Shown one piece after another: positions 1-64,000 of a stretch of 64,000 bases of DNA. A model generated the notes under the pieces. That model was given only the letters and a program-made list of their open reading frames with translations, was not told the origin of the DNA and made no database searches. The DNA is from Gemmatimonadota bacterium (GTDB lineage Bacteria; Gemmatimonadota; Gemmatimonadetes; Gemmatimonadales; Gemmatimonadaceae), in the NCBI GenBank assembly GCA_021324775.1, contig JAJPIM010000024.1, positions 62,001 to 126,000 of the forward strand. The letters run 5' to 3'. A program made the translations under genes and the position numbers. Within the stretch, counting starts at the first letter, position 1; the number at the start of each line of letters is the position of its first letter.

Positions 1-755
1 TCCGTCCGCTCCTTGCGCCGGGGTAACACCGACGCGACGGCCCGAAGAATCGTGGGCTTGGACAGCCGGCGGATGGCCGCGCCATACGCGAGTTTCATGT
101 CGGGATCCGCCTGCGACGCCTCACCGGTGACGAGACTCGACATGAGACCGGCAACCATGACCACCTTGTTGCTCCGCGCCTGCGTCTCCACGACGCCGGC
201 GATCTGATCGAGTGCACGGGTCGCCATGGCGACCGAGGTCGCCGCCTTGAGGGCATCGATCAGATCGTCGGAGCTGTCCTGCGCCCGGTCGACCGTCGTG
301 AACGCGCGCACGATGATCGGATCGGCCTCGGCGGCCTCGCGCTTGAACGTGACCCGCACCGACCGGGGGGCGAGTTCGCGGAGCTTCGAACGGATCTGCC
401 GCCCTTCATCGCCGCTGACGGGAACGGATGCGATCACCCGCGCGGTGCCGAGGATGTCCGCCGGGATGGCGCCGACGTCCGCCGCCATCTGCGCGACATC
501 GTGCCCAACGAATTGGCTTCGTAACTCCTGCACCCCGGTCAGCGCCGGCGGCAGCGGCGCACCATTGACGGTCAGTTGGCCATCCTGAACCGCCAGCGTC
601 ACGCCTCCCTGCTTGGACACGGTGACGAGCGCGCGGAGCGCAGCCTTCTGCTCATCCACCGATTCCGGCTGGTGGATCAGCAACCACACCAGCCGGGAAA
701 AGTGGCGTGCGAAGGTGATCGCGTGGTCTACAGACAGGTCGTCAGCCTTCGGCAC
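1..755 (-). CDS. Unknown protein, 3' end outside the window
   Basis: An open frame runs from a GTG at 755 off the left edge, giving at least 251 residues without a stop. A good Shine-Dalgarno (GGCGAGGA) lies just upstream and a TGA closes the frame above it, so this GTG is the only reasonable start. The N-terminus reads VPKADDLSVDHAITFARHFS and the rest is mostly helical, with Ala/Val/Arg-rich segments and no signal peptide or obvious catalytic motif. I do not recognise the family. Helical repeat-like stretches would suit a HEAT-type or regulatory protein, but that is a guess. It lies 183 bases downstream of the amidohydrolase on the same strand and may be co-transcribed with it. Confidence 0.75.
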   Translation of the reverse strand, partial: MPKADDLSVDHAITFARHFSRLVWLLIHQPESVDEQKAALRALVTVSKQGGVTLAVQDGQLTVNGAPLPPALTGVQELRSQFVGHDVAQMAADVGAIPADILGTARVIASVPVSGDEGRQIRSKLRELAPRSVRVTFKREAAEADPIIVRAFTTVDRAQDSSDDLIDALKAATSVAMATRALDQIAGVVETQARSNKVVMVAGLMSSLVTGEASQADPDMKLAYGAAIRRLSKPTILRAVASVLPRRKERT

Positions 756-938
756 AGTCCTCGCCGCCGATCGGTAGAGTGTTGCACGGTGCCAAGTTAG
801 GGTTCATGGCCCCGGTCCGCCAGCACCGCGGCCTCGCGCTCCGCGACCCGGTCGCACAAGCGCCAGCAGGGGCGTCCGCCGGCTTGGCGGCCATGCCCCA
901 CCCTCCGACGACCCAAGGCTCGGGTGGGCCACGGCGCG

Positions 939-2375
939 CTACTCCGTCCCCGTCATTGCCCCGGCAGGTCCCTTGTACACCTTGCCGCCCTTCATCACGA
1001 ACACCACGTGCTCGGTCACGGTGATGTCCTGCAACGGATCGCCGGGTACCGCGACGATGTCGGCGAGCTTGCCGGCGGCGAGCGTGCCGACGCGGTCCTG
1101 CCAGCCGAGCAGCTTTGCGGCACTGGAGGTGCCCGCGACAAGTGACTGCGCCGGTGTCATGCCCCCCCAATCCACCATGAGCCGGAACTCGCGCGCGTTC
1201 ACGCCATGCGCACCGACGCCGGCATCCGTACCGAGTGCGATTGGAACGTTGTACTTGACCGCGAGCTTCACGGCGGTGCGCATCGCCTGTGCCGCGGCCA
1301 GCGCCTTCTGCGCGCGGAGACCCTTGAGCCGTCCGGTCTTGGCGAAGTTTTCGACGACCTCGCCGGCGGACAACGTCGGGACGAGATACGTCCCCCGCTG
1401 CGCCATCATCCGCGCCGCCTCATCGTCGAGGAACGATCCGTGCTCGATCGACGCGACGCCGGCCAGGATCGCAAACTTGATGCCTTCGAGCCCGTGGGCA
1501 TGCGCCGCGACCTTGCGGCCCAGCTTCCTCGCCTCGTCCACCGCCGCCTTCATCTCCTCGAGCGTGTACTGCGTCGCACCGACTGCATCGCCCTCGGAGA
1601 TCACGCCACCGGTCGCGCAGATCTTGATGACGTCGGCGCCGTACTTCACCTGATACCGGACGGCCTTGCGGATCTCGTCGGGACCATCGGCAATGCCCGA
1701 TCGATAGTCGCCATCCTCGAGACCCGGCCGCCACCCGTTGGCATCGCAGTGCCCGCCCGTGATGCCGATCAGATGACCGGCGTTCTCCATGCGCGGCCCG
1801 GGAACGACGCCGGCGTTCACCGCCTGGCGGAGGGCCATGTCGTCGAAGTTCGGCGCCCCGACGTTCCGGATCGTCGTGAATCCCCCCATCAGCGTGCGAC
1901 GGGCGTTCTCGACGCCGACGATCGCGCCGTAACTCGGATAGTCCCGCACCACCGCCACGTCGGATCCCGGGTCGGCCAGATCGCGCCCGATGATGTGCGT
2001 GTGCGCGTCGATGAAGCCGGGCAGCAGAGTGGCTTGTCCGAGGTCCACGACCCGCGCGCCGGCTGGCACGGTGACCGACGAAGCGGGGCCCGCCGCCGTG
2101 ATCTTGTCGTCCGTCACGACGACGACGGCGTTGGTGATCGGTGCGGCGCCGGTGCCATCGAACATCCGCGCGGCACGCAGCACGACCACGACCGGCGTCT
2201 GAGCCGCCGCCTGAGCCGCGGCGTCCGCCGCCGATTGTGCGCCGGCCGGCGCGCTGGCGATGACGGTGAGGCAGGCGGCCGCCCGGACGGCGAGACGGAC
2301 CGTGTGCCCGCGCACGGAGGAGCGACGCACGGGAGCGAGAAGCACGGGAGAGAGAAGCACGCTTGAGCGATGCAT
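939..2375 (-). CDS. Secreted metal-dependent amidohydrolase (imidazolonepropionase/Xaa-Pro dipeptidase-like)
   Basis: The 478-residue protein starts with an Arg-rich segment and a hydrophobic stretch ending in APAGAQ, a likely signal peptide cleaved near residue 47, so it should act outside the cytoplasm. It carries the amidohydrolase-superfamily metal site: DAHTHIIG (His125, His127), Lys251 in VIKICATGG (candidate carboxylated lysine), HAHG around 292-295, SIEHG (His312) and the catalytic Asp384 in LGTDAG. Family members hydrolyse cyclic amides or Xaa-Pro-type dipeptides; the substrate cannot be read from sequence. The ATG at 2375 has no clear ribosome site, and the 5' end carries imperfect 11-base repeats encoding Ser/Arg-rich residues, so the real start could be internal. 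It is divergent from the DUF5916 gene. Confidence 0.85.
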   Translation of the reverse strand: MHRSSVLLSPVLLAPVRRSSVRGHTVRLAVRAAACLTVIASAPAGAQSAADAAAQAAAQTPVVVVLRAARMFDGTGAAPITNAVVVVTDDKITAAGPASSVTVPAGARVVDLGQATLLPGFIDAHTHIIGRDLADPGSDVAVVRDYPSYGAIVGVENARRTLMGGFTTIRNVGAPNFDDMALRQAVNAGVVPGPRMENAGHLIGITGGHCDANGWRPGLEDGDYRSGIADGPDEIRKAVRYQVKYGADVIKICATGGVISEGDAVGATQYTLEEMKAAVDEARKLGRKVAAHAHGLEGIKFAILAGVASIEHGSFLDDEAARMMAQRGTYLVPTLSAGEVVENFAKTGRLKGLRAQKALAAAQAMRTAVKLAVKYNVPIALGTDAGVGAHGVNAREFRLMVDWGGMTPAQSLVAGTSSAAKLLGWQDRVGTLAAGKLADIVAVPGDPLQDITVTEHVVFVMKGGKVYKGPAGAMTGTE

Positions 2376-2690
2376 GCGAGGCGGGGCTGAGGAGGGCGAG
2401 GACGGACGCGGAGGGCCGGGTCACACGTGCGACGGCGGAGGTTCTCGCCGGCCGCTGCAATTCTACGCCGCGGATGCAGGCCAGCGAAAGACGCGTTCCG
2501 GTGCGCTTCCATCCCGCGGCCAAACCATTCCGCCGCCGGCGACATCCAACCAGGTACAAGCCCGCGCCCGGCGCGCCGACGACCCCTCTGCCCTTCTGGA
2601 GCCAGTTTGCCCGACCGTTCGCGCTGCCAGTCTCCGTGCGCGGCCCTGGTGCCGGTCGCCGTGCGCGGGTTGGCCCGGTGCCGGTTGGCC
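2376..2690. other. Divergent intergenic region
   Basis: This stretch of about 315 bases separates the amidohydrolase start (minus) from the chosen start of the DUF5916 protein (plus). It is very GC-rich. The plus-strand frame is open back to 2427, but it encodes an Arg/Pro/Cys-rich stretch unlike a secreted protein's N-terminus. I see no convincing -35/-10 pair, operator or RNA here. Promoters for both genes presumably lie in it. Confidence 0.4.
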
Positions 2691-5495
2691 ATGTGCAAGC
2701 TGGCCTCGTGGGCTGTCGTTCTGTGCGGGGCCGCGGTGGTGTGTGCTTCGCCGGCCGCGGGCGCGCAGGAGGCCCCGGCGCAAGCGGTAGCCGCGCACCA
2801 GGCGCCATCGATTCATCCGCACCCGCCGCCGGTCGCCCAGGCCGCGCGCCGGGTCGGTCCGATCGTCATCGACGGGCGTCTTGACGATCCCGCGTGGGCG
2901 GCCGCCACTCCGATCACCACGTTCACCCAGGTGCAGCCAGCCGATGGCGCGAGCGCGACGCAGCGCACGGAGGTGCGATTCCTCTATGATGCGAACGCGA
3001 TCTACATCGGCGCGCGGATGTACGACTCGGTCGGACGGCGCGGGGTGCGAGGCCGGCTGATCCGCCGCGATCAGCAGCTCGATCTCGACAACGGACCGCC
3101 GGCGCAGCTCACGTCCGACAAGCTGACGATCATACTCGACCCGTATCACGATCACCTGACCCGCGCGGTCTTCGAGGTCAATCCGTCGGGCGTCAAAGGC
3201 GATGCGCTTGGCGCCGGCGGCAGCAACCTCGACGCGTCGTGGGATCCGGTATGGGATGAGGCGAGCAATGTCGACTCGCTCGGCTGGACAGCCGAGATTC
3301 GCATTCCGCTGAGCCAGCTCCGCTTCGCGGCCCGCGATACCGTCCAGACGTGGGGATTGCAGGTCATCCGCACCGTCGACCGCCTGAACGAACGCGACTG
3401 GTGGGCCTATTCACACCGCAATGAGAACAATGGCCCGGCCACGTACGGCCACCTCACCGGCCTCGCCCTCGGACATCCGCCGCGCCAGTTCGAGGTCCTC
3501 CCGTACGTGTCGAACAGCACCGAGGGCTACGCCGCAAACGCCGGCAACCCACTGGTGCCCATCTATAAGGACCGTCCCGAAGCGGGCGGCGACGTCAAAT
3601 ACCTGCTGACGTCCAACGTCACGCTCGACGCTACGATCAACCCCGACTTCGGGCAGGTGGACCTCGATCCCGCCGTCATCAACCTCACGGCGTTCGAGAC
3701 GTACTTTCCGGAGAAGCGGCCGTTCTTCATCTCGGGCTCGGGGGCGTTCGACTTCGGCGGATTCAATTGCTTCTTCTGCAGCAACGTCTCGCCGATGCAG
3801 TTGTTCTACTCCCGCCGCATCGGCCGCTCCCCGCAACTGGCGGACTACTACTCGAGCTTCGCCGCGTACACCGACATTCCCAACAACACGACGATCCTCG
3901 GCGCCGCAAAACTCACCGGACGGACCGGGACCGGCTACACGATCGGCGTGCTCGACGCCGTCACCAATCAGGAGAACGGGTCGTACGTCGTGGCCCCCGA
4001 CAGCGCGCGGCACACGGTGCCCATGGAGCCCCTCAGCAATTACATGGTCGCCCGCGTCAAGAAGGATCTGGGGGACGGCGCCACGGAGATCGGTGGCATC
4101 GTGACGTCGACGGTGCGCGATCTCGATTCGCCGATCCTCGCCGACAGCCTGCACCGGAACGCCGAAGCGGCGGGCGGAGACTTCATCACCACCTGGGACC
4201 ACCGGCGTTATTCGCTCATGGGCAGCGCCGCCCTGTCGGATGTGGCGGGTACCCCGCAATCGATCCTGCTGACCGAGGAGTCGAGCGCGCATTACTTCCA
4301 GCGCCCGGATCGCGGGCGCGCAGGCGGAGGCCTGTTCGCCAACGGCCTCGATTCGGCGGCGACATCGCTCCGGGGGTACGGCGGCTACCTGCGCCTGGCC
4401 AAGGACAACGGCGACTGGCTGTGGGAGACATCGGCCAATATCCGAAGCCCAGGATTCGAGGTCAACGATCTGTCGTTCATGGGCCGCTCGGACTACATCT
4501 GGAACAATGCGAACATCGTCCGCCAATGGACGGTCCCGGGCGCGTGGTACCGGAGCCTGTTCGCCGATATCGGCGGCCAGACCCAGCACAACTTCAGCGG
4601 CGATCGCACCGATCTTCAGGGCCAGGTGTCCCTCTTCGGCCAGCTCCTCAATTTCTGGCAGTTCAACCTCTTTTACATCTATCACCCGACCATCATGGAC
4701 GACGACCTGACACGAGGCGGCCCGGTCGTCAAGCGCAACGGGTACCAGGATGCCTTTGCCGGAGTATCGACGGACCCGCGGCGGGCGCTCGTCCTGCAGG
4801 CGAATACCGAAGCCGCGGTGGGCCTCAACGAGCCAAGCCAGCAGATCACGACGCAGGTCGTCGTGCTCGTGAAGCCGGTATCGAACGTCTCGTTCAGCCT
4901 CGGCCCGACACTCGTGCTCCTCCGGCACGGCGTGCAGTACGACAGCGCGATCACCGGCCAGGACGTGCCCCTTTTCTTCGGGACCCGGTACGTGTTCTCG
5001 AGCATCGACCAGAACACGCTGTCGATGGATACGCGGTTGAACATCGCGTTCACACCAACGCTCACACTCGACCTCTACGCGCAACCGCTCCTCGCGAGCG
5101 GACACTACTACGAGTTCGAGCAGTTCGACCATCCGCGGCAGTTGCACAAGAGCATCTTCGGGCGCGATGTGGGCAGCATCAAGGCGCTCGCCAATGGCAG
5201 CGGGTACTGCATCGATCCCGCCGGCGCGACCGCGAGCGCGACCGCCTGCCCCACGAGCCCCAGCCAGGATTTCGTCATCCCCAACCCGGATTTCAACACC
5301 CGCTCCCTTCGCGGCAACGCGGTGCTGCGGTGGGAGTACCGCCCGGGGGCGACCGTGTATTTCGTGTGGCAGCAGATGCGATTCGACGACACTGCGTTCG
5401 GCAATTTTCAGTTCTCGCGCGATCAATCGCTTCTGCTTCGCGCCCCGGCCGACAACGTTTTCCTCGTCAAGGTGAACTACTGGCTGCCGCTGTGA
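2691..5495 (+). CDS. CBM9-like/DUF5916 outer-membrane protein
   Basis: From the ATG at 2691 the protein is 934 residues. It begins MCKLASWAVV and continues through a hydrophobic run to SPAAGA, a good signal peptide. GTG 2661 and GTG 2649 are alternatives; an upstream extension to 2427 would place 88 Arg-rich residues before the signal and is rejected. After the signal comes a CBM9-like beta domain (PIVIDGRLDDPAW, then FLYDANAIYIGARMYD), followed by the DUF5916 region with DATINPDFGQVDLDPA and FPEKRPFF. The rest has alternating aromatic strands and terminates in VNYWLPL, as expected for an outer-membrane barrel. Families of this type accompany carbohydrate or peptide uptake in Gemmatimonadota and Bacteroidota, but the ligand is unknown. 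Confidence 0.85.
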   Translation: MCKLASWAVVLCGAAVVCASPAAGAQEAPAQAVAAHQAPSIHPHPPPVAQAARRVGPIVIDGRLDDPAWAAATPITTFTQVQPADGASATQRTEVRFLYDANAIYIGARMYDSVGRRGVRGRLIRRDQQLDLDNGPPAQLTSDKLTIILDPYHDHLTRAVFEVNPSGVKGDALGAGGSNLDASWDPVWDEASNVDSLGWTAEIRIPLSQLRFAARDTVQTWGLQVIRTVDRLNERDWWAYSHRNENNGPATYGHLTGLALGHPPRQFEVLPYVSNSTEGYAANAGNPLVPIYKDRPEAGGDVKYLLTSNVTLDATINPDFGQVDLDPAVINLTAFETYFPEKRPFFISGSGAFDFGGFNCFFCSNVSPMQLFYSRRIGRSPQLADYYSSFAAYTDIPNNTTILGAAKLTGRTGTGYTIGVLDAVTNQENGSYVVAPDSARHTVPMEPLSNYMVARVKKDLGDGATEIGGIVTSTVRDLDSPILADSLHRNAEAAGGDFITTWDHRRYSLMGSAALSDVAGTPQSILLTEESSAHYFQRPDRGRAGGGLFANGLDSAATSLRGYGGYLRLAKDNGDWLWETSANIRSPGFEVNDLSFMGRSDYIWNNANIVRQWTVPGAWYRSLFADIGGQTQHNFSGDRTDLQGQVSLFGQLLNFWQFNLFYIYHPTIMDDDLTRGGPVVKRNGYQDAFAGVSTDPRRALVLQANTEAAVGLNEPSQQITTQVVVLVKPVSNVSFSLGPTLVLLRHGVQYDSAITGQDVPLFFGTRYVFSSIDQNTLSMDTRLNIAFTPTLTLDLYAQPLLASGHYYEFEQFDHPRQLHKSIFGRDVGSIKALANGSGYCIDPAGATASATACPTSPSQDFVIPNPDFNTRSLRGNAVLRWEYRPGATVYFVWQQMRFDDTAFGNFQFSRDQSLLLRAPADNVFLVKVNYWLPL

Positions 5496-5582
5496 GCGAG
5501 TTGTAAGCCCGTCGTCATGCGTGTGCGAGCGCGATCAACACGCCGTGTGGTGCCACCGCCTGATTAGATTGCGGCGCGGCCC

Positions 5583-5625
5583 TTTTTCTCCTTTCTCCTT
5601 TCTCCCTTCTCCTTTCTCCTTTCTG
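5583..5625. repeat. Pyrimidine-rich heptad tandem repeat (CTTTCTC)n
   Basis: Five heptamer units (5591-5625), one with a single change, are preceded by a partial unit. The plus strand is pure C/T up to the TTTCTG at the end. It lies directly upstream of a TTG-started gene and leaves no room for a Shine-Dalgarno. A second heptad tract, (TTTCTAC)3, occurs at 16207-16227. Confidence 0.9.
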
Positions 5626-5629
5626 ATTT

Positions 5630-6517
5630 TTGCCTCTCCCCATCCCGGCTCCGCGTGACTCGGGGTACACCACGACGACGGTGGTGCCGCTCTACTGGGC
5701 GGCGTACGGAACACCGGGCGCCCCGCGGGCGCTGGTGCTCCACGGGGGACCCGGCGCCGATCACCGCTACCTGCTGCCCCAGATGCTGCGGCTCGCGGAG
5801 CACCGCGATCTGCTCTTCTACGATCAGCGCGGCGGAGGCCAGTCGCGAGGCGATGCACGCGAGCCGGTCACCTGGCACGAGCATGTCGATGACCTCGGGC
5901 AGGTGATCCGCGAGTTCGCGCTGCCGGCGCCAGCCGTCGTCGGATATTCGTGGGGCGGATTGCTCGCGATGCTGTACGCGGCCGCCACGACGAACGGCAC
6001 CGGGCCCATCCCGCTGGGCAAGCTGGCGCTGATCGATCCGGCTTCGGTCACGTACGGGTACCGGACGCAGTTCGAAGCGGAGTTCGCGCGCCGCAGCGAC
6101 AGCTGGTACGTCCGCCGCGAGCGCGCCGCCCTCCTCGCATCGGGGCTCCGAGAGCACGATCCCGACGCCTACCGCCAGCGTGCGTTCGAGCTGAGTGTCG
6201 CCGGATATTTTGCCGACCCCGCGAACGCGCGGGACCTCACACCCTTCCGGGTCGTGTCGCGGGTCCAGCACTCGGTCTGGGCAAGTCTCGGCGACTATGA
6301 CTTGCTGCCGTCGCTCGCGACGGTTCGTGCGCGCCTCCGGCTCCCCGCTCTCATCGTCCACGGCCGCGAGGATCCGATCCCGCTGGCGTCGTCTGCTGAC
6401 GCCGCGGCCGCCCTCGGCGCACAGTTGGTCACCATCGACCACTGCGGACACGTTCCCTACGTGGAGCGGCCGGACCCGCTGTTCGCGGCGCTCGAGCCAT
6501 TCCTGGCAGCCGGCTAG
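5630..6517 (+). CDS. Alpha/beta hydrolase, proline iminopeptidase-like
   Basis: The 295-residue alpha/beta-hydrolase fold protein has the oxyanion motif HGGPGADH, the strand DLLFYDQRGGGQS, the nucleophile elbow GYSWGG (Ser), the acid loop GREDPIP and the catalytic His in CGHVPY. HGGPG and DQRGxGxS are typical of the proline iminopeptidase (S33) group, so cleavage of N-terminal proline or another small-ester substrate is likely. No signal peptide is seen. A TGA at 5624-5626 closes the frame upstream, so the first possible start is TTG 5630, which has no ribosome site because a pyrimidine repeat precedes it; GTG 5681 is the next option. The stop overlaps the following GTG by one base, suggesting coupling to endonuclease III. 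Confidence 0.85.
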   Translation: MPLPIPAPRDSGYTTTTVVPLYWAAYGTPGAPRALVLHGGPGADHRYLLPQMLRLAEHRDLLFYDQRGGGQSRGDAREPVTWHEHVDDLGQVIREFALPAPAVVGYSWGGLLAMLYAAATTNGTGPIPLGKLALIDPASVTYGYRTQFEAEFARRSDSWYVRRERAALLASGLREHDPDAYRQRAFELSVAGYFADPANARDLTPFRVVSRVQHSVWASLGDYDLLPSLATVRARLRLPALIVHGREDPIPLASSADAAAALGAQLVTIDHCGHVPYVERPDPLFAALEPFLAAG

Positions 6518-7227
6518 TGGCCGCCTCCCGCTCCGCCGCGAAGAAGAAGCCGGCACGCCGCGCCCGGAAACGGGCCAAGGTGTTTCGCGGCGCCGCGCTC
6601 GTGGAGCAGGCGCGCGAGGTCGTAAAGCGGCTCCGCCTCGAATACCCGGACGCGCACACCGAGCTCGATTTCCGCGGCCCGTACCAGTTGCTGGTGGCCA
6701 CGATCCTGAGTGCCCAGACCACCGACGTGCGCGTCAATCTCGTGACGCCGGCACTGTTCGAGCGCTTTCCCACGATCGAGACGCTGGCCGCCGCCGATCC
6801 CGCTGTACTGGAGACCATCATACGCAGTACGGGATTCTTTCGAGCCAAGGCGAAAAGCCTGATCGGAATGGCGACCGCCGTCATGACGCGGTTCGGCGGA
6901 GTCATCCCCGCGACCATGGACGAGCTGGTCACCCTGCCCGGCGTCGGGCGGAAGACCGCGAACGTCGTCCTGGGCAATGCGTTCCACCGCGACGAGGGCA
7001 TCGTGGTCGATACCCACGTCACCCGGCTCAGCGAACGCCTCGGGCTCACCGGCGAAACGGATCCGGTGAAGATCGAGCAGGCGTTGATGCGCATCGTGCC
7101 GCGCGACGATTGGACGATGGTGTCGCATCTCCTGATCTTTCACGGACGCCGCGTCTGCACCGCGCGCGCCCCGGCACACGATCGCTGCGTGCTCGCGACA
7201 ATCTGCCCGTCCGCGACGCTTGTCTGA
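6517..7227 (+). CDS. nth: Endonuclease III with a Cys-to-His change in the Fe-S loop
   Basis: DNA glycosylase/AP lyase for oxidised pyrimidines in base-excision repair. The 236-residue protein has a basic N-terminal tail (KKKPARRARKRAK), the helix-hairpin-helix LPGVGRKTANVVL with catalytic Lys146, and Asp165 in VDTHV. The C-terminal Fe4S4 loop normally reads C-x6-C-x2-C-x5-C; here it is Cys214, His221, Cys224, Cys230, so the second ligand is His (codon CAC). The GTG start overlaps the stop of the hydrolase by one base, and the stop overlaps the acyltransferase start. Identification is secure; whether the cluster is intact is not known. Confidence 0.95.
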   Translation: MAASRSAAKKKPARRARKRAKVFRGAALVEQAREVVKRLRLEYPDAHTELDFRGPYQLLVATILSAQTTDVRVNLVTPALFERFPTIETLAAADPAVLETIIRSTGFFRAKAKSLIGMATAVMTRFGGVIPATMDELVTLPGVGRKTANVVLGNAFHRDEGIVVDTHVTRLSERLGLTGETDPVKIEQALMRIVPRDDWTMVSHLLIFHGRRVCTARAPAHDRCVLATICPSATLV

Positions 7228-8443
7228 TCTCGCGTCCGCGGAGCAGGCCCTGGCCCCGGGGAACACGAGCGCCCGGGCCGGGAGTGAAGCAGCCACCGGG
7301 AACGGCCGGGTGAGCAACAGCGCGACCGCCGGGAGGGTGCCGCGCGCCGCATCGGAACCGCTCGCCTACGCGGAGTATCGCGACGAGCGGCACTTCACCG
7401 CGTTGGATGGACTGCGCGCGGTCAGCGTCCTGCTGGTGGTGCTGGCCCACGCGCGCGGCCGGGAGGATTGGCTCTGGATCCGCGGTGCGAACGGGGTCAC
7501 GGTCTTCTTCGTGTTGAGCGGCTATCTGATCACGACGCTCGCCCTGCGCGAGGAAGCGGTGCGCGGGCGGATCGATCTCGGCGCGTTCTACCTGCGCCGC
7601 ACGTTCCGCATCCTGCCCATGTACTACCTGACGCTCGCGATCTATTGCGTGCTCGTACTGGTCGTCCACGCCGATCCGGTCCGTCACGACAAGTTCGTGC
7701 ACGCGCTACCGTACTATCTCACGTATCTGCAGGAGTGGCCGCACCTCGTGCTCAAGAACGTGCCGTTCGAGTTGTCGTGGTCACTCGGCATCGAGGAGAA
7801 GTTCTACCTCGTGTGGCCGGTGCTCGGTTTCATCCTGCTGCGGAAACATTTCGGGCTCCGCCTGGTCACAGCGGTCACCCTCGCGGCGGCCTGCACCGCC
7901 GCGGCGTGTTTCACGTCGTGGGGCAAGTTCGTGCTGTTCTACGCGCACATCCTGATCGGGTGCGGGCTGGCCGTGCTGCTCGACAACCCGGCAGCGTTCG
8001 CGCGGCTGCGCGGCCTTGCGCGCCCAGTACCCGCCATGATGATCACAGGGCTGGCCATCGCGGCACACTTCAGCACAGATGCGGCCCGGCCCTGGACCCA
8101 CGTCCTGTTCGCCGCGGTGGTCGCGCTCGTGCTCATCGGCCTCGTCGCCGGCTCCTCGCCGGTCACCCGCGCTCTCGCGTGGCCGCCCCTCGTCTGGCTC
8201 GGCGGGATCTCCTACGGCGTGTACCTGTTCAACCAGTTGGGCCTGCATGCGGCCATGCGCGTCGTTCCGGTCCGTTGGGGACTCGCCGGTGATGCGCTCG
8301 CCATGGCGCTCGGACTGGCCATCACGCTTGCCGTGTGCCAGGTGCTGCACCGGTACCTCGAAATCCCGCTCATGCGGTACGGGCGAGCGCTTGCCAAGCA
8401 GCGGAAATCCGTGCAGGGTTGCGCCCCGGCCACCGCTGGCTAA
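7220..8443 (+). CDS. Acyltransferase-3 family membrane protein (OafA/YrhL-like)
   Basis: The 407-residue polytopic inner-membrane protein transfers acyl groups, usually O-acetyl, onto extracytoplasmic sugars or lipids. Family motifs are [20 protein letters not shown] with the conserved His, [35 protein letters not shown] and [10 protein letters not shown], with about ten membrane helices. There is no SGNH domain at the C-terminus. The first 50 residues (Ala/Ser/Gly-rich) are not part of the fold, so the TTG at 7220, which overlaps nth by 8 bases, may not be the true start; an internal start nearer HFTALDG is possible. No glycan-synthesis genes are adjacent, so the acceptor is unknown. Confidence 0.85.
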
Positions 8444-8456
8444 CGTTCGTCCTGCC

Positions 8457-8918
8457 ATGTCCAAAACCGCAACGTTCGAGACCAATCGCGGCACCATTGT
8501 CGCGGAGTTGTACGAGAAAGACGCCCCCAAGACCGTCGAAAACTTCGAGAAGCTGGCCAATGCCGGCTTCTACGACGGGGTGAAGTTCCACCGCGTGATT
8601 CCCGACTTTGTCGTGCAGGGGGGAGACCCGCTTTCGCGGGATCTGCCGGCCGGGGACCGCCGCATCGGCAGTGGCGGTCCGGGATACCACATCAAGTGCG
8701 AGACCAAAGGCAACCCGCGAACCCACGAGGTGGGCGCGCTGTCGATGGCGCACGCCGGGACCGACACCGGTGGCAGCCAGTTCTTCATGGTGCTGAGCGA
8801 AGCCAACACGCGCCACCTCAACGGCAAACACACCGTCTTCGGCAAGATCACCCGCGGGCTCGACGTCATGAAGTCGATCACCCAGAACGATTCAATGACA
8901 TCGGTGAGGGTCGCGTGA
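8457..8918 (+). CDS. Cyclophilin-type peptidyl-prolyl cis-trans isomerase
   Basis: The 153-residue cytoplasmic cyclophilin catalyses cis-trans isomerisation of X-Pro bonds during folding. It starts at ATG 8457 ([20 protein letters not shown]), which fits family starts exactly. Active-site features are [15 protein letters not shown] (the Arg of the FHR motif), [14 protein letters not shown] and [11 protein letters not shown]. No signal peptide is visible. The TGA stop overlaps the GTG of the next small gene (GTGA), so the two are translationally coupled. Confidence 0.95.
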
Positions 8919-9079
8919 CAGAAGAATATCCGCCGCAAGGCCCCGACACGTCGCCGGCATTCGTCGGCCTCGTCCTCGCAGTGATCGCGCTCTTCGTAAT
9001 TCTCTTCTCGATCGTGATGCTCACGAACCACCACTACGAGCAGAAGGAAGCCGCCGCGACGACGCAGCACGCCCCCTAG
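8915..9079 (+). CDS. Small single-pass membrane protein
   Basis: A 54-residue protein starts at a GTG that overlaps the cyclophilin stop by 4 bases. It has an acidic/proline N-terminal tail ([13 protein letters not shown]), one strong membrane helix (about residues 15-37, [20 protein letters not shown]) and a short charged tail ending in QHAP. No family is recognised. The overlap and clean membrane helix support it being a real gene co-expressed with the isomerase. Confidence 0.65.
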
Positions 9080-9128
9080 CTCGAGCGTGTTCCTGCGAGG
9101 CCTCGCGCAGCGCGAACGGCCATAGTCT

Positions 9129-9164
9129 CTGGTAAGGGCCGGTCATGACCGGCCCAGGAAGACG
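9129..9164. repeat. Intergenic palindromic element, copy 1 (REP-like)
   Basis: The core is a perfect 20-base palindrome at 9136-9155, GGGCCGGTCATGACCGGCCC, flanked by CTGGTAA on the left and AGGAAGACG on the right. A near-identical element, core GGGCCGGTCGCGACCGGCCC with matching flanks, lies at 34260-34295 between unrelated genes. A shorter 12-base palindrome, GCGAGGCCTCGC, sits just upstream at 9095-9106. Confidence 0.85.
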
Positions 9165-9190
9165 TGCCCGGCTGAGCGGTTAGCCGCGCC

Positions 9191-9236
9191 TTTACGCACG
9201 CAAGCCGTCAGCTTGTATAATGACTGACTGGTCAGT
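9191..9236 (+). promoter_or_regulatory. Promoter and TetR-type operator of the efflux operon
   Basis: A perfect -10 box TATAAT lies at 9216-9221, with a weaker -35 candidate TTTACG at 9191-9196 (19-base spacer). Immediately downstream is the near-palindrome ACTGACTGGTCAGT (9223-9236), the ACTGAC/GTCAGT type bound by TetR/AcrR repressors. It covers the expected transcription start, so the repressor encoded 13 bases further on is predicted to block its own transcription and that of the TolC and HlyD genes. Confidence 0.8.
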
Positions 9237-9248
9237 AAGTTAATTTTC

Positions 9249-9914
9249 ATGACCGGGACGGACGAGCACGAGCCCAAATGGCGCCGCCTGCCGGAGGAGC
9301 GGCCGCAGCAGATCCTGGACGCGGCGATCGAGGTGTTCGGCGATCATGGGCTCGCGGACGCTCGCCTGGAGGACATCGCCAAGCGCGCGGGGGTCTCGAA
9401 GGGCACGATCTACCTCTACTTCCCCAACAAGGAAGCGCTGTTCAAGGAGATGATCCGGCAGACCGTCATCGATCAGTTGGAGCAGACCGAGCGCGACCTC
9501 GTCAACGATCGCGGCTCCGCGACCGACCAGGTCAGGCTTTTCATGCGATGGTGGTGGGCCCTCATGCGGCGTCCCGACTACCAGCGAATCCATCGCCTCG
9601 TAGTCGGAGAGCTGCAGCGCTTCCCCGAGCTTGTCGAGTTCTTCTGGGATGAGGTGATCGTCCGCCGTCAGTTGCTGCTGGACCGCCTCATCCAGCGCGG
9701 CGTCGATTCGGGCGAGTTTCGCCCCGTCGATCCGACGACGGCAGGACGCATCGTCACGTCGATGTTCTCCGCGCACTCGTTGTGGGCGTGCACGCGCTTT
9801 TACGAAAAGCAGGAACTGACTGACGAGATCGTGTTCGACCAGGTGATGGACTATTTCTTTCATAGTCTCTCGCCCGCGGCGGTTCTGGCCGTCGCCGCCC
9901 CTGGCAGATCGTGA
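9249..9914 (+). CDS. TetR/AcrR-family transcriptional repressor
   Basis: The 221-residue repressor has the N-terminal helix-turn-helix domain typical of TetR: RPQQILDAAIEVFGDHGLAD, then LEDIAKRAGVSKGTIYLYFPNKEALF. The C-terminal half (about residues 85-221) is the helical ligand-binding domain, AcrR/YbiH-like. It is the first gene of an operon whose promoter carries a matching operator, so autoregulation and ligand-induced derepression of the efflux genes are expected. Its stop overlaps the GTG of the TolC gene (GTGA). The inducer is not predictable. Confidence 0.93.
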   Translation: MTGTDEHEPKWRRLPEERPQQILDAAIEVFGDHGLADARLEDIAKRAGVSKGTIYLYFPNKEALFKEMIRQTVIDQLEQTERDLVNDRGSATDQVRLFMRWWWALMRRPDYQRIHRLVVGELQRFPELVEFFWDEVIVRRQLLLDRLIQRGVDSGEFRPVDPTTAGRIVTSMFSAHSLWACTRFYEKQELTDEIVFDQVMDYFFHSLSPAAVLAVAAPGRS

Positions 9915-11404
9915 ACGAGTCAACGCCACCGAACGTGCAAACACGACCAATAACCGTGCACCGTTGCCGCGGGGCGCTGCGCCGGCCTATCGCGCGCCCG
10001 TTGAGGCCCGCGGGCCGCGAGCCCAACCAGCAGAGGGCATACGCGAGCGCCGCGTGGCTCGTACTGACGGCGCTCATGGCAGCCGCGCCGCTGAGCGCCC
10101 AGCAGGCGAGCCAGCAGGATACAACGACTCACATCCTCAGCCTGGGCGGCGCCGCCCGTCTGGCGGCTCGGCAGAGTGCCACCGTACTGGCGGCCCGGGC
10201 TGAAGCCGACGAGGCCAGCGCACGCGTCCACGAGAGTTTCAGCTCGTTCCTCCCGAACGTCTACGGCGGCGCCTCCGAACGAGAGTTCACCGAGAATAGC
10301 GCGTCGCTGTTGCGGTTCCCGCCCAGCCCGGGGGCGACGGCGTTCAGCAGCCTTCTCCCTCCTGGCGGCATCGTCTTTCCACCAATCAAGTCGGTCGACT
10401 TTCGCGGCTACGCGTCCGACACGCTGTTCAGCTTCGGAGCGATCCAGCGGTACCGCCAGTCGCGCGTCACGGAACGTGCGGCCAATGCCACTGCCGACAA
10501 TGCCGCCGAACAGGCGGCGGGCACCGCCGCATCCGCGTATCTCACGGCCCAGCACGCGGAAGCCCTCGTGGCAGCCCGCTTGGCCGATTCGGCGCTGGCC
10601 GCGGATCTCCTCGAGATCGCCCGCCAGCAGTTGGCCGCCGGCGTGAGCATCGCGCTCGATGTCACTCGCGCCGCCGCCCGCAGTACCGCGAGCCGCGCAC
10701 AACTGATCGCCGCCCGTTCGGATCGTGACCGGTCGCGCCTCGACCTCTATCGCGCGCTTGGCCTGCCACTCGACACCCGGATGATCCTGACCGATTCGCT
10801 GTCCCGGCTGCCGGTCACCGACTCGTTGCCTCCGGAGTCGCAGGAGATCGATCACGCGCTGAGACATCGGCCCGATCTGCACGCGATCGACGAGCAGCTC
10901 ACCGCCGCCGAGCAGGCGATCAGCGCCGTGCGGGCCGAACGGCTGCCCGCACTCGCCGTGTTCGGGGACAAGGGCGTCAATGGCGGGAATTGGAACCGGC
11001 TGCTTCCTACTTACACGTGGGGGATCGGACTCACCGTCCCGGTCTTCGATGGCGCGCACCGCGAAGCCCGGATCGAGGAGGAGCAGGCGGCCACGCAGGA
11101 GATCCTCGTGCGGCGGCGCGACCTCCGCCAGGTGGCCGCCATCGAGGTCCGGGGCGCGTTCCTGCAATTGGCATCTGCCCGCGAACAACTCAGTGCGGCC
11201 ACCGAACAGCTCCAGTTGACGCAACAGGAACTCTCGGAGGCGCGCGAGCGCTTCCGGGCCGGCGTTGCCGGCGACGCTGACGTCATCACGGCATCACTCG
11301 ACCTCAACGGCGCCCGGACGCTGCAGGTGGACGCGCTGGCCAACTTCCAGGCCGCCCGCGTCGCCCTCGCGCTCGCGACGGGCTCCGTCACGGACCTGCC
11401 ATGA
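9911..11404 (+). CDS. TolC-family outer-membrane efflux protein
   Basis: The 497-residue protein has a signal peptide (SAAWLVLTALMAAAPLSAQQ, about residues 46-65) preceded by a long Arg-rich leader, so the true start may lie within the first 45 codons rather than at the GTG overlapping the repressor stop. The mature part has the duplicated coiled-coil layout of OEP/TolC proteins: ARQSATVLAARAEADEA, LARAAA-type helices, RHRPDLHAIDEQLTAAEQAI (the RPD/RPE motif that opens the second repeat) and a strand segment YTWGIGLTVPVFDG. It forms the outer-membrane channel for the HlyD-family partner encoded next. Confidence 0.9.
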   Translation: MNESTPPNVQTRPITVHRCRGALRRPIARPLRPAGREPNQQRAYASAAWLVLTALMAAAPLSAQQASQQDTTTHILSLGGAARLAARQSATVLAARAEADEASARVHESFSSFLPNVYGGASEREFTENSASLLRFPPSPGATAFSSLLPPGGIVFPPIKSVDFRGYASDTLFSFGAIQRYRQSRVTERAANATADNAAEQAAGTAASAYLTAQHAEALVAARLADSALAADLLEIARQQLAAGVSIALDVTRAAARSTASRAQLIAARSDRDRSRLDLYRALGLPLDTRMILTDSLSRLPVTDSLPPESQEIDHALRHRPDLHAIDEQLTAAEQAISAVRAERLPALAVFGDKGVNGGNWNRLLPTYTWGIGLTVPVFDGAHREARIEEEQAATQEILVRRRDLRQVAAIEVRGAFLQLASAREQLSAATEQLQLTQQELSEARERFRAGVAGDADVITASLDLNGARTLQVDALANFQAARVALALATGSVTDLP

Positions 11405-11472
11405 ACCGCGCCCCGGGCACCGATTCGCACGCCAGATGCTTCATCTCACTACACTCAACGCTGTAGACGACT

Positions 11473-12630
11473 ATGGCCACCACCGTACGCCCCGAGCAGC
11501 AAGCCACACCCAGTCCCTCCGCGCCGCCGCAACAGCAGGCGGCACCCGCGGGGGCGCAGGGCGCAGCCTCTCCGCCGCCGGCGGGCAAGCCGCGTAACAA
11601 GCTGGTGATCGCGGGGGTCGCCGTGGCCGTGGTCATCGCGCTCATCTGGGGAATCAGGACCTGGACCTACAGCCGCGCCCATGAATCCACCGACGACGCA
11701 CAGGTCGATGGCCATCTTGTTCCGGTCCTCGCCAAGGTGGGTGGGTACGTAACGCGCGTGAATGGTGATGAGAACACGCACGTCAATGAGGGCGATACGG
11801 TCGTCGTCATCGACGATTCGGACTACAAGGCGCTTCTCGCCCAGGCCGTCGCGAACCTCGCGGCGGCCCAGGCGGGCGTCGGGGCCCGCGGCTACACGGG
11901 CCAGGCTGCCGCCCAGGTACAGACGGCTCAGGGCGAGGGGGCAGCGGCCGACGCGCAGATCGTGGCCGCACAGGCGAACTACGACAAGGCTGTGGCTGAT
12001 CTCCAGCGCACGCGGCAGCTCGCCGACCAGCAGATCGTGTCGCGCCAGCAGCTCGACGCCGCGCAGGCCACTGCCGACGCCGATCGGGCCACGCTGCTCG
12101 CATCGCAGAAGCAGGCGGCGGCCGCTGGCGCCACGGTCACGAATGCCCAGGCCGGCGTCCGTTTCGCGCAAGCCCGCCTCGCGAGCGCGCAGGCCCAGGA
12201 GCAGGAGGCGGCGCTCAACGAGTCCTACACGCGTGTCACCGCGCCCGTCAGCGGGATCCTCTCACGCAAGCAGGTCGAGCTCGGCCAGTTGATGCAGGCC
12301 GGCCAGACGATGTTCACGATCGTCGCCGACACGGGGGTCTGGATCACGGCCAATTACAAAGAGACGCAGATGGATGACATTCGCGTCGGCCAGCAGGTCG
12401 AGTTCGAGGTGGACGCGTACGGGAGCTGCACCTTCCACGGACGCGTCGAGAGCATCGCGGCCGCCACCGGTGCGAAGTTCGCGCTGCTTCCACCCGACAA
12501 CGCGACCGGCAATTTCACCAAGGTCGTCCAGCGGATCCCCGTCCGGATTCGTCCGACCGATCCGCCGAACGCGAACTGCGTCCTTCGTCCCGGCATGTCG
12601 GTCGACACGCACATCGAGACGAAGAAGTAG
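11473..12630 (+). CDS. HlyD/EmrA-family membrane fusion protein
   Basis: The 385-residue periplasmic adaptor has a Pro/Gln/Ala-rich cytoplasmic tail (1-38), one membrane helix (about 43-62, LVIAGVAVAVVIALIWG), the lipoyl half-motif ESTDDAQVDGHLVPVLAKVGG, a long alpha-hairpin (about 110-255), the second lipoyl half (VTAPVSGILSRKQVELGQLM) and a beta-barrel domain. ESTDDAQV is typical of EmrA adaptors, which pair with EmrB-type MFS pumps. No permease gene follows; the next gene is on the opposite strand. The inner-membrane partner must be encoded elsewhere, unlike usual emrAB operons. Confidence 0.92.
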   Translation: MATTVRPEQQATPSPSAPPQQQAAPAGAQGAASPPPAGKPRNKLVIAGVAVAVVIALIWGIRTWTYSRAHESTDDAQVDGHLVPVLAKVGGYVTRVNGDENTHVNEGDTVVVIDDSDYKALLAQAVANLAAAQAGVGARGYTGQAAAQVQTAQGEGAAADAQIVAAQANYDKAVADLQRTRQLADQQIVSRQQLDAAQATADADRATLLASQKQAAAAGATVTNAQAGVRFAQARLASAQAQEQEAALNESYTRVTAPVSGILSRKQVELGQLMQAGQTMFTIVADTGVWITANYKETQMDDIRVGQQVEFEVDAYGSCTFHGRVESIAAATGAKFALLPPDNATGNFTKVVQRIPVRIRPTDPPNANCVLRPGMSVDTHIETKK

Positions 12631-12647
12631 CCGGCGAATCGCTGAGT

Positions 12648-12675
12648 GGCGAGTGGATCGAGCCGTCCACTCGCC
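12648..12675. terminator. Hairpin between convergent genes
   Basis: A perfect 10-bp stem, GGCGAGTGGA and TCCACTCGCC, with an 8-base loop, lies 17 bases after the HlyD-gene stop and before the convergent kinase gene. No U-tract follows on either strand, so termination is likely but unproven. Confidence 0.5.
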
Positions 12676-12721
12676 GCCGGTCCGTACCTGCGATCGCCGT
12701 CCGGGAGATCCGGCGCGGCGG

Positions 12722-14362
12722 TCAGTGTGCGCCGGCGCCCTTGAGCAGACCTTTGAGCGTGATGTCCGCCAGTTGCGTCGTCGTCCCAGCGGCGATCACC
12801 AGGGTGCTGTCGAAATCGGCGTAGCCGCTGGCCGTGATGTGCAGGTGCCGGGCGCCCGCCGCGACGGGAGCGTTCAGCACGCCGCCCCGTCCGGCCGGCC
12901 GCCCGTCGAGGACGATTTGTGCGGCACTCGGCTGGACGCGAAGCTGCAGCGTCCCGGTGCGCGCGGCCAATGCTGCCGGTGGTTCGGCGCCCGTCCCCGC
13001 CAGATCCTCGTGCCGCGGCCGGAACGATCCCCACAGCGCGATCACGCACGCGACGACGAGCACGCCCGCGGTGCCGAGATGCCGGCGAATCCGGCGGACC
13101 CGGTCCGCCGAGCGCATGAACGCATCGTGCGCCGCGACCACGGACATCGTGTCCTCGAGCGGTGGCAGCGCTTCCGTGCGAACGACGGGAACGGCCGACG
13201 ATCCCTGCGCCAGCTCGCGGAGCATCGCCTCGCCGGCGAGCCGGTCCGCCTCGCTGAGGGGCACGGCCTCGATCGCGATGCGCATCTCTCGCGTGGTGGC
13301 GTACCGGCGGTCCGGATCCTTTGCGAGGACGCGGTCCAGCACCGCGACCAGCTCCAGCGGCACATCGCGCCGCGCTACCGACACATCCGGTACCGGCGTG
13401 AAGAAATGGTGGTGCATGATCGCCGCGAGCGTGTCCGCATGGAACGGCACGGCGCCGGTGAGCATCTGGAACGCGACGACGCCCAGCGAGTACTGGTCCG
13501 ACTGCGGGCGCGCCAGTTTGCCGGCGCACTGCTCCGGACTCATGAAGTACGGCGTCCCGATCACGGACCCGGTGCTCGTCATCGACGTGTTCTCGATCGC
13601 CCGGGCGACGCCGAAGTCGGTGACGATCACGCGGCCGTCGCGATCGATCAGGATGTTGCCGCCCTTCACGTCCCGGTGCACGATCCCGTGTTCGTGGGCG
13701 TAGCTGAGTGCACTCGCGGCGGCCCGCATGACCAGCAACACCACCGGGACAGGCAGCGCGCCCTGGGTCGCGATGATACTGTCGAGGGCACGGCCTTCGA
13801 CGTGCTTCATCGCAAGATAGAGCAGCGAGGCGGTCTGGCCGACGCGATAGATCGGGATGATGTTCGGATGGTCGAGCGCGGCGGCCATCTGCGCTTCGCG
13901 TTCGAACCGCTCGACGACCGAAGGACCCAGCGCCAGCTCGGGCGGCAGCACTTTGAGCGCCACGGGCCGCCGGAGTTGCAACTCGATCGCGCGAAAGACC
14001 ACACCCATCCCGCCGCGTCCGACCTCGCGCTCCACGTCGAAGTCGTCGGCGAGTTCGGCCCGGGCGAGCTGCAGCAACCCGTCCGACTCGGGATCCGGTC
14101 CATCGGGCGTCCGCCTCGGACCGCCCCCGCCCGACAGGCCGGGGGTAAACCCTTCGCGGGACATTCCGGCGCCTGTGGGCCGCGAGCTTCGCGGCTCGTA
14201 CACGAGCGTCGTCGCGGCCGGATTCGCCAGCTCGGTCCCGCACTGCTCGCAATAGTGCGCGTCGGCCGAGTTGGCAGCCTGGCACGCCGGACAGGGCAAC
14301 CACTCGGGTGGAGTGGGTGCCCCGATGCCGGCGGGCGGACGCGCATCAGGACTGGCGGGCAT
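12722..14362 (-). CDS. Membrane Ser/Thr protein kinase with zinc ribbon and PEGA domain
   Basis: The 546-residue Hanks-type kinase starts at ATG 14362, chosen because the zinc ribbon follows directly and a promoter sits just upstream. Order: zinc ribbon (Cys24, Cys27, Cys38, Cys41 in CPAC and CEQCG), kinase domain about 109-365 with the Gly loop GRGGMG, Lys137, HRDVKGGN (Asp231) and DFG at 249-251, APE-type MSPEQC, then a Pro-poor linker, one membrane helix (about 432-446) and an extracytoplasmic PEGA domain (LQLRVQPSAAQIVLDGRPAG and following). This layout suits an envelope-sensing kinase. It is divergent from the ECF sigma cluster, which may be a functional neighbour. The ligand and substrates are unknown. 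Confidence 0.92.
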   Translation of the reverse strand: MPASPDARPPAGIGAPTPPEWLPCPACQAANSADAHYCEQCGTELANPAATTLVYEPRSSRPTGAGMSREGFTPGLSGGGGPRRTPDGPDPESDGLLQLARAELADDFDVEREVGRGGMGVVFRAIELQLRRPVALKVLPPELALGPSVVERFEREAQMAAALDHPNIIPIYRVGQTASLLYLAMKHVEGRALDSIIATQGALPVPVVLLVMRAAASALSYAHEHGIVHRDVKGGNILIDRDGRVIVTDFGVARAIENTSMTSTGSVIGTPYFMSPEQCAGKLARPQSDQYSLGVVAFQMLTGAVPFHADTLAAIMHHHFFTPVPDVSVARRDVPLELVAVLDRVLAKDPDRRYATTREMRIAIEAVPLSEADRLAGEAMLRELAQGSSAVPVVRTEALPPLEDTMSVVAAHDAFMRSADRVRRIRRHLGTAGVLVVACVIALWGSFRPRHEDLAGTGAEPPAALAARTGTLQLRVQPSAAQIVLDGRPAGRGGVLNAPVAAGARHLHITASGYADFDSTLVIAAGTTTQLADITLKGLLKGAGAH

Positions 14363-14368
14363 TAGTGG

Positions 14369-14397
14369 ATTGACGACGCCGACGCTATAGTTGTCAA
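14369..14397 (-). promoter_or_regulatory. Candidate sigma70-type promoter of the kinase
   Basis: On the minus strand a perfect -35 TTGACA (14392-14397) is followed after 17 bases by GTCAAT (14369-14374), a weak -10. Transcription would then begin at or next to the ATG at 14362, so the message would be leaderless; no Shine-Dalgarno precedes that ATG, which agrees. Confidence 0.5.
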
Positions 14398-14658
14398 ATC
14401 CGCGGGAAGCGCCGCGGGAACCCAGCGCCGGACGTCTGGAAGGGAGTATCGCCGGACCCTCGGATGGCACCGGGCACGCAATCCGGAGGCGACCGCAGCG
14501 GCGCTCCGGATGGAGCCGCCCCGGCATTGTGTCTCCCCAGTCTGGGCTACGCGCAACTCGCTGTCAGCACGCATATTGCACCCTGGGAATGGACGACTGC
14601 CGCTCGGCCAACGTTTCCCCGTGACGGCACGTATTATTGGCAGAGATCGGCCCGGAGA

Positions 14659-15321
14659 ATGACCTCGCACATGTCGCCCGCCCTCGCCCTTATTCGCAGC
14701 CAGACGGAACCTACGCAGCGGCCGGGCCGTGCCCGCGCGGAGTCTCCCGCCGCGCCAGCGCCTGCGGCGTCGTTCGGACCGCTGGACGCGGCGGAAGAGC
14801 AGCGCCTGGTGGCGAGCGCGCAGAGCGGTGATGCCGACGCGTTCGGCGCGCTGGTCCGGGCGCACCAGCGGCGCGCCTACGCAGTGGCCCGCGCGATCAC
14901 GGCGACGCACGAGGATGCCGAGGATGCCGTGCAGGACGGATTCCTGCACGCGTTCCGGGCACTTGACCGGTTCCTGCCCGGACAGCCATTCGGTGCGTGG
15001 CTGCACCGCATCGTCGCCAACGCCGCGCTCGACGCGACCCGGCGGCGGCGCGTCCGCGATGCGGACACGCTGAGCGAGAACCTCGCCGCCGGCTGGCACG
15101 ACCCTGCCGAATCATCGGATCTGCGGACCCGGCTCCACGCCGGACTCGCCGCCCTCACCGAGCGCCAGCGCGCGGTGATCGTGCTGCACGACGTGCAGGG
15201 ATTCCGCCACGGCGAAATCGGCCGCATGTTGGACATCCCGGAAGGCACCGCCAGGTCCGACCTGTTCCACGCTCGCCTCGCGCTGCGGCGCTCACTGCGG
15301 GCGCTTCACGAGGTCCGGTAA
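14659..15321 (+). CDS. ECF-type RNA polymerase sigma factor
   Basis: The protein has about 220 residues. Sigma region 2 (FGALVRAHQRRAYAVARAIT, then DAEDAVQDGFLHAFRALDRF and GAWLHRIVANAALDATRRRR) recognises the -10 element. Region 4 (LAALTERQRAVIVLHDVQGF, then EIGRMLDIPEGTARSDLFHA) is the helix-turn-helix for the -35. ATG 14659 follows GGAGA with almost no spacing and ATG 14671 has a 12-base spacing, so either could be used. The Pro/Ala-rich N-terminal 45 residues are outside the fold. The next gene, 4 bases after the stop, is a small membrane protein in the usual anti-sigma position. Confidence 0.93.
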   Translation: MTSHMSPALALIRSQTEPTQRPGRARAESPAAPAPAASFGPLDAAEEQRLVASAQSGDADAFGALVRAHQRRAYAVARAITATHEDAEDAVQDGFLHAFRALDRFLPGQPFGAWLHRIVANAALDATRRRRVRDADTLSENLAAGWHDPAESSDLRTRLHAGLAALTERQRAVIVLHDVQGFRHGEIGRMLDIPEGTARSDLFHARLALRRSLRALHEVR

Positions 15322-15325
15322 CGCC

Positions 15326-15766
15326 ATGACCGGCGACGATCGGAATCAACCGGAGCGGCGCCCGTTCGCCCGTTCGCTCTTTCGCCGCGGCGGGGGAAGC
15401 GCGAGGCTGCCGTCGGGACCTTCGCTGACGCGGCTGTTGCGCGAAGCGTATGCCGCGCCCGAGGACGCCAGCTACTGGGTCCGCCTGGAAGCGCGCATCA
15501 TGGCGGGCGTGCGGAGCCAGGCGACCCGCGGCGGGACCGACGGGTGGGCGGCCGCGTTCCACGCCTGGGCACGCGCCGGTCTGGCCGCGGCATGTCTGGC
15601 CGCCGTTGCCGGTGGCATCGCGGCGTGGAGCGGCCGCGACATGGCGGCGCGGGTCGCGTACGAGGCGGTCGTAGATGTGCCGACTCCCGCCGTCCTGCAG
15701 TCCGACAGCCGGTTCATCAACGTCTCAGAGCACGAGGCGGCGGGCCAGTATGTCTTTTCGCATTGA
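15326..15766 (+). CDS. Putative anti-sigma factor, membrane protein
   Basis: The 146-residue protein has a basic cytoplasmic N-terminal part (RRPFARSLFRRGG), a short helical segment LREAYAAPEDASYWVRLEAR, one membrane helix (about 87-103, AGLAAACLAAVAGGIAAW) and a short outer tail. There is no ZAS-type HxxxCxxC zinc motif. Placement directly after an ECF sigma gene, the single membrane helix and the following CpxP-like gene are the basis for calling it an anti-sigma factor; similarity alone would not show this. It overlaps the next gene by 17 bases. Confidence 0.6.
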   Translation: MTGDDRNQPERRPFARSLFRRGGGSARLPSGPSLTRLLREAYAAPEDASYWVRLEARIMAGVRSQATRGGTDGWAAAFHAWARAGLAAACLAAVAGGIAAWSGRDMAARVAYEAVVDVPTPAVLQSDSRFINVSEHEAAGQYVFSH

Positions 15767-16148
15767 TCCCACCAAGAACTCGGCGCTCGCCTTCCTCCTC
15801 GGCGCCACGCTCGTAGGCGGCGTTCTCGGATTCACCGCCGACCGGCTCGTCACGCGCGACCGGGTGTGCCCACGCTACGGCGACGACGCCGCGATGCGCC
15901 GCCGGTTCGGTGACGACCTGGGACTGTCGGATGCGCAGCGGGCCGCGGTCGACACGATTCTCAACGCGAAGCACCGTGCGATCGCGGCGCTGGACAAGCC
16001 GGTCCGGCCGCAGATGGATTCGATCAGTGAGGACGCGACCCGGCGGATCCGCGCGCGGCTCGATGCGGGCCAGCAAGCGACATTCGATCGCATCCACGCC
16101 GAAGTCCAGGCGCGGAAGCGCGCCGAAGAGAAGGCCGAACAGCAGTAG
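15750..16148 (+). CDS. CpxP/Spy-like periplasmic sensor protein
   Basis: The 132-residue protein starts at ATG 15750 (MSFRIDPTKN). It has an N-terminal membrane anchor or uncleaved signal (about 12-30, ALAFLLGATLVGGVLGFTAD) and a helical region with LGLSDAQRAAVDTILNAKHR followed by RIRARLDAGQQATFDRIHAE. The pair LSDAQR... and LDAGQQATFDRI matches the repeated LTxxQ-type helices of CpxP/Spy/heavy-metal-resistance proteins. It closes the sigma-anti-sigma operon and likely senses misfolding or metals at the membrane surface. A strong terminator follows. Confidence 0.75.
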   Translation: MSFRIDPTKNSALAFLLGATLVGGVLGFTADRLVTRDRVCPRYGDDAAMRRRFGDDLGLSDAQRAAVDTILNAKHRAIAALDKPVRPQMDSISEDATRRIRARLDAGQQATFDRIHAEVQARKRAEEKAEQQ

Positions 16149-16161
16149 ACACGGGCAACGC

Positions 16162-16209
16162 ACCGGGGGCCGGCGTCGCACACCGACGCCGGCCCCCGGT
16201 CTTTTGTTT
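16162..16209 (+). terminator. Strong intrinsic terminator
   Basis: A perfect 17-bp stem (16162-16178 with 16184-16200), 5-base loop CACAC, is followed by CTTTTGTTT. It ends the sigma-anti-sigma-CpxP operon. Confidence 0.92.
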
Positions 16210-16227
16210 CTACTTTCTACTTTCTAC
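16207..16227. repeat. Pyrimidine-rich heptad repeat (TTTCTAC)3
   Basis: Three exact TTTCTAC units are followed by the degenerate TCTCTGCC, between convergent genes and overlapping the terminator tail. It has the same unit length and composition as the tract at 5583-5625. Confidence 0.9.
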
Positions 16228-16250
16228 TCTCTGCCTCGCATGCTGTACCG

Positions 16251-17432
16251 CTAGCGCGAGAGCGCCCCGCCGATCCATTCCCCCACGTAGTAGCCCGCCA
16301 CGGCGACGCCCATCCCCACGACGAACATGTCGAGCCCCGACCGGAAGACACCCCGGCCGGTGAAGATCGACCGCGCGGCACCCACGATGAAGTGCGACGC
16401 CATCGCGATGGTGAACGACACGACGATCGCCACCGTGCCGTGCCAGAAGAAGAACGGGAAAACCGGCAGGATTGCGCCGAGCCCGGTCGCGAATCCGGTG
16501 ACCCAGGCCTCGCGAAACGGCGACATCGCGGGATCGCCGATCTTCAGTTCCTCCTGGACCTGCTCCGCCAGCATCCGCTGCGGGTCTGCCATGACCTGCG
16601 TCGCCAGACGCCCGGCCGCGTCCGGGTCCATTCCCTTGGCCTCGTAGATCAGCGCCAGCTCATCGCGCTCCACTTCGGGCATGAGCGCGATCTCATCGCG
16701 CTCCATGGCGATCTCGTGAGCGTAGACCTCCTGCTCGCTCTTGGCGGCCAGATAGCCGCTCGAACCCATCGAGAGCGCGTCGGCGATAAGGCCCGCCACG
16801 CCCGCGACTACGACGGCCCGATGTTCCTGCGTCGCGGCCGCGCCGATCACGCCCGCCACGAGCCCGAAATTGGCGGTCAGCCCGTCGTTGAACCCGTAGA
16901 CGATGTTGCGGAGAAAGCCGCCCGACGCGGTCCGGTGCCAGGGCTCTCCGCTCTGGCCCGCGATCCCGGCGAGCGTCGTCGCATGCTCGGCACTCTCCCG
17001 CGCCAGCAACAGCGCTTCACCGCCACCGGGCGCCCCCGCGGCCGTCGTGCGGTGCATCGTCATGTATCCTTTGACCTCGCGCCCCTCTTCCGCCAACAGC
17101 ATGGGCAGGAGAAACGCAGGGCCGAACCTCGCGCCGAGCCACGCCAGCGCGCGCGCACGAGAGCTCGGGCGGAAGCGGCCAGGCGGATGTCCAGCATCGG
17201 CCAGCAGCTTCTCCCAGATCGCGACGTGCCGGTCTTCGACGACCGCCAGCCGCCCGTACACATCGCGCTTATGCGCGTTGCTCTCGGCAGCCGCGAGCGC
17301 CCGGTACAGGAACGCCGCGTCGGCTTCGTCCTGCCAGTGATGCGTGAATGTGTGCGCGGTATCGGCCCCGATCGCGCCCGGCGCCACCGGGCCGCCCGTA
17401 CCGGCGGCGAGTCCGCCCTGAGTGGAAGCCAT
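16251..17432 (-). CDS. MbfA-type membrane ferritin: ferritin-like domain fused to VIT1 transporter
   Basis: The 393-residue protein starts at ATG 17432. The N-terminal half (about 30-170) is a rubrerythrin/ferritin-like four-helix domain with metal-ligand patterns E-ADAAFLYRALAAAE, VVEDRHVAIWEKL, LAEEGREVKGY and ESAEHA. The C-terminal half is a VIT1/CCC1 transporter with NIVYGFNDGLTANFGLVAGV, GLIADALSMGSSGYLAAKSE, the cytoplasmic Glu-rich segment ERDEIALMPEVERDE, and final membrane helices. Proteins of this architecture (MbfA) export iron or manganese and protect against peroxide in alphaproteobacteria. Divergent from the PDZ protein, with 151 bases between them. Regulation by an iron-responsive factor is possible, but I see no operator. 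Confidence 0.88.
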   Translation of the reverse strand: MASTQGGLAAGTGGPVAPGAIGADTAHTFTHHWQDEADAAFLYRALAAAESNAHKRDVYGRLAVVEDRHVAIWEKLLADAGHPPGRFRPSSRARALAWLGARFGPAFLLPMLLAEEGREVKGYMTMHRTTAAGAPGGGEALLLARESAEHATTLAGIAGQSGEPWHRTASGGFLRNIVYGFNDGLTANFGLVAGVIGAAATQEHRAVVVAGVAGLIADALSMGSSGYLAAKSEQEVYAHEIAMERDEIALMPEVERDELALIYEAKGMDPDAAGRLATQVMADPQRMLAEQVQEELKIGDPAMSPFREAWVTGFATGLGAILPVFPFFFWHGTVAIVVSFTIAMASHFIVGAARSIFTGRGVFRSGLDMFVVGMGVAVAGYYVGEWIGGALSR

Positions 17433-17583
17433 ATCTGTAATATGCCGCCGACAGGCAGCCGCGCGGCAGCCGAGGCTGGTCGTGGACCGGGTGGCCCGGC
17501 GGTCCGGGGCAACCCCGCCGCCGGCCGGTGGTGTCACATCCGCGGTGGCAGAGGCAGGGAACTCTTACAGCGAGGCTGTCGAA

Positions 17584-18411
17584 ATGCGATTCGTGATGCT
17601 CCTCGCCAGCGCGGCCACGGTCGTGGCACTCCCGGCGTCGGCTCAGGACAAGACGCCCGGCTCGGGAGACCGAACTCCTCATCCGGATTGCGCCGCACCA
17701 CTGCACCGGTCGGTCAACGCGTTCTTCAGCATGCGCGACGAGAATCGGGCCGTTCTTGGCATCGGCACGACGTCAGGCGGCATGCGGGACACCCTGGGGC
17801 TGCTGGTGACCGAAGTGACGGCCGGCGGCCCGGCCGAGAAGGCGGGCATCGAGGAAGGGGATCGTCTCGTATCAGTCAACGGCACCGAGCTCCGCCTGAG
17901 TGCGGCAGACGCGGGCGATCCCGAGATGCGCGGACTGATGGCGCGCCGTCTGGTTCGCATGCTGTCCAAGCTCAAAGCCGGTGATGTCGCCACCTTCCGC
18001 GTGTCGTTCGACGGCAAGATCCGCGATGTGAAAGTGACGACGGTCAAGGCGTCGGAGCTCTTCAAGGACGACGGCTTCATGCACTTCGGCGCGCTGGGGA
18101 GTGGACCGGACGCCATCCGGATCGAGCACACCGACGAAAAAATCACCAAAGCGCTGCACGACGCCTGCGTGCGGGGCTGGGACCTCGGCAACCAAATGCG
18201 TGAGTTCCACGTCGAGGTACCCGGCCAGGGCTCGGACTTCGAGATCTATACGCCCGAGCCGCCAGAGCCGCCGGAGCCGCCCGAGACGCCGATGGCTCCT
18301 CCCGCTCCGCTGGAGCCGCGGCATTTCATGCGTATCCTCGCACCCGCGGCGCCTGCCGCACCCACGCCGCCCGACGCACCAGCTCCGCCCTTGACGCCGC
18401 GGACGATCTAG
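17584..18411 (+). CDS. Secreted PDZ-domain protein with proline-rich tail
   Basis: The 275-residue protein starts at ATG 17584, which has a GAGG ribosome site 8 bases upstream and begins a clean signal peptide (MRFVMLLASAATVVALPASA). A PDZ domain spans about residues 55-155: LGIGTTSGG, LLVTEVTAGGPAEKAGIEEG, DRLVSVNG. The C-terminal 60 residues are low-complexity (PEPPEPPEPPETP and Ala/Pro-rich). There is no trypsin-like domain, so it is a PDZ adaptor or scaffold rather than a DegP protease. A terminator follows it. Confidence 0.8.
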   Translation: MRFVMLLASAATVVALPASAQDKTPGSGDRTPHPDCAAPLHRSVNAFFSMRDENRAVLGIGTTSGGMRDTLGLLVTEVTAGGPAEKAGIEEGDRLVSVNGTELRLSAADAGDPEMRGLMARRLVRMLSKLKAGDVATFRVSFDGKIRDVKVTTVKASELFKDDGFMHFGALGSGPDAIRIEHTDEKITKALHDACVRGWDLGNQMREFHVEVPGQGSDFEIYTPEPPEPPEPPETPMAPPAPLEPRHFMRILAPAAPAAPTPPDAPAPPLTPRTI

Positions 18412-18454
18412 CCGGGATCCCTCAGCGAGCGGACATCTGAGAGTTGTCGTAGTG

Positions 18455-18498
18455 CACGACAGCCAGCCCTGGGGCGCCGGGACTGGCTGTCGTGTTTC
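18455..18498 (+). terminator. Intrinsic terminator of the PDZ gene
   Basis: A 12-bp perfect stem, CACGACAGCCAG (18455-18466) with CTGGCTGTCGTG (18483-18494), is extended by an inner CCC/GGG pairing and followed by TTTCC. It lies between convergent genes and may work in both directions. Confidence 0.75.
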
Positions 18499-18518
18499 CG
18501 GCGGACGCGGTGCGGCGC

Positions 18519-20573
18519 TTACCCGCTGCCATCCCCCGGATCGAGCACGATGTAGCGGACGTCGTCCCGCGCGACCTGCTTGAGCCACGCGATGAGCGCG
18601 TCGATCTGCTCGGGTGGCTGCACGCCCGTGGATCCCGCGATCGTGCGATCGATCACGAGGACCCGGCCGTGTTGCGCGTAATGCGCGTGATATCGCCCGA
18701 AGACACTCTCGGCATCGACGTTGACCGGCAACCGGGCGTGCCAGCCGTCGGGCAGGGTCAGTTGGAACTCGGACGCTTCCTCATACGGGCCGACGACCGA
18801 CTCGACATCGATCGGAGACCGCCGGTACCCGCGGGACTCCAGGTCGGCGAGGATGTCGGGGCGCGAGTAGTCGCGGATCGGCAGCGTGAGGATCTCGGTC
18901 CCGCCGGCGCTGGACACGGGGCGAGCTTCCTTGATCGCCAGCGCCACGCGCGGCTCGGCTCCGAGGTCGCGTCCGTTGAAGGACACCAGGCTGTCGCCCG
19001 TCGCTCCCTGAAACAGGGCGTTGGCGAGCGACCGGGTCAGCCGCTCGCGGTCGGCATCGCCGAATGGCGTCGCGAACGCGCTCCGCAGATTGTATTGACG
19101 GCTTCCCGTTTCGACTTCGACATACCGCCCGCTGAACGTACCGTCCGCTCTGAGCTGCCCGCTGATCTTGAACGTCGCGCGATTGACCGCCACCGGATCG
19201 GCCGGCAGCGTCACCTCTTCGCCACGGCCATCCGGGTACACGACCAGCGCGAACTCTCCTTGTTCCTGCGGCGGGATCGATCCGAATGGCGTCAGGTCGG
19301 ACGTGAGATCGACGAACAGGAAGTGGTTCGGATGGCCATCCGGCACGCCGGGGCGGGCGATCGCCGCGATCATATGATCGAGCTGGTACGCCGATGGCAG
19401 CGACCGATTGATTCCGCCGGTCAGGCTCAGGAGCACGGGATAGGCCGCCACGCCCATGCGCCGGGCCAGCGCGATGAACAGCGTCGCCTTGTCCTTGCAG
19501 TCGCCGTATTTCGTCTCCCAGACCGACATTGGCATCCGTGGCTGGTATCCGCCGATGCCGAGCGACAGCGAGACATACCGGAAATCCTGCGCGACCCAGC
19601 GATGGACCGCACGCAGCGAGTCGTCGAGCGTCTGCGCGCCCATGACCACGGTCGACAGCTGCTGGTTGAGCGCCGGCGTCAACCGGTAGCGCCTCCTCGA
19701 GAGGGCGGCGTACCAGCTCGCGATCCCACCCCAGGTAATCGGAGCGGCAACCGAGATCTGCGGATACAGCGGGTTGGAATCGGGCGCGAACGGCTCGGGC
19801 GCGGGCCGCGGGACATCGGTGGTGGACCAGGTGTACACACGGCGCCCGTGCGATTCCTCCACGCGGCGCGCGAAGTGGATGTTCCGCTCCTGGATGCGCG
19901 GCGTGAGCGACCCCGGCACGTCGAGGACGAACCGCGACCGACGCGTCACATGCCCCGTGCCGATGTACCACGGCTGGTAGAAGTCGCCCGGTACGACCGG
20001 CTTGGTGTCCTCGATCGTGTAGCTGAAGTCCACGATCGTGTTCGGCGCAACGCCGCTCAGGGTGTACTGCCGGACACGCGTGTCAGAGTAGATCGGGGCT
20101 TCCTGCGCGACCGGCGCGATGGACTCCTGCTCGTGCGCCGGCTTGTCGCTGATCTCCTGCCCGTTCAGGCGGAGGACCCGGATCCAGTTGACCGTCAGCC
20201 GCTGGCGGCCGGTCGTGTACGAGAAGGTCTTTTCGCCCCACTGCTCCGCCGCCTGCTGGGTCAGAATCTGGATCACCAGGCGGTAAGTGCGCTTGGCCCG
20301 CCCGTCCTCCTCGAACCGGACGACGCCGTCCTCGAACAGATAGATGAAGGGCTGGTCGGGGAAATCCCGCGGGCGCACGACCAGCGCATAGATGCTGTCG
20401 TTCCGGATCGATGGGTCGCCTTTCGGCGTGATCCGGGGCGCCTGCGCTGCGCCCGGACGCGCACCGCATGCCAGCCCTGCGATCAGGACGAGACCGGAGA
20501 CGACGACCGGCGCGATAGCGCGCATGCGAGACCGCTTGGCGGGGTTTGTCGGGATGGTCTCAAAAAATTTCAT
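18519..20573 (-). CDS. DUF3857/transglutaminase-like secreted protein
   Basis: The 684-residue protein starts at ATG 20573 (MKFFETIPTN), giving a basic n-region and a hydrophobic signal; ATG 20525 is an alternative. After the signal, residues about 50-270 form a DUF3857 beta domain (PFIYLFEDGVVRFEEDGRAK, then SYTIEDTKPVVPG). A transglutaminase-like domain follows (about 290-440) with the catalytic Cys in KYGDCKDKATLF, then His in HPNHFLFVDL. The remaining beta-rich part is DUF3858-like. Such proteins are periplasmic or surface-bound and may crosslink or process peptides, but activity is not shown. A long GC-rich gap of about 270 bases separates it from csbD. Confidence 0.88.
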   Translation of the reverse strand: MKFFETIPTNPAKRSRMRAIAPVVVSGLVLIAGLACGARPGAAQAPRITPKGDPSIRNDSIYALVVRPRDFPDQPFIYLFEDGVVRFEEDGRAKRTYRLVIQILTQQAAEQWGEKTFSYTTGRQRLTVNWIRVLRLNGQEISDKPAHEQESIAPVAQEAPIYSDTRVRQYTLSGVAPNTIVDFSYTIEDTKPVVPGDFYQPWYIGTGHVTRRSRFVLDVPGSLTPRIQERNIHFARRVEESHGRRVYTWSTTDVPRPAPEPFAPDSNPLYPQISVAAPITWGGIASWYAALSRRRYRLTPALNQQLSTVVMGAQTLDDSLRAVHRWVAQDFRYVSLSLGIGGYQPRMPMSVWETKYGDCKDKATLFIALARRMGVAAYPVLLSLTGGINRSLPSAYQLDHMIAAIARPGVPDGHPNHFLFVDLTSDLTPFGSIPPQEQGEFALVVYPDGRGEEVTLPADPVAVNRATFKISGQLRADGTFSGRYVEVETGSRQYNLRSAFATPFGDADRERLTRSLANALFQGATGDSLVSFNGRDLGAEPRVALAIKEARPVSSAGGTEILTLPIRDYSRPDILADLESRGYRRSPIDVESVVGPYEEASEFQLTLPDGWHARLPVNVDAESVFGRYHAHYAQHGRVLVIDRTIAGSTGVQPPEQIDALIAWLKQVARDDVRYIVLDPGDGSG

Positions 20574-20845
20574 CGCTATCGGGCCTACGTCAATGCACGA
20601 TACGCTGGCGACGCCTGTGACCCGGTCAAGTGAGCTATACCCGCGTCCCGCCATGAGATCCGCCACGAGATCCGTCCAGAGATCCGCCGCCACGCGCGCG
20701 CCATCAAGGGCACGTGCCTTGCTAATCGGACGTTGTGAACGCGGCTGGGTAAACGCCACGGTCCACATGAGATCGCTATCCGCACAGTTCGCCATTCCTG
20801 CGGGGCGTTGTCAGGCGGAGCCTCGCCGTAACCCCAGGAGGACAT

Positions 20846-21067
20846 ATGGCAGACGAAACCAGAAAGGGAATCAAGAACCAGACGGCCGGTGCGGCCAAGG
20901 AAGTCGCGGGGACGGTACGCGACGCCACGGCGGATCTCACTGGCGATATGTCGGAGCAGGTGAAGGGCAAGGCGCAGAAGGTGGAAGGCAAGGTCCAGCA
21001 AACCGTCGGCCGCGCCCAGGAGAAAGTGGGACGCAAAGAAGACGAGGAACGACTGAAACGGCGCTAA
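20846..21067 (+). CDS. CsbD-family stress protein
   Basis: The 73-residue hydrophilic protein has the CsbD pattern KGIKNQTAGAAKEVAGTVRD followed by GKAQKVEGKVQQTVGRAQEK. CsbD proteins accumulate in general stress and are largely disordered. It has the best ribosome site in the window, AGGAGG at 20836-20841, four bases before ATG, so it may be strongly translated. Its TAA overlaps the TAG of leuS on the other strand. Confidence 0.93.
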   Translation: MADETRKGIKNQTAGAAKEVAGTVRDATADLTGDMSEQVKGKAQKVEGKVQQTVGRAQEKVGRKEDEERLKRR

Positions 21068-23541
21068 CCACCAATCACCAGATTCATGAGCCGCCCCGGG
21101 ACATAGATGCGTTTCCGGGGCGGTGTCGTGATGTACTTCGCGATCGCGGGTTCAGCGGCCGCGGCTGCAAACACGTCCTCCTCGGCGGCATCCGGCGCGA
21201 CGACCACCGTGCCCCGCAGCTTGCCGTTGACCTGAACCGCGACGGTCACGGTCCGGTCGGCCGCCAGGGCCGCGTCGAACGACGGCCACCCGCTGTCGAA
21301 CACGCTCGTCGTGTGCCCCAGCCGCTCCCACAACTCCTCCGCGATGTGCGGTGCGAAAGGCGCCACGAGCTGCACCACCGGCTCCGTCTCCGCGCGGTGC
21401 GGCCGCCGCTCGCCCGCCCGCAGCACGTTCATGTATGCCATGAGCGCGGCGATCGCCGTGTTGTACGACAGGCGCGGGATGTCCTCGGTGACTTTGCGGA
21501 TCGTCCGATGCAACTCGCGAAGCACGCCGTCGTCCGGCTGGCCCGTGGTCGTGCTTGCGATGACGGCTGACCAGAGCCGGTCGAGGAACCGCCGTGGTCC
21601 GGAGATGCTCGCGTCGCGGAAGTCGCCGCCCTGCTCGAACGGCCCCAGGAACATCAGGTAGGTCCGGAACGCGTCCGCGCCCCACTCCGCGATGTAGGCG
21701 TCGGGGTTGACGATGTTGCCCTTGCTCTTCGACATCTTGGCGCCATCTCGCACGATATGGCCGTGCGCCCGAAACCGCGTGAACGGCTCCTCGAAGTCCA
21801 GCAGCCCCGCATCGTGCAGGACCATCGTCACGAATCGCGCGTAGAGCAGATGCAGCACCGCGTGTTCGTTGCCGCCGATGTAGGAATCGACCGGCAGCCA
21901 CCGGCGCGTGAGCACCGCGTCGAAGGCGGTATCGTCGCGGTGCGCGCTCGGATAGCGGAGGAAATACCAGGCGCTGTCGAGGAACGTGTCCGACACATCC
22001 GTCTCCCGCCGCGCCGGCCCGCTGCATTTCGGACACGGGACGCTGTACCACTCCTCGTGCCGCGCCAGCGGCGACACGCCTGAGTCGTCGGGCTTGAAGT
22101 CCGCGATGAAGGGCAGGAGCACGGGGAGATCGGCGGTGGGCACCGGGACGGGGCCGCAGCGGTCACAGTAGATGATGGGAATCGGCGGCCCCCAGTAGCG
22201 CTGCCGCGAAATGCACCAGTCGTGGATGCGGTAGTTCTCCACGGGGGTCGCCGATCCATGCCCAGCGAGCCACTCGACGATCCGCTGTTTCCCCTCATCG
22301 ATCGTGAGTCCATCGAACGCACCCGAGCGGACGAGTCGCCCCGGCCCGGTATACGCCGCGAGCGGCGGGTCCGGAGACAGCGCGTCGCCATCAGGCGCCA
22401 CCACCTGCACGACGGGCAGCCCGAACGTCTGCGCGAATGCGAAATCACGCTCGTCGTGACCAGGGACGGCCATGATGGCGCCGGTGCCGTAGTCCATGAG
22501 CACGTAGTCCGCGATCCACACGGGGATCTGGCCCCCGGTCGCGGGATTGGTGACGTAGGAGCCGGTGAATACGCCGGTCTTCTCCCGGCTGCCGATCCGG
22601 CGGCTCACCAAATCCTGATCGGCGGTTTGCTCCCGATAGCGCTCGGCCGCGGGCCGCTGCGCTTCGGTCGTCAGCGCATCGGCGAGAGGGTGCTCCGGCG
22701 CCAGCACCAGATACGTCGCCCCGAAGATGGTGTCCGGCCTGGTCGTGAACACGGTGATCGCGGTCCCGGGCTCGGCGACGCCGCCGCCGGCCACGAACCG
22801 AATTTCCGCCCCCTCGGACTTGCCGATCCAGTTCCGCTGCGCCGTCTTGGTGGTCTCCGACCAGTCCAGCCATTCGAGGTTGGCCAGCAGTCGCGGCGCG
22901 AACTTCGAGATCGCGAAGAACCACTGTTCGAGGAAGCGCTGCTCGACTTTGGACCCGCACCGCTCACACTCGCCATTGATCACCTGCTCGTTGGCCAGAA
23001 CGGTCTTGTCGAACGGACACCAGTTGACCGCCGCTTTCTTGCGGTACGCCAATCCCCGGTTGTACAGCTCGAGAAACACCCACTGGGTCCACCGGTAATA
23101 GCCGGGGTCCGTGGTGTTGACCGCATAGCGCCAATCCACCATCAATCCCGCGCGTTCGAGCTGCCGGCGGAAATTGGCGATGTTGCGGGGAATCAGCTCC
23201 GACGGATGCACGCCGACTTTGAGCGCGAAGTTCTCGGAGTGGATCCCGAACGCGTCGAAGCCGAGCGGCTCGAACACCGTACGGCCCCGCATCCGGTGAA
23301 AGCGCGCGAAGATGTCGTTGCCAGTGAAGGCGAACAGGTTCCCGACGTGGAGCCCTTCGGCCGACGGATACGGGAACATCATCAGGGCGTAGAACTTCGC
23401 GGGCCCCTCCGCGACATCGGTGGCGTTGGTCCCGCGGCTCCGCCACCGGGCCTGCCACTTCTCTTCGACGCCCTGCGGATCGTAGGCGTCGGGTAGCGGC
23501 ATCCCAGCGCCGGTCACTGATGGAGTCGTAGCGGCGGACAT
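21064..23541 (-). CDS. leuS: Leucyl-tRNA synthetase
   Basis: The 825-residue class I synthetase charges tRNA-Leu. ATG 23541 is the chosen start; ATG 23502 is close and an in-frame extension to 23610 is less likely. HIGH motif is seen as PSAEGLHVGNLFAF and KMSKS as KMSKSKGN. Two Cys pairs (CERCG, CDRCG) suggest zinc sites, and the CP1 editing domain has the usual segments (TRPDTIFGATYLVLAPEHPL, DYVLMDYGTGAIMAVPGHDE). Length is typical for bacterial LeuRS. The 3' end converges on csbD with stop codons overlapping. Confidence 0.97.
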   Translation of the reverse strand: MSAATTPSVTGAGMPLPDAYDPQGVEEKWQARWRSRGTNATDVAEGPAKFYALMMFPYPSAEGLHVGNLFAFTGNDIFARFHRMRGRTVFEPLGFDAFGIHSENFALKVGVHPSELIPRNIANFRRQLERAGLMVDWRYAVNTTDPGYYRWTQWVFLELYNRGLAYRKKAAVNWCPFDKTVLANEQVINGECERCGSKVEQRFLEQWFFAISKFAPRLLANLEWLDWSETTKTAQRNWIGKSEGAEIRFVAGGGVAEPGTAITVFTTRPDTIFGATYLVLAPEHPLADALTTEAQRPAAERYREQTADQDLVSRRIGSREKTGVFTGSYVTNPATGGQIPVWIADYVLMDYGTGAIMAVPGHDERDFAFAQTFGLPVVQVVAPDGDALSPDPPLAAYTGPGRLVRSGAFDGLTIDEGKQRIVEWLAGHGSATPVENYRIHDWCISRQRYWGPPIPIIYCDRCGPVPVPTADLPVLLPFIADFKPDDSGVSPLARHEEWYSVPCPKCSGPARRETDVSDTFLDSAWYFLRYPSAHRDDTAFDAVLTRRWLPVDSYIGGNEHAVLHLLYARFVTMVLHDAGLLDFEEPFTRFRAHGHIVRDGAKMSKSKGNIVNPDAYIAEWGADAFRTYLMFLGPFEQGGDFRDASISGPRRFLDRLWSAVIASTTTGQPDDGVLRELHRTIRKVTEDIPRLSYNTAIAALMAYMNVLRAGERRPHRAETEPVVQLVAPFAPHIAEELWERLGHTTSVFDSGWPSFDAALAADRTVTVAVQVNGKLRGTVVVAPDAAEEDVFAAAAAEPAIAKYITTPPRKRIYVPGRLMNLVIGG

Positions 23542-23683
23542 GTACGGAAAGCTAGCGATTCCGGCGGTGGCACCGGTGGCACAGGTGGCACCGCGGTGCT
23601 CGCGGCGCATTGCGCGGTACCGGGGCCCGGCCGGCGTGTCTTAGCACCTCTTTCCCCTCTCCGGTTTCCACTAAGTTGCCGTC

Positions 23684-24847
23684 ATGGCGCCCCGGCGACG
23701 CAAACGGCTCGAGCCCGCAACGTTCAACCTGCCGGTCGAACAGCTCCGCCACGGCGGGCCGGCCGACGGGTCTGCCGTTCGCGTCCGTGATATCCTGCTT
23801 CGCACCCAGCCCGCCACTCGCGCCACCGTACAGATCACCTCGGAGCAGGCGTGCATCCTCGGCGGCACAGACGAGTCGATCGCGTTGCTCAAGCTGTGCG
23901 CCGACGACTGGAACTCGCTGGTGGTCCATTCGCTGTACGACGGGGATCAGGCCGAGCCCGGCGACACGGTGATGACACTCGAAGGCCCCTACGCCGCGTT
24001 CGCCGCCCTCGAAACGCCAATCCTCGGCACCCTCGCCCGCCGGACGCGGGTCAGCACCAACGCGCGGGCGTTCGTCGAGGCGGCCCGCCCCAAGCTGGTA
24101 ATAGCGTTTCCGGCGCGTCACGACCACTGGCTGCTGCAACCCGGGGATGCCGTGGCGGCGCAGATTGGTGGCGCCCTCACGATCTCCGGGGGCCCCGCCA
24201 TCGCCGGCCCGGGCAAGCAGCCGACGTTGGTGCCGCCGCTCGTGGTCCTCCCCCACGCCCTGATCGGCGCCTATGGCGGCGACACCAAAGCGGCAGCGCA
24301 AGCCTTTGCCGCGCAGGTCACGGGACGCGACGGACCCACTCACCCGGCAGACGCGGACGCTGCCTCCGCCTCGGGGACACCAACCTCCAGCCCGCCGATG
24401 ACGAACCGCGATGCGCAGGTGGTCGTCCCCGTCGATTACGACAACGACGCCGTCAGCACGGCCCTGGTGGTCGCACGCGCACTCGAAGGCCAGGTGTGGG
24501 GCGTGCAGCTCGCGACATCGGAGAATCTCGTCGACGTCTCGATTATTCCCGCGATGGGCACGTTTCCGCCGACGGGCGTGAACCCCAATCTCGTGTGGAA
24601 CGTTCGAAACGCGCTCGACGCCGAAGGATTTGGAGACATCAAGATCCTGGCATCGAGTGGGATGACGCTCGACCGGATCCAGCATTTCGAGGAAGAAGGG
24701 GTACCGGTGGACGCATATGGCATTGGCGCCGCGCTGCTCGCGGGACGCACGGGATTTACGGCGGCGCTCGTCCAACTCGATCGGCCGCTTCGGCTTCGCG
24801 TCGGCAGCGAGCTGCGTCCGAACCCCAGGCTCGAGCGGGTGAAGTAG
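23684..24847 (+). CDS. Nicotinate phosphoribosyltransferase family protein
   Basis: The 387-residue protein resembles the archaeal/Thermotoga-type nicotinate phosphoribosyltransferases: VVHSLYDGDQAEPGDTVMTL in the N-terminal part, FPARHDHWLLQPGDAVAAQI, PPLVVLPHALIGAYGGDT, then VPVDYDNDAVSTALVVARAL and ASSGMTLDRIQHFEEEGVPV, DAYGIGAALL at the phosphate site. It would convert nicotinate and PRPP to nicotinate mononucleotide in NAD salvage. The family includes quinolinate-type relatives, so substrate specificity is inferred. An Ala/Ser/Pro-rich insert of about 28 residues (about 210-238) is unusual. It starts at ATG 23684, divergent from leuS. Confidence 0.8.
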   Translation: MAPRRRKRLEPATFNLPVEQLRHGGPADGSAVRVRDILLRTQPATRATVQITSEQACILGGTDESIALLKLCADDWNSLVVHSLYDGDQAEPGDTVMTLEGPYAAFAALETPILGTLARRTRVSTNARAFVEAARPKLVIAFPARHDHWLLQPGDAVAAQIGGALTISGGPAIAGPGKQPTLVPPLVVLPHALIGAYGGDTKAAAQAFAAQVTGRDGPTHPADADAASASGTPTSSPPMTNRDAQVVVPVDYDNDAVSTALVVARALEGQVWGVQLATSENLVDVSIIPAMGTFPPTGVNPNLVWNVRNALDAEGFGDIKILASSGMTLDRIQHFEEEGVPVDAYGIGAALLAGRTGFTAALVQLDRPLRLRVGSELRPNPRLERVK

Positions 24848-24969
24848 GGACCCCCGCGAAACGCCCGGCGGTTTCCCGGCGTCCTGATGTGTGAGGCTGC
24901 CTCCCGTGCAGGCTGGGGAGAGACGAGCCGCTACACGCGCAGCAGCGACCCCAACCGCCCCCGTTTCAT

Positions 24970-25335
24970 ATGGCCGGACTCAAGCTCGACGGCGCAGGCA
25001 CCGCCAAGATGGCAACGCTCGAAACCGCAATGAACCATCTGCAGCGACTGCACAGCACGGTCGAGCAGTGCGCCGTGGCGGTCAAAGGGAAACAGCCGGC
25101 CGCCCCGTTCATCCCGCAGGTCCGGCGCTACGCGCAGCCGATGGTCGGCCTCCTCAAGGGCCAGTTCGGGCTGATCGCCGAGCTCGTGAGCGCCTTCCTG
25201 CTCGCGTCGACCCGCAGCGCAGGCAATGATCAGAACAAAATCCGCGGGCTCCGGGAAGGCGTCGCACAGATTCGGGTTCAGCTCGAGCTCGCCGTCGCCA
25301 AGACGATCGAGCTGCATACCGCCGAGCACCGCTGA
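24970..25335 (+). CDS. Conserved-looking helical protein of unknown function
   Basis: The 121-residue protein starts MAGLKLDGAGTAKMATLETA and is almost entirely helical, with heptad-like Leu spacing (LETAMNHLQRLHSTVEQCAV, then REGVAQIRVQLELAVAKTIE). No signal peptide, membrane helix or known motif is seen. A single Cys and a short basic loop KGKQ are the only distinctive features. It lies alone between pncB-like and cox genes. I do not recognise a family. Confidence 0.6.
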   Translation: MAGLKLDGAGTAKMATLETAMNHLQRLHSTVEQCAVAVKGKQPAAPFIPQVRRYAQPMVGLLKGQFGLIAELVSAFLLASTRSAGNDQNKIRGLREGVAQIRVQLELAVAKTIELHTAEHR

Positions 25336-25430
25336 CCCATTGTTGAGCGGGTCCGGGCGGCGCCTCGCTGAGCGGCCGTCCCGGCGAATGGTCCGGGCGC
25401 GCATCTATCGGTCATTTCAGATGATGCCAC

Positions 25431-25459
25431 TTCACGTCGTGGCCGGTGTTGCGTAGATT
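25431..25459 (+). promoter_or_regulatory. Candidate promoter of the cox operon
   Basis: TTCACG (25431-25436) and TAGATT (25454-25459) are separated by 17 bases, each matching four of six consensus positions, 39 bases before the coxB start. The match is modest. Confidence 0.35.
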
Positions 25460-25497
25460 CGGCGAGCTTTTCCTATCCGGACACTCCGACGAGTCTC

Positions 25498-26874
25498 ATG
25501 CCTTTTCCCTCTCGCCCGCGGCGGCAGGTTGCGGCCGCGCTGGCAGGTGCCGCAGTCCTGGCTGTTCCACTGCTGCTGGCGGCTTGCGACGTCAAGTCGT
25601 ACCCGAATTCGACGTTTTTGCCGCATTCCGAGTTCGGCAAGGCGATCGACGATCTGTGGAATCTGCTGCTCCAGCTCGGGACCCTGGTCTTCGTGTTCGT
25701 CGAGGGGCTGCTGGTCTACACGATCATCAAGTACCGCCGCCGGCCGGGTGCGGCGCCCCCGCGCCACGTCCACGGCAACACCACGCTCGAGATCCTGTGG
25801 ACGGTGATCCCGGCCGTGATCCTCGTCTTCATCGCGGTGCCAACGGTCAAGACGATCTTCAAGACCGAAGCCCGCGCCTCGGCGGACGCGCTGCAAGTCG
25901 AGGTCTACGGCCACCAGTGGTGGTGGGAGTTCCGCTACCCGCAGTACGGCGTGACCACGGCCAATGAGCTGTACCTGCCGATTGGGCGGAAGGTGAACTT
26001 CGCGCTGCGCACGCAGGACGTGCTGCACAGCTTCTGGATCCCGCAACTGGGCGGCAAGCGCGACCTGATCTCGAACCACACGAACTATCTGTGGTTCACG
26101 CCCGACTCGACGATGTCGACGAGCGCATGGAACGGCACGTGTAACGAGTATTGCGGCGCGAGCCACGCCAACATGCGGTTCCGCGTCTTCGTGGTCCCGC
26201 CCGCCGACTTCGCGCGCTGGGCGACCCACCAGGCCAGCCCCGCGGTGTTCCCCGTCAGCACGGTGGCGCCGCCCCCGCCGCCAGCTCCGGCACCCGCGGC
26301 CACACCGGCTCGTCGCCCGGCGGGGCGAACGGCGTCCGGTGCGGCCGATGCCCAGCCCTTGGTGCGCCCGGTGGCCAACGGTGCGCTGGGTGCACAGGCC
26401 GCCGCCGACGCCGATGCGCCGACGATCGTACAGGGCGGGAGCCAGGCGCCAGACGGCGATGTCTTTCCGAGAGATAGTCTGCGGCCCAACAACATTCCCA
26501 CCACGCCGACACCGGACGGCCTGACATTCACGCCGGGATTGGTCGGCGATGCGGGCCGCGGACAGAAGATCTATTCGATCTCCGCGTGCATCGGGTGCCA
26601 CACGATCAAAGGCAATCCGAGCTCGGTCGGCATCACGGGACCGAACCTCACGCACGTGGGTTCGCGCTTCACGATCGCCGCCGGACTCTATCCGAACGAC
26701 ACTGAGCACCTGCGGCTCTGGATCAAGAACGCGCGGGAGATGAAGGACGGCGTGCTGATGCTGACGCTGGGACTCAATCAAATCGACCCGCAGACCGGCA
26801 TCAAAGTGACGGCCGGCGGACTGACCGACCAGCAGATCGCCGATATCGCGGCGTATCTGCAGGCGTTGAAATAG
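25498..26874 (+). CDS. coxB: Cytochrome c oxidase subunit II with fused cytochrome c (caa3 type)
   Basis: The 458-residue lipoprotein accepts electrons at CuA for transfer to subunit I. Lipobox LLAAC with Cys30, two membrane helices (about 57-78 and 100-118), the periplasmic cupredoxin domain with CuA ligands His177, Cys215, Glu217, Cys219, His223 and Met226, then an unusually long Pro/Ala linker (about 245-340), and a cytochrome c domain with CIGCH at 364-368. The covalent heme domain marks it as caa3 type. It starts the cox operon, and the start ATG is clear from the lipoprotein signal. Confidence 0.97.
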   Translation: MPFPSRPRRQVAAALAGAAVLAVPLLLAACDVKSYPNSTFLPHSEFGKAIDDLWNLLLQLGTLVFVFVEGLLVYTIIKYRRRPGAAPPRHVHGNTTLEILWTVIPAVILVFIAVPTVKTIFKTEARASADALQVEVYGHQWWWEFRYPQYGVTTANELYLPIGRKVNFALRTQDVLHSFWIPQLGGKRDLISNHTNYLWFTPDSTMSTSAWNGTCNEYCGASHANMRFRVFVVPPADFARWATHQASPAVFPVSTVAPPPPPAPAPAATPARRPAGRTASGAADAQPLVRPVANGALGAQAAADADAPTIVQGGSQAPDGDVFPRDSLRPNNIPTTPTPDGLTFTPGLVGDAGRGQKIYSISACIGCHTIKGNPSSVGITGPNLTHVGSRFTIAAGLYPNDTEHLRLWIKNAREMKDGVLMLTLGLNQIDPQTGIKVTAGGLTDQQIADIAAYLQALK

Positions 26875-26884
26875 GAGCTGGTCA

Positions 26885-28888
26885 ATGGCCACCACTGCCG
26901 CGCCCACGTTCGCCACGCACACCGAGTATGCAGTCGGTGAGGGCTGGCGTGCCTGGCTCGGGACCACCGACCACAAGAAGATCGGGTATCTCTACTTCTT
27001 CACCGCGCTCTTCTTCCTCATGTTCGGCGGCGCCGAAGCCGAGATGATCCGCTGGCAGCTCCGGGCGCCGAACGAGCATTTCCTGAGCGCCGAGACCTAC
27101 AACCAGATCTTCACCATGCACGGCACGACGATGATCTTCCTCGTCGTCATGCCGATGTCGGCGGCGTTTTTCAACCTGCTGATCCCGCTCCAGATCGGCG
27201 CCCGCGACGTCGCCTTCCCGCGGCTCAATGCATTCAGCTACTGGGTGTACCTGCTCGGCGCGATCTTCATTTCGGTCCCGATCTTCTTCGGCGCGGCGCC
27301 CAACGGGGGGTGGTTCGGCTACGCGCCGCTGACGACGATGCCGTACTCGCCCGGACTGAACATCGACTTCTGGGCGCTCGGACTGCAGATCCTCGGCATC
27401 TCGTCGCTCGCCGCCGGGTTCAACTTCATTACGACCATCATCAACATGCGCGCCCCGGGGATGAACCTGATGCGCATGCCGATGTTCACCTGGATGGCGT
27501 TCGTGGTGCAGTTCCTGATCGTGCTGGCGTTCCCCGTGATCACGATCGCCGTGGTGTTCCTGGTCTTCGACCGGTTCTTCGGCACGAACTTCTACGAGAT
27601 CGCCGCGGGCGCGGACCCGCTGCTCTGGCAACACCTGTTCTGGGTGTTCGGCCATCCCGAGGTGTACATCCTCGTGCTGCCTGCCTTCGGCCTCGTCTCC
27701 GAAGTGCTCCCCACGTTCAGCCGCAAGCCGCTCTTCGGCTACCCTGTGATGGTCTATTCGGGCATCCTGATCGGTGTGCTCGGCTTTGGCGTATGGGCGC
27801 ACCACATGTTCGCCGTGGGCATGGGACCGATCGCTGATACGGTGTTCGGCGTCACGACGATGCTGATCGCGATCCCGACCGGCGTGAAGATCTTCAACTG
27901 GATCTTCACGATGTGGGGCGGTTCGATCCACTTCACGACCGCATCGATGTTCGCGATCGGTCTCGTCGGCATGTTCACGATCGGCGGCATCTCGGGGATC
28001 ATGCACTCGTCCCCGCCGGCCGACCTGCAGCAGACCGACACCTACTTCATCGTCGCCCACTTCCACTACGTGCTCTTCGGCGGATCCCTCATGGGACTTT
28101 TCGCCGGCATCTACTACTACTTCCCGAAGCTCACCGGGCACATGCTCGATGAACGCCTCGGGCAATGGCACTTCTGGCTCAACCTGGTCGGCTCCAACCT
28201 CGCGTTCTTCCCGATGCACTTCTCGGGGTTGCTCGGCATGCCGCGCCGTATCTACACGTACGACGCCAACCAGGGATGGGACGGGTTCAACATGATGTCG
28301 ACGGCCGGCGCGATCATCGTCGGCGTGGCGTCGGCGATCCTCGCGATCAACATTCTGATCAGCCGGAAGCGCGGCGCGCCGGCCGGCAACGATCCGTGGG
28401 GCGGCGGCACGCTCGAGTGGTCGATACCGTCTCCGCCGCCGGTCTACAACTTCGTGCATATCCCGCGCGTCACGTCGCGCTATCCGATGTGGGACCTCAC
28501 GTCGCCGCAGTTGACCGCGGACGTGCCTCACACGCGCGCCGGCGACAAGTCGGTCGAGGTGGATGTGGCCGGAGTCGATGCGGGTCATGCCGGTCCCCGG
28601 CCCGGTGGCGCGCCGGCTGGCCGCAGTCCCGCCCCGGTCGTGGCGGCTGCGCGGATTCCGACCGCTGAGGAGTTGGGGATTCCGATTCCGTACACGACGC
28701 TCAAGCCGTTCTTCACCGCCCTCGGGCTCACGGTGATGCTGAGCGGGCTGCCGTTCGCCCACGCGGACATGCCCGGCATCGAGTACACGTTGATTTTCGC
28801 CGGCGCCTGTACGCTCGTGGGCTCGCTCTTCTGGTGGGTCACGTCCCCGCTGGAACCCGAAGTCGCACATTCCGAGCATACGCACTAA
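26885..28888 (+). CDS. ctaD: Cytochrome c oxidase subunit I with two extra C-terminal helices
   Basis: The 667-residue heme-copper catalytic subunit reduces O2 and pumps protons. Motifs: TMHGTTMIFLVVMP (low-spin heme ligand region), WVFGHPEVYILVLP with the His-Tyr of CuB and the Glu of an A1-type D-channel end, WAHHMF (two CuB His), and VAHFHYVLFGG (heme ligands). After the normal 12 helices there is a Gly/Pro/His-rich stretch (about 515-595) and two more helices (LKPFFTALGLTVMLSGLPFA and IEYTLIFAGACTLVGSLFWW). This 14-helix form is known in Bacillus caa3, where subunit III lacks its first two helices; the next gene fits. Confidence 0.97.
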   Translation: MATTAAPTFATHTEYAVGEGWRAWLGTTDHKKIGYLYFFTALFFLMFGGAEAEMIRWQLRAPNEHFLSAETYNQIFTMHGTTMIFLVVMPMSAAFFNLLIPLQIGARDVAFPRLNAFSYWVYLLGAIFISVPIFFGAAPNGGWFGYAPLTTMPYSPGLNIDFWALGLQILGISSLAAGFNFITTIINMRAPGMNLMRMPMFTWMAFVVQFLIVLAFPVITIAVVFLVFDRFFGTNFYEIAAGADPLLWQHLFWVFGHPEVYILVLPAFGLVSEVLPTFSRKPLFGYPVMVYSGILIGVLGFGVWAHHMFAVGMGPIADTVFGVTTMLIAIPTGVKIFNWIFTMWGGSIHFTTASMFAIGLVGMFTIGGISGIMHSSPPADLQQTDTYFIVAHFHYVLFGGSLMGLFAGIYYYFPKLTGHMLDERLGQWHFWLNLVGSNLAFFPMHFSGLLGMPRRIYTYDANQGWDGFNMMSTAGAIIVGVASAILAINILISRKRGAPAGNDPWGGGTLEWSIPSPPPVYNFVHIPRVTSRYPMWDLTSPQLTADVPHTRAGDKSVEVDVAGVDAGHAGPRPGGAPAGRSPAPVVAAARIPTAEELGIPIPYTTLKPFFTALGLTVMLSGLPFAHADMPGIEYTLIFAGACTLVGSLFWWVTSPLEPEVAHSEHTH

Positions 28889-29568
28889 TGGCTACCACTG
28901 CCCTCCCGAGTATCCCCACGGCCGACGTGGGGCACGGCTACACGACCACCGGACTCCCGCATCGCAAAGTGGCGATCTGGGCGTTCATCGGCTCGGAATG
29001 CATGCTGTTCGCCTCGCTCATCTCGACCTATCTGATCTATAAGGGGCGGAGCGTGAAGGGACCGTTCCCGCACGAGCCGTGGACTGATCCGTCCACCGGG
29101 CACGTCTTCAAGCCGATCCTCAACATCCCGGTGACATCCTGCTCGACCTTCGTTCTGCTCATGTCGTCACTCGCCATGGTGCTGGCATTGGCCGCCGTGG
29201 AGAATCGCGACAAGCCGAAGGTCACGCTGGGCGACAGGATCCTGGGGTCGTCTCGTCTGTGGCTCTTCATGACGGCGCTGCTGGGGACCACGTTCCTGGG
29301 ATTCCAGGCGTTTGAGTTCACCTCGTTCGTCCATGAGGGGCTGAGCATCCGCACGAACCTGTTTGGATCGTCCTTCTTTACGCTGACCGGCTTCCACGGC
29401 GCGCACGTGACGGCCGGCGTCATCTGGCTGCTCACGATGCTGGCGATCGATTTCAAGCGCGGGCTCGGCCCCAAGGACGCCCTGAACGTCGACATCATGG
29501 CCCTGTATTGGCACTTCGTCGATGTCGTCTGGATCGCGATCTTCACGCTCGTCTACCTGATCAGATAG
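28888..29568 (+). CDS. ctaE: Cytochrome c oxidase subunit III, five-helix form
   Basis: The 226-residue protein shares the A of its ATG with the ctaD stop, a tight coupling. It has five membrane helices, beginning HRKVAIWAFIGSECMLFASL, then FVLLMSSLAMVLALAA, RLWLFMTALLGTTFLGFQAF, FHGAHVTAGVIWLLTMLAID and YWHFVDVVWIAIFTLVYLI. Conserved Glu (SECML) and the FHGAHV/YWHFVDVVW patterns are typical. The canonical helices 1 and 2 are missing, matching the two extra helices on ctaD. Confidence 0.95.
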   Translation: MATTALPSIPTADVGHGYTTTGLPHRKVAIWAFIGSECMLFASLISTYLIYKGRSVKGPFPHEPWTDPSTGHVFKPILNIPVTSCSTFVLLMSSLAMVLALAAVENRDKPKVTLGDRILGSSRLWLFMTALLGTTFLGFQAFEFTSFVHEGLSIRTNLFGSSFFTLTGFHGAHVTAGVIWLLTMLAIDFKRGLGPKDALNVDIMALYWHFVDVVWIAIFTLVYLIR

Positions 29569-29578
29569 GCGACTCATT

Positions 29579-29950
29579 ATGTCCGCAGATTCTTCGCACG
29601 GAACTGACGCGTCGGTCGACGCGGTGGAGCACGCCCTCGGCGCGGAACACGAACACCCGACGTGGTCGGTGTACTGGAAGATCGCCACCATCCTGACGGT
29701 CATTACCGTCATCGAGGTGTGGTGTTACTACCTGCCCGGCTTCGTGTCGACGGCCTTTTTCGTCCCCACATTGCTCGCGTTGTCGGCGGCCAAGTTCGTG
29801 ATTGTGGTGATGTTCTACATGCATCTCAAGTACGACCACAAGCTGTTCCGCGTGCTCTTCACCGGACCCCTGATCATCGCGATGATCGCCATCACGGCGT
29901 TGCTGTTTCTCTTTGGGAAGCTCGCAATCCGGACCGGATTGTTGACATAG
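29579..29950 (+). CDS. Cytochrome c oxidase subunit IV family protein
   Basis: The 123-residue protein has an acidic/His N-terminal tail (SSHGTDASVDAVEHALGAEHEH) and three membrane helices: WKIATILTVITVIEVWCYYL, VPTLLALSAAKFVIVVMFYM and LIIAMIAITALLFLFGKL. The motif VVMFYMHLKYD is characteristic of the caa3-controlling/CtaF family. It ends the oxidase transcription unit; a terminator lies 33 bases downstream. Confidence 0.93.
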   Translation: MSADSSHGTDASVDAVEHALGAEHEHPTWSVYWKIATILTVITVIEVWCYYLPGFVSTAFFVPTLLALSAAKFVIVVMFYMHLKYDHKLFRVLFTGPLIIAMIAITALLFLFGKLAIRTGLLT

Positions 29951-29983
29951 GGGTGAGCGCATAGCGGCTGGTCAGATGCCACT

Positions 29984-30021
29984 GGGGCCAGTTGCGGAGC
30001 GCCGCAGTTGGCCCCGTGTTT
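29984..30021 (+). terminator. Intrinsic terminator ending the oxidase operon
   Basis: A 14-bp stem (29984-29997 with 30002-30015, two G-U wobbles) with a 4-base AGCG loop is followed by GTGTTTG. It separates the four structural oxidase genes from ctaG, so readthrough or a separate promoter is needed for the assembly gene. Confidence 0.8.
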
Positions 30022-30054
30022 GTTGCATCTCGCTCGTCTCATTTCTCCTCTCTC

Positions 30055-30861
30055 ATGTTGGTTCACCCGCTCTCCGACACGTCGATCACCGGGTTCTCGG
30101 TGCACCCCAGTACCGTTGTGGGGATCGCCGGGCTGGCCGCGCTCTACGCGTGGCGTGCGCGGCGCGAGGGCCGGTCGCCATCCGGCGTCCAGGCGGGCGC
30201 GTTCGCGGGCGGGCTCGTGACGATGTTCCTGTCGCTGAACGGACCGCTGCACGATTTGAGCGACTACTATCTGTTCAGCGCGCACATGGTGCAGCATCTC
30301 ATGCTCACCTTCGTCGTGCCCCTGCTCCTCGTCGTCGGCACGCCCGGCTGGATGCTGCGCCCGGCGCTGCGCATCCCCGCCGTGCGCGCCAGCGCGCGAT
30401 GGCTCACCCGCCCGGCCACCTGCTTCGTACTCTTCAACCTCGCCATCGCGGGGTGGCACCTGCCACCGCTGTACAACCTGGCGATGGCCAATCACAACGT
30501 GCACATCGTTGAGCACCTGATGTTCATGGCGACCGCGGTGCTGATGTGGTGGCCGCTCCTCAGCCCACTCCCGGAACTGCCCCGTCTCTCCTACCCCGGG
30601 CAGATGCTGTATTGCTTTCTCATGAGCATTCCGATGTCCGTCGTGGCGATCTACGTGGCCATGGCCGATCACGTGCTCTATCCGGCCTACGCCGCGGCGC
30701 CGCGGATCTGGGGTATTTCGCCGCTCGATGACCAGATGATCGGCGGATTGATCATGTGGATTCCAGGCGGCTTGTTCTTCTACGGCGTGATGACCGTGAT
30801 CTTCTTCAAGTGGGCCGCGCGAGACGAAGACACCGTCGCCGCATCGCAAGTGCCCGCGTGA
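30055..30861 (+). CDS. ctaG: CtaG-like cytochrome c oxidase assembly protein
   Basis: The 268-residue protein starts at ATG 30055 (MLVHPLSDTSITGF) rather than a TTG at 29992 inside the terminator. It has about seven membrane helices and the family motifs LNGPLHDLSDYYLFSAHMVQ HLML (split here), NLAIAGWHLPPLYNLAMAN, VHIVEHLMFM and LDDQMIGGLIMWIPGG. This caa3_CtaG family helps insert copper or assemble heme-copper oxidases in the membrane. It lies downstream of the oxidase terminator. Stop overlaps the next GTG (GTGA). Confidence 0.93.
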   Translation: MLVHPLSDTSITGFSVHPSTVVGIAGLAALYAWRARREGRSPSGVQAGAFAGGLVTMFLSLNGPLHDLSDYYLFSAHMVQHLMLTFVVPLLLVVGTPGWMLRPALRIPAVRASARWLTRPATCFVLFNLAIAGWHLPPLYNLAMANHNVHIVEHLMFMATAVLMWWPLLSPLPELPRLSYPGQMLYCFLMSIPMSVVAIYVAMADHVLYPAYAAAPRIWGISPLDDQMIGGLIMWIPGGLFFYGVMTVIFFKWAARDEDTVAASQVPA

Positions 30862-31397
30862 CGGGCGTGCCCGTGACCGGCATCGCAAGCGCCCTGGTCG
30901 CCGTGCTGGTCCTCGCCGGGTGCGAGGCCCGCCAGGCCGCCGACCGTCGCGAAGCCGGTCGCGAATTCGCCAACAAGGTGTGTGAACTGTCCAGCGACGA
31001 CACCGTCATCACGGTCGCCGTCTACGCCTTCATCGCGCAGGCCCGCCCGGAAGTCGGACGGTTCGTCTACATCGTGGGAACGGACTCCTCGCTTCCGCCC
31101 GCCGGGACGCAGGCGGTTCAGGACAAAGGACCGACGTACATGTACTCGCCGGATCCGGCCCAGCAGGCCGTCGTCGTACGCCAGCTCGATGCCGTCGGCG
31201 ACTACCCGACGCTGCTGGTCTCGTATCATGGCCTCGTGCGAACAGACCGGCTGCATCCGGTCGTGAAGCTGAGCGGCGAGTACGTCTCCGGTCCGGCCCG
31301 CGGGAAAGCGATCGGCATTCGCGCCATTGCGCCGCAGTGTGACAGCACGGGTGTGTGGCGCACGCCCCCGCCACCCGGCGGCGCCGGTGCCGGATAG
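30858..31397 (+). CDS. Putative lipoprotein
   Basis: The 179-residue protein starts at the GTG that overlaps the ctaG stop by four bases; GTG 30867 is an alternative. A lipobox LAGC ends a hydrophobic signal (ASALVAVLVLAGC). The mature part is of mixed secondary structure with PTYMYSPDPAQQAVVVRQLD and a Pro/Gly-rich C-terminus (PPPPGGAGAG). No known domain is recognised. Coupling to ctaG suggests a role at the oxidase, such as copper delivery, but no Met/His/Cys-rich copper site is evident. Confidence 0.75.
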   Translation: MTGVPVTGIASALVAVLVLAGCEARQAADRREAGREFANKVCELSSDDTVITVAVYAFIAQARPEVGRFVYIVGTDSSLPPAGTQAVQDKGPTYMYSPDPAQQAVVVRQLDAVGDYPTLLVSYHGLVRTDRLHPVVKLSGEYVSGPARGKAIGIRAIAPQCDSTGVWRTPPPPGGAGAG

Positions 31398-32622
31398 CCC
31401 AGCCGGCGCATCGAGCGCGACGCGGCCGCCCCGCCTCGTCGCACTCGACGCGTTTCGCGGAATCACGGTCGCCGCGATGCTGCTGGTGAACGACCCCGGA
31501 AGCTGGGGTCACATGTTCCACCCGCTCGAGCACGCCGCGTGGAACGGATGGACGCCTACCGATCTGATCTTCCCGTTCTTTCTGTTCATCGTCGGCATCA
31601 CCACGCAACTGTCCATGGATGCGCGGCGCGCGCACGGCGTGAGCGACGCCGTTCTCGTCCGGCAGATTCTCCGCCGGAGCGCGCTGATCGCCGGGATCGG
31701 GTTGCTCATCAGCTGGTTTCCCTTCTTCACCTGGGATTCGATTGCCGGCGTCGCGGACCCATCGCTGCTGCAACGGATCGCCGACCGCCCGCTGCACGTG
31801 CGGATTCCGGGCATCCTGCAACGCATCGGCGTCGTGTACTGCGCTGTGGCGCTGATCGCGCTCCGCACGCCGATTCGCACGCAGATCGCGATAGCGGGCG
31901 GCATCCTGCTGTCGTACTGGGCGGTGCTCACGCTCATCCCGGTCCCCGGCGCGGGTGTGCCCGGGCGGGTCGTGTTCGATTACCCCGCCTCCACGCTCGC
32001 GGCGTGGGTAGACCGCGAGCTGCTGGACTGGAGTGCGTTTGGCTGGGGCAACCACATTTGGGCCGAGACCCGGACCTGGGACCCCGAAGGCCCGCTCTCG
32101 ACTATCCCGGCGGTGGCGACCGCGATCCTCGGTCTGATCACCGGCCAGTGGCTCGCCGGCCGCCGTCCGCTGGCCGACCGCGTCGCGGGAATGCTCGCTG
32201 TGGGCGCTATCGTGGCGATGGTGGGATGTATCTGGGGGTGGGTGTTCCCCATCAACAAGAACCTCTGGACCAGCTCCTTCGTATTGCTGACGGGCGGCCT
32301 GGCCGCGATGGCGCTCGGCGTTTGCGTCTGGCTCATCGACGGCCTCGGGATCCGGCGGTGGGCCACACCATTCGTGGTCTTCGGGGTCAATCCCCTCATC
32401 GCCTTCGCCGGCTCGGAAGCCGCGGCGCGGCTCATCTATTCCGTGGTGACAGTGCCGACGGCGGCGGGGCGTGCGCCTCTCGCGTCGGCTGTGTATCGTT
32501 CGCTCTATCTGCCGTGGCTCGAGCCGCGCGTGGCATCCCTGGCCTTCGCGATCAGTTTCGTCCTCGTGTGGCTGGGCGTCCTGACACTGCTGTACCGGCG
32601 ACGAATCTTTCTGAAGGTCTAG
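31387..32622 (+). CDS. DUF5009/NagX-like heparan-alpha-glucosaminide acetyltransferase homologue
   Basis: The 411-residue protein starts at GTG 31387, 11 bases before the lipoprotein stop. It has about ten membrane helices and matches the HGSNAT/YeiB-like family: RLVALDAFRGITVAAMLLVN DPG (split) with the family FRG motif, GWTPTDLIFPFFLFIVG, RIPGILQRIGVVYC, GWVFPINKNLWTSSFVLLTG and NPLIAFAGSE. The eukaryotic relative acetylates glucosamine termini across the membrane using acetyl-CoA. In bacteria the acceptor is probably a cell-wall or glycan amino sugar; this is an inference. Confidence 0.85.
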   Translation: MPDSPAGASSATRPPRLVALDAFRGITVAAMLLVNDPGSWGHMFHPLEHAAWNGWTPTDLIFPFFLFIVGITTQLSMDARRAHGVSDAVLVRQILRRSALIAGIGLLISWFPFFTWDSIAGVADPSLLQRIADRPLHVRIPGILQRIGVVYCAVALIALRTPIRTQIAIAGGILLSYWAVLTLIPVPGAGVPGRVVFDYPASTLAAWVDRELLDWSAFGWGNHIWAETRTWDPEGPLSTIPAVATAILGLITGQWLAGRRPLADRVAGMLAVGAIVAMVGCIWGWVFPINKNLWTSSFVLLTGGLAAMALGVCVWLIDGLGIRRWATPFVVFGVNPLIAFAGSEAAARLIYSVVTVPTAAGRAPLASAVYRSLYLPWLEPRVASLAFAISFVLVWLGVLTLLYRRRIFLKV

Positions 32623-32628
32623 CCCTGA

Positions 32629-34176
32629 ATGATGGTCCGCGTTCCGACTCTCCCTCGGTGGTTCTCAGCGGGGGCAGCGCTCATTCTGCTCTCCCTGTTT
32701 CCCCTTCCGGCCGCCAAGGGCCAAGCCGTTCGCCATCGGCGCCGGACGCGGCGTCCCCCGGTCCTGGTCCCCGCATTGCGGTATGCCACGCCGCGCAGCG
32801 TAACGGACCTCGATGCCGACCTTGCCTCCATGCTGACCCGCCGCGTGCGCAGCGGCCGCTGGGGCGTGATTGTCGTCTCGCTGACTCGCGGCGACACGCT
32901 CTACGAGATCAATGCCGACCAGCCGCTCCGGCCGGCCTCGACGATGAAGCTGTTTACCTCCGCGCTGGCGTTCGACCGGCTCGGCCCGGACTACGAGTTC
33001 GCCACGGATGTCCTACGCGATGGCCCCATCGACTCGGCCGGCCGCGTCAACGGCAACCTGATCCTGCGCGGCGACGGCGACCCGTCGCTGTCCAACCGGT
33101 TCCTGCGCGGAGAGCCGGACGCTCCGATGCAGAGCCTGGCACGAGCCGTGGCCGCCGCCGGGGTCAAGCATGTCCACGGTGATCTCATCGGTGACGCGAC
33201 CGCGTTCGAGGCACAGCGGATCCCGGACGGCTGGTTGCGGCGATACCTGGAATCGGGCTACGCGGCCCGGGTATCCGCTCTCTCGCTGAACGACAATCTG
33301 ATGTGGGTCGCCGTGGCGCCCGGCGCCGCCGGCAAGCAGGCGTCCGTCGGCCTCGAACCTTCGTCGAGCGCGGTTCCGATCACCAACGCGGTCCGTACCG
33401 TGGCCGGCAGTTCGGGCGCGAGTGTATCGGTGCATACCAATCCGGATGGCTCGGTCGTGGCCCGCGGGTGGATCGGGACACGCCGCGGGACGCGCCTCTA
33501 CGAGTTGGTCATCGAAGACCCCGCGATGTTCACGGCCGGAGCGTTTCGCGACGCCCTCTCCGCAGCAGGCGTGACCGTCGATGGGAAGATTCGCGTCGCC
33601 CAGACTCCGGACGGCGCAATCAAGGTCGCGTCCCTCGCGTCGCCACCACTCGCCCGCATCGTCGCCGCGATGAACCGCGAGAGCATCAACCACTACGCCG
33701 AGCTGCTGTTCCGGGATGCGGTTCGCGGGCCGGAGCGCGAGACCGTCGGCTCCGCCGGATTGGGCGCGGCGATGCTCCAGAAGTTCATGACCGACCAGGT
33801 CGGCGCCGCGGGCGACGCGGTCAATGTCTCGGACGGCAGCGGGCTGTCGACGCTCGACCGCATCACGCCGCGGGCGATGGTCGACTTGCTGTCGTACGCC
33901 CACCGGTCTCTCTGGAGCGCGGCATTCCACGCATCACTCCCGGTGGCCGGCGAATCGGAGTTGCTCCGGAATCGCATGCGGCAGACTCCCGCGCAGGGCA
34001 ACCTGCACGCCAAGACCGGCACCACCAACGACGTCATCTCCCTCGGCGGGTACGTCACGGCGATCGATGGCGAGATCCTGGCGTTCAGCTTTATCTACAA
34101 CGGCCGCGACCGGTGGAACGCCAAGAGCACGATCGACGGGATGGGCGCGACGCTCGCATCATTCGTCCGCGATTGA
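32629..34176 (+). CDS. dacB: D-alanyl-D-alanine carboxypeptidase/endopeptidase (PBP4 type)
   Basis: The 515-residue periplasmic enzyme removes terminal D-Ala or cleaves crosslinks in peptidoglycan. Signal peptide MMVRVPTLPRWFSAGAALIL to AAKGQA; an adjacent second ATG is equally possible. Active-site motifs: STMK (Ser-x-x-Lys), SINH (Ser-x-Asn position) and KTGTT; an inserted domain lies between STMK and the second motif, typical of class-C PBP4 proteins. It ends at a convergent region containing three hairpins and the second copy of the dispersed palindrome. Confidence 0.93.
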   Translation: MMVRVPTLPRWFSAGAALILLSLFPLPAAKGQAVRHRRRTRRPPVLVPALRYATPRSVTDLDADLASMLTRRVRSGRWGVIVVSLTRGDTLYEINADQPLRPASTMKLFTSALAFDRLGPDYEFATDVLRDGPIDSAGRVNGNLILRGDGDPSLSNRFLRGEPDAPMQSLARAVAAAGVKHVHGDLIGDATAFEAQRIPDGWLRRYLESGYAARVSALSLNDNLMWVAVAPGAAGKQASVGLEPSSSAVPITNAVRTVAGSSGASVSVHTNPDGSVVARGWIGTRRGTRLYELVIEDPAMFTAGAFRDALSAAGVTVDGKIRVAQTPDGAIKVASLASPPLARIVAAMNRESINHYAELLFRDAVRGPERETVGSAGLGAAMLQKFMTDQVGAAGDAVNVSDGSGLSTLDRITPRAMVDLLSYAHRSLWSAAFHASLPVAGESELLRNRMRQTPAQGNLHAKTGTTNDVISLGGYVTAIDGEILAFSFIYNGRDRWNAKSTIDGMGATLASFVRD

Positions 34177-34259
34177 CGCTCTGCTTGCGCCCGCGGCGGA
34201 GTTCGCGATTGATCGGCGTGCCAATACGCCAACGCTCGCGGCCACACACGAATTCGTCC

Positions 34260-34295
34260 CTGGTAGGGGCCGGTCGCGACCGGCCCAGTAAGACG
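34260..34295. repeat. Intergenic palindromic element, copy 2 (REP-like)
   Basis: The core is the perfect 20-base palindrome GGGCCGGTCGCGACCGGCCC at 34267-34286, with the same outer bases as copy 1 (CTGGTA before, CAG-AAGACG after). It is directly followed by a 6-bp hairpin (34291-34308) and a 7-bp hairpin (34311-34331), so three stem-loops fill the convergent gap. Confidence 0.85.
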
Positions 34296-34310
34296 GTAGT
34301 TGCCGTCTCA

Positions 34311-34331
34311 CCGCCCTGCGTCCGAGGGCGG
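34311..34331. terminator. Hairpin at the end of the thioredoxin-like gene
   Basis: A perfect 7-bp stem, CCGCCCT and AGGGCGG, with a 7-base loop, ends one base before the minus-strand stop. No U-tract is present. It may end either the dacB or the minus-strand transcript. Confidence 0.4.
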
Positions 34332-34332
34332 G

Positions 34333-34914
34333 CTAGCTCCCCTCGTGGAAAAATGAAGCGAGTATCGGTGCCGCTTCTCGTGGCACGTCCGATCGCCAGA
34401 CGCTGGCGTCGGCCCAGTCGCCGACCGGCCGCCCGCGGTCGCTGAGCGCGACGAAAGCGGGCAGCGGTCCCGTGTGGTAGTCGAGCCCGCTCCCCTCGAG
34501 TCGGCCGGCCCACGCGTCGACGTCGACCTGCACGACGTACGTACCGCTGAACACCCTCGAGAGCGCGGTATCCGACATCGCGTGCTCGAGCCAGTGGCAC
34601 GCCCGGCACCACCGCGACGTCAGCTCGACATACGCCGCTTCGTGTGCCGACGCCGCTCGATCGACGGCCGCGGAAAGCTGAATCGGCAGCGCACCATCCT
34701 GGACGCGTAACGCGACGACCGAAAAAGGTGCCGGTGCTTGCGGCTTGGGCGTCCACGCCGGCGGCGGGACCCATGCCCCCGCACACCCAGCCGCGATTCC
34801 GCAGGCCGCCGCGATCGCCGCCAACCGGCTGAGCTGCGCTATTGGCCGCCCCTTTGCGGGCGCCGTTGCGGCTGCGCCTGCCAGCCCGCTGCGGTCCAGC
34901 CAGAAATCGGCCAA
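34333..34914 (-). CDS. Thioredoxin-like putative lipoprotein
   Basis: The C-terminal half (about residues 85-193) is a thioredoxin fold with VELTSRWCRACHWLEHAMSD, where WCRAC is the redox CxxC; then VVQVDVDAW and LPAFVALSDRGRPVGD. The N-terminal half contains a hydrophobic stretch ending AAGC, a possible lipobox. The start is uncertain: TTG 34914 is listed because it follows AGGGG, but the promoter at 34925-34953 would place the transcript start almost on it, and TTG 34824 near the signal is also possible. The frame is open upstream to 35073, but that part would overlap the promoter. Predicted periplasmic disulfide or thiol function. Confidence 0.75.
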   Translation of the reverse strand: MADFWLDRSGLAGAAATAPAKGRPIAQLSRLAAIAAACGIAAGCAGAWVPPPAWTPKPQAPAPFSVVALRVQDGALPIQLSAAVDRAASAHEAAYVELTSRWCRACHWLEHAMSDTALSRVFSGTYVVQVDVDAWAGRLEGSGLDYHTGPLPAFVALSDRGRPVGDWADASVWRSDVPREAAPILASFFHEGS

Positions 34915-34924
34915 GGCGCCCCTG

Positions 34925-34953
34925 ATTGTAACGAGATGGTCACGGATTGTCAC
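34925..34953 (-). promoter_or_regulatory. Promoter of the thioredoxin-like gene
   Basis: On the minus strand GTGACA (34948-34953) and TACAAT (34925-34930) are separated by exactly 17 bases, each matching five of six consensus positions. Transcription would start near 34918. Confidence 0.6.
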
Positions 34954-35059
34954 GGCTGCGTAACACGATAAATGCGTGCGGCGCGCTATGCAATAGTTGC
35001 CGACCAGATGTGACGAACAGAATCCGTGCACGTGACAGCGTTCTATTACGATTCCCCCC

Positions 35060-35545
35060 ATGCACATCGCCATCGCCTCAGATCACGCGGGCGTCGACCG
35101 CAAAGCCGAGGTCATGGCCGCGCTGCGCGCCGAAGGCCATGTGGTGGACGACCTCGGCACCGACTCCACCGCGCCGGTGGACTACCCTGACTACGCCGAA
35201 CGACTCGGGCTCGCCGTGATCGAAGGACGAGCGGAACGCGGTGTGCTGATATGCGGAAGCGGTGTCGGCGCGTCAGTCGCGGCCAACAAGATCCCCGGCA
35301 TCCGCGCATCCGTGTGCCATGACTCCTACTCCGCGCACCAAGGCGTCGAGCACGACAACATGAACATTCTGGTCTTTGGAGCCCGCGTCATTGGCCCCGA
35401 GCTGGCCAAGGAGCTGGCGAGAATCTTCCTCGCCGCTCGCTTTTCAGGTGAAGCACGCCACGTCCGGCGCCTGGCCAAGGTCCACGCGATGGAGGAGCGC
35501 TACGGGATGCATCTGCCTGTAGGCAGCGCCGCCCGCCCCTCGTGA
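35060..35545 (+). CDS. rpiB: Ribose-5-phosphate isomerase B
   Basis: The 161-residue RpiB/LacAB-family enzyme interconverts ribose 5-phosphate and ribulose 5-phosphate. The start MHIAIASDHAGVDRKAEVMA is diagnostic; the catalytic loop is VLICGSGVGASVAANKIPGI with the active-site Cys, and the phosphate-binding His lies in CHDSYSAHQGVEHDNMNIL. It is the first gene of a six-gene sugar-phosphate operon, its TGA overlapping the ATG of pgi. Confidence 0.96.
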   Translation: MHIAIASDHAGVDRKAEVMAALRAEGHVVDDLGTDSTAPVDYPDYAERLGLAVIEGRAERGVLICGSGVGASVAANKIPGIRASVCHDSYSAHQGVEHDNMNILVFGARVIGPELAKELARIFLAARFSGEARHVRRLAKVHAMEERYGMHLPVGSAARPS

Positions 35546-37233
35546 TGAGCGTGCGCGCCGATCTGGGCGCGTATTCCGGATTCGTGAGCGACACCATCGC
35601 ACGGCTCGGTCGCGAGAACGTCACCGCACGCGTCTCGCAAGGCGACTACACCCTCTGGAAGCCGCAGCCGGCCGAGATCACGAACCGGCTGGGTTGGCTG
35701 GACATCGCCAGCCGCATGAGCGCCGCCCTCCCCGAGATCACCGATCTGGTCAACGCCGTCCGCGCCGACGGGTACACCGATGCCCTCGTACTCGGGATGG
35801 GCGGATCGAGTCTGGCACCCGAGGTGTTTCGCCAGACGTTCGGCGTCGCCCCAGGCTACCTCGACCTCGCGGTGCTCGACAGCACGGACCCGGATGCGGT
35901 CGCCGCAAACGCTCGCCGGCTCGACCCTGCCCGGACGCTCTTCCTCGTCTCGACCAAGAGTGGCGGCACCGTCGAGACGTTCTCGTTCTTTCGATACTTC
36001 TACCGCTGGGTCGTCCGTGCGCTCGGCACCGCTGCCGCTGGACGTCATTTCATCGCGATCACGGACCCGGGCAGTGCACTCGTCGGCACCGCGAACCAGT
36101 ACGGCTTCCGGCACACGTTTCTCAATGACCCGAACATCGGCGGCCGGTATTCGGCGCTGTCGCATTTCGGACTCGTGCCCGCCGCACTCGTTGGCGCAGA
36201 CGTCCCGCGCCTCCTGCAGCGCGCGACCGCGATGGAGCACGCCCTCGAGCCCGCGGCGCAGCTCGGCGCCACGATCGGCGAGCTCGCCACCCGGGGCCGC
36301 GACAAGCTGACGTTCGCGCTCTCCGCGCCAGTCGCGGGGTTTTCGTCCTGGGTCGAACAGCTGATCGCCGAGAGCACCGGCAAAGAGGGCAAAGGGATCC
36401 TGCCGGTGGCGGGCGAGCCGCTCGGGCCGCCCGCTGTCTACGGCGACGATCGCGTTTTCGTTTACCTCCGGCTCGCGAACGACACCACTCACGATGCCTC
36501 CATCGATGCACTCCGCACCGCGGGTCACCCCGTGCTCCGCATCGATCTCGCGGATCCGTACGACATTGGCGGCGAATTCGTGCGGTGGGAGATGGCGACG
36601 GCAGTCGTCGGATGGCGCCTCGGCATCAATCCCTTCGACCAACCCAATGTCGAGTCGGCGAAGGTGCTCGCGCGCAAGATGGTGAAGTCCTACGAGACCT
36701 CGGGCGCCCTCCCGGCGATCGCTGCCTCGGGCCACGGCGATGGCCTGACCGTCTACACGGCGGGGAACACGTCTCCCGCCTCGGGCGCCGGCACCGCAAA
36801 CCCCGCGGATCTCGTGCGCGAGTTTCTGCGCGGTGTCCGCCCCGGCAACTACATCGCTCTGCAGGCCTACGTGACGCCGAGCGCCGAGACGACGGCCGCC
36901 CTGCAACGCTGGAGGGTCGCGTTGCGCGACCGGCTGCACGTCGCGACGACCGTGGGCTACGGCCCCCGTTTCCTGCATTCGACCGGCCAGCTGCACAAGG
37001 GGGATGCCGGCAACGGCGTGTTCATTCAGATCGTTACGGCGCCGCCGGCCGCCGACGTGCCGATCCCCGATACCGCGGATGCCGACACCTCGCACATGAC
37101 GTTCGGCGTCCTGAAGGTCGCGGAGTCGCTGGGTGACCGGCAGGCATTGCTGGACGCGGGCCGTCGCGTGCTGCGCGTGGATCCCGATCACGCATCGGAT
37201 GGCATCGCCCGGCTGACAGGCCTGCTACCCTGA
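35545..37233 (+). CDS. pgi: Glucose-6-phosphate isomerase (fusion-lineage type)
   Basis: The 562-residue isomerase interconverts glucose 6-phosphate and fructose 6-phosphate. ATG 35545 is chosen (TGATG overlap with rpiB); GTG 35542 is possible. Domains are two SIS folds: LVLGMGGSSLAPEVFRQTFG with LDSTDPDAV, and LFLVSTKSGGTVETFSFFRY. The N-terminal segment DYTLWKPQPAEITNRLGWLD resembles the linker of Tal-Pgi fusion proteins, in which transaldolase precedes Pgi. Here no transaldolase is attached and none lies in the window. The identification as Pgi is strong; its status as a separated fusion half is an inference. Confidence 0.9.
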   Translation: MSVRADLGAYSGFVSDTIARLGRENVTARVSQGDYTLWKPQPAEITNRLGWLDIASRMSAALPEITDLVNAVRADGYTDALVLGMGGSSLAPEVFRQTFGVAPGYLDLAVLDSTDPDAVAANARRLDPARTLFLVSTKSGGTVETFSFFRYFYRWVVRALGTAAAGRHFIAITDPGSALVGTANQYGFRHTFLNDPNIGGRYSALSHFGLVPAALVGADVPRLLQRATAMEHALEPAAQLGATIGELATRGRDKLTFALSAPVAGFSSWVEQLIAESTGKEGKGILPVAGEPLGPPAVYGDDRVFVYLRLANDTTHDASIDALRTAGHPVLRIDLADPYDIGGEFVRWEMATAVVGWRLGINPFDQPNVESAKVLARKMVKSYETSGALPAIAASGHGDGLTVYTAGNTSPASGAGTANPADLVREFLRGVRPGNYIALQAYVTPSAETTAALQRWRVALRDRLHVATTVGYGPRFLHSTGQLHKGDAGNGVFIQIVTAPPAADVPIPDTADADTSHMTFGVLKVAESLGDRQALLDAGRRVLRVDPDHASDGIARLTGLLP

Positions 37234-37240
37234 GGCCGTC

Positions 37241-37993
37241 GTGATCACCGCCGTGATCTTCGATCTCGACGGCACACTCGTCCAAACAGAAACGCTTAAG
37301 GCGCAGTCATACGCGCAGGCGGCCGCCGATCTCCGCCCCGGTGTGGCCGTAGAGGATGTCGTGCAGGCGTACGACCAGTGCATCGGCCGCCCGCGCAATG
37401 AAGTCGCACAGACGCTACTGGATCATTTCGGGCTTCGCGACGCCGCGGCCGCCCGGGCGCCGGCGCTCGGCGTCGAGACGCCGCTGGACGCGTTTCTGGC
37501 GATCCGCATGCGCGACTACGAGGCGATGCTGAGCGACACGGCGCTCCTCAAGCGCCAGGAGTACCCCTACGCGACAGCGCTCCTCCGGCGAGTGCGGGCG
37601 GACGGATATGCGACGGCGCTCACGACCGTGTCGCACGCGGCGCAGGCCTTCATCGTACTCGACGCCCTCGGCCTGCGGGGCGAGTTTGATGTGATCGTGA
37701 CCGTCGACGATGTCGCGCACGCCAAGCCGGATCCCGAGTTGTACCTGGCGGCCGCGAGCCGGCTGCACCGGCCGCCCGCCGACTGTCTGGCCATCGAGGA
37801 CTCGCTGCCCGGCGTCCAGGCGGCCGTCGCGGCCGGCATGCGGTGCGTGGTCGCGGCCAACGAGTTGACGCGCGATGCGCTGCACGCGGCAGCACCGCTG
37901 CCTGGCGAACAGATTGTGGATGACCCGAGTCGTCTCGACGCGGTCGTCACCGCGGTGCTCACTACACGAGAGGAAGCGAACGCATGCAACTAG
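37241..37993 (+). CDS. HAD-superfamily phosphatase/phosphoglucomutase-like hydrolase
   Basis: The 250-residue HAD-IA protein has motif I DLDGTLV (catalytic Asp), motif II TTVS, motif III Lys in AKPDPELYL and motif IV IEDSLPGV. A helical cap domain lies between motifs I and II. It resembles beta-phosphoglucomutase-type and sugar-phosphatase HADs. GTG 37241 is 7 bases after pgi and its stop overlaps gnd by 10 bases, so it is deeply embedded in the sugar-phosphate operon. A role in removing damaged or side-product sugar phosphates is plausible but unproven. Confidence 0.85.
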   Translation: MITAVIFDLDGTLVQTETLKAQSYAQAAADLRPGVAVEDVVQAYDQCIGRPRNEVAQTLLDHFGLRDAAAARAPALGVETPLDAFLAIRMRDYEAMLSDTALLKRQEYPYATALLRRVRADGYATALTTVSHAAQAFIVLDALGLRGEFDVIVTVDDVAHAKPDPELYLAAASRLHRPPADCLAIEDSLPGVQAAVAAGMRCVVAANELTRDALHAAAPLPGEQIVDDPSRLDAVVTAVLTTREEANACN

Positions 37994-38919
37994 GGATGGT
38001 GGGTCTCGGCCGGATGGGCGCCAACATGACCACGCGCCTGATCCGCGGCGGCCACGAGGTCGTGGTCTTTGACCGTGATGCCAAGGCGGTCGCGACAGCG
38101 GCTGCCGCGCACGCGACGGGTTCATCGTCGCTCGAGCAGCTCGTCGCCCAACTCCGTGCGCCCCGTGCGGTCTGGGTCATGGTCCCCTCCGGGGATGCCA
38201 CCGAGTCGACGATCCAGGCGCTCGGCACCTTGCTGAAACGCGGCGATACCGTCATCGACGGCGGCAACAGCAACTATAAAGACGGAATCCGCCGCGCCGC
38301 CGCACTCGCGGAACGCGGCGTCCAGTTCGTCGATGCCGGCACCAGCGGCGGCGTCTGGGGCCTCGCCGAGGGCTATAGCCTGATGGTCGGCGGCGACGCC
38401 GCCACCATCGAGCGGCTGCGCCCCATCTTCGAGACGCTGGCACCGGCCCCGCAAACGGGGTGGGCCCGGATGGGGCCCGTCGGGTCGGGGCATTTCGTCA
38501 AGATGATCCACAACGGCATCGAGTATGGCCTGATGCAGTCCTATGCCGAAGGGTTCTCGATCCTGCGGCACAAGAGCGAGTTTGCGCTGGACCTTCCACA
38601 GATCGCGGAAGTCTGGCGGCACGGGAGTGTCGTCCGGTCGTGGTTGCTCGACCTCACCGCCAATGCGCTTCGCGACAACCCGGCACTCGATGGCATCGCG
38701 CCATTCGTGGTCGATTCCGGCGAGGGGCGCTGGACGGTCGCCGAGGCGATCGATCTCGACGTGCCCGCACCCATTATCACGCAGTCGCTCATCGAGCGGC
38801 TGCGGTCCCGCGACTCCGACTCGTATACGGACAAGTTGCTCGCCGCCCTGCGCAACCAGTTCGGCGGGCACGCGATCAAGACCGAGCCGGTCCCGGGCTC
38901 GGGGAGCCGCACACCGTGA
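37984..38919 (+). CDS. gnd: 6-phosphogluconate dehydrogenase (decarboxylating), short NAD-type
   Basis: The 311-residue enzyme converts 6-phosphogluconate to ribulose 5-phosphate and CO2. It has the Rossmann start MQLGMVGLGRMGANMTTRLI, the DGGNSNYKD loop, GTSGGVWGLAEGYSLMVGG and the catalytic Lys/Asn segment GSGHFVKMIHNGIEYGLMQS. The length and GLGRMGANM with hydrophobic-acidic residues after the dinucleotide loop (FDRD) suit the short YqeC/GndA type, often NAD-preferring. Its ATG overlaps the HAD gene and its TGA overlaps the zwf GTG. Confidence 0.96.
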   Translation: MQLGMVGLGRMGANMTTRLIRGGHEVVVFDRDAKAVATAAAAHATGSSSLEQLVAQLRAPRAVWVMVPSGDATESTIQALGTLLKRGDTVIDGGNSNYKDGIRRAAALAERGVQFVDAGTSGGVWGLAEGYSLMVGGDAATIERLRPIFETLAPAPQTGWARMGPVGSGHFVKMIHNGIEYGLMQSYAEGFSILRHKSEFALDLPQIAEVWRHGSVVRSWLLDLTANALRDNPALDGIAPFVVDSGEGRWTVAEAIDLDVPAPIITQSLIERLRSRDSDSYTDKLLAALRNQFGGHAIKTEPVPGSGSRTP

Positions 38920-40457
38920 CGCCCATCGATGTGACACCCATCGCTGCGCCCGGCAGAACGCCTGACGGCGCGGTGCCCCAGACGACCGAGCCCAGCATCT
39001 TCGTCATTTTCGGTGCGACCGGTGACCTCGCGAAGCGAAAAATCCTGCCCGCGATGTACGAGTTGCACGTCCACGGGCTGACCGATCGCGGATGCATCAT
39101 CCTCGGCGTGTCTCGGGATGCGGCGATGGATGACGCGGCGTTTCGGGCCGTTGTCCGCGATGCCATACCGAAGGACAGCGGCGCACAGTCCGACATCGCG
39201 TCCTGGGTGGATGCGAACATCTACTACCAGCCGGTTGGCAACGGCGAGCCTGGTGACTTCGCGGCACTGAAGACCCGCATCGAAGGCCTGGAGCACGACC
39301 ACAACATCGCGGGCAAGCGGTCGTTCTATCTATCGTTGCCGCCGGAGGCGTTCCCCTCGACCATCGCGGGATTGGGCGCCGCGGGTCTGAATCACAGCGC
39401 GGGGTGGACGCGGCTCGTCATCGAGAAGCCATTCGGCCGCGATCTCCCGTCGGCCGAGGAATTGAACCGGCTCGTCCACCAGTACTTCGACGAATCCCAG
39501 GTCTACCGGATCGACCACTACCTCGGGAAGGAGACGGTGCAGAACCTGCTCGTCTTCCGGTTCGCGAACGCGATGTTCGAATCGCTCTGGAACCGCGACC
39601 ATATCGAAAGCGTGGAGATCACGGTGGCCGAGGAGCTCGGCGTCGAGCAGCGCGCCGGATACTACGAGCACGCAGGTGCACTCCGCGACATGGTGCAGAG
39701 TCATCTGACCCAGCTGCTGGCACTGGTCGCGATGGAGGTCCCAACCGCATTCGAGGCGGGGGCGATCCGGGAGGAGAAGATCAAAGCCCTCCGGTCGATT
39801 GCGCCGATCCGCGCCGACTCGGCCGTGTTCGGACAATACGCCGCGGGCCGCATCGATGGGAAGCCGGTACCCGGCTATCGGCAGGAACCGGGCGTGTCGC
39901 CGGCGTCCACGACCGAGACGTTCGTTGCTCTGCGCATCTGCCTCGACAACTGGCGGTGGCAGGGAGTCCCGTTCTACCTGCGGACGGGCAAGCGGATGGC
40001 GCGCCGCCTCACCGAGATCCGCGTGCGCTTCCGGCAAGCGCCCATCTGGATGTTCCGGACGGTCTCCGACGCGTCGCCGCAGGCAAATACGCTGGTCATC
40101 ACGCTGCAGCCCAACGAAGGATTTCTGCTGTTCTTCGAGGTGAAGGCGCCCGGCGAACCGTTCCGCCTGCAGCGTCTCACGCTCCACTTCGACTACGACG
40201 AGGCGTTCAAGACCCTGCCCGAGGCGTACCAGACCCTGCTGCTCGACTTGCTGCGCGGCGATCAGACGCTGTTCGTGCACGCCGATGAAGTCGAGGCATC
40301 GTGGCGGGTGTACGCGCCGTTGCTCGCGCGAACGACGCCGCCGAATGCCTACCCCGCCGGGTCGTGGGGACCGGCCGAGACCAAGACCATCGTTCCGGAT
40401 CGCGAGCCAAGGGAGCCGACCGACGCGCAGCGCACGGGATCGGAAAAAGCCGCCTGA
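38916..40457 (+). CDS. zwf: Glucose-6-phosphate 1-dehydrogenase
   Basis: The 513-residue first enzyme of the oxidative pentose-phosphate path. GTG 38916 overlaps gnd by four bases. Coenzyme fold IFVIFGATGDLAKRKILPAM, substrate and catalytic motif RIDHYLGKETVQN (His of the Asp-His pair), IEKPFGRDLPSAEELN, and FYLRTGKRMARRLTEI. Length is normal. The first 25 residues (PIDVTPIAAPGRTPDGAVPQ) are a Pro-rich extension outside the fold, so a start nearer residue 25 is possible but no ATG exists there. Confidence 0.97.
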   Translation: MTPIDVTPIAAPGRTPDGAVPQTTEPSIFVIFGATGDLAKRKILPAMYELHVHGLTDRGCIILGVSRDAAMDDAAFRAVVRDAIPKDSGAQSDIASWVDANIYYQPVGNGEPGDFAALKTRIEGLEHDHNIAGKRSFYLSLPPEAFPSTIAGLGAAGLNHSAGWTRLVIEKPFGRDLPSAEELNRLVHQYFDESQVYRIDHYLGKETVQNLLVFRFANAMFESLWNRDHIESVEITVAEELGVEQRAGYYEHAGALRDMVQSHLTQLLALVAMEVPTAFEAGAIREEKIKALRSIAPIRADSAVFGQYAAGRIDGKPVPGYRQEPGVSPASTTETFVALRICLDNWRWQGVPFYLRTGKRMARRLTEIRVRFRQAPIWMFRTVSDASPQANTLVITLQPNEGFLLFFEVKAPGEPFRLQRLTLHFDYDEAFKTLPEAYQTLLLDLLRGDQTLFVHADEVEASWRVYAPLLARTTPPNAYPAGSWGPAETKTIVPDREPREPTDAQRTGSEKAA

Positions 40458-40462
40458 CGACC

Positions 40463-41197
40463 GTGCGCGAGGAATCCGTCTTCCCGGATGCGGAGGCGCT
40501 GAGTCGCGCCGCCGCCGCAATGATCGAGGAGGCCGCGGCCATCGCGACGACGGCGCGCGGGCGATTCGCAATCGCGCTGTCGGGCGGCAGCACGCCGCGC
40601 GCGCTGTACGAGATCCTCGCCGCAGACTACGCGACGCGCCTCCCATGGGCCGTGACACATGTGTTCTTCGGCGACGAGCGGTGCGTTCCTCCCGGCCACC
40701 CCGGCAGCAACTACGCGATGGCGCACGAGTCGCTCCTGGCACGGATACCCGGACTCGAATCGCGCACGCGCCGCATTGAAGGCGAACGGCCGCCCGCCGA
40801 CGCCGCGTCACGCTACGCCGAGATGCTGCATCGCGAGTTTCCGCACACTGCCGGAACGTCGGCCACGACGTTCGACGTGCTCTTGCTCGGGGTCGGATCG
40901 GACGGTCACACGGCGTCACTCTTCCCGGGAAGCGCTGCGCTGAGCGAGCGCTCGCGCTGGGCGCTTGCGACGGAGGCGCCGCCCGAGGCCGAGGTCAGGG
41001 ACCGGGTCACGCTGACGTTTCCCGCGCTGGATGCGGCGCGAACGACGCTCATCCTGTGCGCCGGAGCCGGCAAACAACCCATCGTCGCGCAGATCCGCGC
41101 TGCCGGAGCTCGGGCCGGCGACCGCTATCCCGTCGCGCGTGTCACGGCACGCGGGACGGTGCACTGGCTGCTGGATAACGCGGCGGCTGGACTCTGA
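40463..41197 (+). CDS. pgl: 6-phosphogluconolactonase
   Basis: The 244-residue DevB/Pgl enzyme hydrolyses 6-phosphogluconolactone between the zwf and gnd steps. The GTG at 40463 is five bases after zwf. Motifs: FAIALSGGSTPRALYEIL, HVFFGDERCVPPGHPGSNYA, LLGVGSDGHTASLFPGS with the catalytic His, and LILCAGAGKQPIV near the end. It closes the operon; the helicase gene converges 25 bases further. Confidence 0.95.
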   Translation: MREESVFPDAEALSRAAAAMIEEAAAIATTARGRFAIALSGGSTPRALYEILAADYATRLPWAVTHVFFGDERCVPPGHPGSNYAMAHESLLARIPGLESRTRRIEGERPPADAASRYAEMLHREFPHTAGTSATTFDVLLLGVGSDGHTASLFPGSAALSERSRWALATEAPPEAEVRDRVTLTFPALDAARTTLILCAGAGKQPIVAQIRAAGARAGDRYPVARVTARGTVHWLLDNAAAGL

Positions 41198-41222
41198 CGC
41201 GGACGAACCGAGGCCGGCGCGC

Positions 41223-43400
41223 TCAGCGGCCGCGCCGCTTGCGAGGGCCCGGTCCGCCGCGCCCGCGCGCATTCCCCGGTCCGCGAGACCCCCGCGGCGG
41301 CTGATGGTCCCGCCGCTTGCTGCCCCGGCCCCGTGACGTGCGTGCGCTCTCCTTGCGGCCCGCGTATTCGCGCTTGAGACGAGCCGCTTCTTCGGGAGGT
41401 GGCGCGACGTCCGCGGATTCCCGCTCCGTCTCGAGCTCGAAGCCATAGTACTCCATCCGCCGCTCGGTCGCGAACGGAATACCGCGGCGTTTCGGATCGA
41501 AGACCAGAGCGGGAGCGCCACGGGTGGCGTATCTCCGGATCAGATCCATGGGGATCTGTGTTCCCTCGATCGCCGCCCGCGGAACACCCCACCGGTCTGC
41601 GAAGTAGCGCAGCGTCCCGGCGATCGCGCCCCAGCTTCCGCACACACTCGAGCGCGACACCCGTGCGGGTTCGCCGTCGGCCGTTTCCTCGTCGATCACC
41701 AGATCGAGCGGCATGTACTGCGCGACGAGTTCCGCGAACGCACGCCGGATCTCGTCGGTGGCCTGTGGCATCGTCGTAGGGAGCGGGAACCCGACGCTTC
41801 GGCAGACGCTCGCCAGCGCGAGGGCGGCATCTTCGAGCGCCTTGACCAGCACACCGCGGCGATCGGCCCATTCCTCGATCCGCTCGTCGAACAGGTGCCG
41901 GGGCAGTCCGTAGACCTCACCCACCGCCCCGCATGCCGTGTAGGCGGCTGCGTAGACGTTGTACGCCGTGAGATGGTCGCTTCCCGCAACGACCAACCCC
42001 GACAGGTCGCGATCCTCACGGGTCATGCGGTGCAGCGATTCGATCGCGCTCATGACGGCGATGTATGGCAGGATCGTCTCGCTCGCGTTGACCACCAGCT
42101 CCGCCCACGGCCGGTCCACGGGCAGGGCTTCGACCGCCCGTCCGTATGCCGACAGTCGTCCGGTTTCCGGATCGATGATGCCGCGGTGCTCGAGCATCGC
42201 GACCGCCCGCTGGTACGCGACTCGATCGAGCGGCACTGGCAGGTCGAGATCATGCGCCCGGACGCCGAGATCCGCGCACGTCATGGCGACACGCTCGGAA
42301 TCGCCGGCCAGTTGGAATTCCGGTTCTACGGGGCGCAGCGAGGCGAAATCGATGTCACGGTCCGACAGGATGAACACACGGCCGCCGGCGACCCGGCCAT
42401 GGACGCGTCCCGCCATCTGCAGGATCTCGTTGGCACCGAGGTGGACCCTGGTGAGAATGTTCCGGCCGTGCTCGATCACGTTGGTGAAACGGGTGTCGTC
42501 GATCACCACCGTGTCGAGCCCGCGCACGTTGAGCGCGCTCTGGCCCGCGGCCGTCATCGCGAGGACGAAGGGCTTGGGCGCTCCGCCTTCGAGGAAGGGC
42601 CGGATGATGCGGATCGGCTCCCCGCCGTGATAGAACGCCGCCGTGATCCTGGGAAATCGTGCTCCGACAACGCTCGCCGCGTCCTCGACCGCGGCGCGCG
42701 TGGGGAGAAACACGCCGACGCCACGACGGTCGCGGACGACTTCGCGGAGAAAGTGGTCGTCGAGGAACGCCATCGGCTCCTTGCGCACGACCTTGACCCG
42801 CGCGGCCAGTGAGGCGTCGAAGGCGGTGCTCTCGATGACCGAGGCCGACCCGAGGTACCGCGCGTAGAACCGCGGGTCCACGGTCGCTGACAGCCAGATG
42901 AACCGGCACCCGGTGCGCTTGCCCAGAGCGAGGCAGAGTTCCAGCTCGGCCGACGTCTGGTGGATTTCATCGACGACCAGTGTGTCGGTCGCCAGAATGT
43001 CCCCATCCTGGAACCACCGGCGCGCAATCCCGGTGGTCACGATGATCACGTTCCAGGTAGGCGTCTCCGGCGTGGCCTCGCGCTCGCGGTTGACGACTCC
43101 GACGCGCAGGGGTCTTCCGCCGAGAATGACCTCGGCGATCGGCCGGATGGCGAGCGTCTTGCCCGTCCCCGTGCCAGCCACGATTCCGAATCCCGCCTTG
43201 CCAGCCGCGAGATCACGGACCTCGGCGCCGTGCGTTCGTTCGAGAAACGTGTCGAGGTGCAGTCCCATCGCGATCTCGATCGTCTCGCACGCGGCCCGGG
43301 TCGGCGCAATGACGATGACGCGGCCCGTCGGAGGACGGGCCGCCACGAACGCGTTGTGATCCGGCGGGAGATACCGGTCGGTGACCGCGCGGTAGGTCAC
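41223..43400 (-). CDS. DExH-box helicase with RG-rich tail
   Basis: The 725-residue superfamily-2 helicase has Walker A GTGTGKT at 76-82, DEIHQ as motif II, SATVDPRFY as motif III, FLPTRAAVEDA, and QMAGRVHGRVAGGR as motif VI. The last 45 residues (SRGRGSKRRDHQPPRGSRGP and on) are Arg/Gly-rich, as in RNA-binding tails. The segment before Walker A contains VIVIAPTRAACETIE, a motif-Ia-like string where it normally follows Walker A. The architecture resembles DEAH RNA helicases but does not match HrpA or HrpB in size or in the DEAH/DEFH box. GTG start, nine bases after the upstream secreted-protein gene. Confidence 0.85.
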   Translation of the reverse strand: MTYRAVTDRYLPPDHNAFVAARPPTGRVIVIAPTRAACETIEIAMGLHLDTFLERTHGAEVRDLAAGKAGFGIVAGTGTGKTLAIRPIAEVILGGRPLRVGVVNREREATPETPTWNVIIVTTGIARRWFQDGDILATDTLVVDEIHQTSAELELCLALGKRTGCRFIWLSATVDPRFYARYLGSASVIESTAFDASLAARVKVVRKEPMAFLDDHFLREVVRDRRGVGVFLPTRAAVEDAASVVGARFPRITAAFYHGGEPIRIIRPFLEGGAPKPFVLAMTAAGQSALNVRGLDTVVIDDTRFTNVIEHGRNILTRVHLGANEILQMAGRVHGRVAGGRVFILSDRDIDFASLRPVEPEFQLAGDSERVAMTCADLGVRAHDLDLPVPLDRVAYQRAVAMLEHRGIIDPETGRLSAYGRAVEALPVDRPWAELVVNASETILPYIAVMSAIESLHRMTREDRDLSGLVVAGSDHLTAYNVYAAAYTACGAVGEVYGLPRHLFDERIEEWADRRGVLVKALEDAALALASVCRSVGFPLPTTMPQATDEIRRAFAELVAQYMPLDLVIDEETADGEPARVSRSSVCGSWGAIAGTLRYFADRWGVPRAAIEGTQIPMDLIRRYATRGAPALVFDPKRRGIPFATERRMEYYGFELETERESADVAPPPEEAARLKREYAGRKESARTSRGRGSKRRDHQPPRGSRGPGNARGRGGPGPRKRRGR

Positions 43401-43409
43401 GCGCGCGGC

Positions 43410-44120
43410 TCAGCGCCGCGGACGTGCCGGGACTTTCGGCGGAGACGACGCCTGCTGGTGGGGAGGCGAGAAATGCGAGGCCGGAGCGCGGGCGGGAGCA
43501 GGCTTTGGGGCGTTCGCCGCACCCGGCGTGGCAGGACCGGATTCGCCCGCCGCCGGATGCGCTGGGGCAACCGATCCAGTCGTGTGCGCATCCGTCTGCG
43601 TTTGCCCATGGTCCGATACGGCGGCGTTGTCATGCCCGCCAGCCGAAACAGCCGGCATACCCGGGTTGCCGGCGCCCTGCCCATCCAGAACTGCCTGGCG
43701 CGGCTTCCCGAACACGACGTGAGAGTTCGGCGACCGGACCCGAATGGCCTTGGCGCACTCAGTCGGCGCCGGTTGGCGGTCGGGCGGGACGCCGCCCACC
43801 CACACACGGCACATTCCCGCTGGTGGCGCGTACCGGGTCGGGACCGCCGCCTCGAGCTGGGCATCCCGCTCCCGGACCGACTCGGGCGGACCGTACCGGC
43901 GTTCGCCGCCGGCCGCGGGTGCCGGCGCGGCGCCTGAATCGTGCGACACGCGGACCGCCTGCGCGGTCTGGGCATTCCCGGTCGCCGGCAGGGACAACCA
44001 CGCGACTTGCAGCAATACGAGCAAGGCCCGTCGCCAGAGGCGGCCGGGTACGCCAATCAAGGTCCCTGCGCTGCACAATCGCACCGAAGTCCGTACCCCG
44101 TTCCTTTCGTACCGGTCCAC
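43410..44120 (-). CDS. Secreted Pro/Ala-rich protein with a CRVW motif
   Basis: The 236-residue protein has an N-terminal signal (ALLVLLQVAWLSLPATGNAQ, about residues 32-51) after a long leader, so the true start may be an internal TTG or GTG. A short conserved block, PPAGMCRVWVGGVPPDRQPA followed by PTECAKA, carries two Cys that could form a disulfide; similar GxCRVW...PPxxQP blocks occur in other periplasmic proteins of this phylum, in my recollection. The C-terminal half is low-complexity Pro/Ala/His. It precedes the helicase by nine bases on the same strand. Function unknown. Confidence 0.65.
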   Translation of the reverse strand: MDRYERNGVRTSVRLCSAGTLIGVPGRLWRRALLVLLQVAWLSLPATGNAQTAQAVRVSHDSGAAPAPAAGGERRYGPPESVRERDAQLEAAVPTRYAPPAGMCRVWVGGVPPDRQPAPTECAKAIRVRSPNSHVVFGKPRQAVLDGQGAGNPGMPAVSAGGHDNAAVSDHGQTQTDAHTTGSVAPAHPAAGESGPATPGAANAPKPAPARAPASHFSPPHQQASSPPKVPARPRR

Positions 44121-44285
44121 TCCGGACAGCGCCGGGCCTGTCCCCGCCCTTCATCGCGGCCGGAAACGGTACCTTCGGGACCCCCCGGCCGCTACCCTCT
44201 CCACGACGCGGCCACGGACGCGGCCCTGCGGCCGCGATGGTGTGGCCGGTCTCGGCGGCCGGACCGAGCCAGGCGTCCCCGTCCG

Positions 44286-45365
44286 TCAGTCGCCGAATGA
44301 GATTCCAGTCGCCCGCGCGGTCATGACGACGTCGCTGGCGGGATCGACCCGCTTCGGGTGGCGGAGCACCTCTCGGATGGGAACGGTCACGATGTGCGGC
44401 GATTGCAGTGCCACCATGTGGCCCCACCGTTCGTCCGCGACAGCCCGCACCGCAGCCCCGCCGAAGCGAGCGGCGAGTAGGCGGTCGTAGCCCGTCGGCA
44501 TCCCGCCGCGCTGCAGGTGTCCCAGGACGAGGGACCGGGTCTCCTTGCCGGTTCGCTCCTGAATCTCGCGGGCGATGGAGCTCGCGACGCCGCCCAGCCG
44601 CGGCATCTCACCGGGCAGCGATGCCCCGATCCGTGAGGCTGCGCCGCCCGCCGGGAACGCACCCTCGGCCGTGACGATGATCGAGAAATACCGCCCCGCG
44701 CGATCGCGGGCGCGGACTTTTTCGCATACGCGCTCGATGTCGAACGGAATCTCGGGGATCAGGATCACATCGGCGCTGCCGGCCAGCCCGCAGTGGAGCG
44801 CAATGAAGCCGGCGCTTCGGCCCATCACTTCCATCACGATCACCCGGTCGTGGCTCTCGGCCGTCGTATGCAGCTTGTCGATCGCTTCGATCGCGGTGCT
44901 GACGGCGGTGTCGAATCCGAAGGTCGAGATGGTGCCGGCGACGTCGTTGTCGATGGTCTTCGGCACGCCGACGATCCGCATGCCCTGGTCGCACAGTTGC
45001 TGCGCGATAGCCAGCGATCCATCGCCTCCGATCGAGATGATCGCATCGATGCCGCGAGCGCGCGCGTTGGCGATCAGTTCGCCGGACCGATCCACCTCCT
45101 CCACCGTTCCATCCGGGCGGGTGCGGTGGTAGTGGAACGGGTTGCCCCGGTTCGTTGCGCGAAGGATGGTGCCGCCGAGGTGCCCGATGCCGCGCACGGA
45201 ATCGCGGGTGAGTGGCACCACCTCGTCATCGCCCAGGAGCCCCGCGTACCCTTTTCGGATCCCGTACACCTCCCACCCGCGGTCGAGCGACGCGAGCACC
45301 GCCGCCCGAATCACCGCATTGAGACCCGGGGCGTCACCCCCTCCCGTGGATAGTGCGATCCGCAT
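44286..45365 (-). CDS. pfkA: 6-phosphofructokinase
   Basis: The 359-residue kinase phosphorylates fructose 6-phosphate. Start MRIALSTGGGDAPGLNAVIR, the donor site GGDGSL at 113-118, substrate loop GVPKTIDND at 133-141 (catalytic Asp), and EVMGRSAGFIA. Gly in GGDGS is the residue found in ATP-using enzymes, while the Lys of PKTIDND is found in PPi-dependent and plant/trypanosome-type enzymes. The combination predicts ATP use in that clade but is unlike E. coli PfkA (PGTIDND). Ends with TARATGISFGD. Confidence 0.95.
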   Translation of the reverse strand: MRIALSTGGGDAPGLNAVIRAAVLASLDRGWEVYGIRKGYAGLLGDDEVVPLTRDSVRGIGHLGGTILRATNRGNPFHYHRTRPDGTVEEVDRSGELIANARARGIDAIISIGGDGSLAIAQQLCDQGMRIVGVPKTIDNDVAGTISTFGFDTAVSTAIEAIDKLHTTAESHDRVIVMEVMGRSAGFIALHCGLAGSADVILIPEIPFDIERVCEKVRARDRAGRYFSIIVTAEGAFPAGGAASRIGASLPGEMPRLGGVASSIAREIQERTGKETRSLVLGHLQRGGMPTGYDRLLAARFGGAAVRAVADERWGHMVALQSPHIVTVPIREVLRHPKRVDPASDVVMTARATGISFGD

Positions 45366-45439
45366 GGGAAGAAGATAGTGTCACGCGATGCCGCTCACCG
45401 GGCGTGGAAGCTTGGCGGCCGGCGGTTGCGATTGGCGCG

Positions 45440-45673
45440 TTATCGCGCGGGCGCGCGCTGCAGCAATCTCATCACCTCACCCGGCTCCGCGTGCCGTTTG
45501 AGTTTCGATTTCTCGAACACCGGCGCGCCGTCGCGCATGACTTCGAACCGGCCGCCTTTCGACGGGATGAGCGTCACCGTCGCGCCCGGATACGCGGCGC
45601 GGATCTCGGCCATCAAACTGACAGCCCGTGGTTTGTAGTTTCAGACGACGCAGTATTCGATCGTGACGGTCAT
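45440..45673 (-). CDS. SelW/Rdx-family selenoprotein (in-frame TGA = selenocysteine)
   Basis: Reading through the TGA at 45641-45643 gives a 77-residue protein that starts MTVTIEYCVV, has selenocysteine at position 11 (CVVU: Cys8 to Sec11), then NYKPRAVSLMAEIRAAYPGA and GGRFEVMRDGAPVFEKSKLK. This is the thioredoxin-like SelW/SelT/SelH (Rdx) family, whose redox site is CxxU or CxxC at the end of the first strand, followed by NY-P-A. Start ATG 45673 has the ribosome site GGGGA six bases upstream, and the stop is TAA at 45440-45442. The length and frame are otherwise intact and similarity continues on both sides of the TGA, so it is not a pseudogene. Family function: thiol redox, possibly peroxide defence. 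Confidence 0.85.
45610..45638 (-). promoter_or_regulatory. Possible bacterial SECIS hairpin
   Basis: Downstream of the TGA the minus strand folds into a stem of about 10 base pairs (CAAAC with GUUUG at its centre, CUA with UGG outside, AC with GU inside) topped by the loop GGGCU. The loop begins with G, as bacterial SECIS elements do. The distance from the UGA to the loop is about 13 bases, slightly shorter than usual. Confidence 0.4.
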
Positions 45674-45724
45674 CGAAATCCCCGTTTGTAAATCCATGCT
45701 GATCGTGCCCGCCCGGCCTCGGCC

Positions 45725-46888
45725 CTAGGCTGCCGCCACCGTCCCGAAGTCGTACCCCGGCACGGAGATCCGCGGGATCGGCTGGCCAAGCATCCGCTCG
45801 ATCGTTCGGACCATCGCGATCTCGTCGGCGGACATGAAGGTGAACGCGTCACCGGTCTGCGCCGCGCGCCCCGTCCGGCCGATCCGGTGCACGTAATCCT
45901 CGGGCTGCTGCGGCACATCATAGTTGATCACGTGCGAGATGCCGGACACGTCGAGTCCCCGCTGCGCGATATCCGTCGCCACGAGAATGCGGGCTGCCCC
46001 GGACTTGAATGATTCGAGTGCGCGGGTCCGCTGGGACTGCGACTTGTCGGCGTGCAGGGCGATGGCGGCGATGCCGGCCCGATCGAGGTGCCGCACCACG
46101 CGGTCCGCGCCGTGCTTGGTCCGCGTGAAGATGAGGACCGAGTCCATCTGGTCGTTGCGAAGCAGCTCGATCAGCAATGCGCTTTTCCGTTCGCGAGGGA
46201 CCGGATAGACCGCATGCGTCACCGTGCTCGCCGCCTCGGATCGCCGCCCAACCTGCACGACGACGGGCTTGCGAAGGTACTTGCGGGAGAGCGCCTCGAC
46301 TTCGGCCGGCATCGTGGCGCTGAAGAGCAGCGTCTGGCGGTAGCGCGGCAATTGCTCCACGATCCGGTTGAGCTGCGGCGCGAACCCCATGTCGAGCATG
46401 CGGTCGGCTTCGTCGAGCACCAGGAACTCGAGTGCGTCAAAGCAGACGTTCTGCCGCTCGAGGTGGTCGAGCAGTCGCCCGGGCGTCGCCACGACGACAT
46501 CCACACCAGCTCGCAGCGCCCGTTCCTGCGGCTCGATCGGAACGCCGCCGTAGACGGGGATCACGGACACGGCCGCGTGCCTGGCGTATTTCACGAAGCT
46601 GGCCTCGACCTGAGCCGCCAACTCCCGCGTCGGCGTCAGGACCAGCACTCGCGTTCGCCTCGGGCCCCCGAGGAGGCGCTGTACGATCGGGAGGGTAAAG
46701 GCGGCGGTTTTGCCGGTGCCGGTCTGTGCCAGCCCGATGATGTCGCGCCCTTGAAGCACCCGGGGAATGGCGTCCCGCTGAATGGGCGTGGGCTCGGTGT
46801 ATCCTGCGTCCTGCACTGCGGCCAGGAGCTCGGGCACGAGGCCCAGCTCGCCGAACGTGGTCACACGGTCTTCTATTTCGGGATCCAT
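45725..46888 (-). CDS. DEAD-box RNA helicase (RhlE-like)
   Basis: The 387-residue protein starts at ATG 46888 (MDPEIEDRVTTF), which begins just before the Q-motif region TEPTPIQRDAIPRVLQGRDI. Helicase motifs: AQTGTGKT (I), PTRELA (Ia), TPGR (Ib), VLDEADRMLDMGF (II, DEAD), FSATMP (III), ATDIAQRGLDVSGISHVINY and HRIGRTGR (VI). Domains are the two RecA-like folds only, with no C-terminal extension, as in short RhlE-type proteins. Likely in RNA remodelling, ribosome assembly or mRNA decay. Confidence 0.95.
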   Translation of the reverse strand: MDPEIEDRVTTFGELGLVPELLAAVQDAGYTEPTPIQRDAIPRVLQGRDIIGLAQTGTGKTAAFTLPIVQRLLGGPRRTRVLVLTPTRELAAQVEASFVKYARHAAVSVIPVYGGVPIEPQERALRAGVDVVVATPGRLLDHLERQNVCFDALEFLVLDEADRMLDMGFAPQLNRIVEQLPRYRQTLLFSATMPAEVEALSRKYLRKPVVVQVGRRSEAASTVTHAVYPVPRERKSALLIELLRNDQMDSVLIFTRTKHGADRVVRHLDRAGIAAIALHADKSQSQRTRALESFKSGAARILVATDIAQRGLDVSGISHVINYDVPQQPEDYVHRIGRTGRAAQTGDAFTFMSADEIAMVRTIERMLGQPIPRISVPGYDFGTVAAA

Positions 46889-47057
46889 GACGCTGTGAAA
46901 TTGGCAGCCTGCAAAGGTGAGCCAATGTCCACGTGCGACAGGAATCGGCCCTACGGGCAACGGGTCGCCGATTGCGGCGCCCGGGCGTTCACCCGTTCAC
47001 GAATTGTAACCCCTTGTCCCGCTTTGCGCTACGCGGAGGCGCTTTGCGCTGCGAACG

Positions 47058-48290
47058 TCAGACCAGATCGATCTGCCGTCCGGCCGCACGGGCGATGATG
47101 CCGATGCGCAGGGTTACGTCCGCCCAGCGCTCGTCCCCCGCACTACTGTGCTCGAGCGGGAACATCGGCCACACGAACGGGCTCGTTGAGCGCGGCATCG
47201 CCATGCCTTTGTGCGGGTGCCAGACACCGGTGCGATCGCAATCGTCCGCGAAGCGGTCCAGCATCTTGGTCCAGTTCTCGTTGCGGCGCAAAAAGCCGAG
47301 TCGTGCCATGAGCTCGAGCCACATCAGTGCCGCCGGGACATCGGCTTCGACCGCGTTCCGGTGCGGGAGCATGTCGCCGAGCACGAAATGGGGCTGGAGC
47401 GTGATCGTTCCGCCCACGAGCTGTGCGGACTCCTGTCGCGGCAGCGGCTGCGTCAGAAACGTATAGAGCCGCTCGATGTGCTCGTGGTATTCGCTCCGGA
47501 AGAAGGGCATGTGCGCCAGCATCGTGAGCGCGTTCACCGTCGGCGGCGCAGCTTCAGGCGCCAGCACCTGCCGATTCCCCACTCGTATCCACGGCTTTTG
47601 CGCCAGCGGAGACTTGAGGTACGCGTTGATGCGGTCGAGAATCCGGCGCGCGGCGCCGCGCAGACGAGGGTCGCCCTCGTATCCGGCCTGTGCCAGCGTG
47701 GCAGCGGCAGCTTCCCGAAGAATCGCCCGGCCGCGTCGCGTTGCGTCCTCGTCCGGCTTCCCCTTCCCGGGTGTGAACTCGAAGAGGTACGCCGGATCGT
47801 CGTCTTCGGCCAACAGCCGGAATAGCAGCCGGCGCACCCGCGCCAGAGGCGGTGATTCGCGGTCCCACCCGTATTCGAGAAGCCGCCGCACCGCTGGGAC
47901 GGTACCGACACCCTCGAAATGCTCCGCGCGGGCCGACGGGATCCCCAACATCGTTCGGCCCCACCGCCCGTCCGCCTGCTGGGTCATGGCCAGCTGGACG
48001 GCCGGCGCATACGCATAGGCCAACTCGCCGGCATGCGGCGAGTTGATCTTGGCGACCTCGGCAATTGCCCTGTACTGTAGCGGGGGCGCCGCGTGTGTCA
48101 GCAGCCACTCCAGCGCAAACCGAACCGGCATCGCCGGCGGGGGCGGTGGAGGGGGTGCGCTCGGCGGCGGGAGCACGGGAGCCGTTATCGGCGCGCTGGC
48201 GGATCCCGGCGCGGGCGCACTGGCGGTCGGGATTCCGATCGGGATTCCCGGTGGAATTGGAGGAGGAGCGGTCACGCGTAACGTTAGCAT
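47058..48290 (-). CDS. Unknown protein with proline-rich N-terminus and helical repeat body
   Basis: The 410-residue protein starts at ATG 48290 (MLTLRVTAPPPIPPG); the frame is open upstream, but that part is not protein-like. The first 55 residues are a Pro/Ala/Ile low-complexity segment (PPPSAPPPPPPPA). The remainder is helical, with LEWLLTHAAPPLQYRAIAEV, GRWGRTMLGIPSA, VRRLLEYGWDRES and PPLARVRRLLFRLL. Repeated paired helices with Trp and Gly suggest an alpha/alpha-toroid (prenyltransferase/terpenoid-cyclase-like) fold, but no QW or DDxxD motif is seen. No signal peptide. I do not assign a function. Confidence 0.6.
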   Translation of the reverse strand: MLTLRVTAPPPIPPGIPIGIPTASAPAPGSASAPITAPVLPPPSAPPPPPPPAMPVRFALEWLLTHAAPPLQYRAIAEVAKINSPHAGELAYAYAPAVQLAMTQQADGRWGRTMLGIPSARAEHFEGVGTVPAVRRLLEYGWDRESPPLARVRRLLFRLLAEDDDPAYLFEFTPGKGKPDEDATRRGRAILREAAAATLAQAGYEGDPRLRGAARRILDRINAYLKSPLAQKPWIRVGNRQVLAPEAAPPTVNALTMLAHMPFFRSEYHEHIERLYTFLTQPLPRQESAQLVGGTITLQPHFVLGDMLPHRNAVEADVPAALMWLELMARLGFLRRNENWTKMLDRFADDCDRTGVWHPHKGMAMPRSTSPFVWPMFPLEHSSAGDERWADVTLRIGIIARAAGRQIDLV

Positions 48291-48434
48291 ATTTTTCAGC
48301 CGCCCGGCAGGGCTTTGAGGCCCGCTGCACGCTGCCGGCACCACGCCGCCGCCCGCGCGCGCATCGCTCGGATGTGATGGTTGCGGCTCGCAGTCCGGCC
48401 ACTTGCCGTGCATGCCGTCAGCCAGGAGTCGCCC

Positions 48435-49274
48435 GTGCGCGGTGAGTTCGTCGATCTCGGGGAGAACCGCCTCTATTACTACGCCGCGGGCACCAGGGGC
48501 GCCGGAGGGCCCGTCCTGCTGCTGCACGGATTCCCCGCATCCTCGTTTCTGTGGTCCGCTGTCGTCCCGCGTCTGCCGGCGGGCCATCGGGTCATCGTCC
48601 CGGACTTACTGGGATTCGGGCGTAGCGAGCTGCCGCGACGCGGCCATACGAGCGCCGACCTCACCGTCGCCGGCCACGCGCATCGCGTGACGCAGTTGCT
48701 CGATGTGCTCAACGTCGGAGAGGCCTGCATCGTCGGTCACGGCTTCAGTGCGGCGGTGGCACTCGCCATCGCCATCGGGCAACCCAACCGGGTGACGCGG
48801 CTCTGCCTCGTGAACGCCGTGACCGCGGCGAGCTGGCCCGCTCGCGAGGTGCGGTTGGCACGCGCGGTCATCGCCTGCGCGCCGGTCCTTCCACCGGGAC
48901 AGATGATGCGGCTGGCGCGCCGCGCTCTCCGCCGGGGGTTCGCGAATCCCGCCCAACTCGCACATTCCGCTGACCACTACCTGAGGGCTTTTCGATCGCC
49001 GGGGGGCCGGTCGCTCCTGCTCGCTCACCTCCGCGCGCTCACCCGGCCACCGGCGCCGATTTCGCCCAGCCTTCTACCCGCGGTGCCGACAAGCATCATC
49101 TGGGGCGACCGCGACCGGCTGCTCACCGTCGCCTCGGGGCACGCTCTCCGGATGCTCATCCCACAGGCGACGTTCGACGTCGTGACTGGCGGTCACTACA
49201 CCCCCGAGGAGTCACCGGCGCAGGTGGCGACGATCGTCAGCCACCTGCTGTCCGCGGCGCCGGTCAGGACGTGA
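48435..49274 (+). CDS. Alpha/beta-hydrolase fold protein lacking the catalytic nucleophile
   Basis: The 279-residue protein starts at GTG 48435, six bases after AGGAG. The fold is clear: LLLHGFPASSFLWSAVVPRL (oxyanion loop), RVIVPDLLGFGRSELP, acid WGDRDRLL and His GGHYTPEE. The nucleophile elbow, normally G-x-Ser/Asp-x-G, reads GHGFS at 101-105 (VGHGFSAAVALAIA), so the nucleophile position is Gly103. A Ser two residues later is not at the elbow. It most resembles haloalkane-dehalogenase/epoxide-hydrolase relatives (GHDxG). It may be non-catalytic, or use an altered site. Confidence 0.85.
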   Translation: MRGEFVDLGENRLYYYAAGTRGAGGPVLLLHGFPASSFLWSAVVPRLPAGHRVIVPDLLGFGRSELPRRGHTSADLTVAGHAHRVTQLLDVLNVGEACIVGHGFSAAVALAIAIGQPNRVTRLCLVNAVTAASWPAREVRLARAVIACAPVLPPGQMMRLARRALRRGFANPAQLAHSADHYLRAFRSPGGRSLLLAHLRALTRPPAPISPSLLPAVPTSIIWGDRDRLLTVASGHALRMLIPQATFDVVTGGHYTPEESPAQVATIVSHLLSAAPVRT

Positions 49275-49581
49275 GCGACTCCAGCCGGGACTCCAGCTCT
49301 GACGCCATGCTGGGGTGGCCAAAGCGATGCGCCGCGGCAATGCCCGATTGCAACGCCTGCCGCGCGTCGGTGAGACGCCCGAGCTCCACGAGCGCCTCGG
49401 CGTAGCGGCCCCACCCGTTGCCCTCGTCGTCGTACGCGCCCAGATACACCACGTAGTGGTCCGCCGCCTCCTGGTACGACCCCTCCTTCATCGCTTCGTT
49501 GGCGAGACCGTATTGCGCCAGCGCATTGGCCGGATTCTTAGCCACCATCTGGCGAAAAGCATCAAGTCGTGATGGACTCAT
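49264..49581 (-). CDS. TPR-like helical protein
   Basis: The 105-residue protein has tetratricopeptide-type helices: PANALAQYGLANEAMKEGSY, QEAADHYVVYLGAYDDEGNG and WGRYAEALVELGRLTDARQA. Such modules mediate protein contacts. Its ATG overlaps the stop of the DUF4015 gene by four bases (ATGA), making it the last gene of the kinase operon. Its 3' end overlaps the convergent hydrolase gene by 11 bases. Confidence 0.8.
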   Translation of the reverse strand: MSPSRLDAFRQMVAKNPANALAQYGLANEAMKEGSYQEAADHYVVYLGAYDDEGNGWGRYAEALVELGRLTDARQALQSGIAAAHRFGHPSMASELESRLESLTS

Positions 49582-50795
49582 GGCGTATGCGGGCTCGGGG
49601 AACGCGGGGCTAACTCATCGGCCCCGTAGCGGCTTCCTGGGTTCCACAGCAGCCAGCTCATGATTCCATTGTCGTAGCCGGCCTGAATCTGCGCCCGCAC
49701 CTGCGCGGCACCGTAGTGCGGCGGCCCGAGCGTGAAGTCCTGGTACCACGGACGGATCGTGGCGGCGCCCGTGAGCTTGGCACTGCGGCGCTTCGCATCC
49801 TTGAGCGTGTGGTCGATGACGGCGTATGGATGCGCGTTCGGATCGGCGAGATCGTACGTCCCCTTCGCGTAGTGCGAGGGATAGCTCATGGGCAACACGA
49901 CGTCGACCTGATCGGCGAACATCTCCCACCGCTGCCCGATTCCCATATCGGTGGTGTCCGAAGCCGTGAGGCCGAACACATCCGCCGTCACCGGGACGTG
50001 GAGCGGAGCGAGCGCCGCACGCGTGAACGCAAGCTGGTCGTGAATGACCTCAGCGCGCTTCCGTCCGTTGGCGAGCGGGAACGTCGCCTCGGTGACCAGC
50101 CGCTTATCGTCCGGGAAGCGCACGTAATCGAGCTGCACTTCGCTGAAGCCGAGCGAGACCGCCTCCCGGGCAAGATCGGCCGCGTACTGCCATACGGCGC
50201 GTTGATTGGCGTCGAGCCAGGGCCTCCCTTGCCGGTCATGCCACGGTCTGCTCGGGTCCGCGCGCAGCCGGATCGCCCAATCAGGCCGGCGGGTGGCGAG
50301 CAACGGATCTTTGGCCACGACGATTCGCGCGATCGGATAGATCCCGTGCACTCGCATCGTGTCGAGCAATGCGCGGATACGTGCGCCGGTGAGCGGTCCC
50401 ACGGTGTCCGCGCCGATCTCGTGGGCGAGCGGGACGCGAGAACGGTACAGCACGAGGCCGCGGTCATCCTTCACGTCGATCACGAGCGCGTTGACTTCCG
50501 TAGTCCTCGCCACGCGGATGAGTTGCCACACTTTCGTGCCGGTCGCGGCCCACCGGTTCACGTACAAGCCTCGAACCACAGCAGGGGTCTTCATCAGCGG
50601 GGCGGGGGGATGATCGACGGAATCGGGCGCGAGGGCGTTGTCCGCGACACCGCGCGGCACGGGCTTCGCTCCGGAGCTGGCGCCCTGCGCACGAGCCGCG
50701 TTCGCGCCACCCCCCAACACCAGGCCGCTCCATACGATCCCGATCGCCGGCAGCATCCGGACGCCACGCCGCGAGATCATTCGCCGCGAGATCAT
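49578..50795 (-). CDS. Putative glycoside hydrolase, DUF4015/GHL type
   Basis: The 405-residue protein starts at ATG 50795 (ATGA overlap with the upstream gene); later ATGs at 50780 and 50756 are possible because a 15-base tandem repeat makes MISRRMISRR. A signal-like hydrophobic run follows (LPAIGIVWSGLVLGGGANA). The DUF4015 TIM-barrel hydrolase domain has VRGLYVNRWAATG, ALVIDVKDDRG, LGFSEVQLDYVRFPDDKRL, VTADVFGLTASD and VLPMSYPSHYA. Conserved Asp residues in VIDVKDD and QLDYVRFP are catalytic candidates. Predicted to act on extracellular or envelope polysaccharide; the substrate is unknown. Confidence 0.85.
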   Translation of the reverse strand: MISRRMISRRGVRMLPAIGIVWSGLVLGGGANAARAQGASSGAKPVPRGVADNALAPDSVDHPPAPLMKTPAVVRGLYVNRWAATGTKVWQLIRVARTTEVNALVIDVKDDRGLVLYRSRVPLAHEIGADTVGPLTGARIRALLDTMRVHGIYPIARIVVAKDPLLATRRPDWAIRLRADPSRPWHDRQGRPWLDANQRAVWQYAADLAREAVSLGFSEVQLDYVRFPDDKRLVTEATFPLANGRKRAEVIHDQLAFTRAALAPLHVPVTADVFGLTASDTTDMGIGQRWEMFADQVDVVLPMSYPSHYAKGTYDLADPNAHPYAVIDHTLKDAKRRSAKLTGAATIRPWYQDFTLGPPHYGAAQVRAQIQAGYDNGIMSWLLWNPGSRYGADELAPRSPSPHTP

Positions 50796-50807
50796 TCGCC
50801 GCGAGAT
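50767..50807. repeat. 15-base tandem repeat at a gene junction
   Basis: Two exact units CGCCGCGAGATCATT plus a partial third unit span the stop/start overlap of two minus-strand genes and add ISRRM repeats to the N-terminus of the DUF4015 protein. Confidence 0.9.
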
Positions 50808-52000
50808 GAGTCGGGGCGCAGACGGAGTGCGCCCCACAGGAGCGGCAACGTCGACAGACTCACGCCGCGATAGGCGGGATCGAATCCGAACAGCACCACC
50901 CGTCCCTTCCCCTGCGGGATGTCGGTGATGGCGGGCCGTCCGTCATACGCGCGCGCCACCTCCGGCGAACCCATCGCGATGTCGCTGGCGTCATAGCGCG
51001 CCACAACTCGCGCGTGGACCGTATCGGGGGCGAAGACCGTGGCCGGGCCGCCCGCCACCCACGCCACGGCATGCGCGACCATGTCCGCGGCGACTGTGCT
51101 CCCGCGATCGATGCCGACGCGGACGAGCGCACTGTCGCCGTCCGTGGCCGCGATGTCGTCGAAACGTCCCGGCAGCCGCAACGTCCGAATCGCCCACTGC
51201 GCACCACTCCCCACCGCCACGATCGTCCCGCCCGCATCGAGAAAGGCGCGAAGCCCCGACCCATCAAGCGTCGCGAATGCCGCGGCCCCGCCGTCCGGCA
51301 GCAGCACGACATCGTATCGTTGTCGCAACGCGCCGCCGGCCAGGAGCGCGCCGGCGGCAAGCGGCGCATAGCGCACACCGTACCGATCGAGCGTGGACCG
51401 CGTCCACGCCATCGGACGCCCGACGCCGGCCGGAACGTAGACGCCGACGACCCGGCGCGCGGAATCTCCGAGACCGGCCGGCGTACCATATCGAGGCGCC
51501 CGCGGCACCACCGGCGGCGTCACCGGAATCGGAAAGGAATCCCGGACTGCGGCGACACCCACGCCCAGCAGCGCGGGGAGCGCGGGCGTCACAGTATCGG
51601 CACCTGTCCGCACGGGGGTGCTGCGAGGCCCGCTCGCCGTATCAGGACGCGATGCGAGCACCGCCGCCGCGTCCGCGTGTGGCTGCGACGCCAGTACGAT
51701 GTATGCGCCGGCGGAGTAGCGCACGCGACCCGACGCGAACGGGACCAGCGCCCGCCGGACCTCAATGCCGCGATCGTGGAGCACGCCAAGCAGTGTCAGA
51801 AGCGCGGTCTGATCGGGCTGCTGTTGGGGGATGATGTACGCGATCACTTCCCCTGCCTCGTGCCGCGCGGCACATGGTATCTGGGGACCACCCGCCCCGG
51901 CGGCGACGACAAGCGGCACGAGCGCAAGCGGCACGAGCGCAAGCCGCACGCGCACGGTGCCAGCCACGCCCCGCTTCGCCAGAGAGTTCACGCGCGACAT
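50792..52000 (-). CDS. Stand-alone C-terminal module of an M14-like peptidase
   Basis: The 402-residue protein has a signal-like N-terminus (RVRLALVPLALVPLVVAAGA). The mature part has AYIIPQQQPDQTALLTLLGV, SAGAYIVLASQP, VVGVYVPAGVGRPMAW, DVVLLPDGG, GSGLRAFLDAGGTIVAVGSG AQW (split) and PQGKGRVVLFGFDPAYRGVS. This matches, from my knowledge of the family, the C-terminal half of large Gemmatimonadota M14 carboxypeptidases, where a class-I-glutamine-amidotransferase-like fold follows the zinc peptidase. Here the HxxE...H zinc-peptidase domain is absent. It is in the kinase operon, 24 bases after the kinase. Role unknown; could be ligand-binding. Confidence 0.7.
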   Translation of the reverse strand: MSRVNSLAKRGVAGTVRVRLALVPLALVPLVVAAGAGGPQIPCAARHEAGEVIAYIIPQQQPDQTALLTLLGVLHDRGIEVRRALVPFASGRVRYSAGAYIVLASQPHADAAAVLASRPDTASGPRSTPVRTGADTVTPALPALLGVGVAAVRDSFPIPVTPPVVPRAPRYGTPAGLGDSARRVVGVYVPAGVGRPMAWTRSTLDRYGVRYAPLAAGALLAGGALRQRYDVVLLPDGGAAAFATLDGSGLRAFLDAGGTIVAVGSGAQWAIRTLRLPGRFDDIAATDGDSALVRVGIDRGSTVAADMVAHAVAWVAGGPATVFAPDTVHARVVARYDASDIAMGSPEVARAYDGRPAITDIPQGKGRVVLFGFDPAYRGVSLSTLPLLWGALRLRPDSSRGE

Positions 52001-52024
52001 GTCGGAAAGCCGCGACCGCGCCGC

Positions 52025-53989
52025 CTAGACGGCCTTCAGCTCCTCGGCCGCGCTCAGCACGTGCGCAATTTCCCGCGACAGCGCACGCGCCTCCTGTGTC
52101 GCGGTGGCCACGTCGTCGATCGCCGACTGCACGCCCGCGGAGCGCAGCCGGAGCAGGTCGAAACGAATGTTCTGCAGAATGATGCCCGCGCTCTCGAGCT
52201 GCGAGAACAGCCCCGCCCGCCGATCAGACAAGTCCTGGAGCGTCGCCCGCTGGCGCCGGAGCAAGGCGAGCCGCCGGTCCCGGTCGGGTGCGGAAATATC
52301 CAGCTCCGCCACGCCGATACGTTTGTCGAGTTCCGGCAGCGCATCGGGCGCGAGATCGCCATCGAGACGGTGTAGCGCGGTCGCCAGCCCGGCGATCCGC
52401 ATCGCCAGCGCGTCGACCGTCTGCACGACATCGGGCAGCATGGCGCGGTCCGCGGCACCCAGACGCCCGACGAGGTCCCGGACCGCCGCCCGGTCGGCGG
52501 CGGCACGCCGTACCTGTGGGCCGTATGCGCCGTTCAGGATCTCCGGGGGGGCGAGCGTGGCCGCCTGGTCGGGGGTGGGTACCGGCGAAGCCGCGATCGG
52601 CGCCGGAGACGGCACGCGCGGCGGCGCCGCCGGACCAGCGACCGCCCACGACGGCGCTTCGCCGGCATTGACCTGCCGCATCCGCTCGCGGAACGCCGTG
52701 CGCTTGTCTTTGTTGAAGAGAGCGCGTGCGCCGTCGATCGACTCTGCGGCCACATCGAAGAACAACCGGTCCCGCGAGTGCTTGAACACGTCGCGCCAGT
52801 CGTATCCGTTGCTCCAGAGCTTCGCGTATTTCCACGCCAGCCACACCGAGAGGAACAGCGCGATGCCAAGCGGATCGGAATCGGCCCCGATGATGGACCA
52901 CAGGACACAGCCGACGATCCCGACACCGAACCGCGCGAACGACCGCCGGAACTTCACGACCAGGGGCGCCGACCAGCGTGCCTGATCGGGTGTCGATGCC
53001 ACCGCGGCAGCGCTCATCGCCGGCGCGGCCACGACACCCGGACCCGCGCCAGTGGCCGCAGCGGGTGGTGCGCTCGAGCGCGTGCGCGCCGGAGCCGGCG
53101 GTGCCGTCCCGTGCTCGCCCTGTTCGAGTGCGCGAACGAGCGAGCCGGCATCGGGGAAGCGGTCGGCCGGCTGCTTCTCCAGCAGGCACATGACAATTCG
53201 CGCGAGCCACGGCGGCAGATCCGGCACGTGTTCGGTGATCGGAACCGGCTTCTCGGAGATGTGCTTCACGAGCAGGGCGCCCGTTCCGGTCCCCCGGAAC
53301 GGCACATCGCCGGACAGCATCTGGTACGCCACGATGCCGAGCGAATACAGATCGCTCCGGCCATCGACTTCGCGATCGCCCGCGCACTGTTCAGGACTCA
53401 TGTACGTTGGCGTTCCGATCGCCACGCCGGTCGCGGTCAGACGCGAGTCCGCTCCGCCGCTGGTGCTGATGGCGCGCGCGATACCGAAGTCGGTCACCAT
53501 CGCGCGTCCGCCGTCGGACGACAGCAGGACGTTGTCCGGCTTGATGTCCCGGTGGATCACGCCCCGCGAATGGGCGTAGGCGAGCGCGCTCGCGACCTCC
53601 GTCAGCAGCCGTATCGACTCGGGGACCGGCACGCGGGTGTTCCCCGAGAGCCGTTTGGCCAGCGTGTCACCGTCGACGTACGCCATGACGAAGAACACCA
53701 GCCCCTCACGCTCATCGACCGTGAAGATCGGAACGATGTTGGGATGCGACAACTGCGCGGCGGTCTCGGCCTCACGGAGGAATCGGGACCGGATGTCGGA
53801 GCGGAACGACAGCTCCGGGGGCAACACTTTGATGGCGACGGGCCGCTTGAGCCTGCGGTCCCGCGCGAGATACACGATTCCCATCCCGCCCCGCCCGATC
53901 TCCCGGTCGAGCTCGAATGTCTGTGCGAGCACTTGCTCGACACGTGCAAGGAGCTCGGTGTCGGCCGCCGACGCCACGGGATCGGACAT
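52025..53989 (-). CDS. Membrane Ser/Thr protein kinase with long C-terminal domain
   Basis: The 654-residue kinase starts at ATG 53989. Kinase domain about 25-290: GRGGMG Gly loop, Lys54, HRDIKPDN (Asp148), DFG 167-169, GTPTYMSPEQC, and DLYSLGIVAYQ. An Ala/Pro-rich linker follows, then two membrane helices (about residues 350-390, GVGIVGCVLWSII and LGIALFLSVWLAW). The C-terminal domain (about 490-654) is helical with coiled-coil-like LDKRIGVAELDISAP and LALLRRQRATLQDLSDRRAG, perhaps a dimerisation or phosphorylation region. It heads an operon of kinase, M14-C module, DUF4015 and TPR protein. Compared with the kinase at 12722 it lacks a zinc ribbon and PEGA domain. Confidence 0.92.
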   Translation of the reverse strand: MSDPVASAADTELLARVEQVLAQTFELDREIGRGGMGIVYLARDRRLKRPVAIKVLPPELSFRSDIRSRFLREAETAAQLSHPNIVPIFTVDEREGLVFFVMAYVDGDTLAKRLSGNTRVPVPESIRLLTEVASALAYAHSRGVIHRDIKPDNVLLSSDGGRAMVTDFGIARAISTSGGADSRLTATGVAIGTPTYMSPEQCAGDREVDGRSDLYSLGIVAYQMLSGDVPFRGTGTGALLVKHISEKPVPITEHVPDLPPWLARIVMCLLEKQPADRFPDAGSLVRALEQGEHGTAPPAPARTRSSAPPAAATGAGPGVVAAPAMSAAAVASTPDQARWSAPLVVKFRRSFARFGVGIVGCVLWSIIGADSDPLGIALFLSVWLAWKYAKLWSNGYDWRDVFKHSRDRLFFDVAAESIDGARALFNKDKRTAFRERMRQVNAGEAPSWAVAGPAAPPRVPSPAPIAASPVPTPDQAATLAPPEILNGAYGPQVRRAAADRAAVRDLVGRLGAADRAMLPDVVQTVDALAMRIAGLATALHRLDGDLAPDALPELDKRIGVAELDISAPDRDRRLALLRRQRATLQDLSDRRAGLFSQLESAGIILQNIRFDLLRLRSAGVQSAIDDVATATQEARALSREIAHVLSAAEELKAV

Positions 53990-54254
53990 TCCCAAAGATT
54001 AACACCACTAACGACTTGCTGCAGCAGGCGGATCGGCCGGAGTGGCGCCACCCCTTCCGGTGCACGGCAGGCGCAGTCCCGCCGTCCTGGCGGTGCCAGG
54101 TGTCACGACGGCGGAGGCGCGTTGCCATTCACGCCGCGATGGCGTAACTCCCCTGGAACCGCTCGTGCAATGGATGCCGGTCGTACGTAACGGATCGGCG
54201 GGGCGGCCCTGAGAGGCTTGCCCCAGTTTTCCATTTCGCTCAAAGGTATGTCCC

Positions 54255-56828
54255 ATGGCTCAACGTCAGACGCTCGCTGTCCTGCCACTCCGCGGGACGG
54301 TCATCTTCCCGGGCCTCACCGCGCCCATCGCCGCCGGCCGGCCAGGCACTCTGCGGGCCATCGAAGCCGCGCTCAAGGGCGATCGGCTGGTCTTCGCCGT
54401 CGCGCAGCGCGACAACACCGACGAGCCCGCGCCGGAGATCCTCTATTCGATGGGCGTGATCGCCCGCATCGGGCAGATCCAGCGCGGCCTGGGCGGCGTT
54501 CAGCTCCTGCTGCAAGGCGAGCAGCGCGCCACCGCGCTCCAGTACAACACCTCCGAAGGCTATCTGTCCGCCACGATCGTACAGTCGGAGGAGATGACCC
54601 CGCTCAACGAGCAGGATCCGGCGTTCGAAGCGCTGCATAAGGAGATCCGCGAGCGCGCCGCCGAGTTGGGCGAGCGGCGAGGTCTGCCCGAGGAGGTCGT
54701 GCACCAGGTACTCGACTCCGTCACCGATCCGGGCAAGTTCGCGGACCTCGTTGCGGGCTACATCGAGCTCACGGTGGCCGAGAAGCAGGGCCTGCTCGAG
54801 ACGCTGAGTGTCGAGGAGCGCCTCCGGCGCGTCCTCGTGCACGTGCAGCGCCAGATCGGCCTGCTCGAGGCACAGGAAGAGATCAAGTCGCAGGTCCAGG
54901 AAGAGCTGGGCGAGCGGCAGCGTGAGATGTATCTCCGCGAGCAGCTCAAGGCCATCCAGAAAGAACTCGGCGATGACGACCAGGCGCGCGAGGTCGTGGA
55001 ACTGCGCGAGAAGCTCGCGAAGCTCGAGCTGCCCAAAGAGGCTCGGGCCGAAGTCGAGCGCGAGTTGGGGCGCCTCGAGCGCGCCGGCCGCGAATCGATG
55101 GAGGCGCAAGTGATCCGGACGTATCTGGAATGGATCGCCGAGCTGCCGTGGAACACGCGATCGGACGACCAGCTCGACCTCGCTCACGCCGAGCGTGTGC
55201 TCGACGACGATCACTACGGGCTGCAGGATGTGAAAGATCGGGTGCTCGAGTTCCTGGCCGTGCGCCAGTTGCGGGCCAAGGAACTGGCGGCGGAGCTGGA
55301 GAAGACCGGCGAGCTGCCGGCCGCCAAGCTGCGCGCGAACAAGGACGACGCGACGCCCTCGCTCGGAACCCGCGACGACGAGAACCGCCAGATTACCGAC
55401 ACCCGCGAGGCGAAATCGCGTGCGATGGCCAAGGGACCCATTCTCCTCTTCGTGGGTCCGCCAGGCGTCGGCAAGACGTCGATCGCCAAATCGATCGCAC
55501 GGTCACTCGGCCGCGAATACGTCCGCGTCGCCCTCGGCGGCGCCCGCGACGAAGCGGACATCCGCGGACACCGGCGCACGTACGTTGGCGCGATGCCCGG
55601 ACGCATCGTGCAGGGCATCAAGCAGGCGGGAACGAAGAATCCCGTCTTCCTGCTCGATGAAGTCGACAAGCTCGGGACATCGTTTCAGGGCGACCCGGCA
55701 GCCGCGCTGCTCGAGGTGCTCGACCCCGCACAGAACGACACGTTCACCGACCACTACCTCGGTGTGCCGTTCGACCTGAGCGAAGTGCTCTTCATCGCGA
55801 CAGCCAACTTCATCCAGAATATTCCGGCGCCGCTCCTGGACCGGATGGAAGTGGTGGATTTTGCCGGCTATACCGAACGCGAGAAGGCGGAGATCGCCAA
55901 GAAGTATCTGGTACCCCGCCAGCTCGAGGACGCCGGCCTCGCCTCCAAGCAGGTCAGCTTCACCGATGACGCGGTCATGGCCATCGTGTCGAAGTACACT
56001 CGCGAGAGCGGCGTCCGCCAGCTCGAACGGCAGGTCGGCGCCGTGGCGCGCAAGGTGGCGCGCAAACTGGCCACCGGTGAAGCCACGCATCTCGAGATCA
56101 CCGCCGAGGACGTGCGAGAGCTCCTCGGACGCCCCAAGGTGCACCCCGAGCGCGCCAACGAGGAGAACGAAGTCGGCGTCGCAACCGGGATGTACTACAC
56201 GCCGATGGGCGGCGACATCATGTTCGTCGAGGCCGCCATTCGCCGGTTGTACGGCCCACGGTCGACCGATGACCGCGTGCAGGTCAGCGGCTGGGGAAAT
56301 GTCTCGCTGATCCTGACAGGCCAGCTCGGTGACGTCATGAAGGAATCGGCGCGCGCGGCACTGACCTATGCCGCGACCCACGCCTCCAGGCTCCAGATTC
56401 CGGAGGATCGTCTCGGCTCACTCGAGGTGCACGTCCACGTCCCCGCGGGAGCGATCCCCAAGGACGGCCCGTCCGCCGGTGTGACCATGGCGACCGCGGT
56501 GGTCAGTGCGATGTCCGGGCGCGCGGTGCGCAAGGACGTGGCGATGACCGGTGAGATCACGTTGCGGGGACGCGTGCTGCCGATCGGTGGCCTCAAGGAG
56601 AAAGTGCTCGGCGCACACCGGGCCGGCATCACGACCATCGTGCTGCCGAAGGCCAACGAGGCGGATATCGAGGATATCCCGGAAGAGGTTCGCCACGCCC
56701 TGGAGTTCCACCCGGTCGACACGCTCGACGAAGTGCTCTCCGCCGCGCTGCTGCCGGCACCAGTACCGGTCGTCTCACGGAAAACCGAGATGGAAGAGGC
56801 GGAAGAAGTAGCGGACGCGCTGGCCTAG
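54255..56828 (+). CDS. lon: ATP-dependent protease Lon with an extra segment before Walker A
   Basis: The 857-residue Lon degrades misfolded and regulatory proteins. Order: N-terminal substrate domain (VLPLRGTVIFPGLTAPIAAG), coiled coil (EEIKSQVQEELGERQREMYL), AAA+ with Walker A GPPGVGKTS near residue 400 and Walker B FLLDEVDKLG, and the C-terminal protease with catalytic Ser in KDGPSAGVTMATA (near 739) and Lys in GGLKEKVLGAHRAG (near 782). About 45 residues (AELEKTGELPAAKLRANKDD and following, about 342-390) are inserted between LEFLAVRQL and GPILLFVG, where most Lon proteins have a handful. ATG 54255 follows AAAGG. Confidence 0.95.
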   Translation: MAQRQTLAVLPLRGTVIFPGLTAPIAAGRPGTLRAIEAALKGDRLVFAVAQRDNTDEPAPEILYSMGVIARIGQIQRGLGGVQLLLQGEQRATALQYNTSEGYLSATIVQSEEMTPLNEQDPAFEALHKEIRERAAELGERRGLPEEVVHQVLDSVTDPGKFADLVAGYIELTVAEKQGLLETLSVEERLRRVLVHVQRQIGLLEAQEEIKSQVQEELGERQREMYLREQLKAIQKELGDDDQAREVVELREKLAKLELPKEARAEVERELGRLERAGRESMEAQVIRTYLEWIAELPWNTRSDDQLDLAHAERVLDDDHYGLQDVKDRVLEFLAVRQLRAKELAAELEKTGELPAAKLRANKDDATPSLGTRDDENRQITDTREAKSRAMAKGPILLFVGPPGVGKTSIAKSIARSLGREYVRVALGGARDEADIRGHRRTYVGAMPGRIVQGIKQAGTKNPVFLLDEVDKLGTSFQGDPAAALLEVLDPAQNDTFTDHYLGVPFDLSEVLFIATANFIQNIPAPLLDRMEVVDFAGYTEREKAEIAKKYLVPRQLEDAGLASKQVSFTDDAVMAIVSKYTRESGVRQLERQVGAVARKVARKLATGEATHLEITAEDVRELLGRPKVHPERANEENEVGVATGMYYTPMGGDIMFVEAAIRRLYGPRSTDDRVQVSGWGNVSLILTGQLGDVMKESARAALTYAATHASRLQIPEDRLGSLEVHVHVPAGAIPKDGPSAGVTMATAVVSAMSGRAVRKDVAMTGEITLRGRVLPIGGLKEKVLGAHRAGITTIVLPKANEADIEDIPEEVRHALEFHPVDTLDEVLSAALLPAPVPVVSRKTEMEEAEEVADALA

Positions 56829-56836
56829 AACGGCCG

Positions 56837-59071
56837 CTAGAACACCACCGGTCCCCGTTCGAACACGGATCGTGGGTCGAAGCGGAGGGCCGGGGGCAGC
56901 GCACCCGGCAGGAAGTATTCGGTGTACCGGCGGTCCGGCGGTGTCGCGGAATCCGCCGGTGCACCGGTCAGCCGGTCGAGGTCCGCGAATTCGAGCGTAG
57001 CGGGCGGCACCCAGTCCGCGAACTCGTGCCCGCGGTCGGCAGCGGCGGCCACCTTGGCCCAGATCGGCGCGGCGAGCGAGCCGCCGGCCGCACCCGGTGT
57101 GATCGTTTGCGGCTGGTCGAAGCCGAGCCAGACCCCGGCTACGAGATCGGGGGTGCACCCGATGAACCAGACGTCGGTGTTGTCGTTGGTGGTGCCCGTC
57201 TTGCCGGCCGCCGGGATTTGCGCCGGCAGCGAGCGCCGCACGATCGTCGCGGTCCCGCGATCGATCACGTCGCGCATCATGTCGCGCACGATGAAGGCGA
57301 CGTTCGAGTCCAGCACGGCCACCGGAGCGACCGGGTGCGCGGTCCAGACCGTGTGGCCGCCGCGATCCTCGATGCGCGACATGAATTGCGGCTGCGAGAC
57401 CGTCCCCAGTGTCGCGAACGCACTGTAGGCGGTCACCAACTCGATCGGGCGCACGCCCGAGGCACCGATCGCACTCGACGGAAATGGCGCAATCGGCGTC
57501 GTGATCCCCAACTGGTGCGCCAGATCGATCACGGTATCGATGCCCACCTCCATGGCGAGTTGCACCGCCACGGAATTCCGCGACCGGGCCAACGCGTCCC
57601 GCACGGTCATCGGCCCGAGGAACTGCCCATCCGCGTCCGCCGGCCGGTAGATCGAGCCGTCGCCGAGCGGGATGGCGAGCGCCGTGTCGGAAACCATCGC
57701 GTTGGCGGGGATGCTGTCCGCGATCGCGGCGGCGTACACGATCGGCTTGAATGCGGAACCCGGCTGGCGCACGGCGAACAGCGCGCGGTCGAACGGCGAG
57801 TCGCCATAGTTGCGGCCTCCCACGAGTGCCCGGACGTCGCCGGTGCTCGGGTCGAGCGCGACGACCAGCCCTTGCAGGTAATCGGCCGCGCCCCTGGCGT
57901 GCGAGGCCAGCGTCGGGTGGCCGTAACCCGGATGCGATTCCACTGACGCGGCGACGTCGGCCAGCGCCGAATCGGCCGCGGCCTGGAGCATCGGATCGAG
58001 TGTCGAGTAGATCCGGTAGCCGCCGGCCTCCACCGGTATCCCCTCCCGCGTTGCCGCGATCCGCACCGCGTCGACGAAGTACGCCGCCGGGTTGGTGACC
58101 GCCGCCGGCAGCGTAACCAGCGGCGTGCGACGGGCCGCCGCGGCCGCCTCCGGAGTGATGAGCCCCTGATCAGCCATCACACGCAGCACGAGGTCGCGCC
58201 GCCTGCGCGCGCGATCTGCGTGCCGGATCGGATCGTAGTAGGGAGCGGACCGGGGCAGCGCCGCGAGCGTGGCCGCTTCGGCGAGGGTCAGCTCGCCGGC
58301 GCTCTTGCCGAAATAGTGGCGGGCCGCGGCATCGATGCCGAACCACCCGTGCCCGAACGGAATCTGGTTGAGGTACGCCTCGAGGATCTGCGCCTTGGTG
58401 TAGTGCCGCTCCATCTCGCGCGCCGCGTCCTGCTCCCTGAGCTTGCGATCGAGGCTCATGTCGCGGCGGTCGATGGCATCGGGGTGCATGTTGCCGACCA
58501 GTTGCTGCGTGATCGTACTCGCGCCACGCGCACGCCGGCCGATCACGCGATCCTTGATCGCGCCCAGCACACCGACCACATCGACGCCGTTGTGCTGGTA
58601 GAAGCGATGATCCTCGATCGCGATGAACGCCTGCGGCACATAGGCCGGGAGCGATGCGATCGGCACGCTCGTGCGCAGTTGCCGGCCGATCTCGCCGATC
58701 AGCGAGCCGTCGCTCCCGTAGACGAGGGTCGACTGCGGAGGATCGACGATGGTCCACGGCGGTCCTGAGGTGCCGGACGTCGCGCCGGACGCGTCACCGG
58801 GCGTCCCGGACCGGGGCCCGGGTGCCGGCGGCGGCGGCGTGTCGGTGGACGAGGCCGGCGACGAGGCCGGCGGTGCGGGCGGAGGGGCGTTCTGGCCCGC
58901 GACGCGTGTGCCGCTCACGGCGGCACTGAGGGCGGCGAGCGCCGCGACCGCCACCGCCTGCCGGACCGCCAGACGCCGCCGCCGGGCCGTGAGCCGGCAC
59001 TCGGGCCGGCATTTGGGCCGGCATTTGGGCCGGCATTTGGGCCGGCACTCGGGCCGGCGCGATACACCCAT
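56837..59071 (-). CDS. Bifunctional penicillin-binding protein 1 with N-terminal CRPK repeat
   Basis: The 744-residue protein starts at ATG 59071 (MGVSRRPECR). The cytoplasmic N-terminus is a tetrapeptide array (CRPK three times, flanked by CRPE), then one membrane helix (about 40-56). Transglycosylase (GT51): EDHRFYQHNGVDVVGVLGAI, GASTITQQL and EAYLNQIPFGHGWFG. Transpeptidase: SAFKP (Ser), SRNSVAVQL and AGKTGTTND. It polymerises and crosslinks peptidoglycan. An Ala/Pro/Ser/Thr-rich linker (about 60-110) follows the helix. The Cys-rich cytoplasmic repeat is unusual for this family; the stop is eight bases from the convergent lon. Confidence 0.93.
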   Translation of the reverse strand: MGVSRRPECRPKCRPKCRPKCRPECRLTARRRRLAVRQAVAVAALAALSAAVSGTRVAGQNAPPPAPPASSPASSTDTPPPPAPGPRSGTPGDASGATSGTSGPPWTIVDPPQSTLVYGSDGSLIGEIGRQLRTSVPIASLPAYVPQAFIAIEDHRFYQHNGVDVVGVLGAIKDRVIGRRARGASTITQQLVGNMHPDAIDRRDMSLDRKLREQDAAREMERHYTKAQILEAYLNQIPFGHGWFGIDAAARHYFGKSAGELTLAEAATLAALPRSAPYYDPIRHADRARRRRDLVLRVMADQGLITPEAAAAARRTPLVTLPAAVTNPAAYFVDAVRIAATREGIPVEAGGYRIYSTLDPMLQAAADSALADVAASVESHPGYGHPTLASHARGAADYLQGLVVALDPSTGDVRALVGGRNYGDSPFDRALFAVRQPGSAFKPIVYAAAIADSIPANAMVSDTALAIPLGDGSIYRPADADGQFLGPMTVRDALARSRNSVAVQLAMEVGIDTVIDLAHQLGITTPIAPFPSSAIGASGVRPIELVTAYSAFATLGTVSQPQFMSRIEDRGGHTVWTAHPVAPVAVLDSNVAFIVRDMMRDVIDRGTATIVRRSLPAQIPAAGKTGTTNDNTDVWFIGCTPDLVAGVWLGFDQPQTITPGAAGGSLAAPIWAKVAAAADRGHEFADWVPPATLEFADLDRLTGAPADSATPPDRRYTEYFLPGALPPALRFDPRSVFERGPVVF
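58993..59052. repeat. 12-base tandem repeat encoding CRPK/CRPE
   Basis: Five 12-base units (GCCGGCATTTGG three times between two GCCGGCACTCGG units) in the 5' end of the penicillin-binding-protein gene. Confidence 0.95.
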
Positions 59072-59171
59072 GTCGAAGACCGTGCCTGAATCGTCCTTAA
59101 CCGCACCGCTCCAGCCGTCCGGCGCGCCGGCCGGCCAGGGCGGTCCCATCGTGCTAACTTGAGTGCGTAAT

Positions 59172-60983
59172 ATGACGTCGCCGCTGACCATCGCGCTCGC
59201 TCAGTTCCGTCCCCGTAAAGGACGATTTGCGGAGAATCTGGCACGTCTGGGTCCGCTGTTCGCAGCGGCGGATACGACGCAGGCACAGGGACCCCGGGTC
59301 CTGCACCTGCCCGAGACGGCGCTCACCGGATATTTCCTCGAGGGCGGAGTGCGGGAGGCCGCCCGGACCGCGGGGACCATGGCCCGCGAGCTCGACGCAA
59401 CGTACCGCGCTGCGGTTCCTGCCGCCGTCGCGGCCGGCCGCACGCTCGATGTGGTGATCGGCTTCTACGAGCGCTGGCAAAGTACACTCTACAACAGCGC
59501 GATGTACGTGACCCTCGGCGGCGCGGGCAGCCCCGTGATCCAACACGTGCACCGCAAGGTCTTTCTTCCCACGTACGGCCTGTTCGACGAAGAGCGATTC
59601 GTGGAACGAGGCCGCGATGTCCGCGCATTCGGCACGCCGTGGGGCCGCGCCGCCATGCTGGTCTGCGAAGATGCATGGCACAGTCTCACCGGCACCGTGG
59701 CCGCCCTCGATGGCGCACAAGTCATCTTCCTGTCCGCGGCCGCGCCCGCGCGTGGCATCGAGCCGCGCGAGGATGGCATTCCCGGGCCCGCCACCGTCGC
59801 GCGGTGGGAGCGGCTCATCCGGGACATCGCCGAAGAGCATGGCGTGTTCGTCTCCTACGTCAACCTGGTCGGCAGCGAGGGCGGCAAGACGTTCTGGGGC
59901 AGCTCGTCCGTCGCCGCTCCGAGCGGCGAGATACAGACGCGCGGGCCGCTGTTCGAAGAGGCCCTGCTGCCCGTCACCATCGACCTCGATGACGTTGCGC
60001 GCGTGCGGGCCGACGTGCCGCTGCTGGCGGACCTTCGTACGGTACTGCCGGAGCTGCGCGGCGCGCTGGACCGCCTCGGGCAATCGGCGAGCGCCGCCAC
60101 GTACGACGCGGATGTCCCGGCAACGCCGCGTCCGTCGGGCGGACCGGCCACGCAGCGTCCGGGCGGGGGGCCTCCGCCGCTGGAGATCGATGCGGCGCTG
60201 GCCGAGCAGTGGCTGGTCCACTTCATTCGCGACGAGTTCGCACGACGCGGTTTCACCCGCGCCGTGGTCGGGCTCTCGGGTGGCGTCGACTCGGCGGTCA
60301 CGGCCACGCTCGCCGCGCGCGCACTTGGCCCGGAGAACGTCATCGGAGTCCGCTTGCCATACTGCACGTCGAGCGCCGACAGTCTCGCGCACGCGCAACT
60401 CGTGATTGACGCGCTGGGCATCACGGGACGCACGGTCGACATCACCGCGGCCGTCGACGGATATCTCGCGCAGGGATCCGAGACCGACGCCGCGCGGCGC
60501 GGCAACGTCATGGCCCGGATGCGCATGATCGCGCTGTTCGACCTGTCGGCGGAATATCACGCGCTGCCGCTCGGCACCGGCAACAAGACGGAGCGGCTGT
60601 TCGGATATTTCACGTGGCACGCGGACGATTCACCTCCCGTGAATCCACTCGGCGACCTGTTCAAGACCCAGGTCTGGGCCCTCGCGCGCTACCTCGGCGT
60701 GCCCGATGTCATCGTCGGCAAGCCTGCGTCGGCCGATCTCATCGCCGGACAGACCGACGAGGCCGACTTCGGGATCAGCTACGCCAAAGCCGACACGATC
60801 CTGAACTGGCTCCTCTACGGCTACACGGCCGCCGATCTCACCGCGCGCGGATTCGACGCCGCGGACGTGAAAGTCGTGCAGCGCCGGCTGGAAAGCACCC
60901 ACTGGAAGCGACGCCTGCCCACGGTCGCGATGCTCAGCCCGACGGCGATCGGGGAATCCTACCTGCGTCCAGTGGACTACTGA
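59172..60983 (+). CDS. nadE: Glutamine-dependent NAD+ synthetase
   Basis: The 603-residue two-domain enzyme makes NAD from deamido-NAD, ATP and glutamine. ATG 59172 begins at MTSPLTIALAQFRPRKGRFA; GTG 59163 is possible. Nitrilase-type glutaminase: HLPETALTG (Glu), HRKVFLPTYG (Lys) and LVCEDAWHS (Cys). The synthetase domain has the P-loop VGLSGGVDSAVTATLAA and GTGNKTERLFGYFT. A Pro/Gly-rich linker (about 310-335) joins them. Divergent from the PBP gene. Complements the nicotinate phosphoribosyltransferase at 23684. Confidence 0.96.
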   Translation: MTSPLTIALAQFRPRKGRFAENLARLGPLFAAADTTQAQGPRVLHLPETALTGYFLEGGVREAARTAGTMARELDATYRAAVPAAVAAGRTLDVVIGFYERWQSTLYNSAMYVTLGGAGSPVIQHVHRKVFLPTYGLFDEERFVERGRDVRAFGTPWGRAAMLVCEDAWHSLTGTVAALDGAQVIFLSAAAPARGIEPREDGIPGPATVARWERLIRDIAEEHGVFVSYVNLVGSEGGKTFWGSSSVAAPSGEIQTRGPLFEEALLPVTIDLDDVARVRADVPLLADLRTVLPELRGALDRLGQSASAATYDADVPATPRPSGGPATQRPGGGPPPLEIDAALAEQWLVHFIRDEFARRGFTRAVVGLSGGVDSAVTATLAARALGPENVIGVRLPYCTSSADSLAHAQLVIDALGITGRTVDITAAVDGYLAQGSETDAARRGNVMARMRMIALFDLSAEYHALPLGTGNKTERLFGYFTWHADDSPPVNPLGDLFKTQVWALARYLGVPDVIVGKPASADLIAGQTDEADFGISYAKADTILNWLLYGYTAADLTARGFDAADVKVVQRRLESTHWKRRLPTVAMLSPTAIGESYLRPVDY

Positions 60984-61002
60984 GCCGGACGGCTACGGCT
61001 GG

Positions 61003-61320
61003 CTACGACCGCCGCTCGACGGCGTCGCGAACGTCCAGCAGGATTTCGAAATAGAGTTGCTCGCGCCGGTACGCGAAGTCGAGTGTCGCCATCTGCGCGT
61101 CATCACCCGATGTCTTCGCGCGCTCGAACGCTTCGGAGTACATCTCATCGAGATTGGCCAGGATACGATCACGCGACCGGGACATACGCAGCGCCTCGAG
61201 AGCTCGAAGGGTCAGGCGGGGGGGATCGGTCGGCGTCTCCTCCGCGGGGGACGCGGCGGCGACCAGCAGGCGCTTGGCCGCCTGCCGCAGAAATAGGCGC
61301 GAACCGATCGGATCAGGCAC
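61003..61320 (-). CDS. Small helical protein of unknown function
   Basis: The 105-residue protein starts at a GTG at 61320. It is basic at the N-terminus (GSRLFLRQAAKRLLVAAASP) and helical throughout, with RMSRSRDRILANLDEMYSEA and DFAYRREQLYFEILLDVRDA. No membrane helix, signal or known motif. It stands alone, convergent with nadE and 41 bases downstream of TerC on the same strand. I do not recognise a family. Confidence 0.6.
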   Translation of the reverse strand: MPDPIGSRLFLRQAAKRLLVAAASPAEETPTDPPRLTLRALEALRMSRSRDRILANLDEMYSEAFERAKTSGDDAQMATLDFAYRREQLYFEILLDVRDAVERRS

Positions 61321-61361
61321 GACGAACTATAGTGCGGCTCCGTGCCGGTAGTTAGTGCGGT

Positions 61362-62318
61362 CTAGCGCCCGGGCGCGGGCGGCGCCCCAGGCGCCCCGCC
61401 ATCACTCCCGGGCGCCAGGGCGGACAGGCCGATCGCTGCTGCCATCACGACGGCCACGACCGCCAGCGACGCCGCGGTCGGCACGGTGACGACGCCGGAG
61501 AGCATCATCTTGAGACCGACGAACGTGAGAATGATTGCCAGCCCGTAGTGGAGATAACGAAACCGGCGCACGGCGTCGGCGAGCAGGAAGTAGAGCGACC
61601 GGAGGCCGGCGATCGCAAAGATGTTGGACGTGTAGACGAGAAACGTGTCGCGCGTGATCGCGAAGATCGCCGGGATCGAGTCGGCCGCGAACAGCAGGTC
61701 CATGCACTCGACGACGACGAGCGCCATCAGCAGCGGCGTCGCGACCCGGCGGCCGGTCGCGCGGTCGCGCGTCAGGAATCGCTGTCCGTCGAACGCATCG
61801 CTCACCGGCAGCACGCGCTGGACGCCACGCATCAACGGGCCGCGCAGCCGCCCGAACCCTTCGTCGCGCCGCACCACGAGCCGCACTGCCGTCACCAGCA
61901 CCACGGCCCCGAAGATGTAGGTCGCCCAACCGAACCGGCCGAGCAGGAAGCCCCCCGTGGCGATCGCCGCGCCCCGCATCGCGAGCGCGCCCAAGATCCC
62001 CCAGAACAACACCCGGTGCTGGTACTCGGCCGGGATCCGGAACGAGGCGAACACCAGCACGATGACGAAGATGTTGTCGATGCTGAGCGATTCCTCGACG
62101 ACGTACCCCGTGAGGAACGCCAGCATCTGCGGCGTGCCCTCTATTGCGGCGATCGCTCCCGCGAAGGCCAGCGCCAGCGCGACCCAGACCGCCGTCCAGA
62201 TCGCCGCCTCGCGGGCACTGACCGCCCGCGCGCGGCGATGGAAGACGCCGAGATCGAGCGCCAGCACCCCGAGGAGGAGTGCGTGGAACCCGATCCAGAA
62301 CCACGGTGAGGTCCGCAT
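61362..62318 (-). CDS. TerC-family integral membrane protein
   Basis: The 318-residue protein has about eight to nine membrane helices and the family signatures FHALLLGVLALDLGVFHRRA, GYVVEESLSIDNIFVIVLVF and VECMDLLFAADSIPAIFAIT, with acidic residues in the helices (EESLSIDN, DLLFAADSIP) that probably bind metal. TerC proteins link to tellurite resistance, and to manganese export or metal loading of exoenzymes. The C-terminus is a Gly/Pro-rich tail. It is preceded by the E1 gene, 33 bases away on the same strand. Confidence 0.93.
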   Translation of the reverse strand: MRTSPWFWIGFHALLLGVLALDLGVFHRRARAVSAREAAIWTAVWVALALAFAGAIAAIEGTPQMLAFLTGYVVEESLSIDNIFVIVLVFASFRIPAEYQHRVLFWGILGALAMRGAAIATGGFLLGRFGWATYIFGAVVLVTAVRLVVRRDEGFGRLRGPLMRGVQRVLPVSDAFDGQRFLTRDRATGRRVATPLLMALVVVECMDLLFAADSIPAIFAITRDTFLVYTSNIFAIAGLRSLYFLLADAVRRFRYLHYGLAIILTFVGLKMMLSGVVTVPTAASLAVVAVVMAAAIGLSALAPGSDGGAPGAPPAPGR

Positions 62319-62351
62319 CGGGTCGCGCCACCGGCCATCGGCCGGCCGGCC

Positions 62352-64000
62352 TTAGAACGCCGCGATCTCGCGATACGCGCGGGTGAAGTCGTCCACCTGT
62401 GGCAGAATCGCGTCTTCGAGCTGGGGCGCGTACCCGACGAAGGTGTCGCTGGAGGCGACCCGCTTGACCGGCGCGTCGAGCCACGCGAAGCATTCGTCGG
62501 CGATCGCGGCCGCGATCTCCGATCCGTATCCCCACGACAACGAATCCTCGTACGCGACGATCACGCGCGAGGTCCGCCGGACCGAGGCAAACACCATCTC
62601 ACGGTCCCAGGGGCTCAGCGTCCGCAGATCGATCACTTCGACGTCGATCGGCGGTCCGTCACCGCCCTCCGCGACGCGGTTCGCGGCCACCATGGCGCGC
62701 TGGACGGTCGCACCATACGTCACGACCGTGACATCGCGCCCCGCCCGCACCGTACGCGCCTTGCCGAACGGGATCATGAAGTTGGGTCCGGGATTCCGGC
62801 TCTTGTTGTACGTCTGGCGGTACAGGTGCTTATGCTCGAGGAACAGCACCGGATCGTCGCACCGGATCGCGGTCCGCAGCAGCCCGTTGGCGTCGAGCGC
62901 CGTCGAGGGACACACGACGCGCAAGCCAGGGCAGTGCGTGAACAGCGACGCGCCCGTCTGCGAGTGATAGATGGCCCCGCGGATGTAGCCGCCGTAGGTC
63001 ACGCGAATCACCACCGGGGACGAAAAGTTGTTGTTGGACCGCCACCGCATCGTCGCCAGCTCGTCGCGGATCTGCATGTAGGCGGGCCAGATGTAGTCGA
63101 AGAACTGCACCTCGACCACGGGCTTGAAGCCGCGGGTCGCCAGTCCGATGGCCCGGCCCACGATGTTGGCCTCCGCCAGCGGGGAGTTGTACACCCGCGC
63201 ACCGCCGAACTCCTTCTGCAGGCCCCACGTCACCTTGAAGACGCCACCCTTGCCCTTCACGTCGCCGAGATACGCTTCCCGCGAAACGTCCGCAACGTCT
63301 TCCCCAAACACCAGGATCTTCTGGTCGCGCCGCATCTCATCGCGGAGACACACGTTGAGCAGATCCACCATGGTGGTGGGGTCGCCGCTGTACTGCGGAT
63401 CCTCCTCGGTGTCGAACTGCTCGCCCGTCGGATCCACATCCGGGGAATAGACCCCGAACAGCTTCGTGTCGCCGGCCGGCTGGGGCTGCGCCAACGCGTC
63501 GTCGGTCGCCGCCAATACCTCGGCATCCACCTCCGCCTTGATCGTGACGAGTTCGGCCTCGGTCAAGTGGCCCTCTCCGACCAGCCACTTCGGGAACGTC
63601 GTGAGCGGGTCACGCGCCGCGTCGGCCGCGCGCTCCTCGGCCGGACGGTACATACGCTCGTCGTCCGACAGGGAGTGCGAATACGGGCGGATCACGGAGG
63701 CGTGGACCAGCGCCGGCCCGCGCCGCGCACGGGCGTACGCCACCGCCCGCGACATCGCGCCGTAACTCGCGATCACGTCGCATCCGTCGACCTTCTCGAT
63801 GTATAACCCGGGGAACGACCGGACGAGGTCCGAGATCGACGAGCCCGGCGTGTTGACCTCGACCGGAACGGAGATCGCGTAGCCGTTGTCCTCGACGAGG
63901 TAGACGACCGGAAGCTGCAGGTTGCAGGCGGTGCTGAGCGACTCCCAGAACTCGCCTTCGCTGGTCGCACCGTCACCGGTCGAGACGTAAACGACCTCGT
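62352..64000 (-). CDS. Fused alpha-beta E1 component of a 2-oxoacid dehydrogenase (5' end outside the window)
   Basis: The frame is open to the right edge, giving at least 549 residues. The alpha part carries the thiamine-diphosphate motif ([18 protein letters not shown] through [14 protein letters not shown]) and the regulatory-loop region [19 protein letters not shown]. It then joins the beta part ([42 protein letters not shown] (split), [20 protein letters not shown], and the C-terminal transketolase-C domain). Both chains are in one polypeptide, as in some branched-chain or acetoin-type E1 enzymes. Substrate (pyruvate or branched-chain 2-oxoacid) cannot be fixed; E2 and E3 are not in the window. 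Confidence 0.92.

Follow-up and report, generated by a model that had tools for sequence, protein, structure and literature searches.

Between a DEAD-box RNA helicase gene and pfkA, the window (the whole 64,000-nucleotide stretch of Gemmatimonadota DNA that was analysed) contains a short reading frame interrupted by a TGA, and the question raised by this locus is whether that codon is decoded as selenocysteine (Sec). A preliminary description had proposed a 77-codon frame with one TGA at codon 11, without naming a strand, and had assigned its product to the Rdx/SelW family with the TGA on the redox position of a CxxU motif. All of this agrees with our analysis: the frame lies on the minus strand (Table 1), codon 11 is its sole in-frame TGA and, with the TGA read as U, the translation is a protein of 77 residues, MTVTIEYCVVUNYKPRAVSLMAEIRAAYPGATVTLIPSKGGRFEVMRDGAPVFEKSKLKRHAEPGEVMRLLQRAPAR. 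The plus-strand reading of 45440-45673 gives no meaningful product and was rejected. The assigned ATG (45673) is the start in the majority of SelW-like homologues; a second in-frame ATG is present at 45697, 8 codons upstream. The gene was also said to be hidden from ordinary gene calling between its two neighbours, and indeed no standard-code open reading frame (ORF) of at least 60 amino acids covers it on the minus strand. Annotation pipelines that terminate at TGA will overlook this gene in Gemmatimonadota genomes.

Table 1. Features of the SelW-like locus (columns: feature, positions in the window, strand, details, basis)
SelW-like Rdx selenoprotein gene	45440..45673	minus	77 codons; ATG 45673-45671, TAA 45442-45440	
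In-frame TGA at codon 11, predicted Sec codon of C-V-V-U	45641..45643	minus		homologue conservation
Predicted SECIS hairpin	45608..45626	minus	7-bp stem, apical loop AGUUU at 45619-45615	comparison across homologues
GGGG, possible ribosome-binding site	45680..45683	minus	6 nt 5' of ATG	read from sequence alone
pfkA, 6-phosphofructokinase, downstream neighbour	44286..45365	minus		Pfam PFK, 1.3e-100
DEAD-box RNA helicase, upstream neighbour	45725..46960	minus		Pfam DEAD, 1.2e-52

The protein scores above the curated cut-offs of three family models: Pfam Rdx (PF10262; 64.9 bits, cut-off 22.6, E-value 7.8e-18), NCBIfam NF041051 (a model for SelT/SelW/SelH family (seleno)proteins; 92.7 bits, cut-off 88) and TIGR02174 (55.3 bits, cut-off 34.2). 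Both the Rdx and the NF041051 alignments span the TGA. Solved relatives include the SelW-related proteins 2fa8, 2ojl, 3dex and 2p0g, and in those shown aligned a Cys stands opposite the TGA position. C8 and U11 are invariant in the homologue alignment. An AlphaFold2 model built with 27 sequences (mean pLDDT 90.9) has its first strand at residues 2-8 and its first helix at 14-27, and the CxxU loop connects the two. In the PDB it is closest to 2fa8, 2ojl and 2p0g and also matches mouse SelW 2npb, with TM-scores up to 0.84 over these structures. The protein is therefore predicted to have the thioredoxin-like Rdx fold, and it is probably a small thiol/selenol oxidoreductase, for which we infer both the redox activity and a partner.

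The source genome (a draft of 4.19 Mb in 46 contigs, 98% complete) encodes the machinery for Sec use that the preliminary description had predicted of the organism. SelA (541 bits), SelB (338.8 bits, above the cut-off and with the SelB winged-helix domains) and SelD (370 bits) are all present, and selD adjoins selC, the gene for a tRNA-Sec with the anticodon TCA (UCA) scoring 72.5 bits. Weaker tRNA-Sec matches elsewhere in the genome were assigned to Ser or Leu tRNAs, and SelB matches of approximately 165–194 bits, covering model positions 1-266, appear to be EF-Tu.

The SelW-like protein was found in 192 of the 395 genomes of the phylum. Relatives that carry names assign the source genome to Gemmatimonadota; the majority bear the label Gemmatimonadaceae or are Gemmatimonadetes metagenome-assembled genomes. 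We read 166 homologous loci directly (137 distinct sequences), and codon 11 is TGA in 165 of these and TGC in one, with no other stop at this position; loci with TGA extend to Calditrichaeota, Neomarinimicrobiota and other phyla. An apparent second TGA in one homologue (G108) proved to be the ordinary stop codon of that gene. The TGC locus belongs to G128, a complete genome on one contig, in which both an above-cut-off SelB and a tRNA-Sec are absent. Among genomes of the same order, 136 have both the gene and SelB (above the cut-off), 16 the gene only, 18 SelB only and 58 neither (Fisher p = 1.5e-23, a rough guide given that the genomes share ancestry). Genomes with SelB in which no SelW-like gene was detected include G024, G039, G079, G089 and G112; these presumably use Sec in other proteins. 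Several genomes with the TGA fall below the SelB cut-off. Seven such genomes, mostly fragmented assemblies, were rechecked: a tRNA-Sec with the anticodon TCA is present in all seven, and one proved to be above the SelB cut-off. On these comparisons, the gene, its TGA and the predicted hairpin described below are common to most Sec-capable relatives of the source organism, a soil bacterium.

A bacterial SECIS element would be expected to follow the UGA within the coding sequence, and the source gene satisfies the published constraints for bacterial SECIS elements (PMC13188914) with a folding energy of -10.1 kcal/mol. The hairpin starts 14 nt 3' of the UGA; its stem pairs offsets 17-23 with 29-35 (counted from the U of UGA), and the apical loop, [A/G]GU[C/U]U, begins 21 nt 3' of the UGA. 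An Rfam search of the region returned no SECIS family, only a sub-threshold SAH match. Taken alone, the source hairpin is not unusually stable relative to shuffled sequences (z 0.39); since single-sequence folding is uninformative here, the case for a SECIS element rests on cross-species comparison. Offsets after the UGA are fixed in 120 non-redundant homologues, permitting direct comparison of third codon bases. Offset 23 is C in 120/120, the residue being Ala, Val, Thr or Ser. The codon at offset 24 is GGT or AGT in 109/120: Gly is encoded by GGT in 53 of 54 cases and Ser by AGT in 56 of 56, although elsewhere in the gene these codons account for only 16% of Gly and 4% of Ser codons, respectively. 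The pair 17-35, which joins two third codon positions, is paired in 87.5% of homologues versus 60% after shuffling. When changes are traced on a tree from which the hairpin columns tested were left out, this pair has 24 compensatory double changes and the pair 20-32 has 6, versus 0–5 for control pairs. The defined hairpin occurs in 116 of the 120 homologues versus 5.1 expected under codon randomisation, and in the TGC gene of G128 the loop codon is changed to GCG. These patterns indicate that the UGA is followed by a conserved, putative SECIS decoding signal, at which codon choice is overridden at synonymous sites.

The explanation that we favour, with a probability of about 97%, is that this gene encodes a SelW/Rdx selenoprotein. 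SelB carrying Sec-tRNA-Sec would be recruited by the hairpin loop and would bind at the UGA of codon 11 during translation, and insertion of selenocysteine would create the C-V-V-U redox site. The computed support consists of the family assignment, the fold prediction, the four Sec genes, the conservation of the UGA, the conservation as well as covariation of the hairpin, and the change of Sec to Cys where the machinery is absent.

The best surviving alternative takes its cue from the gene neighbourhood. In 77 of the 109 loci tested (some of which duplicate one genome), pfkA follows within 1.5 kb in the same orientation, mostly near the gene end; a helicase motif lies upstream in 19 of the 109. 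The locus might therefore act as a selenium sensor, in which the UGA mostly terminates translation and regulated read-through is coupled to translation of pfkA. We regard this as improbable: constraint at the protein level extends over the entire C-terminal part, which retains the Rdx fold, and the Cys version in G128 also has pfkA as its neighbour in a gene without any UGA. Because that version retains the neighbour, the linkage to pfkA is independent of Sec. The pairing may reflect a functional link or a simple shared gene order; the former, in which phosphofructokinase might be tuned by a selenol-dependent redox partner, is unlikely, if somewhat less so than the sensor. Were a link to exist, selenium supply would feed into glycolysis in Gemmatimonadota.

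It is more improbable again that the locus is a pseudogene or a sequencing error, in which mutation or misreading turned a Cys codon into TGA, leaving the remainder of the frame as a relic. The single in-frame stop and the 46-contig draft assembly would be compatible with such an origin, but the TGA recurs in nearly all loci, across many species and several phyla, and is followed by the covarying hairpin. Moreover, codons 3' of the TGA vary chiefly at third positions, as in a translated frame (difference rates of 0.36, 0.30 and 0.60 at the first, second and third positions). Neither of the outcomes that the preliminary description named as refuting its reading was observed: selB and selC are both in the genome, only TGA or TGC occurs at codon 11, and the frame beyond it is constrained. 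The cross-species conservation refutes the pseudogene or error explanation. A genome-wide change of the genetic code (TGA as Trp, Cys or Gly) would likewise place TGA inside a conserved reading frame, but can be practically dismissed given that TGA is the stop codon of ordinary genes such as pfkA and, among 33 long ORFs of the window that do not overlap one another, the apparent stop of 18 (a mechanical count, in which some ORFs may not be genes), that a dedicated UCA tRNA-Sec, SelA, SelB and SelD are present, and that in FdhA, too, TGA occupies positions known to hold Sec.

With respect to known relatives, the selenoprotein reading makes this gene a very well supported case of a known family, and its novelty is in the lineage only. 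The preliminary description took Sec use to be little documented in this lineage, and it overstated the surprise of a SelW-like selenoprotein. Members of this family with CxxU have long been established as selenoproteins in other bacteria (PMC1794560, PMC2398784) and were the most abundant selenoprotein family in a large marine metagenome (GOS) survey (PMC2398784), with few Cys homologues in Sec-using organisms (PMC1794560, PMC2398784). The source gene resembles these PF10262 proteins in family, CxxU motif, Sec position and the rarity of Cys homologues. Known hosts are Deltaproteobacteria, Clostridia, Symbiobacterium and marine metagenomes, whereas the gene described here is found in Gemmatimonadota, usually beside pfkA. 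The closest curated model, NF041051 (SelTWH_Campy), represents SelW genes of epsilonproteobacteria that were likewise missed by annotation (PMC4607533); it comes from another phylum, and the source protein scores just above its cut-off. The predicted fold and CxxC/U loop are shared with 2fa8, 2ojl, 2p0g, 3dex and mouse SelW 2npb, although the solved bacterial SelW-related proteins shown have Cys where the source gene has Sec. In the literature searched (main texts open without subscription), selenoproteins of Gemmatimonadota go unmentioned, and the main text of a large 2016 survey (PMC5029168) does not name them either. The Sec trait is widespread in this little-documented phylum, which is common in soil, and a covariation-supported alignment of the predicted SECIS element is now available for an entire phylum.

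The source genome contains at least three further selenoprotein genes, one peroxiredoxin-like and two of the formate dehydrogenase type, each with a hairpin at a similar distance from the UGA. The two formate dehydrogenase-type genes (L212:1732 on contig C20 and L213:1930 on contig C2) carry TGA at the Sec position of the RxUH motif, and their hairpin loop, GGUCU, is located 18 nt 3' of the UGA. The peroxiredoxin-like gene (L210:330-1007, contig C13) has an in-frame TGA at KGUT, followed by a 7-bp hairpin with the loop CGUGAUCA at an offset equal to that in the SelW-like gene. In a search of ten genomes, its best match has TGA in five of five genomes with SelB and in none of five without; relatives without SelB have Cys at this position. 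The hairpin DNA is near-identical in the SelB genomes read and altered in the Cys copies of G086 and G128, both of which lack SelB. In G086 (L219), which has no SelB above the cut-off, the peroxiredoxin-like gene is present as a tandem pair of Cys copies. Together with the TGC version of the SelW-like gene in G128, these are clean natural Sec-to-Cys replacements in two different proteins: where SelB and tRNA-Sec are missing, the UGA and the hairpin loop are lost as well.
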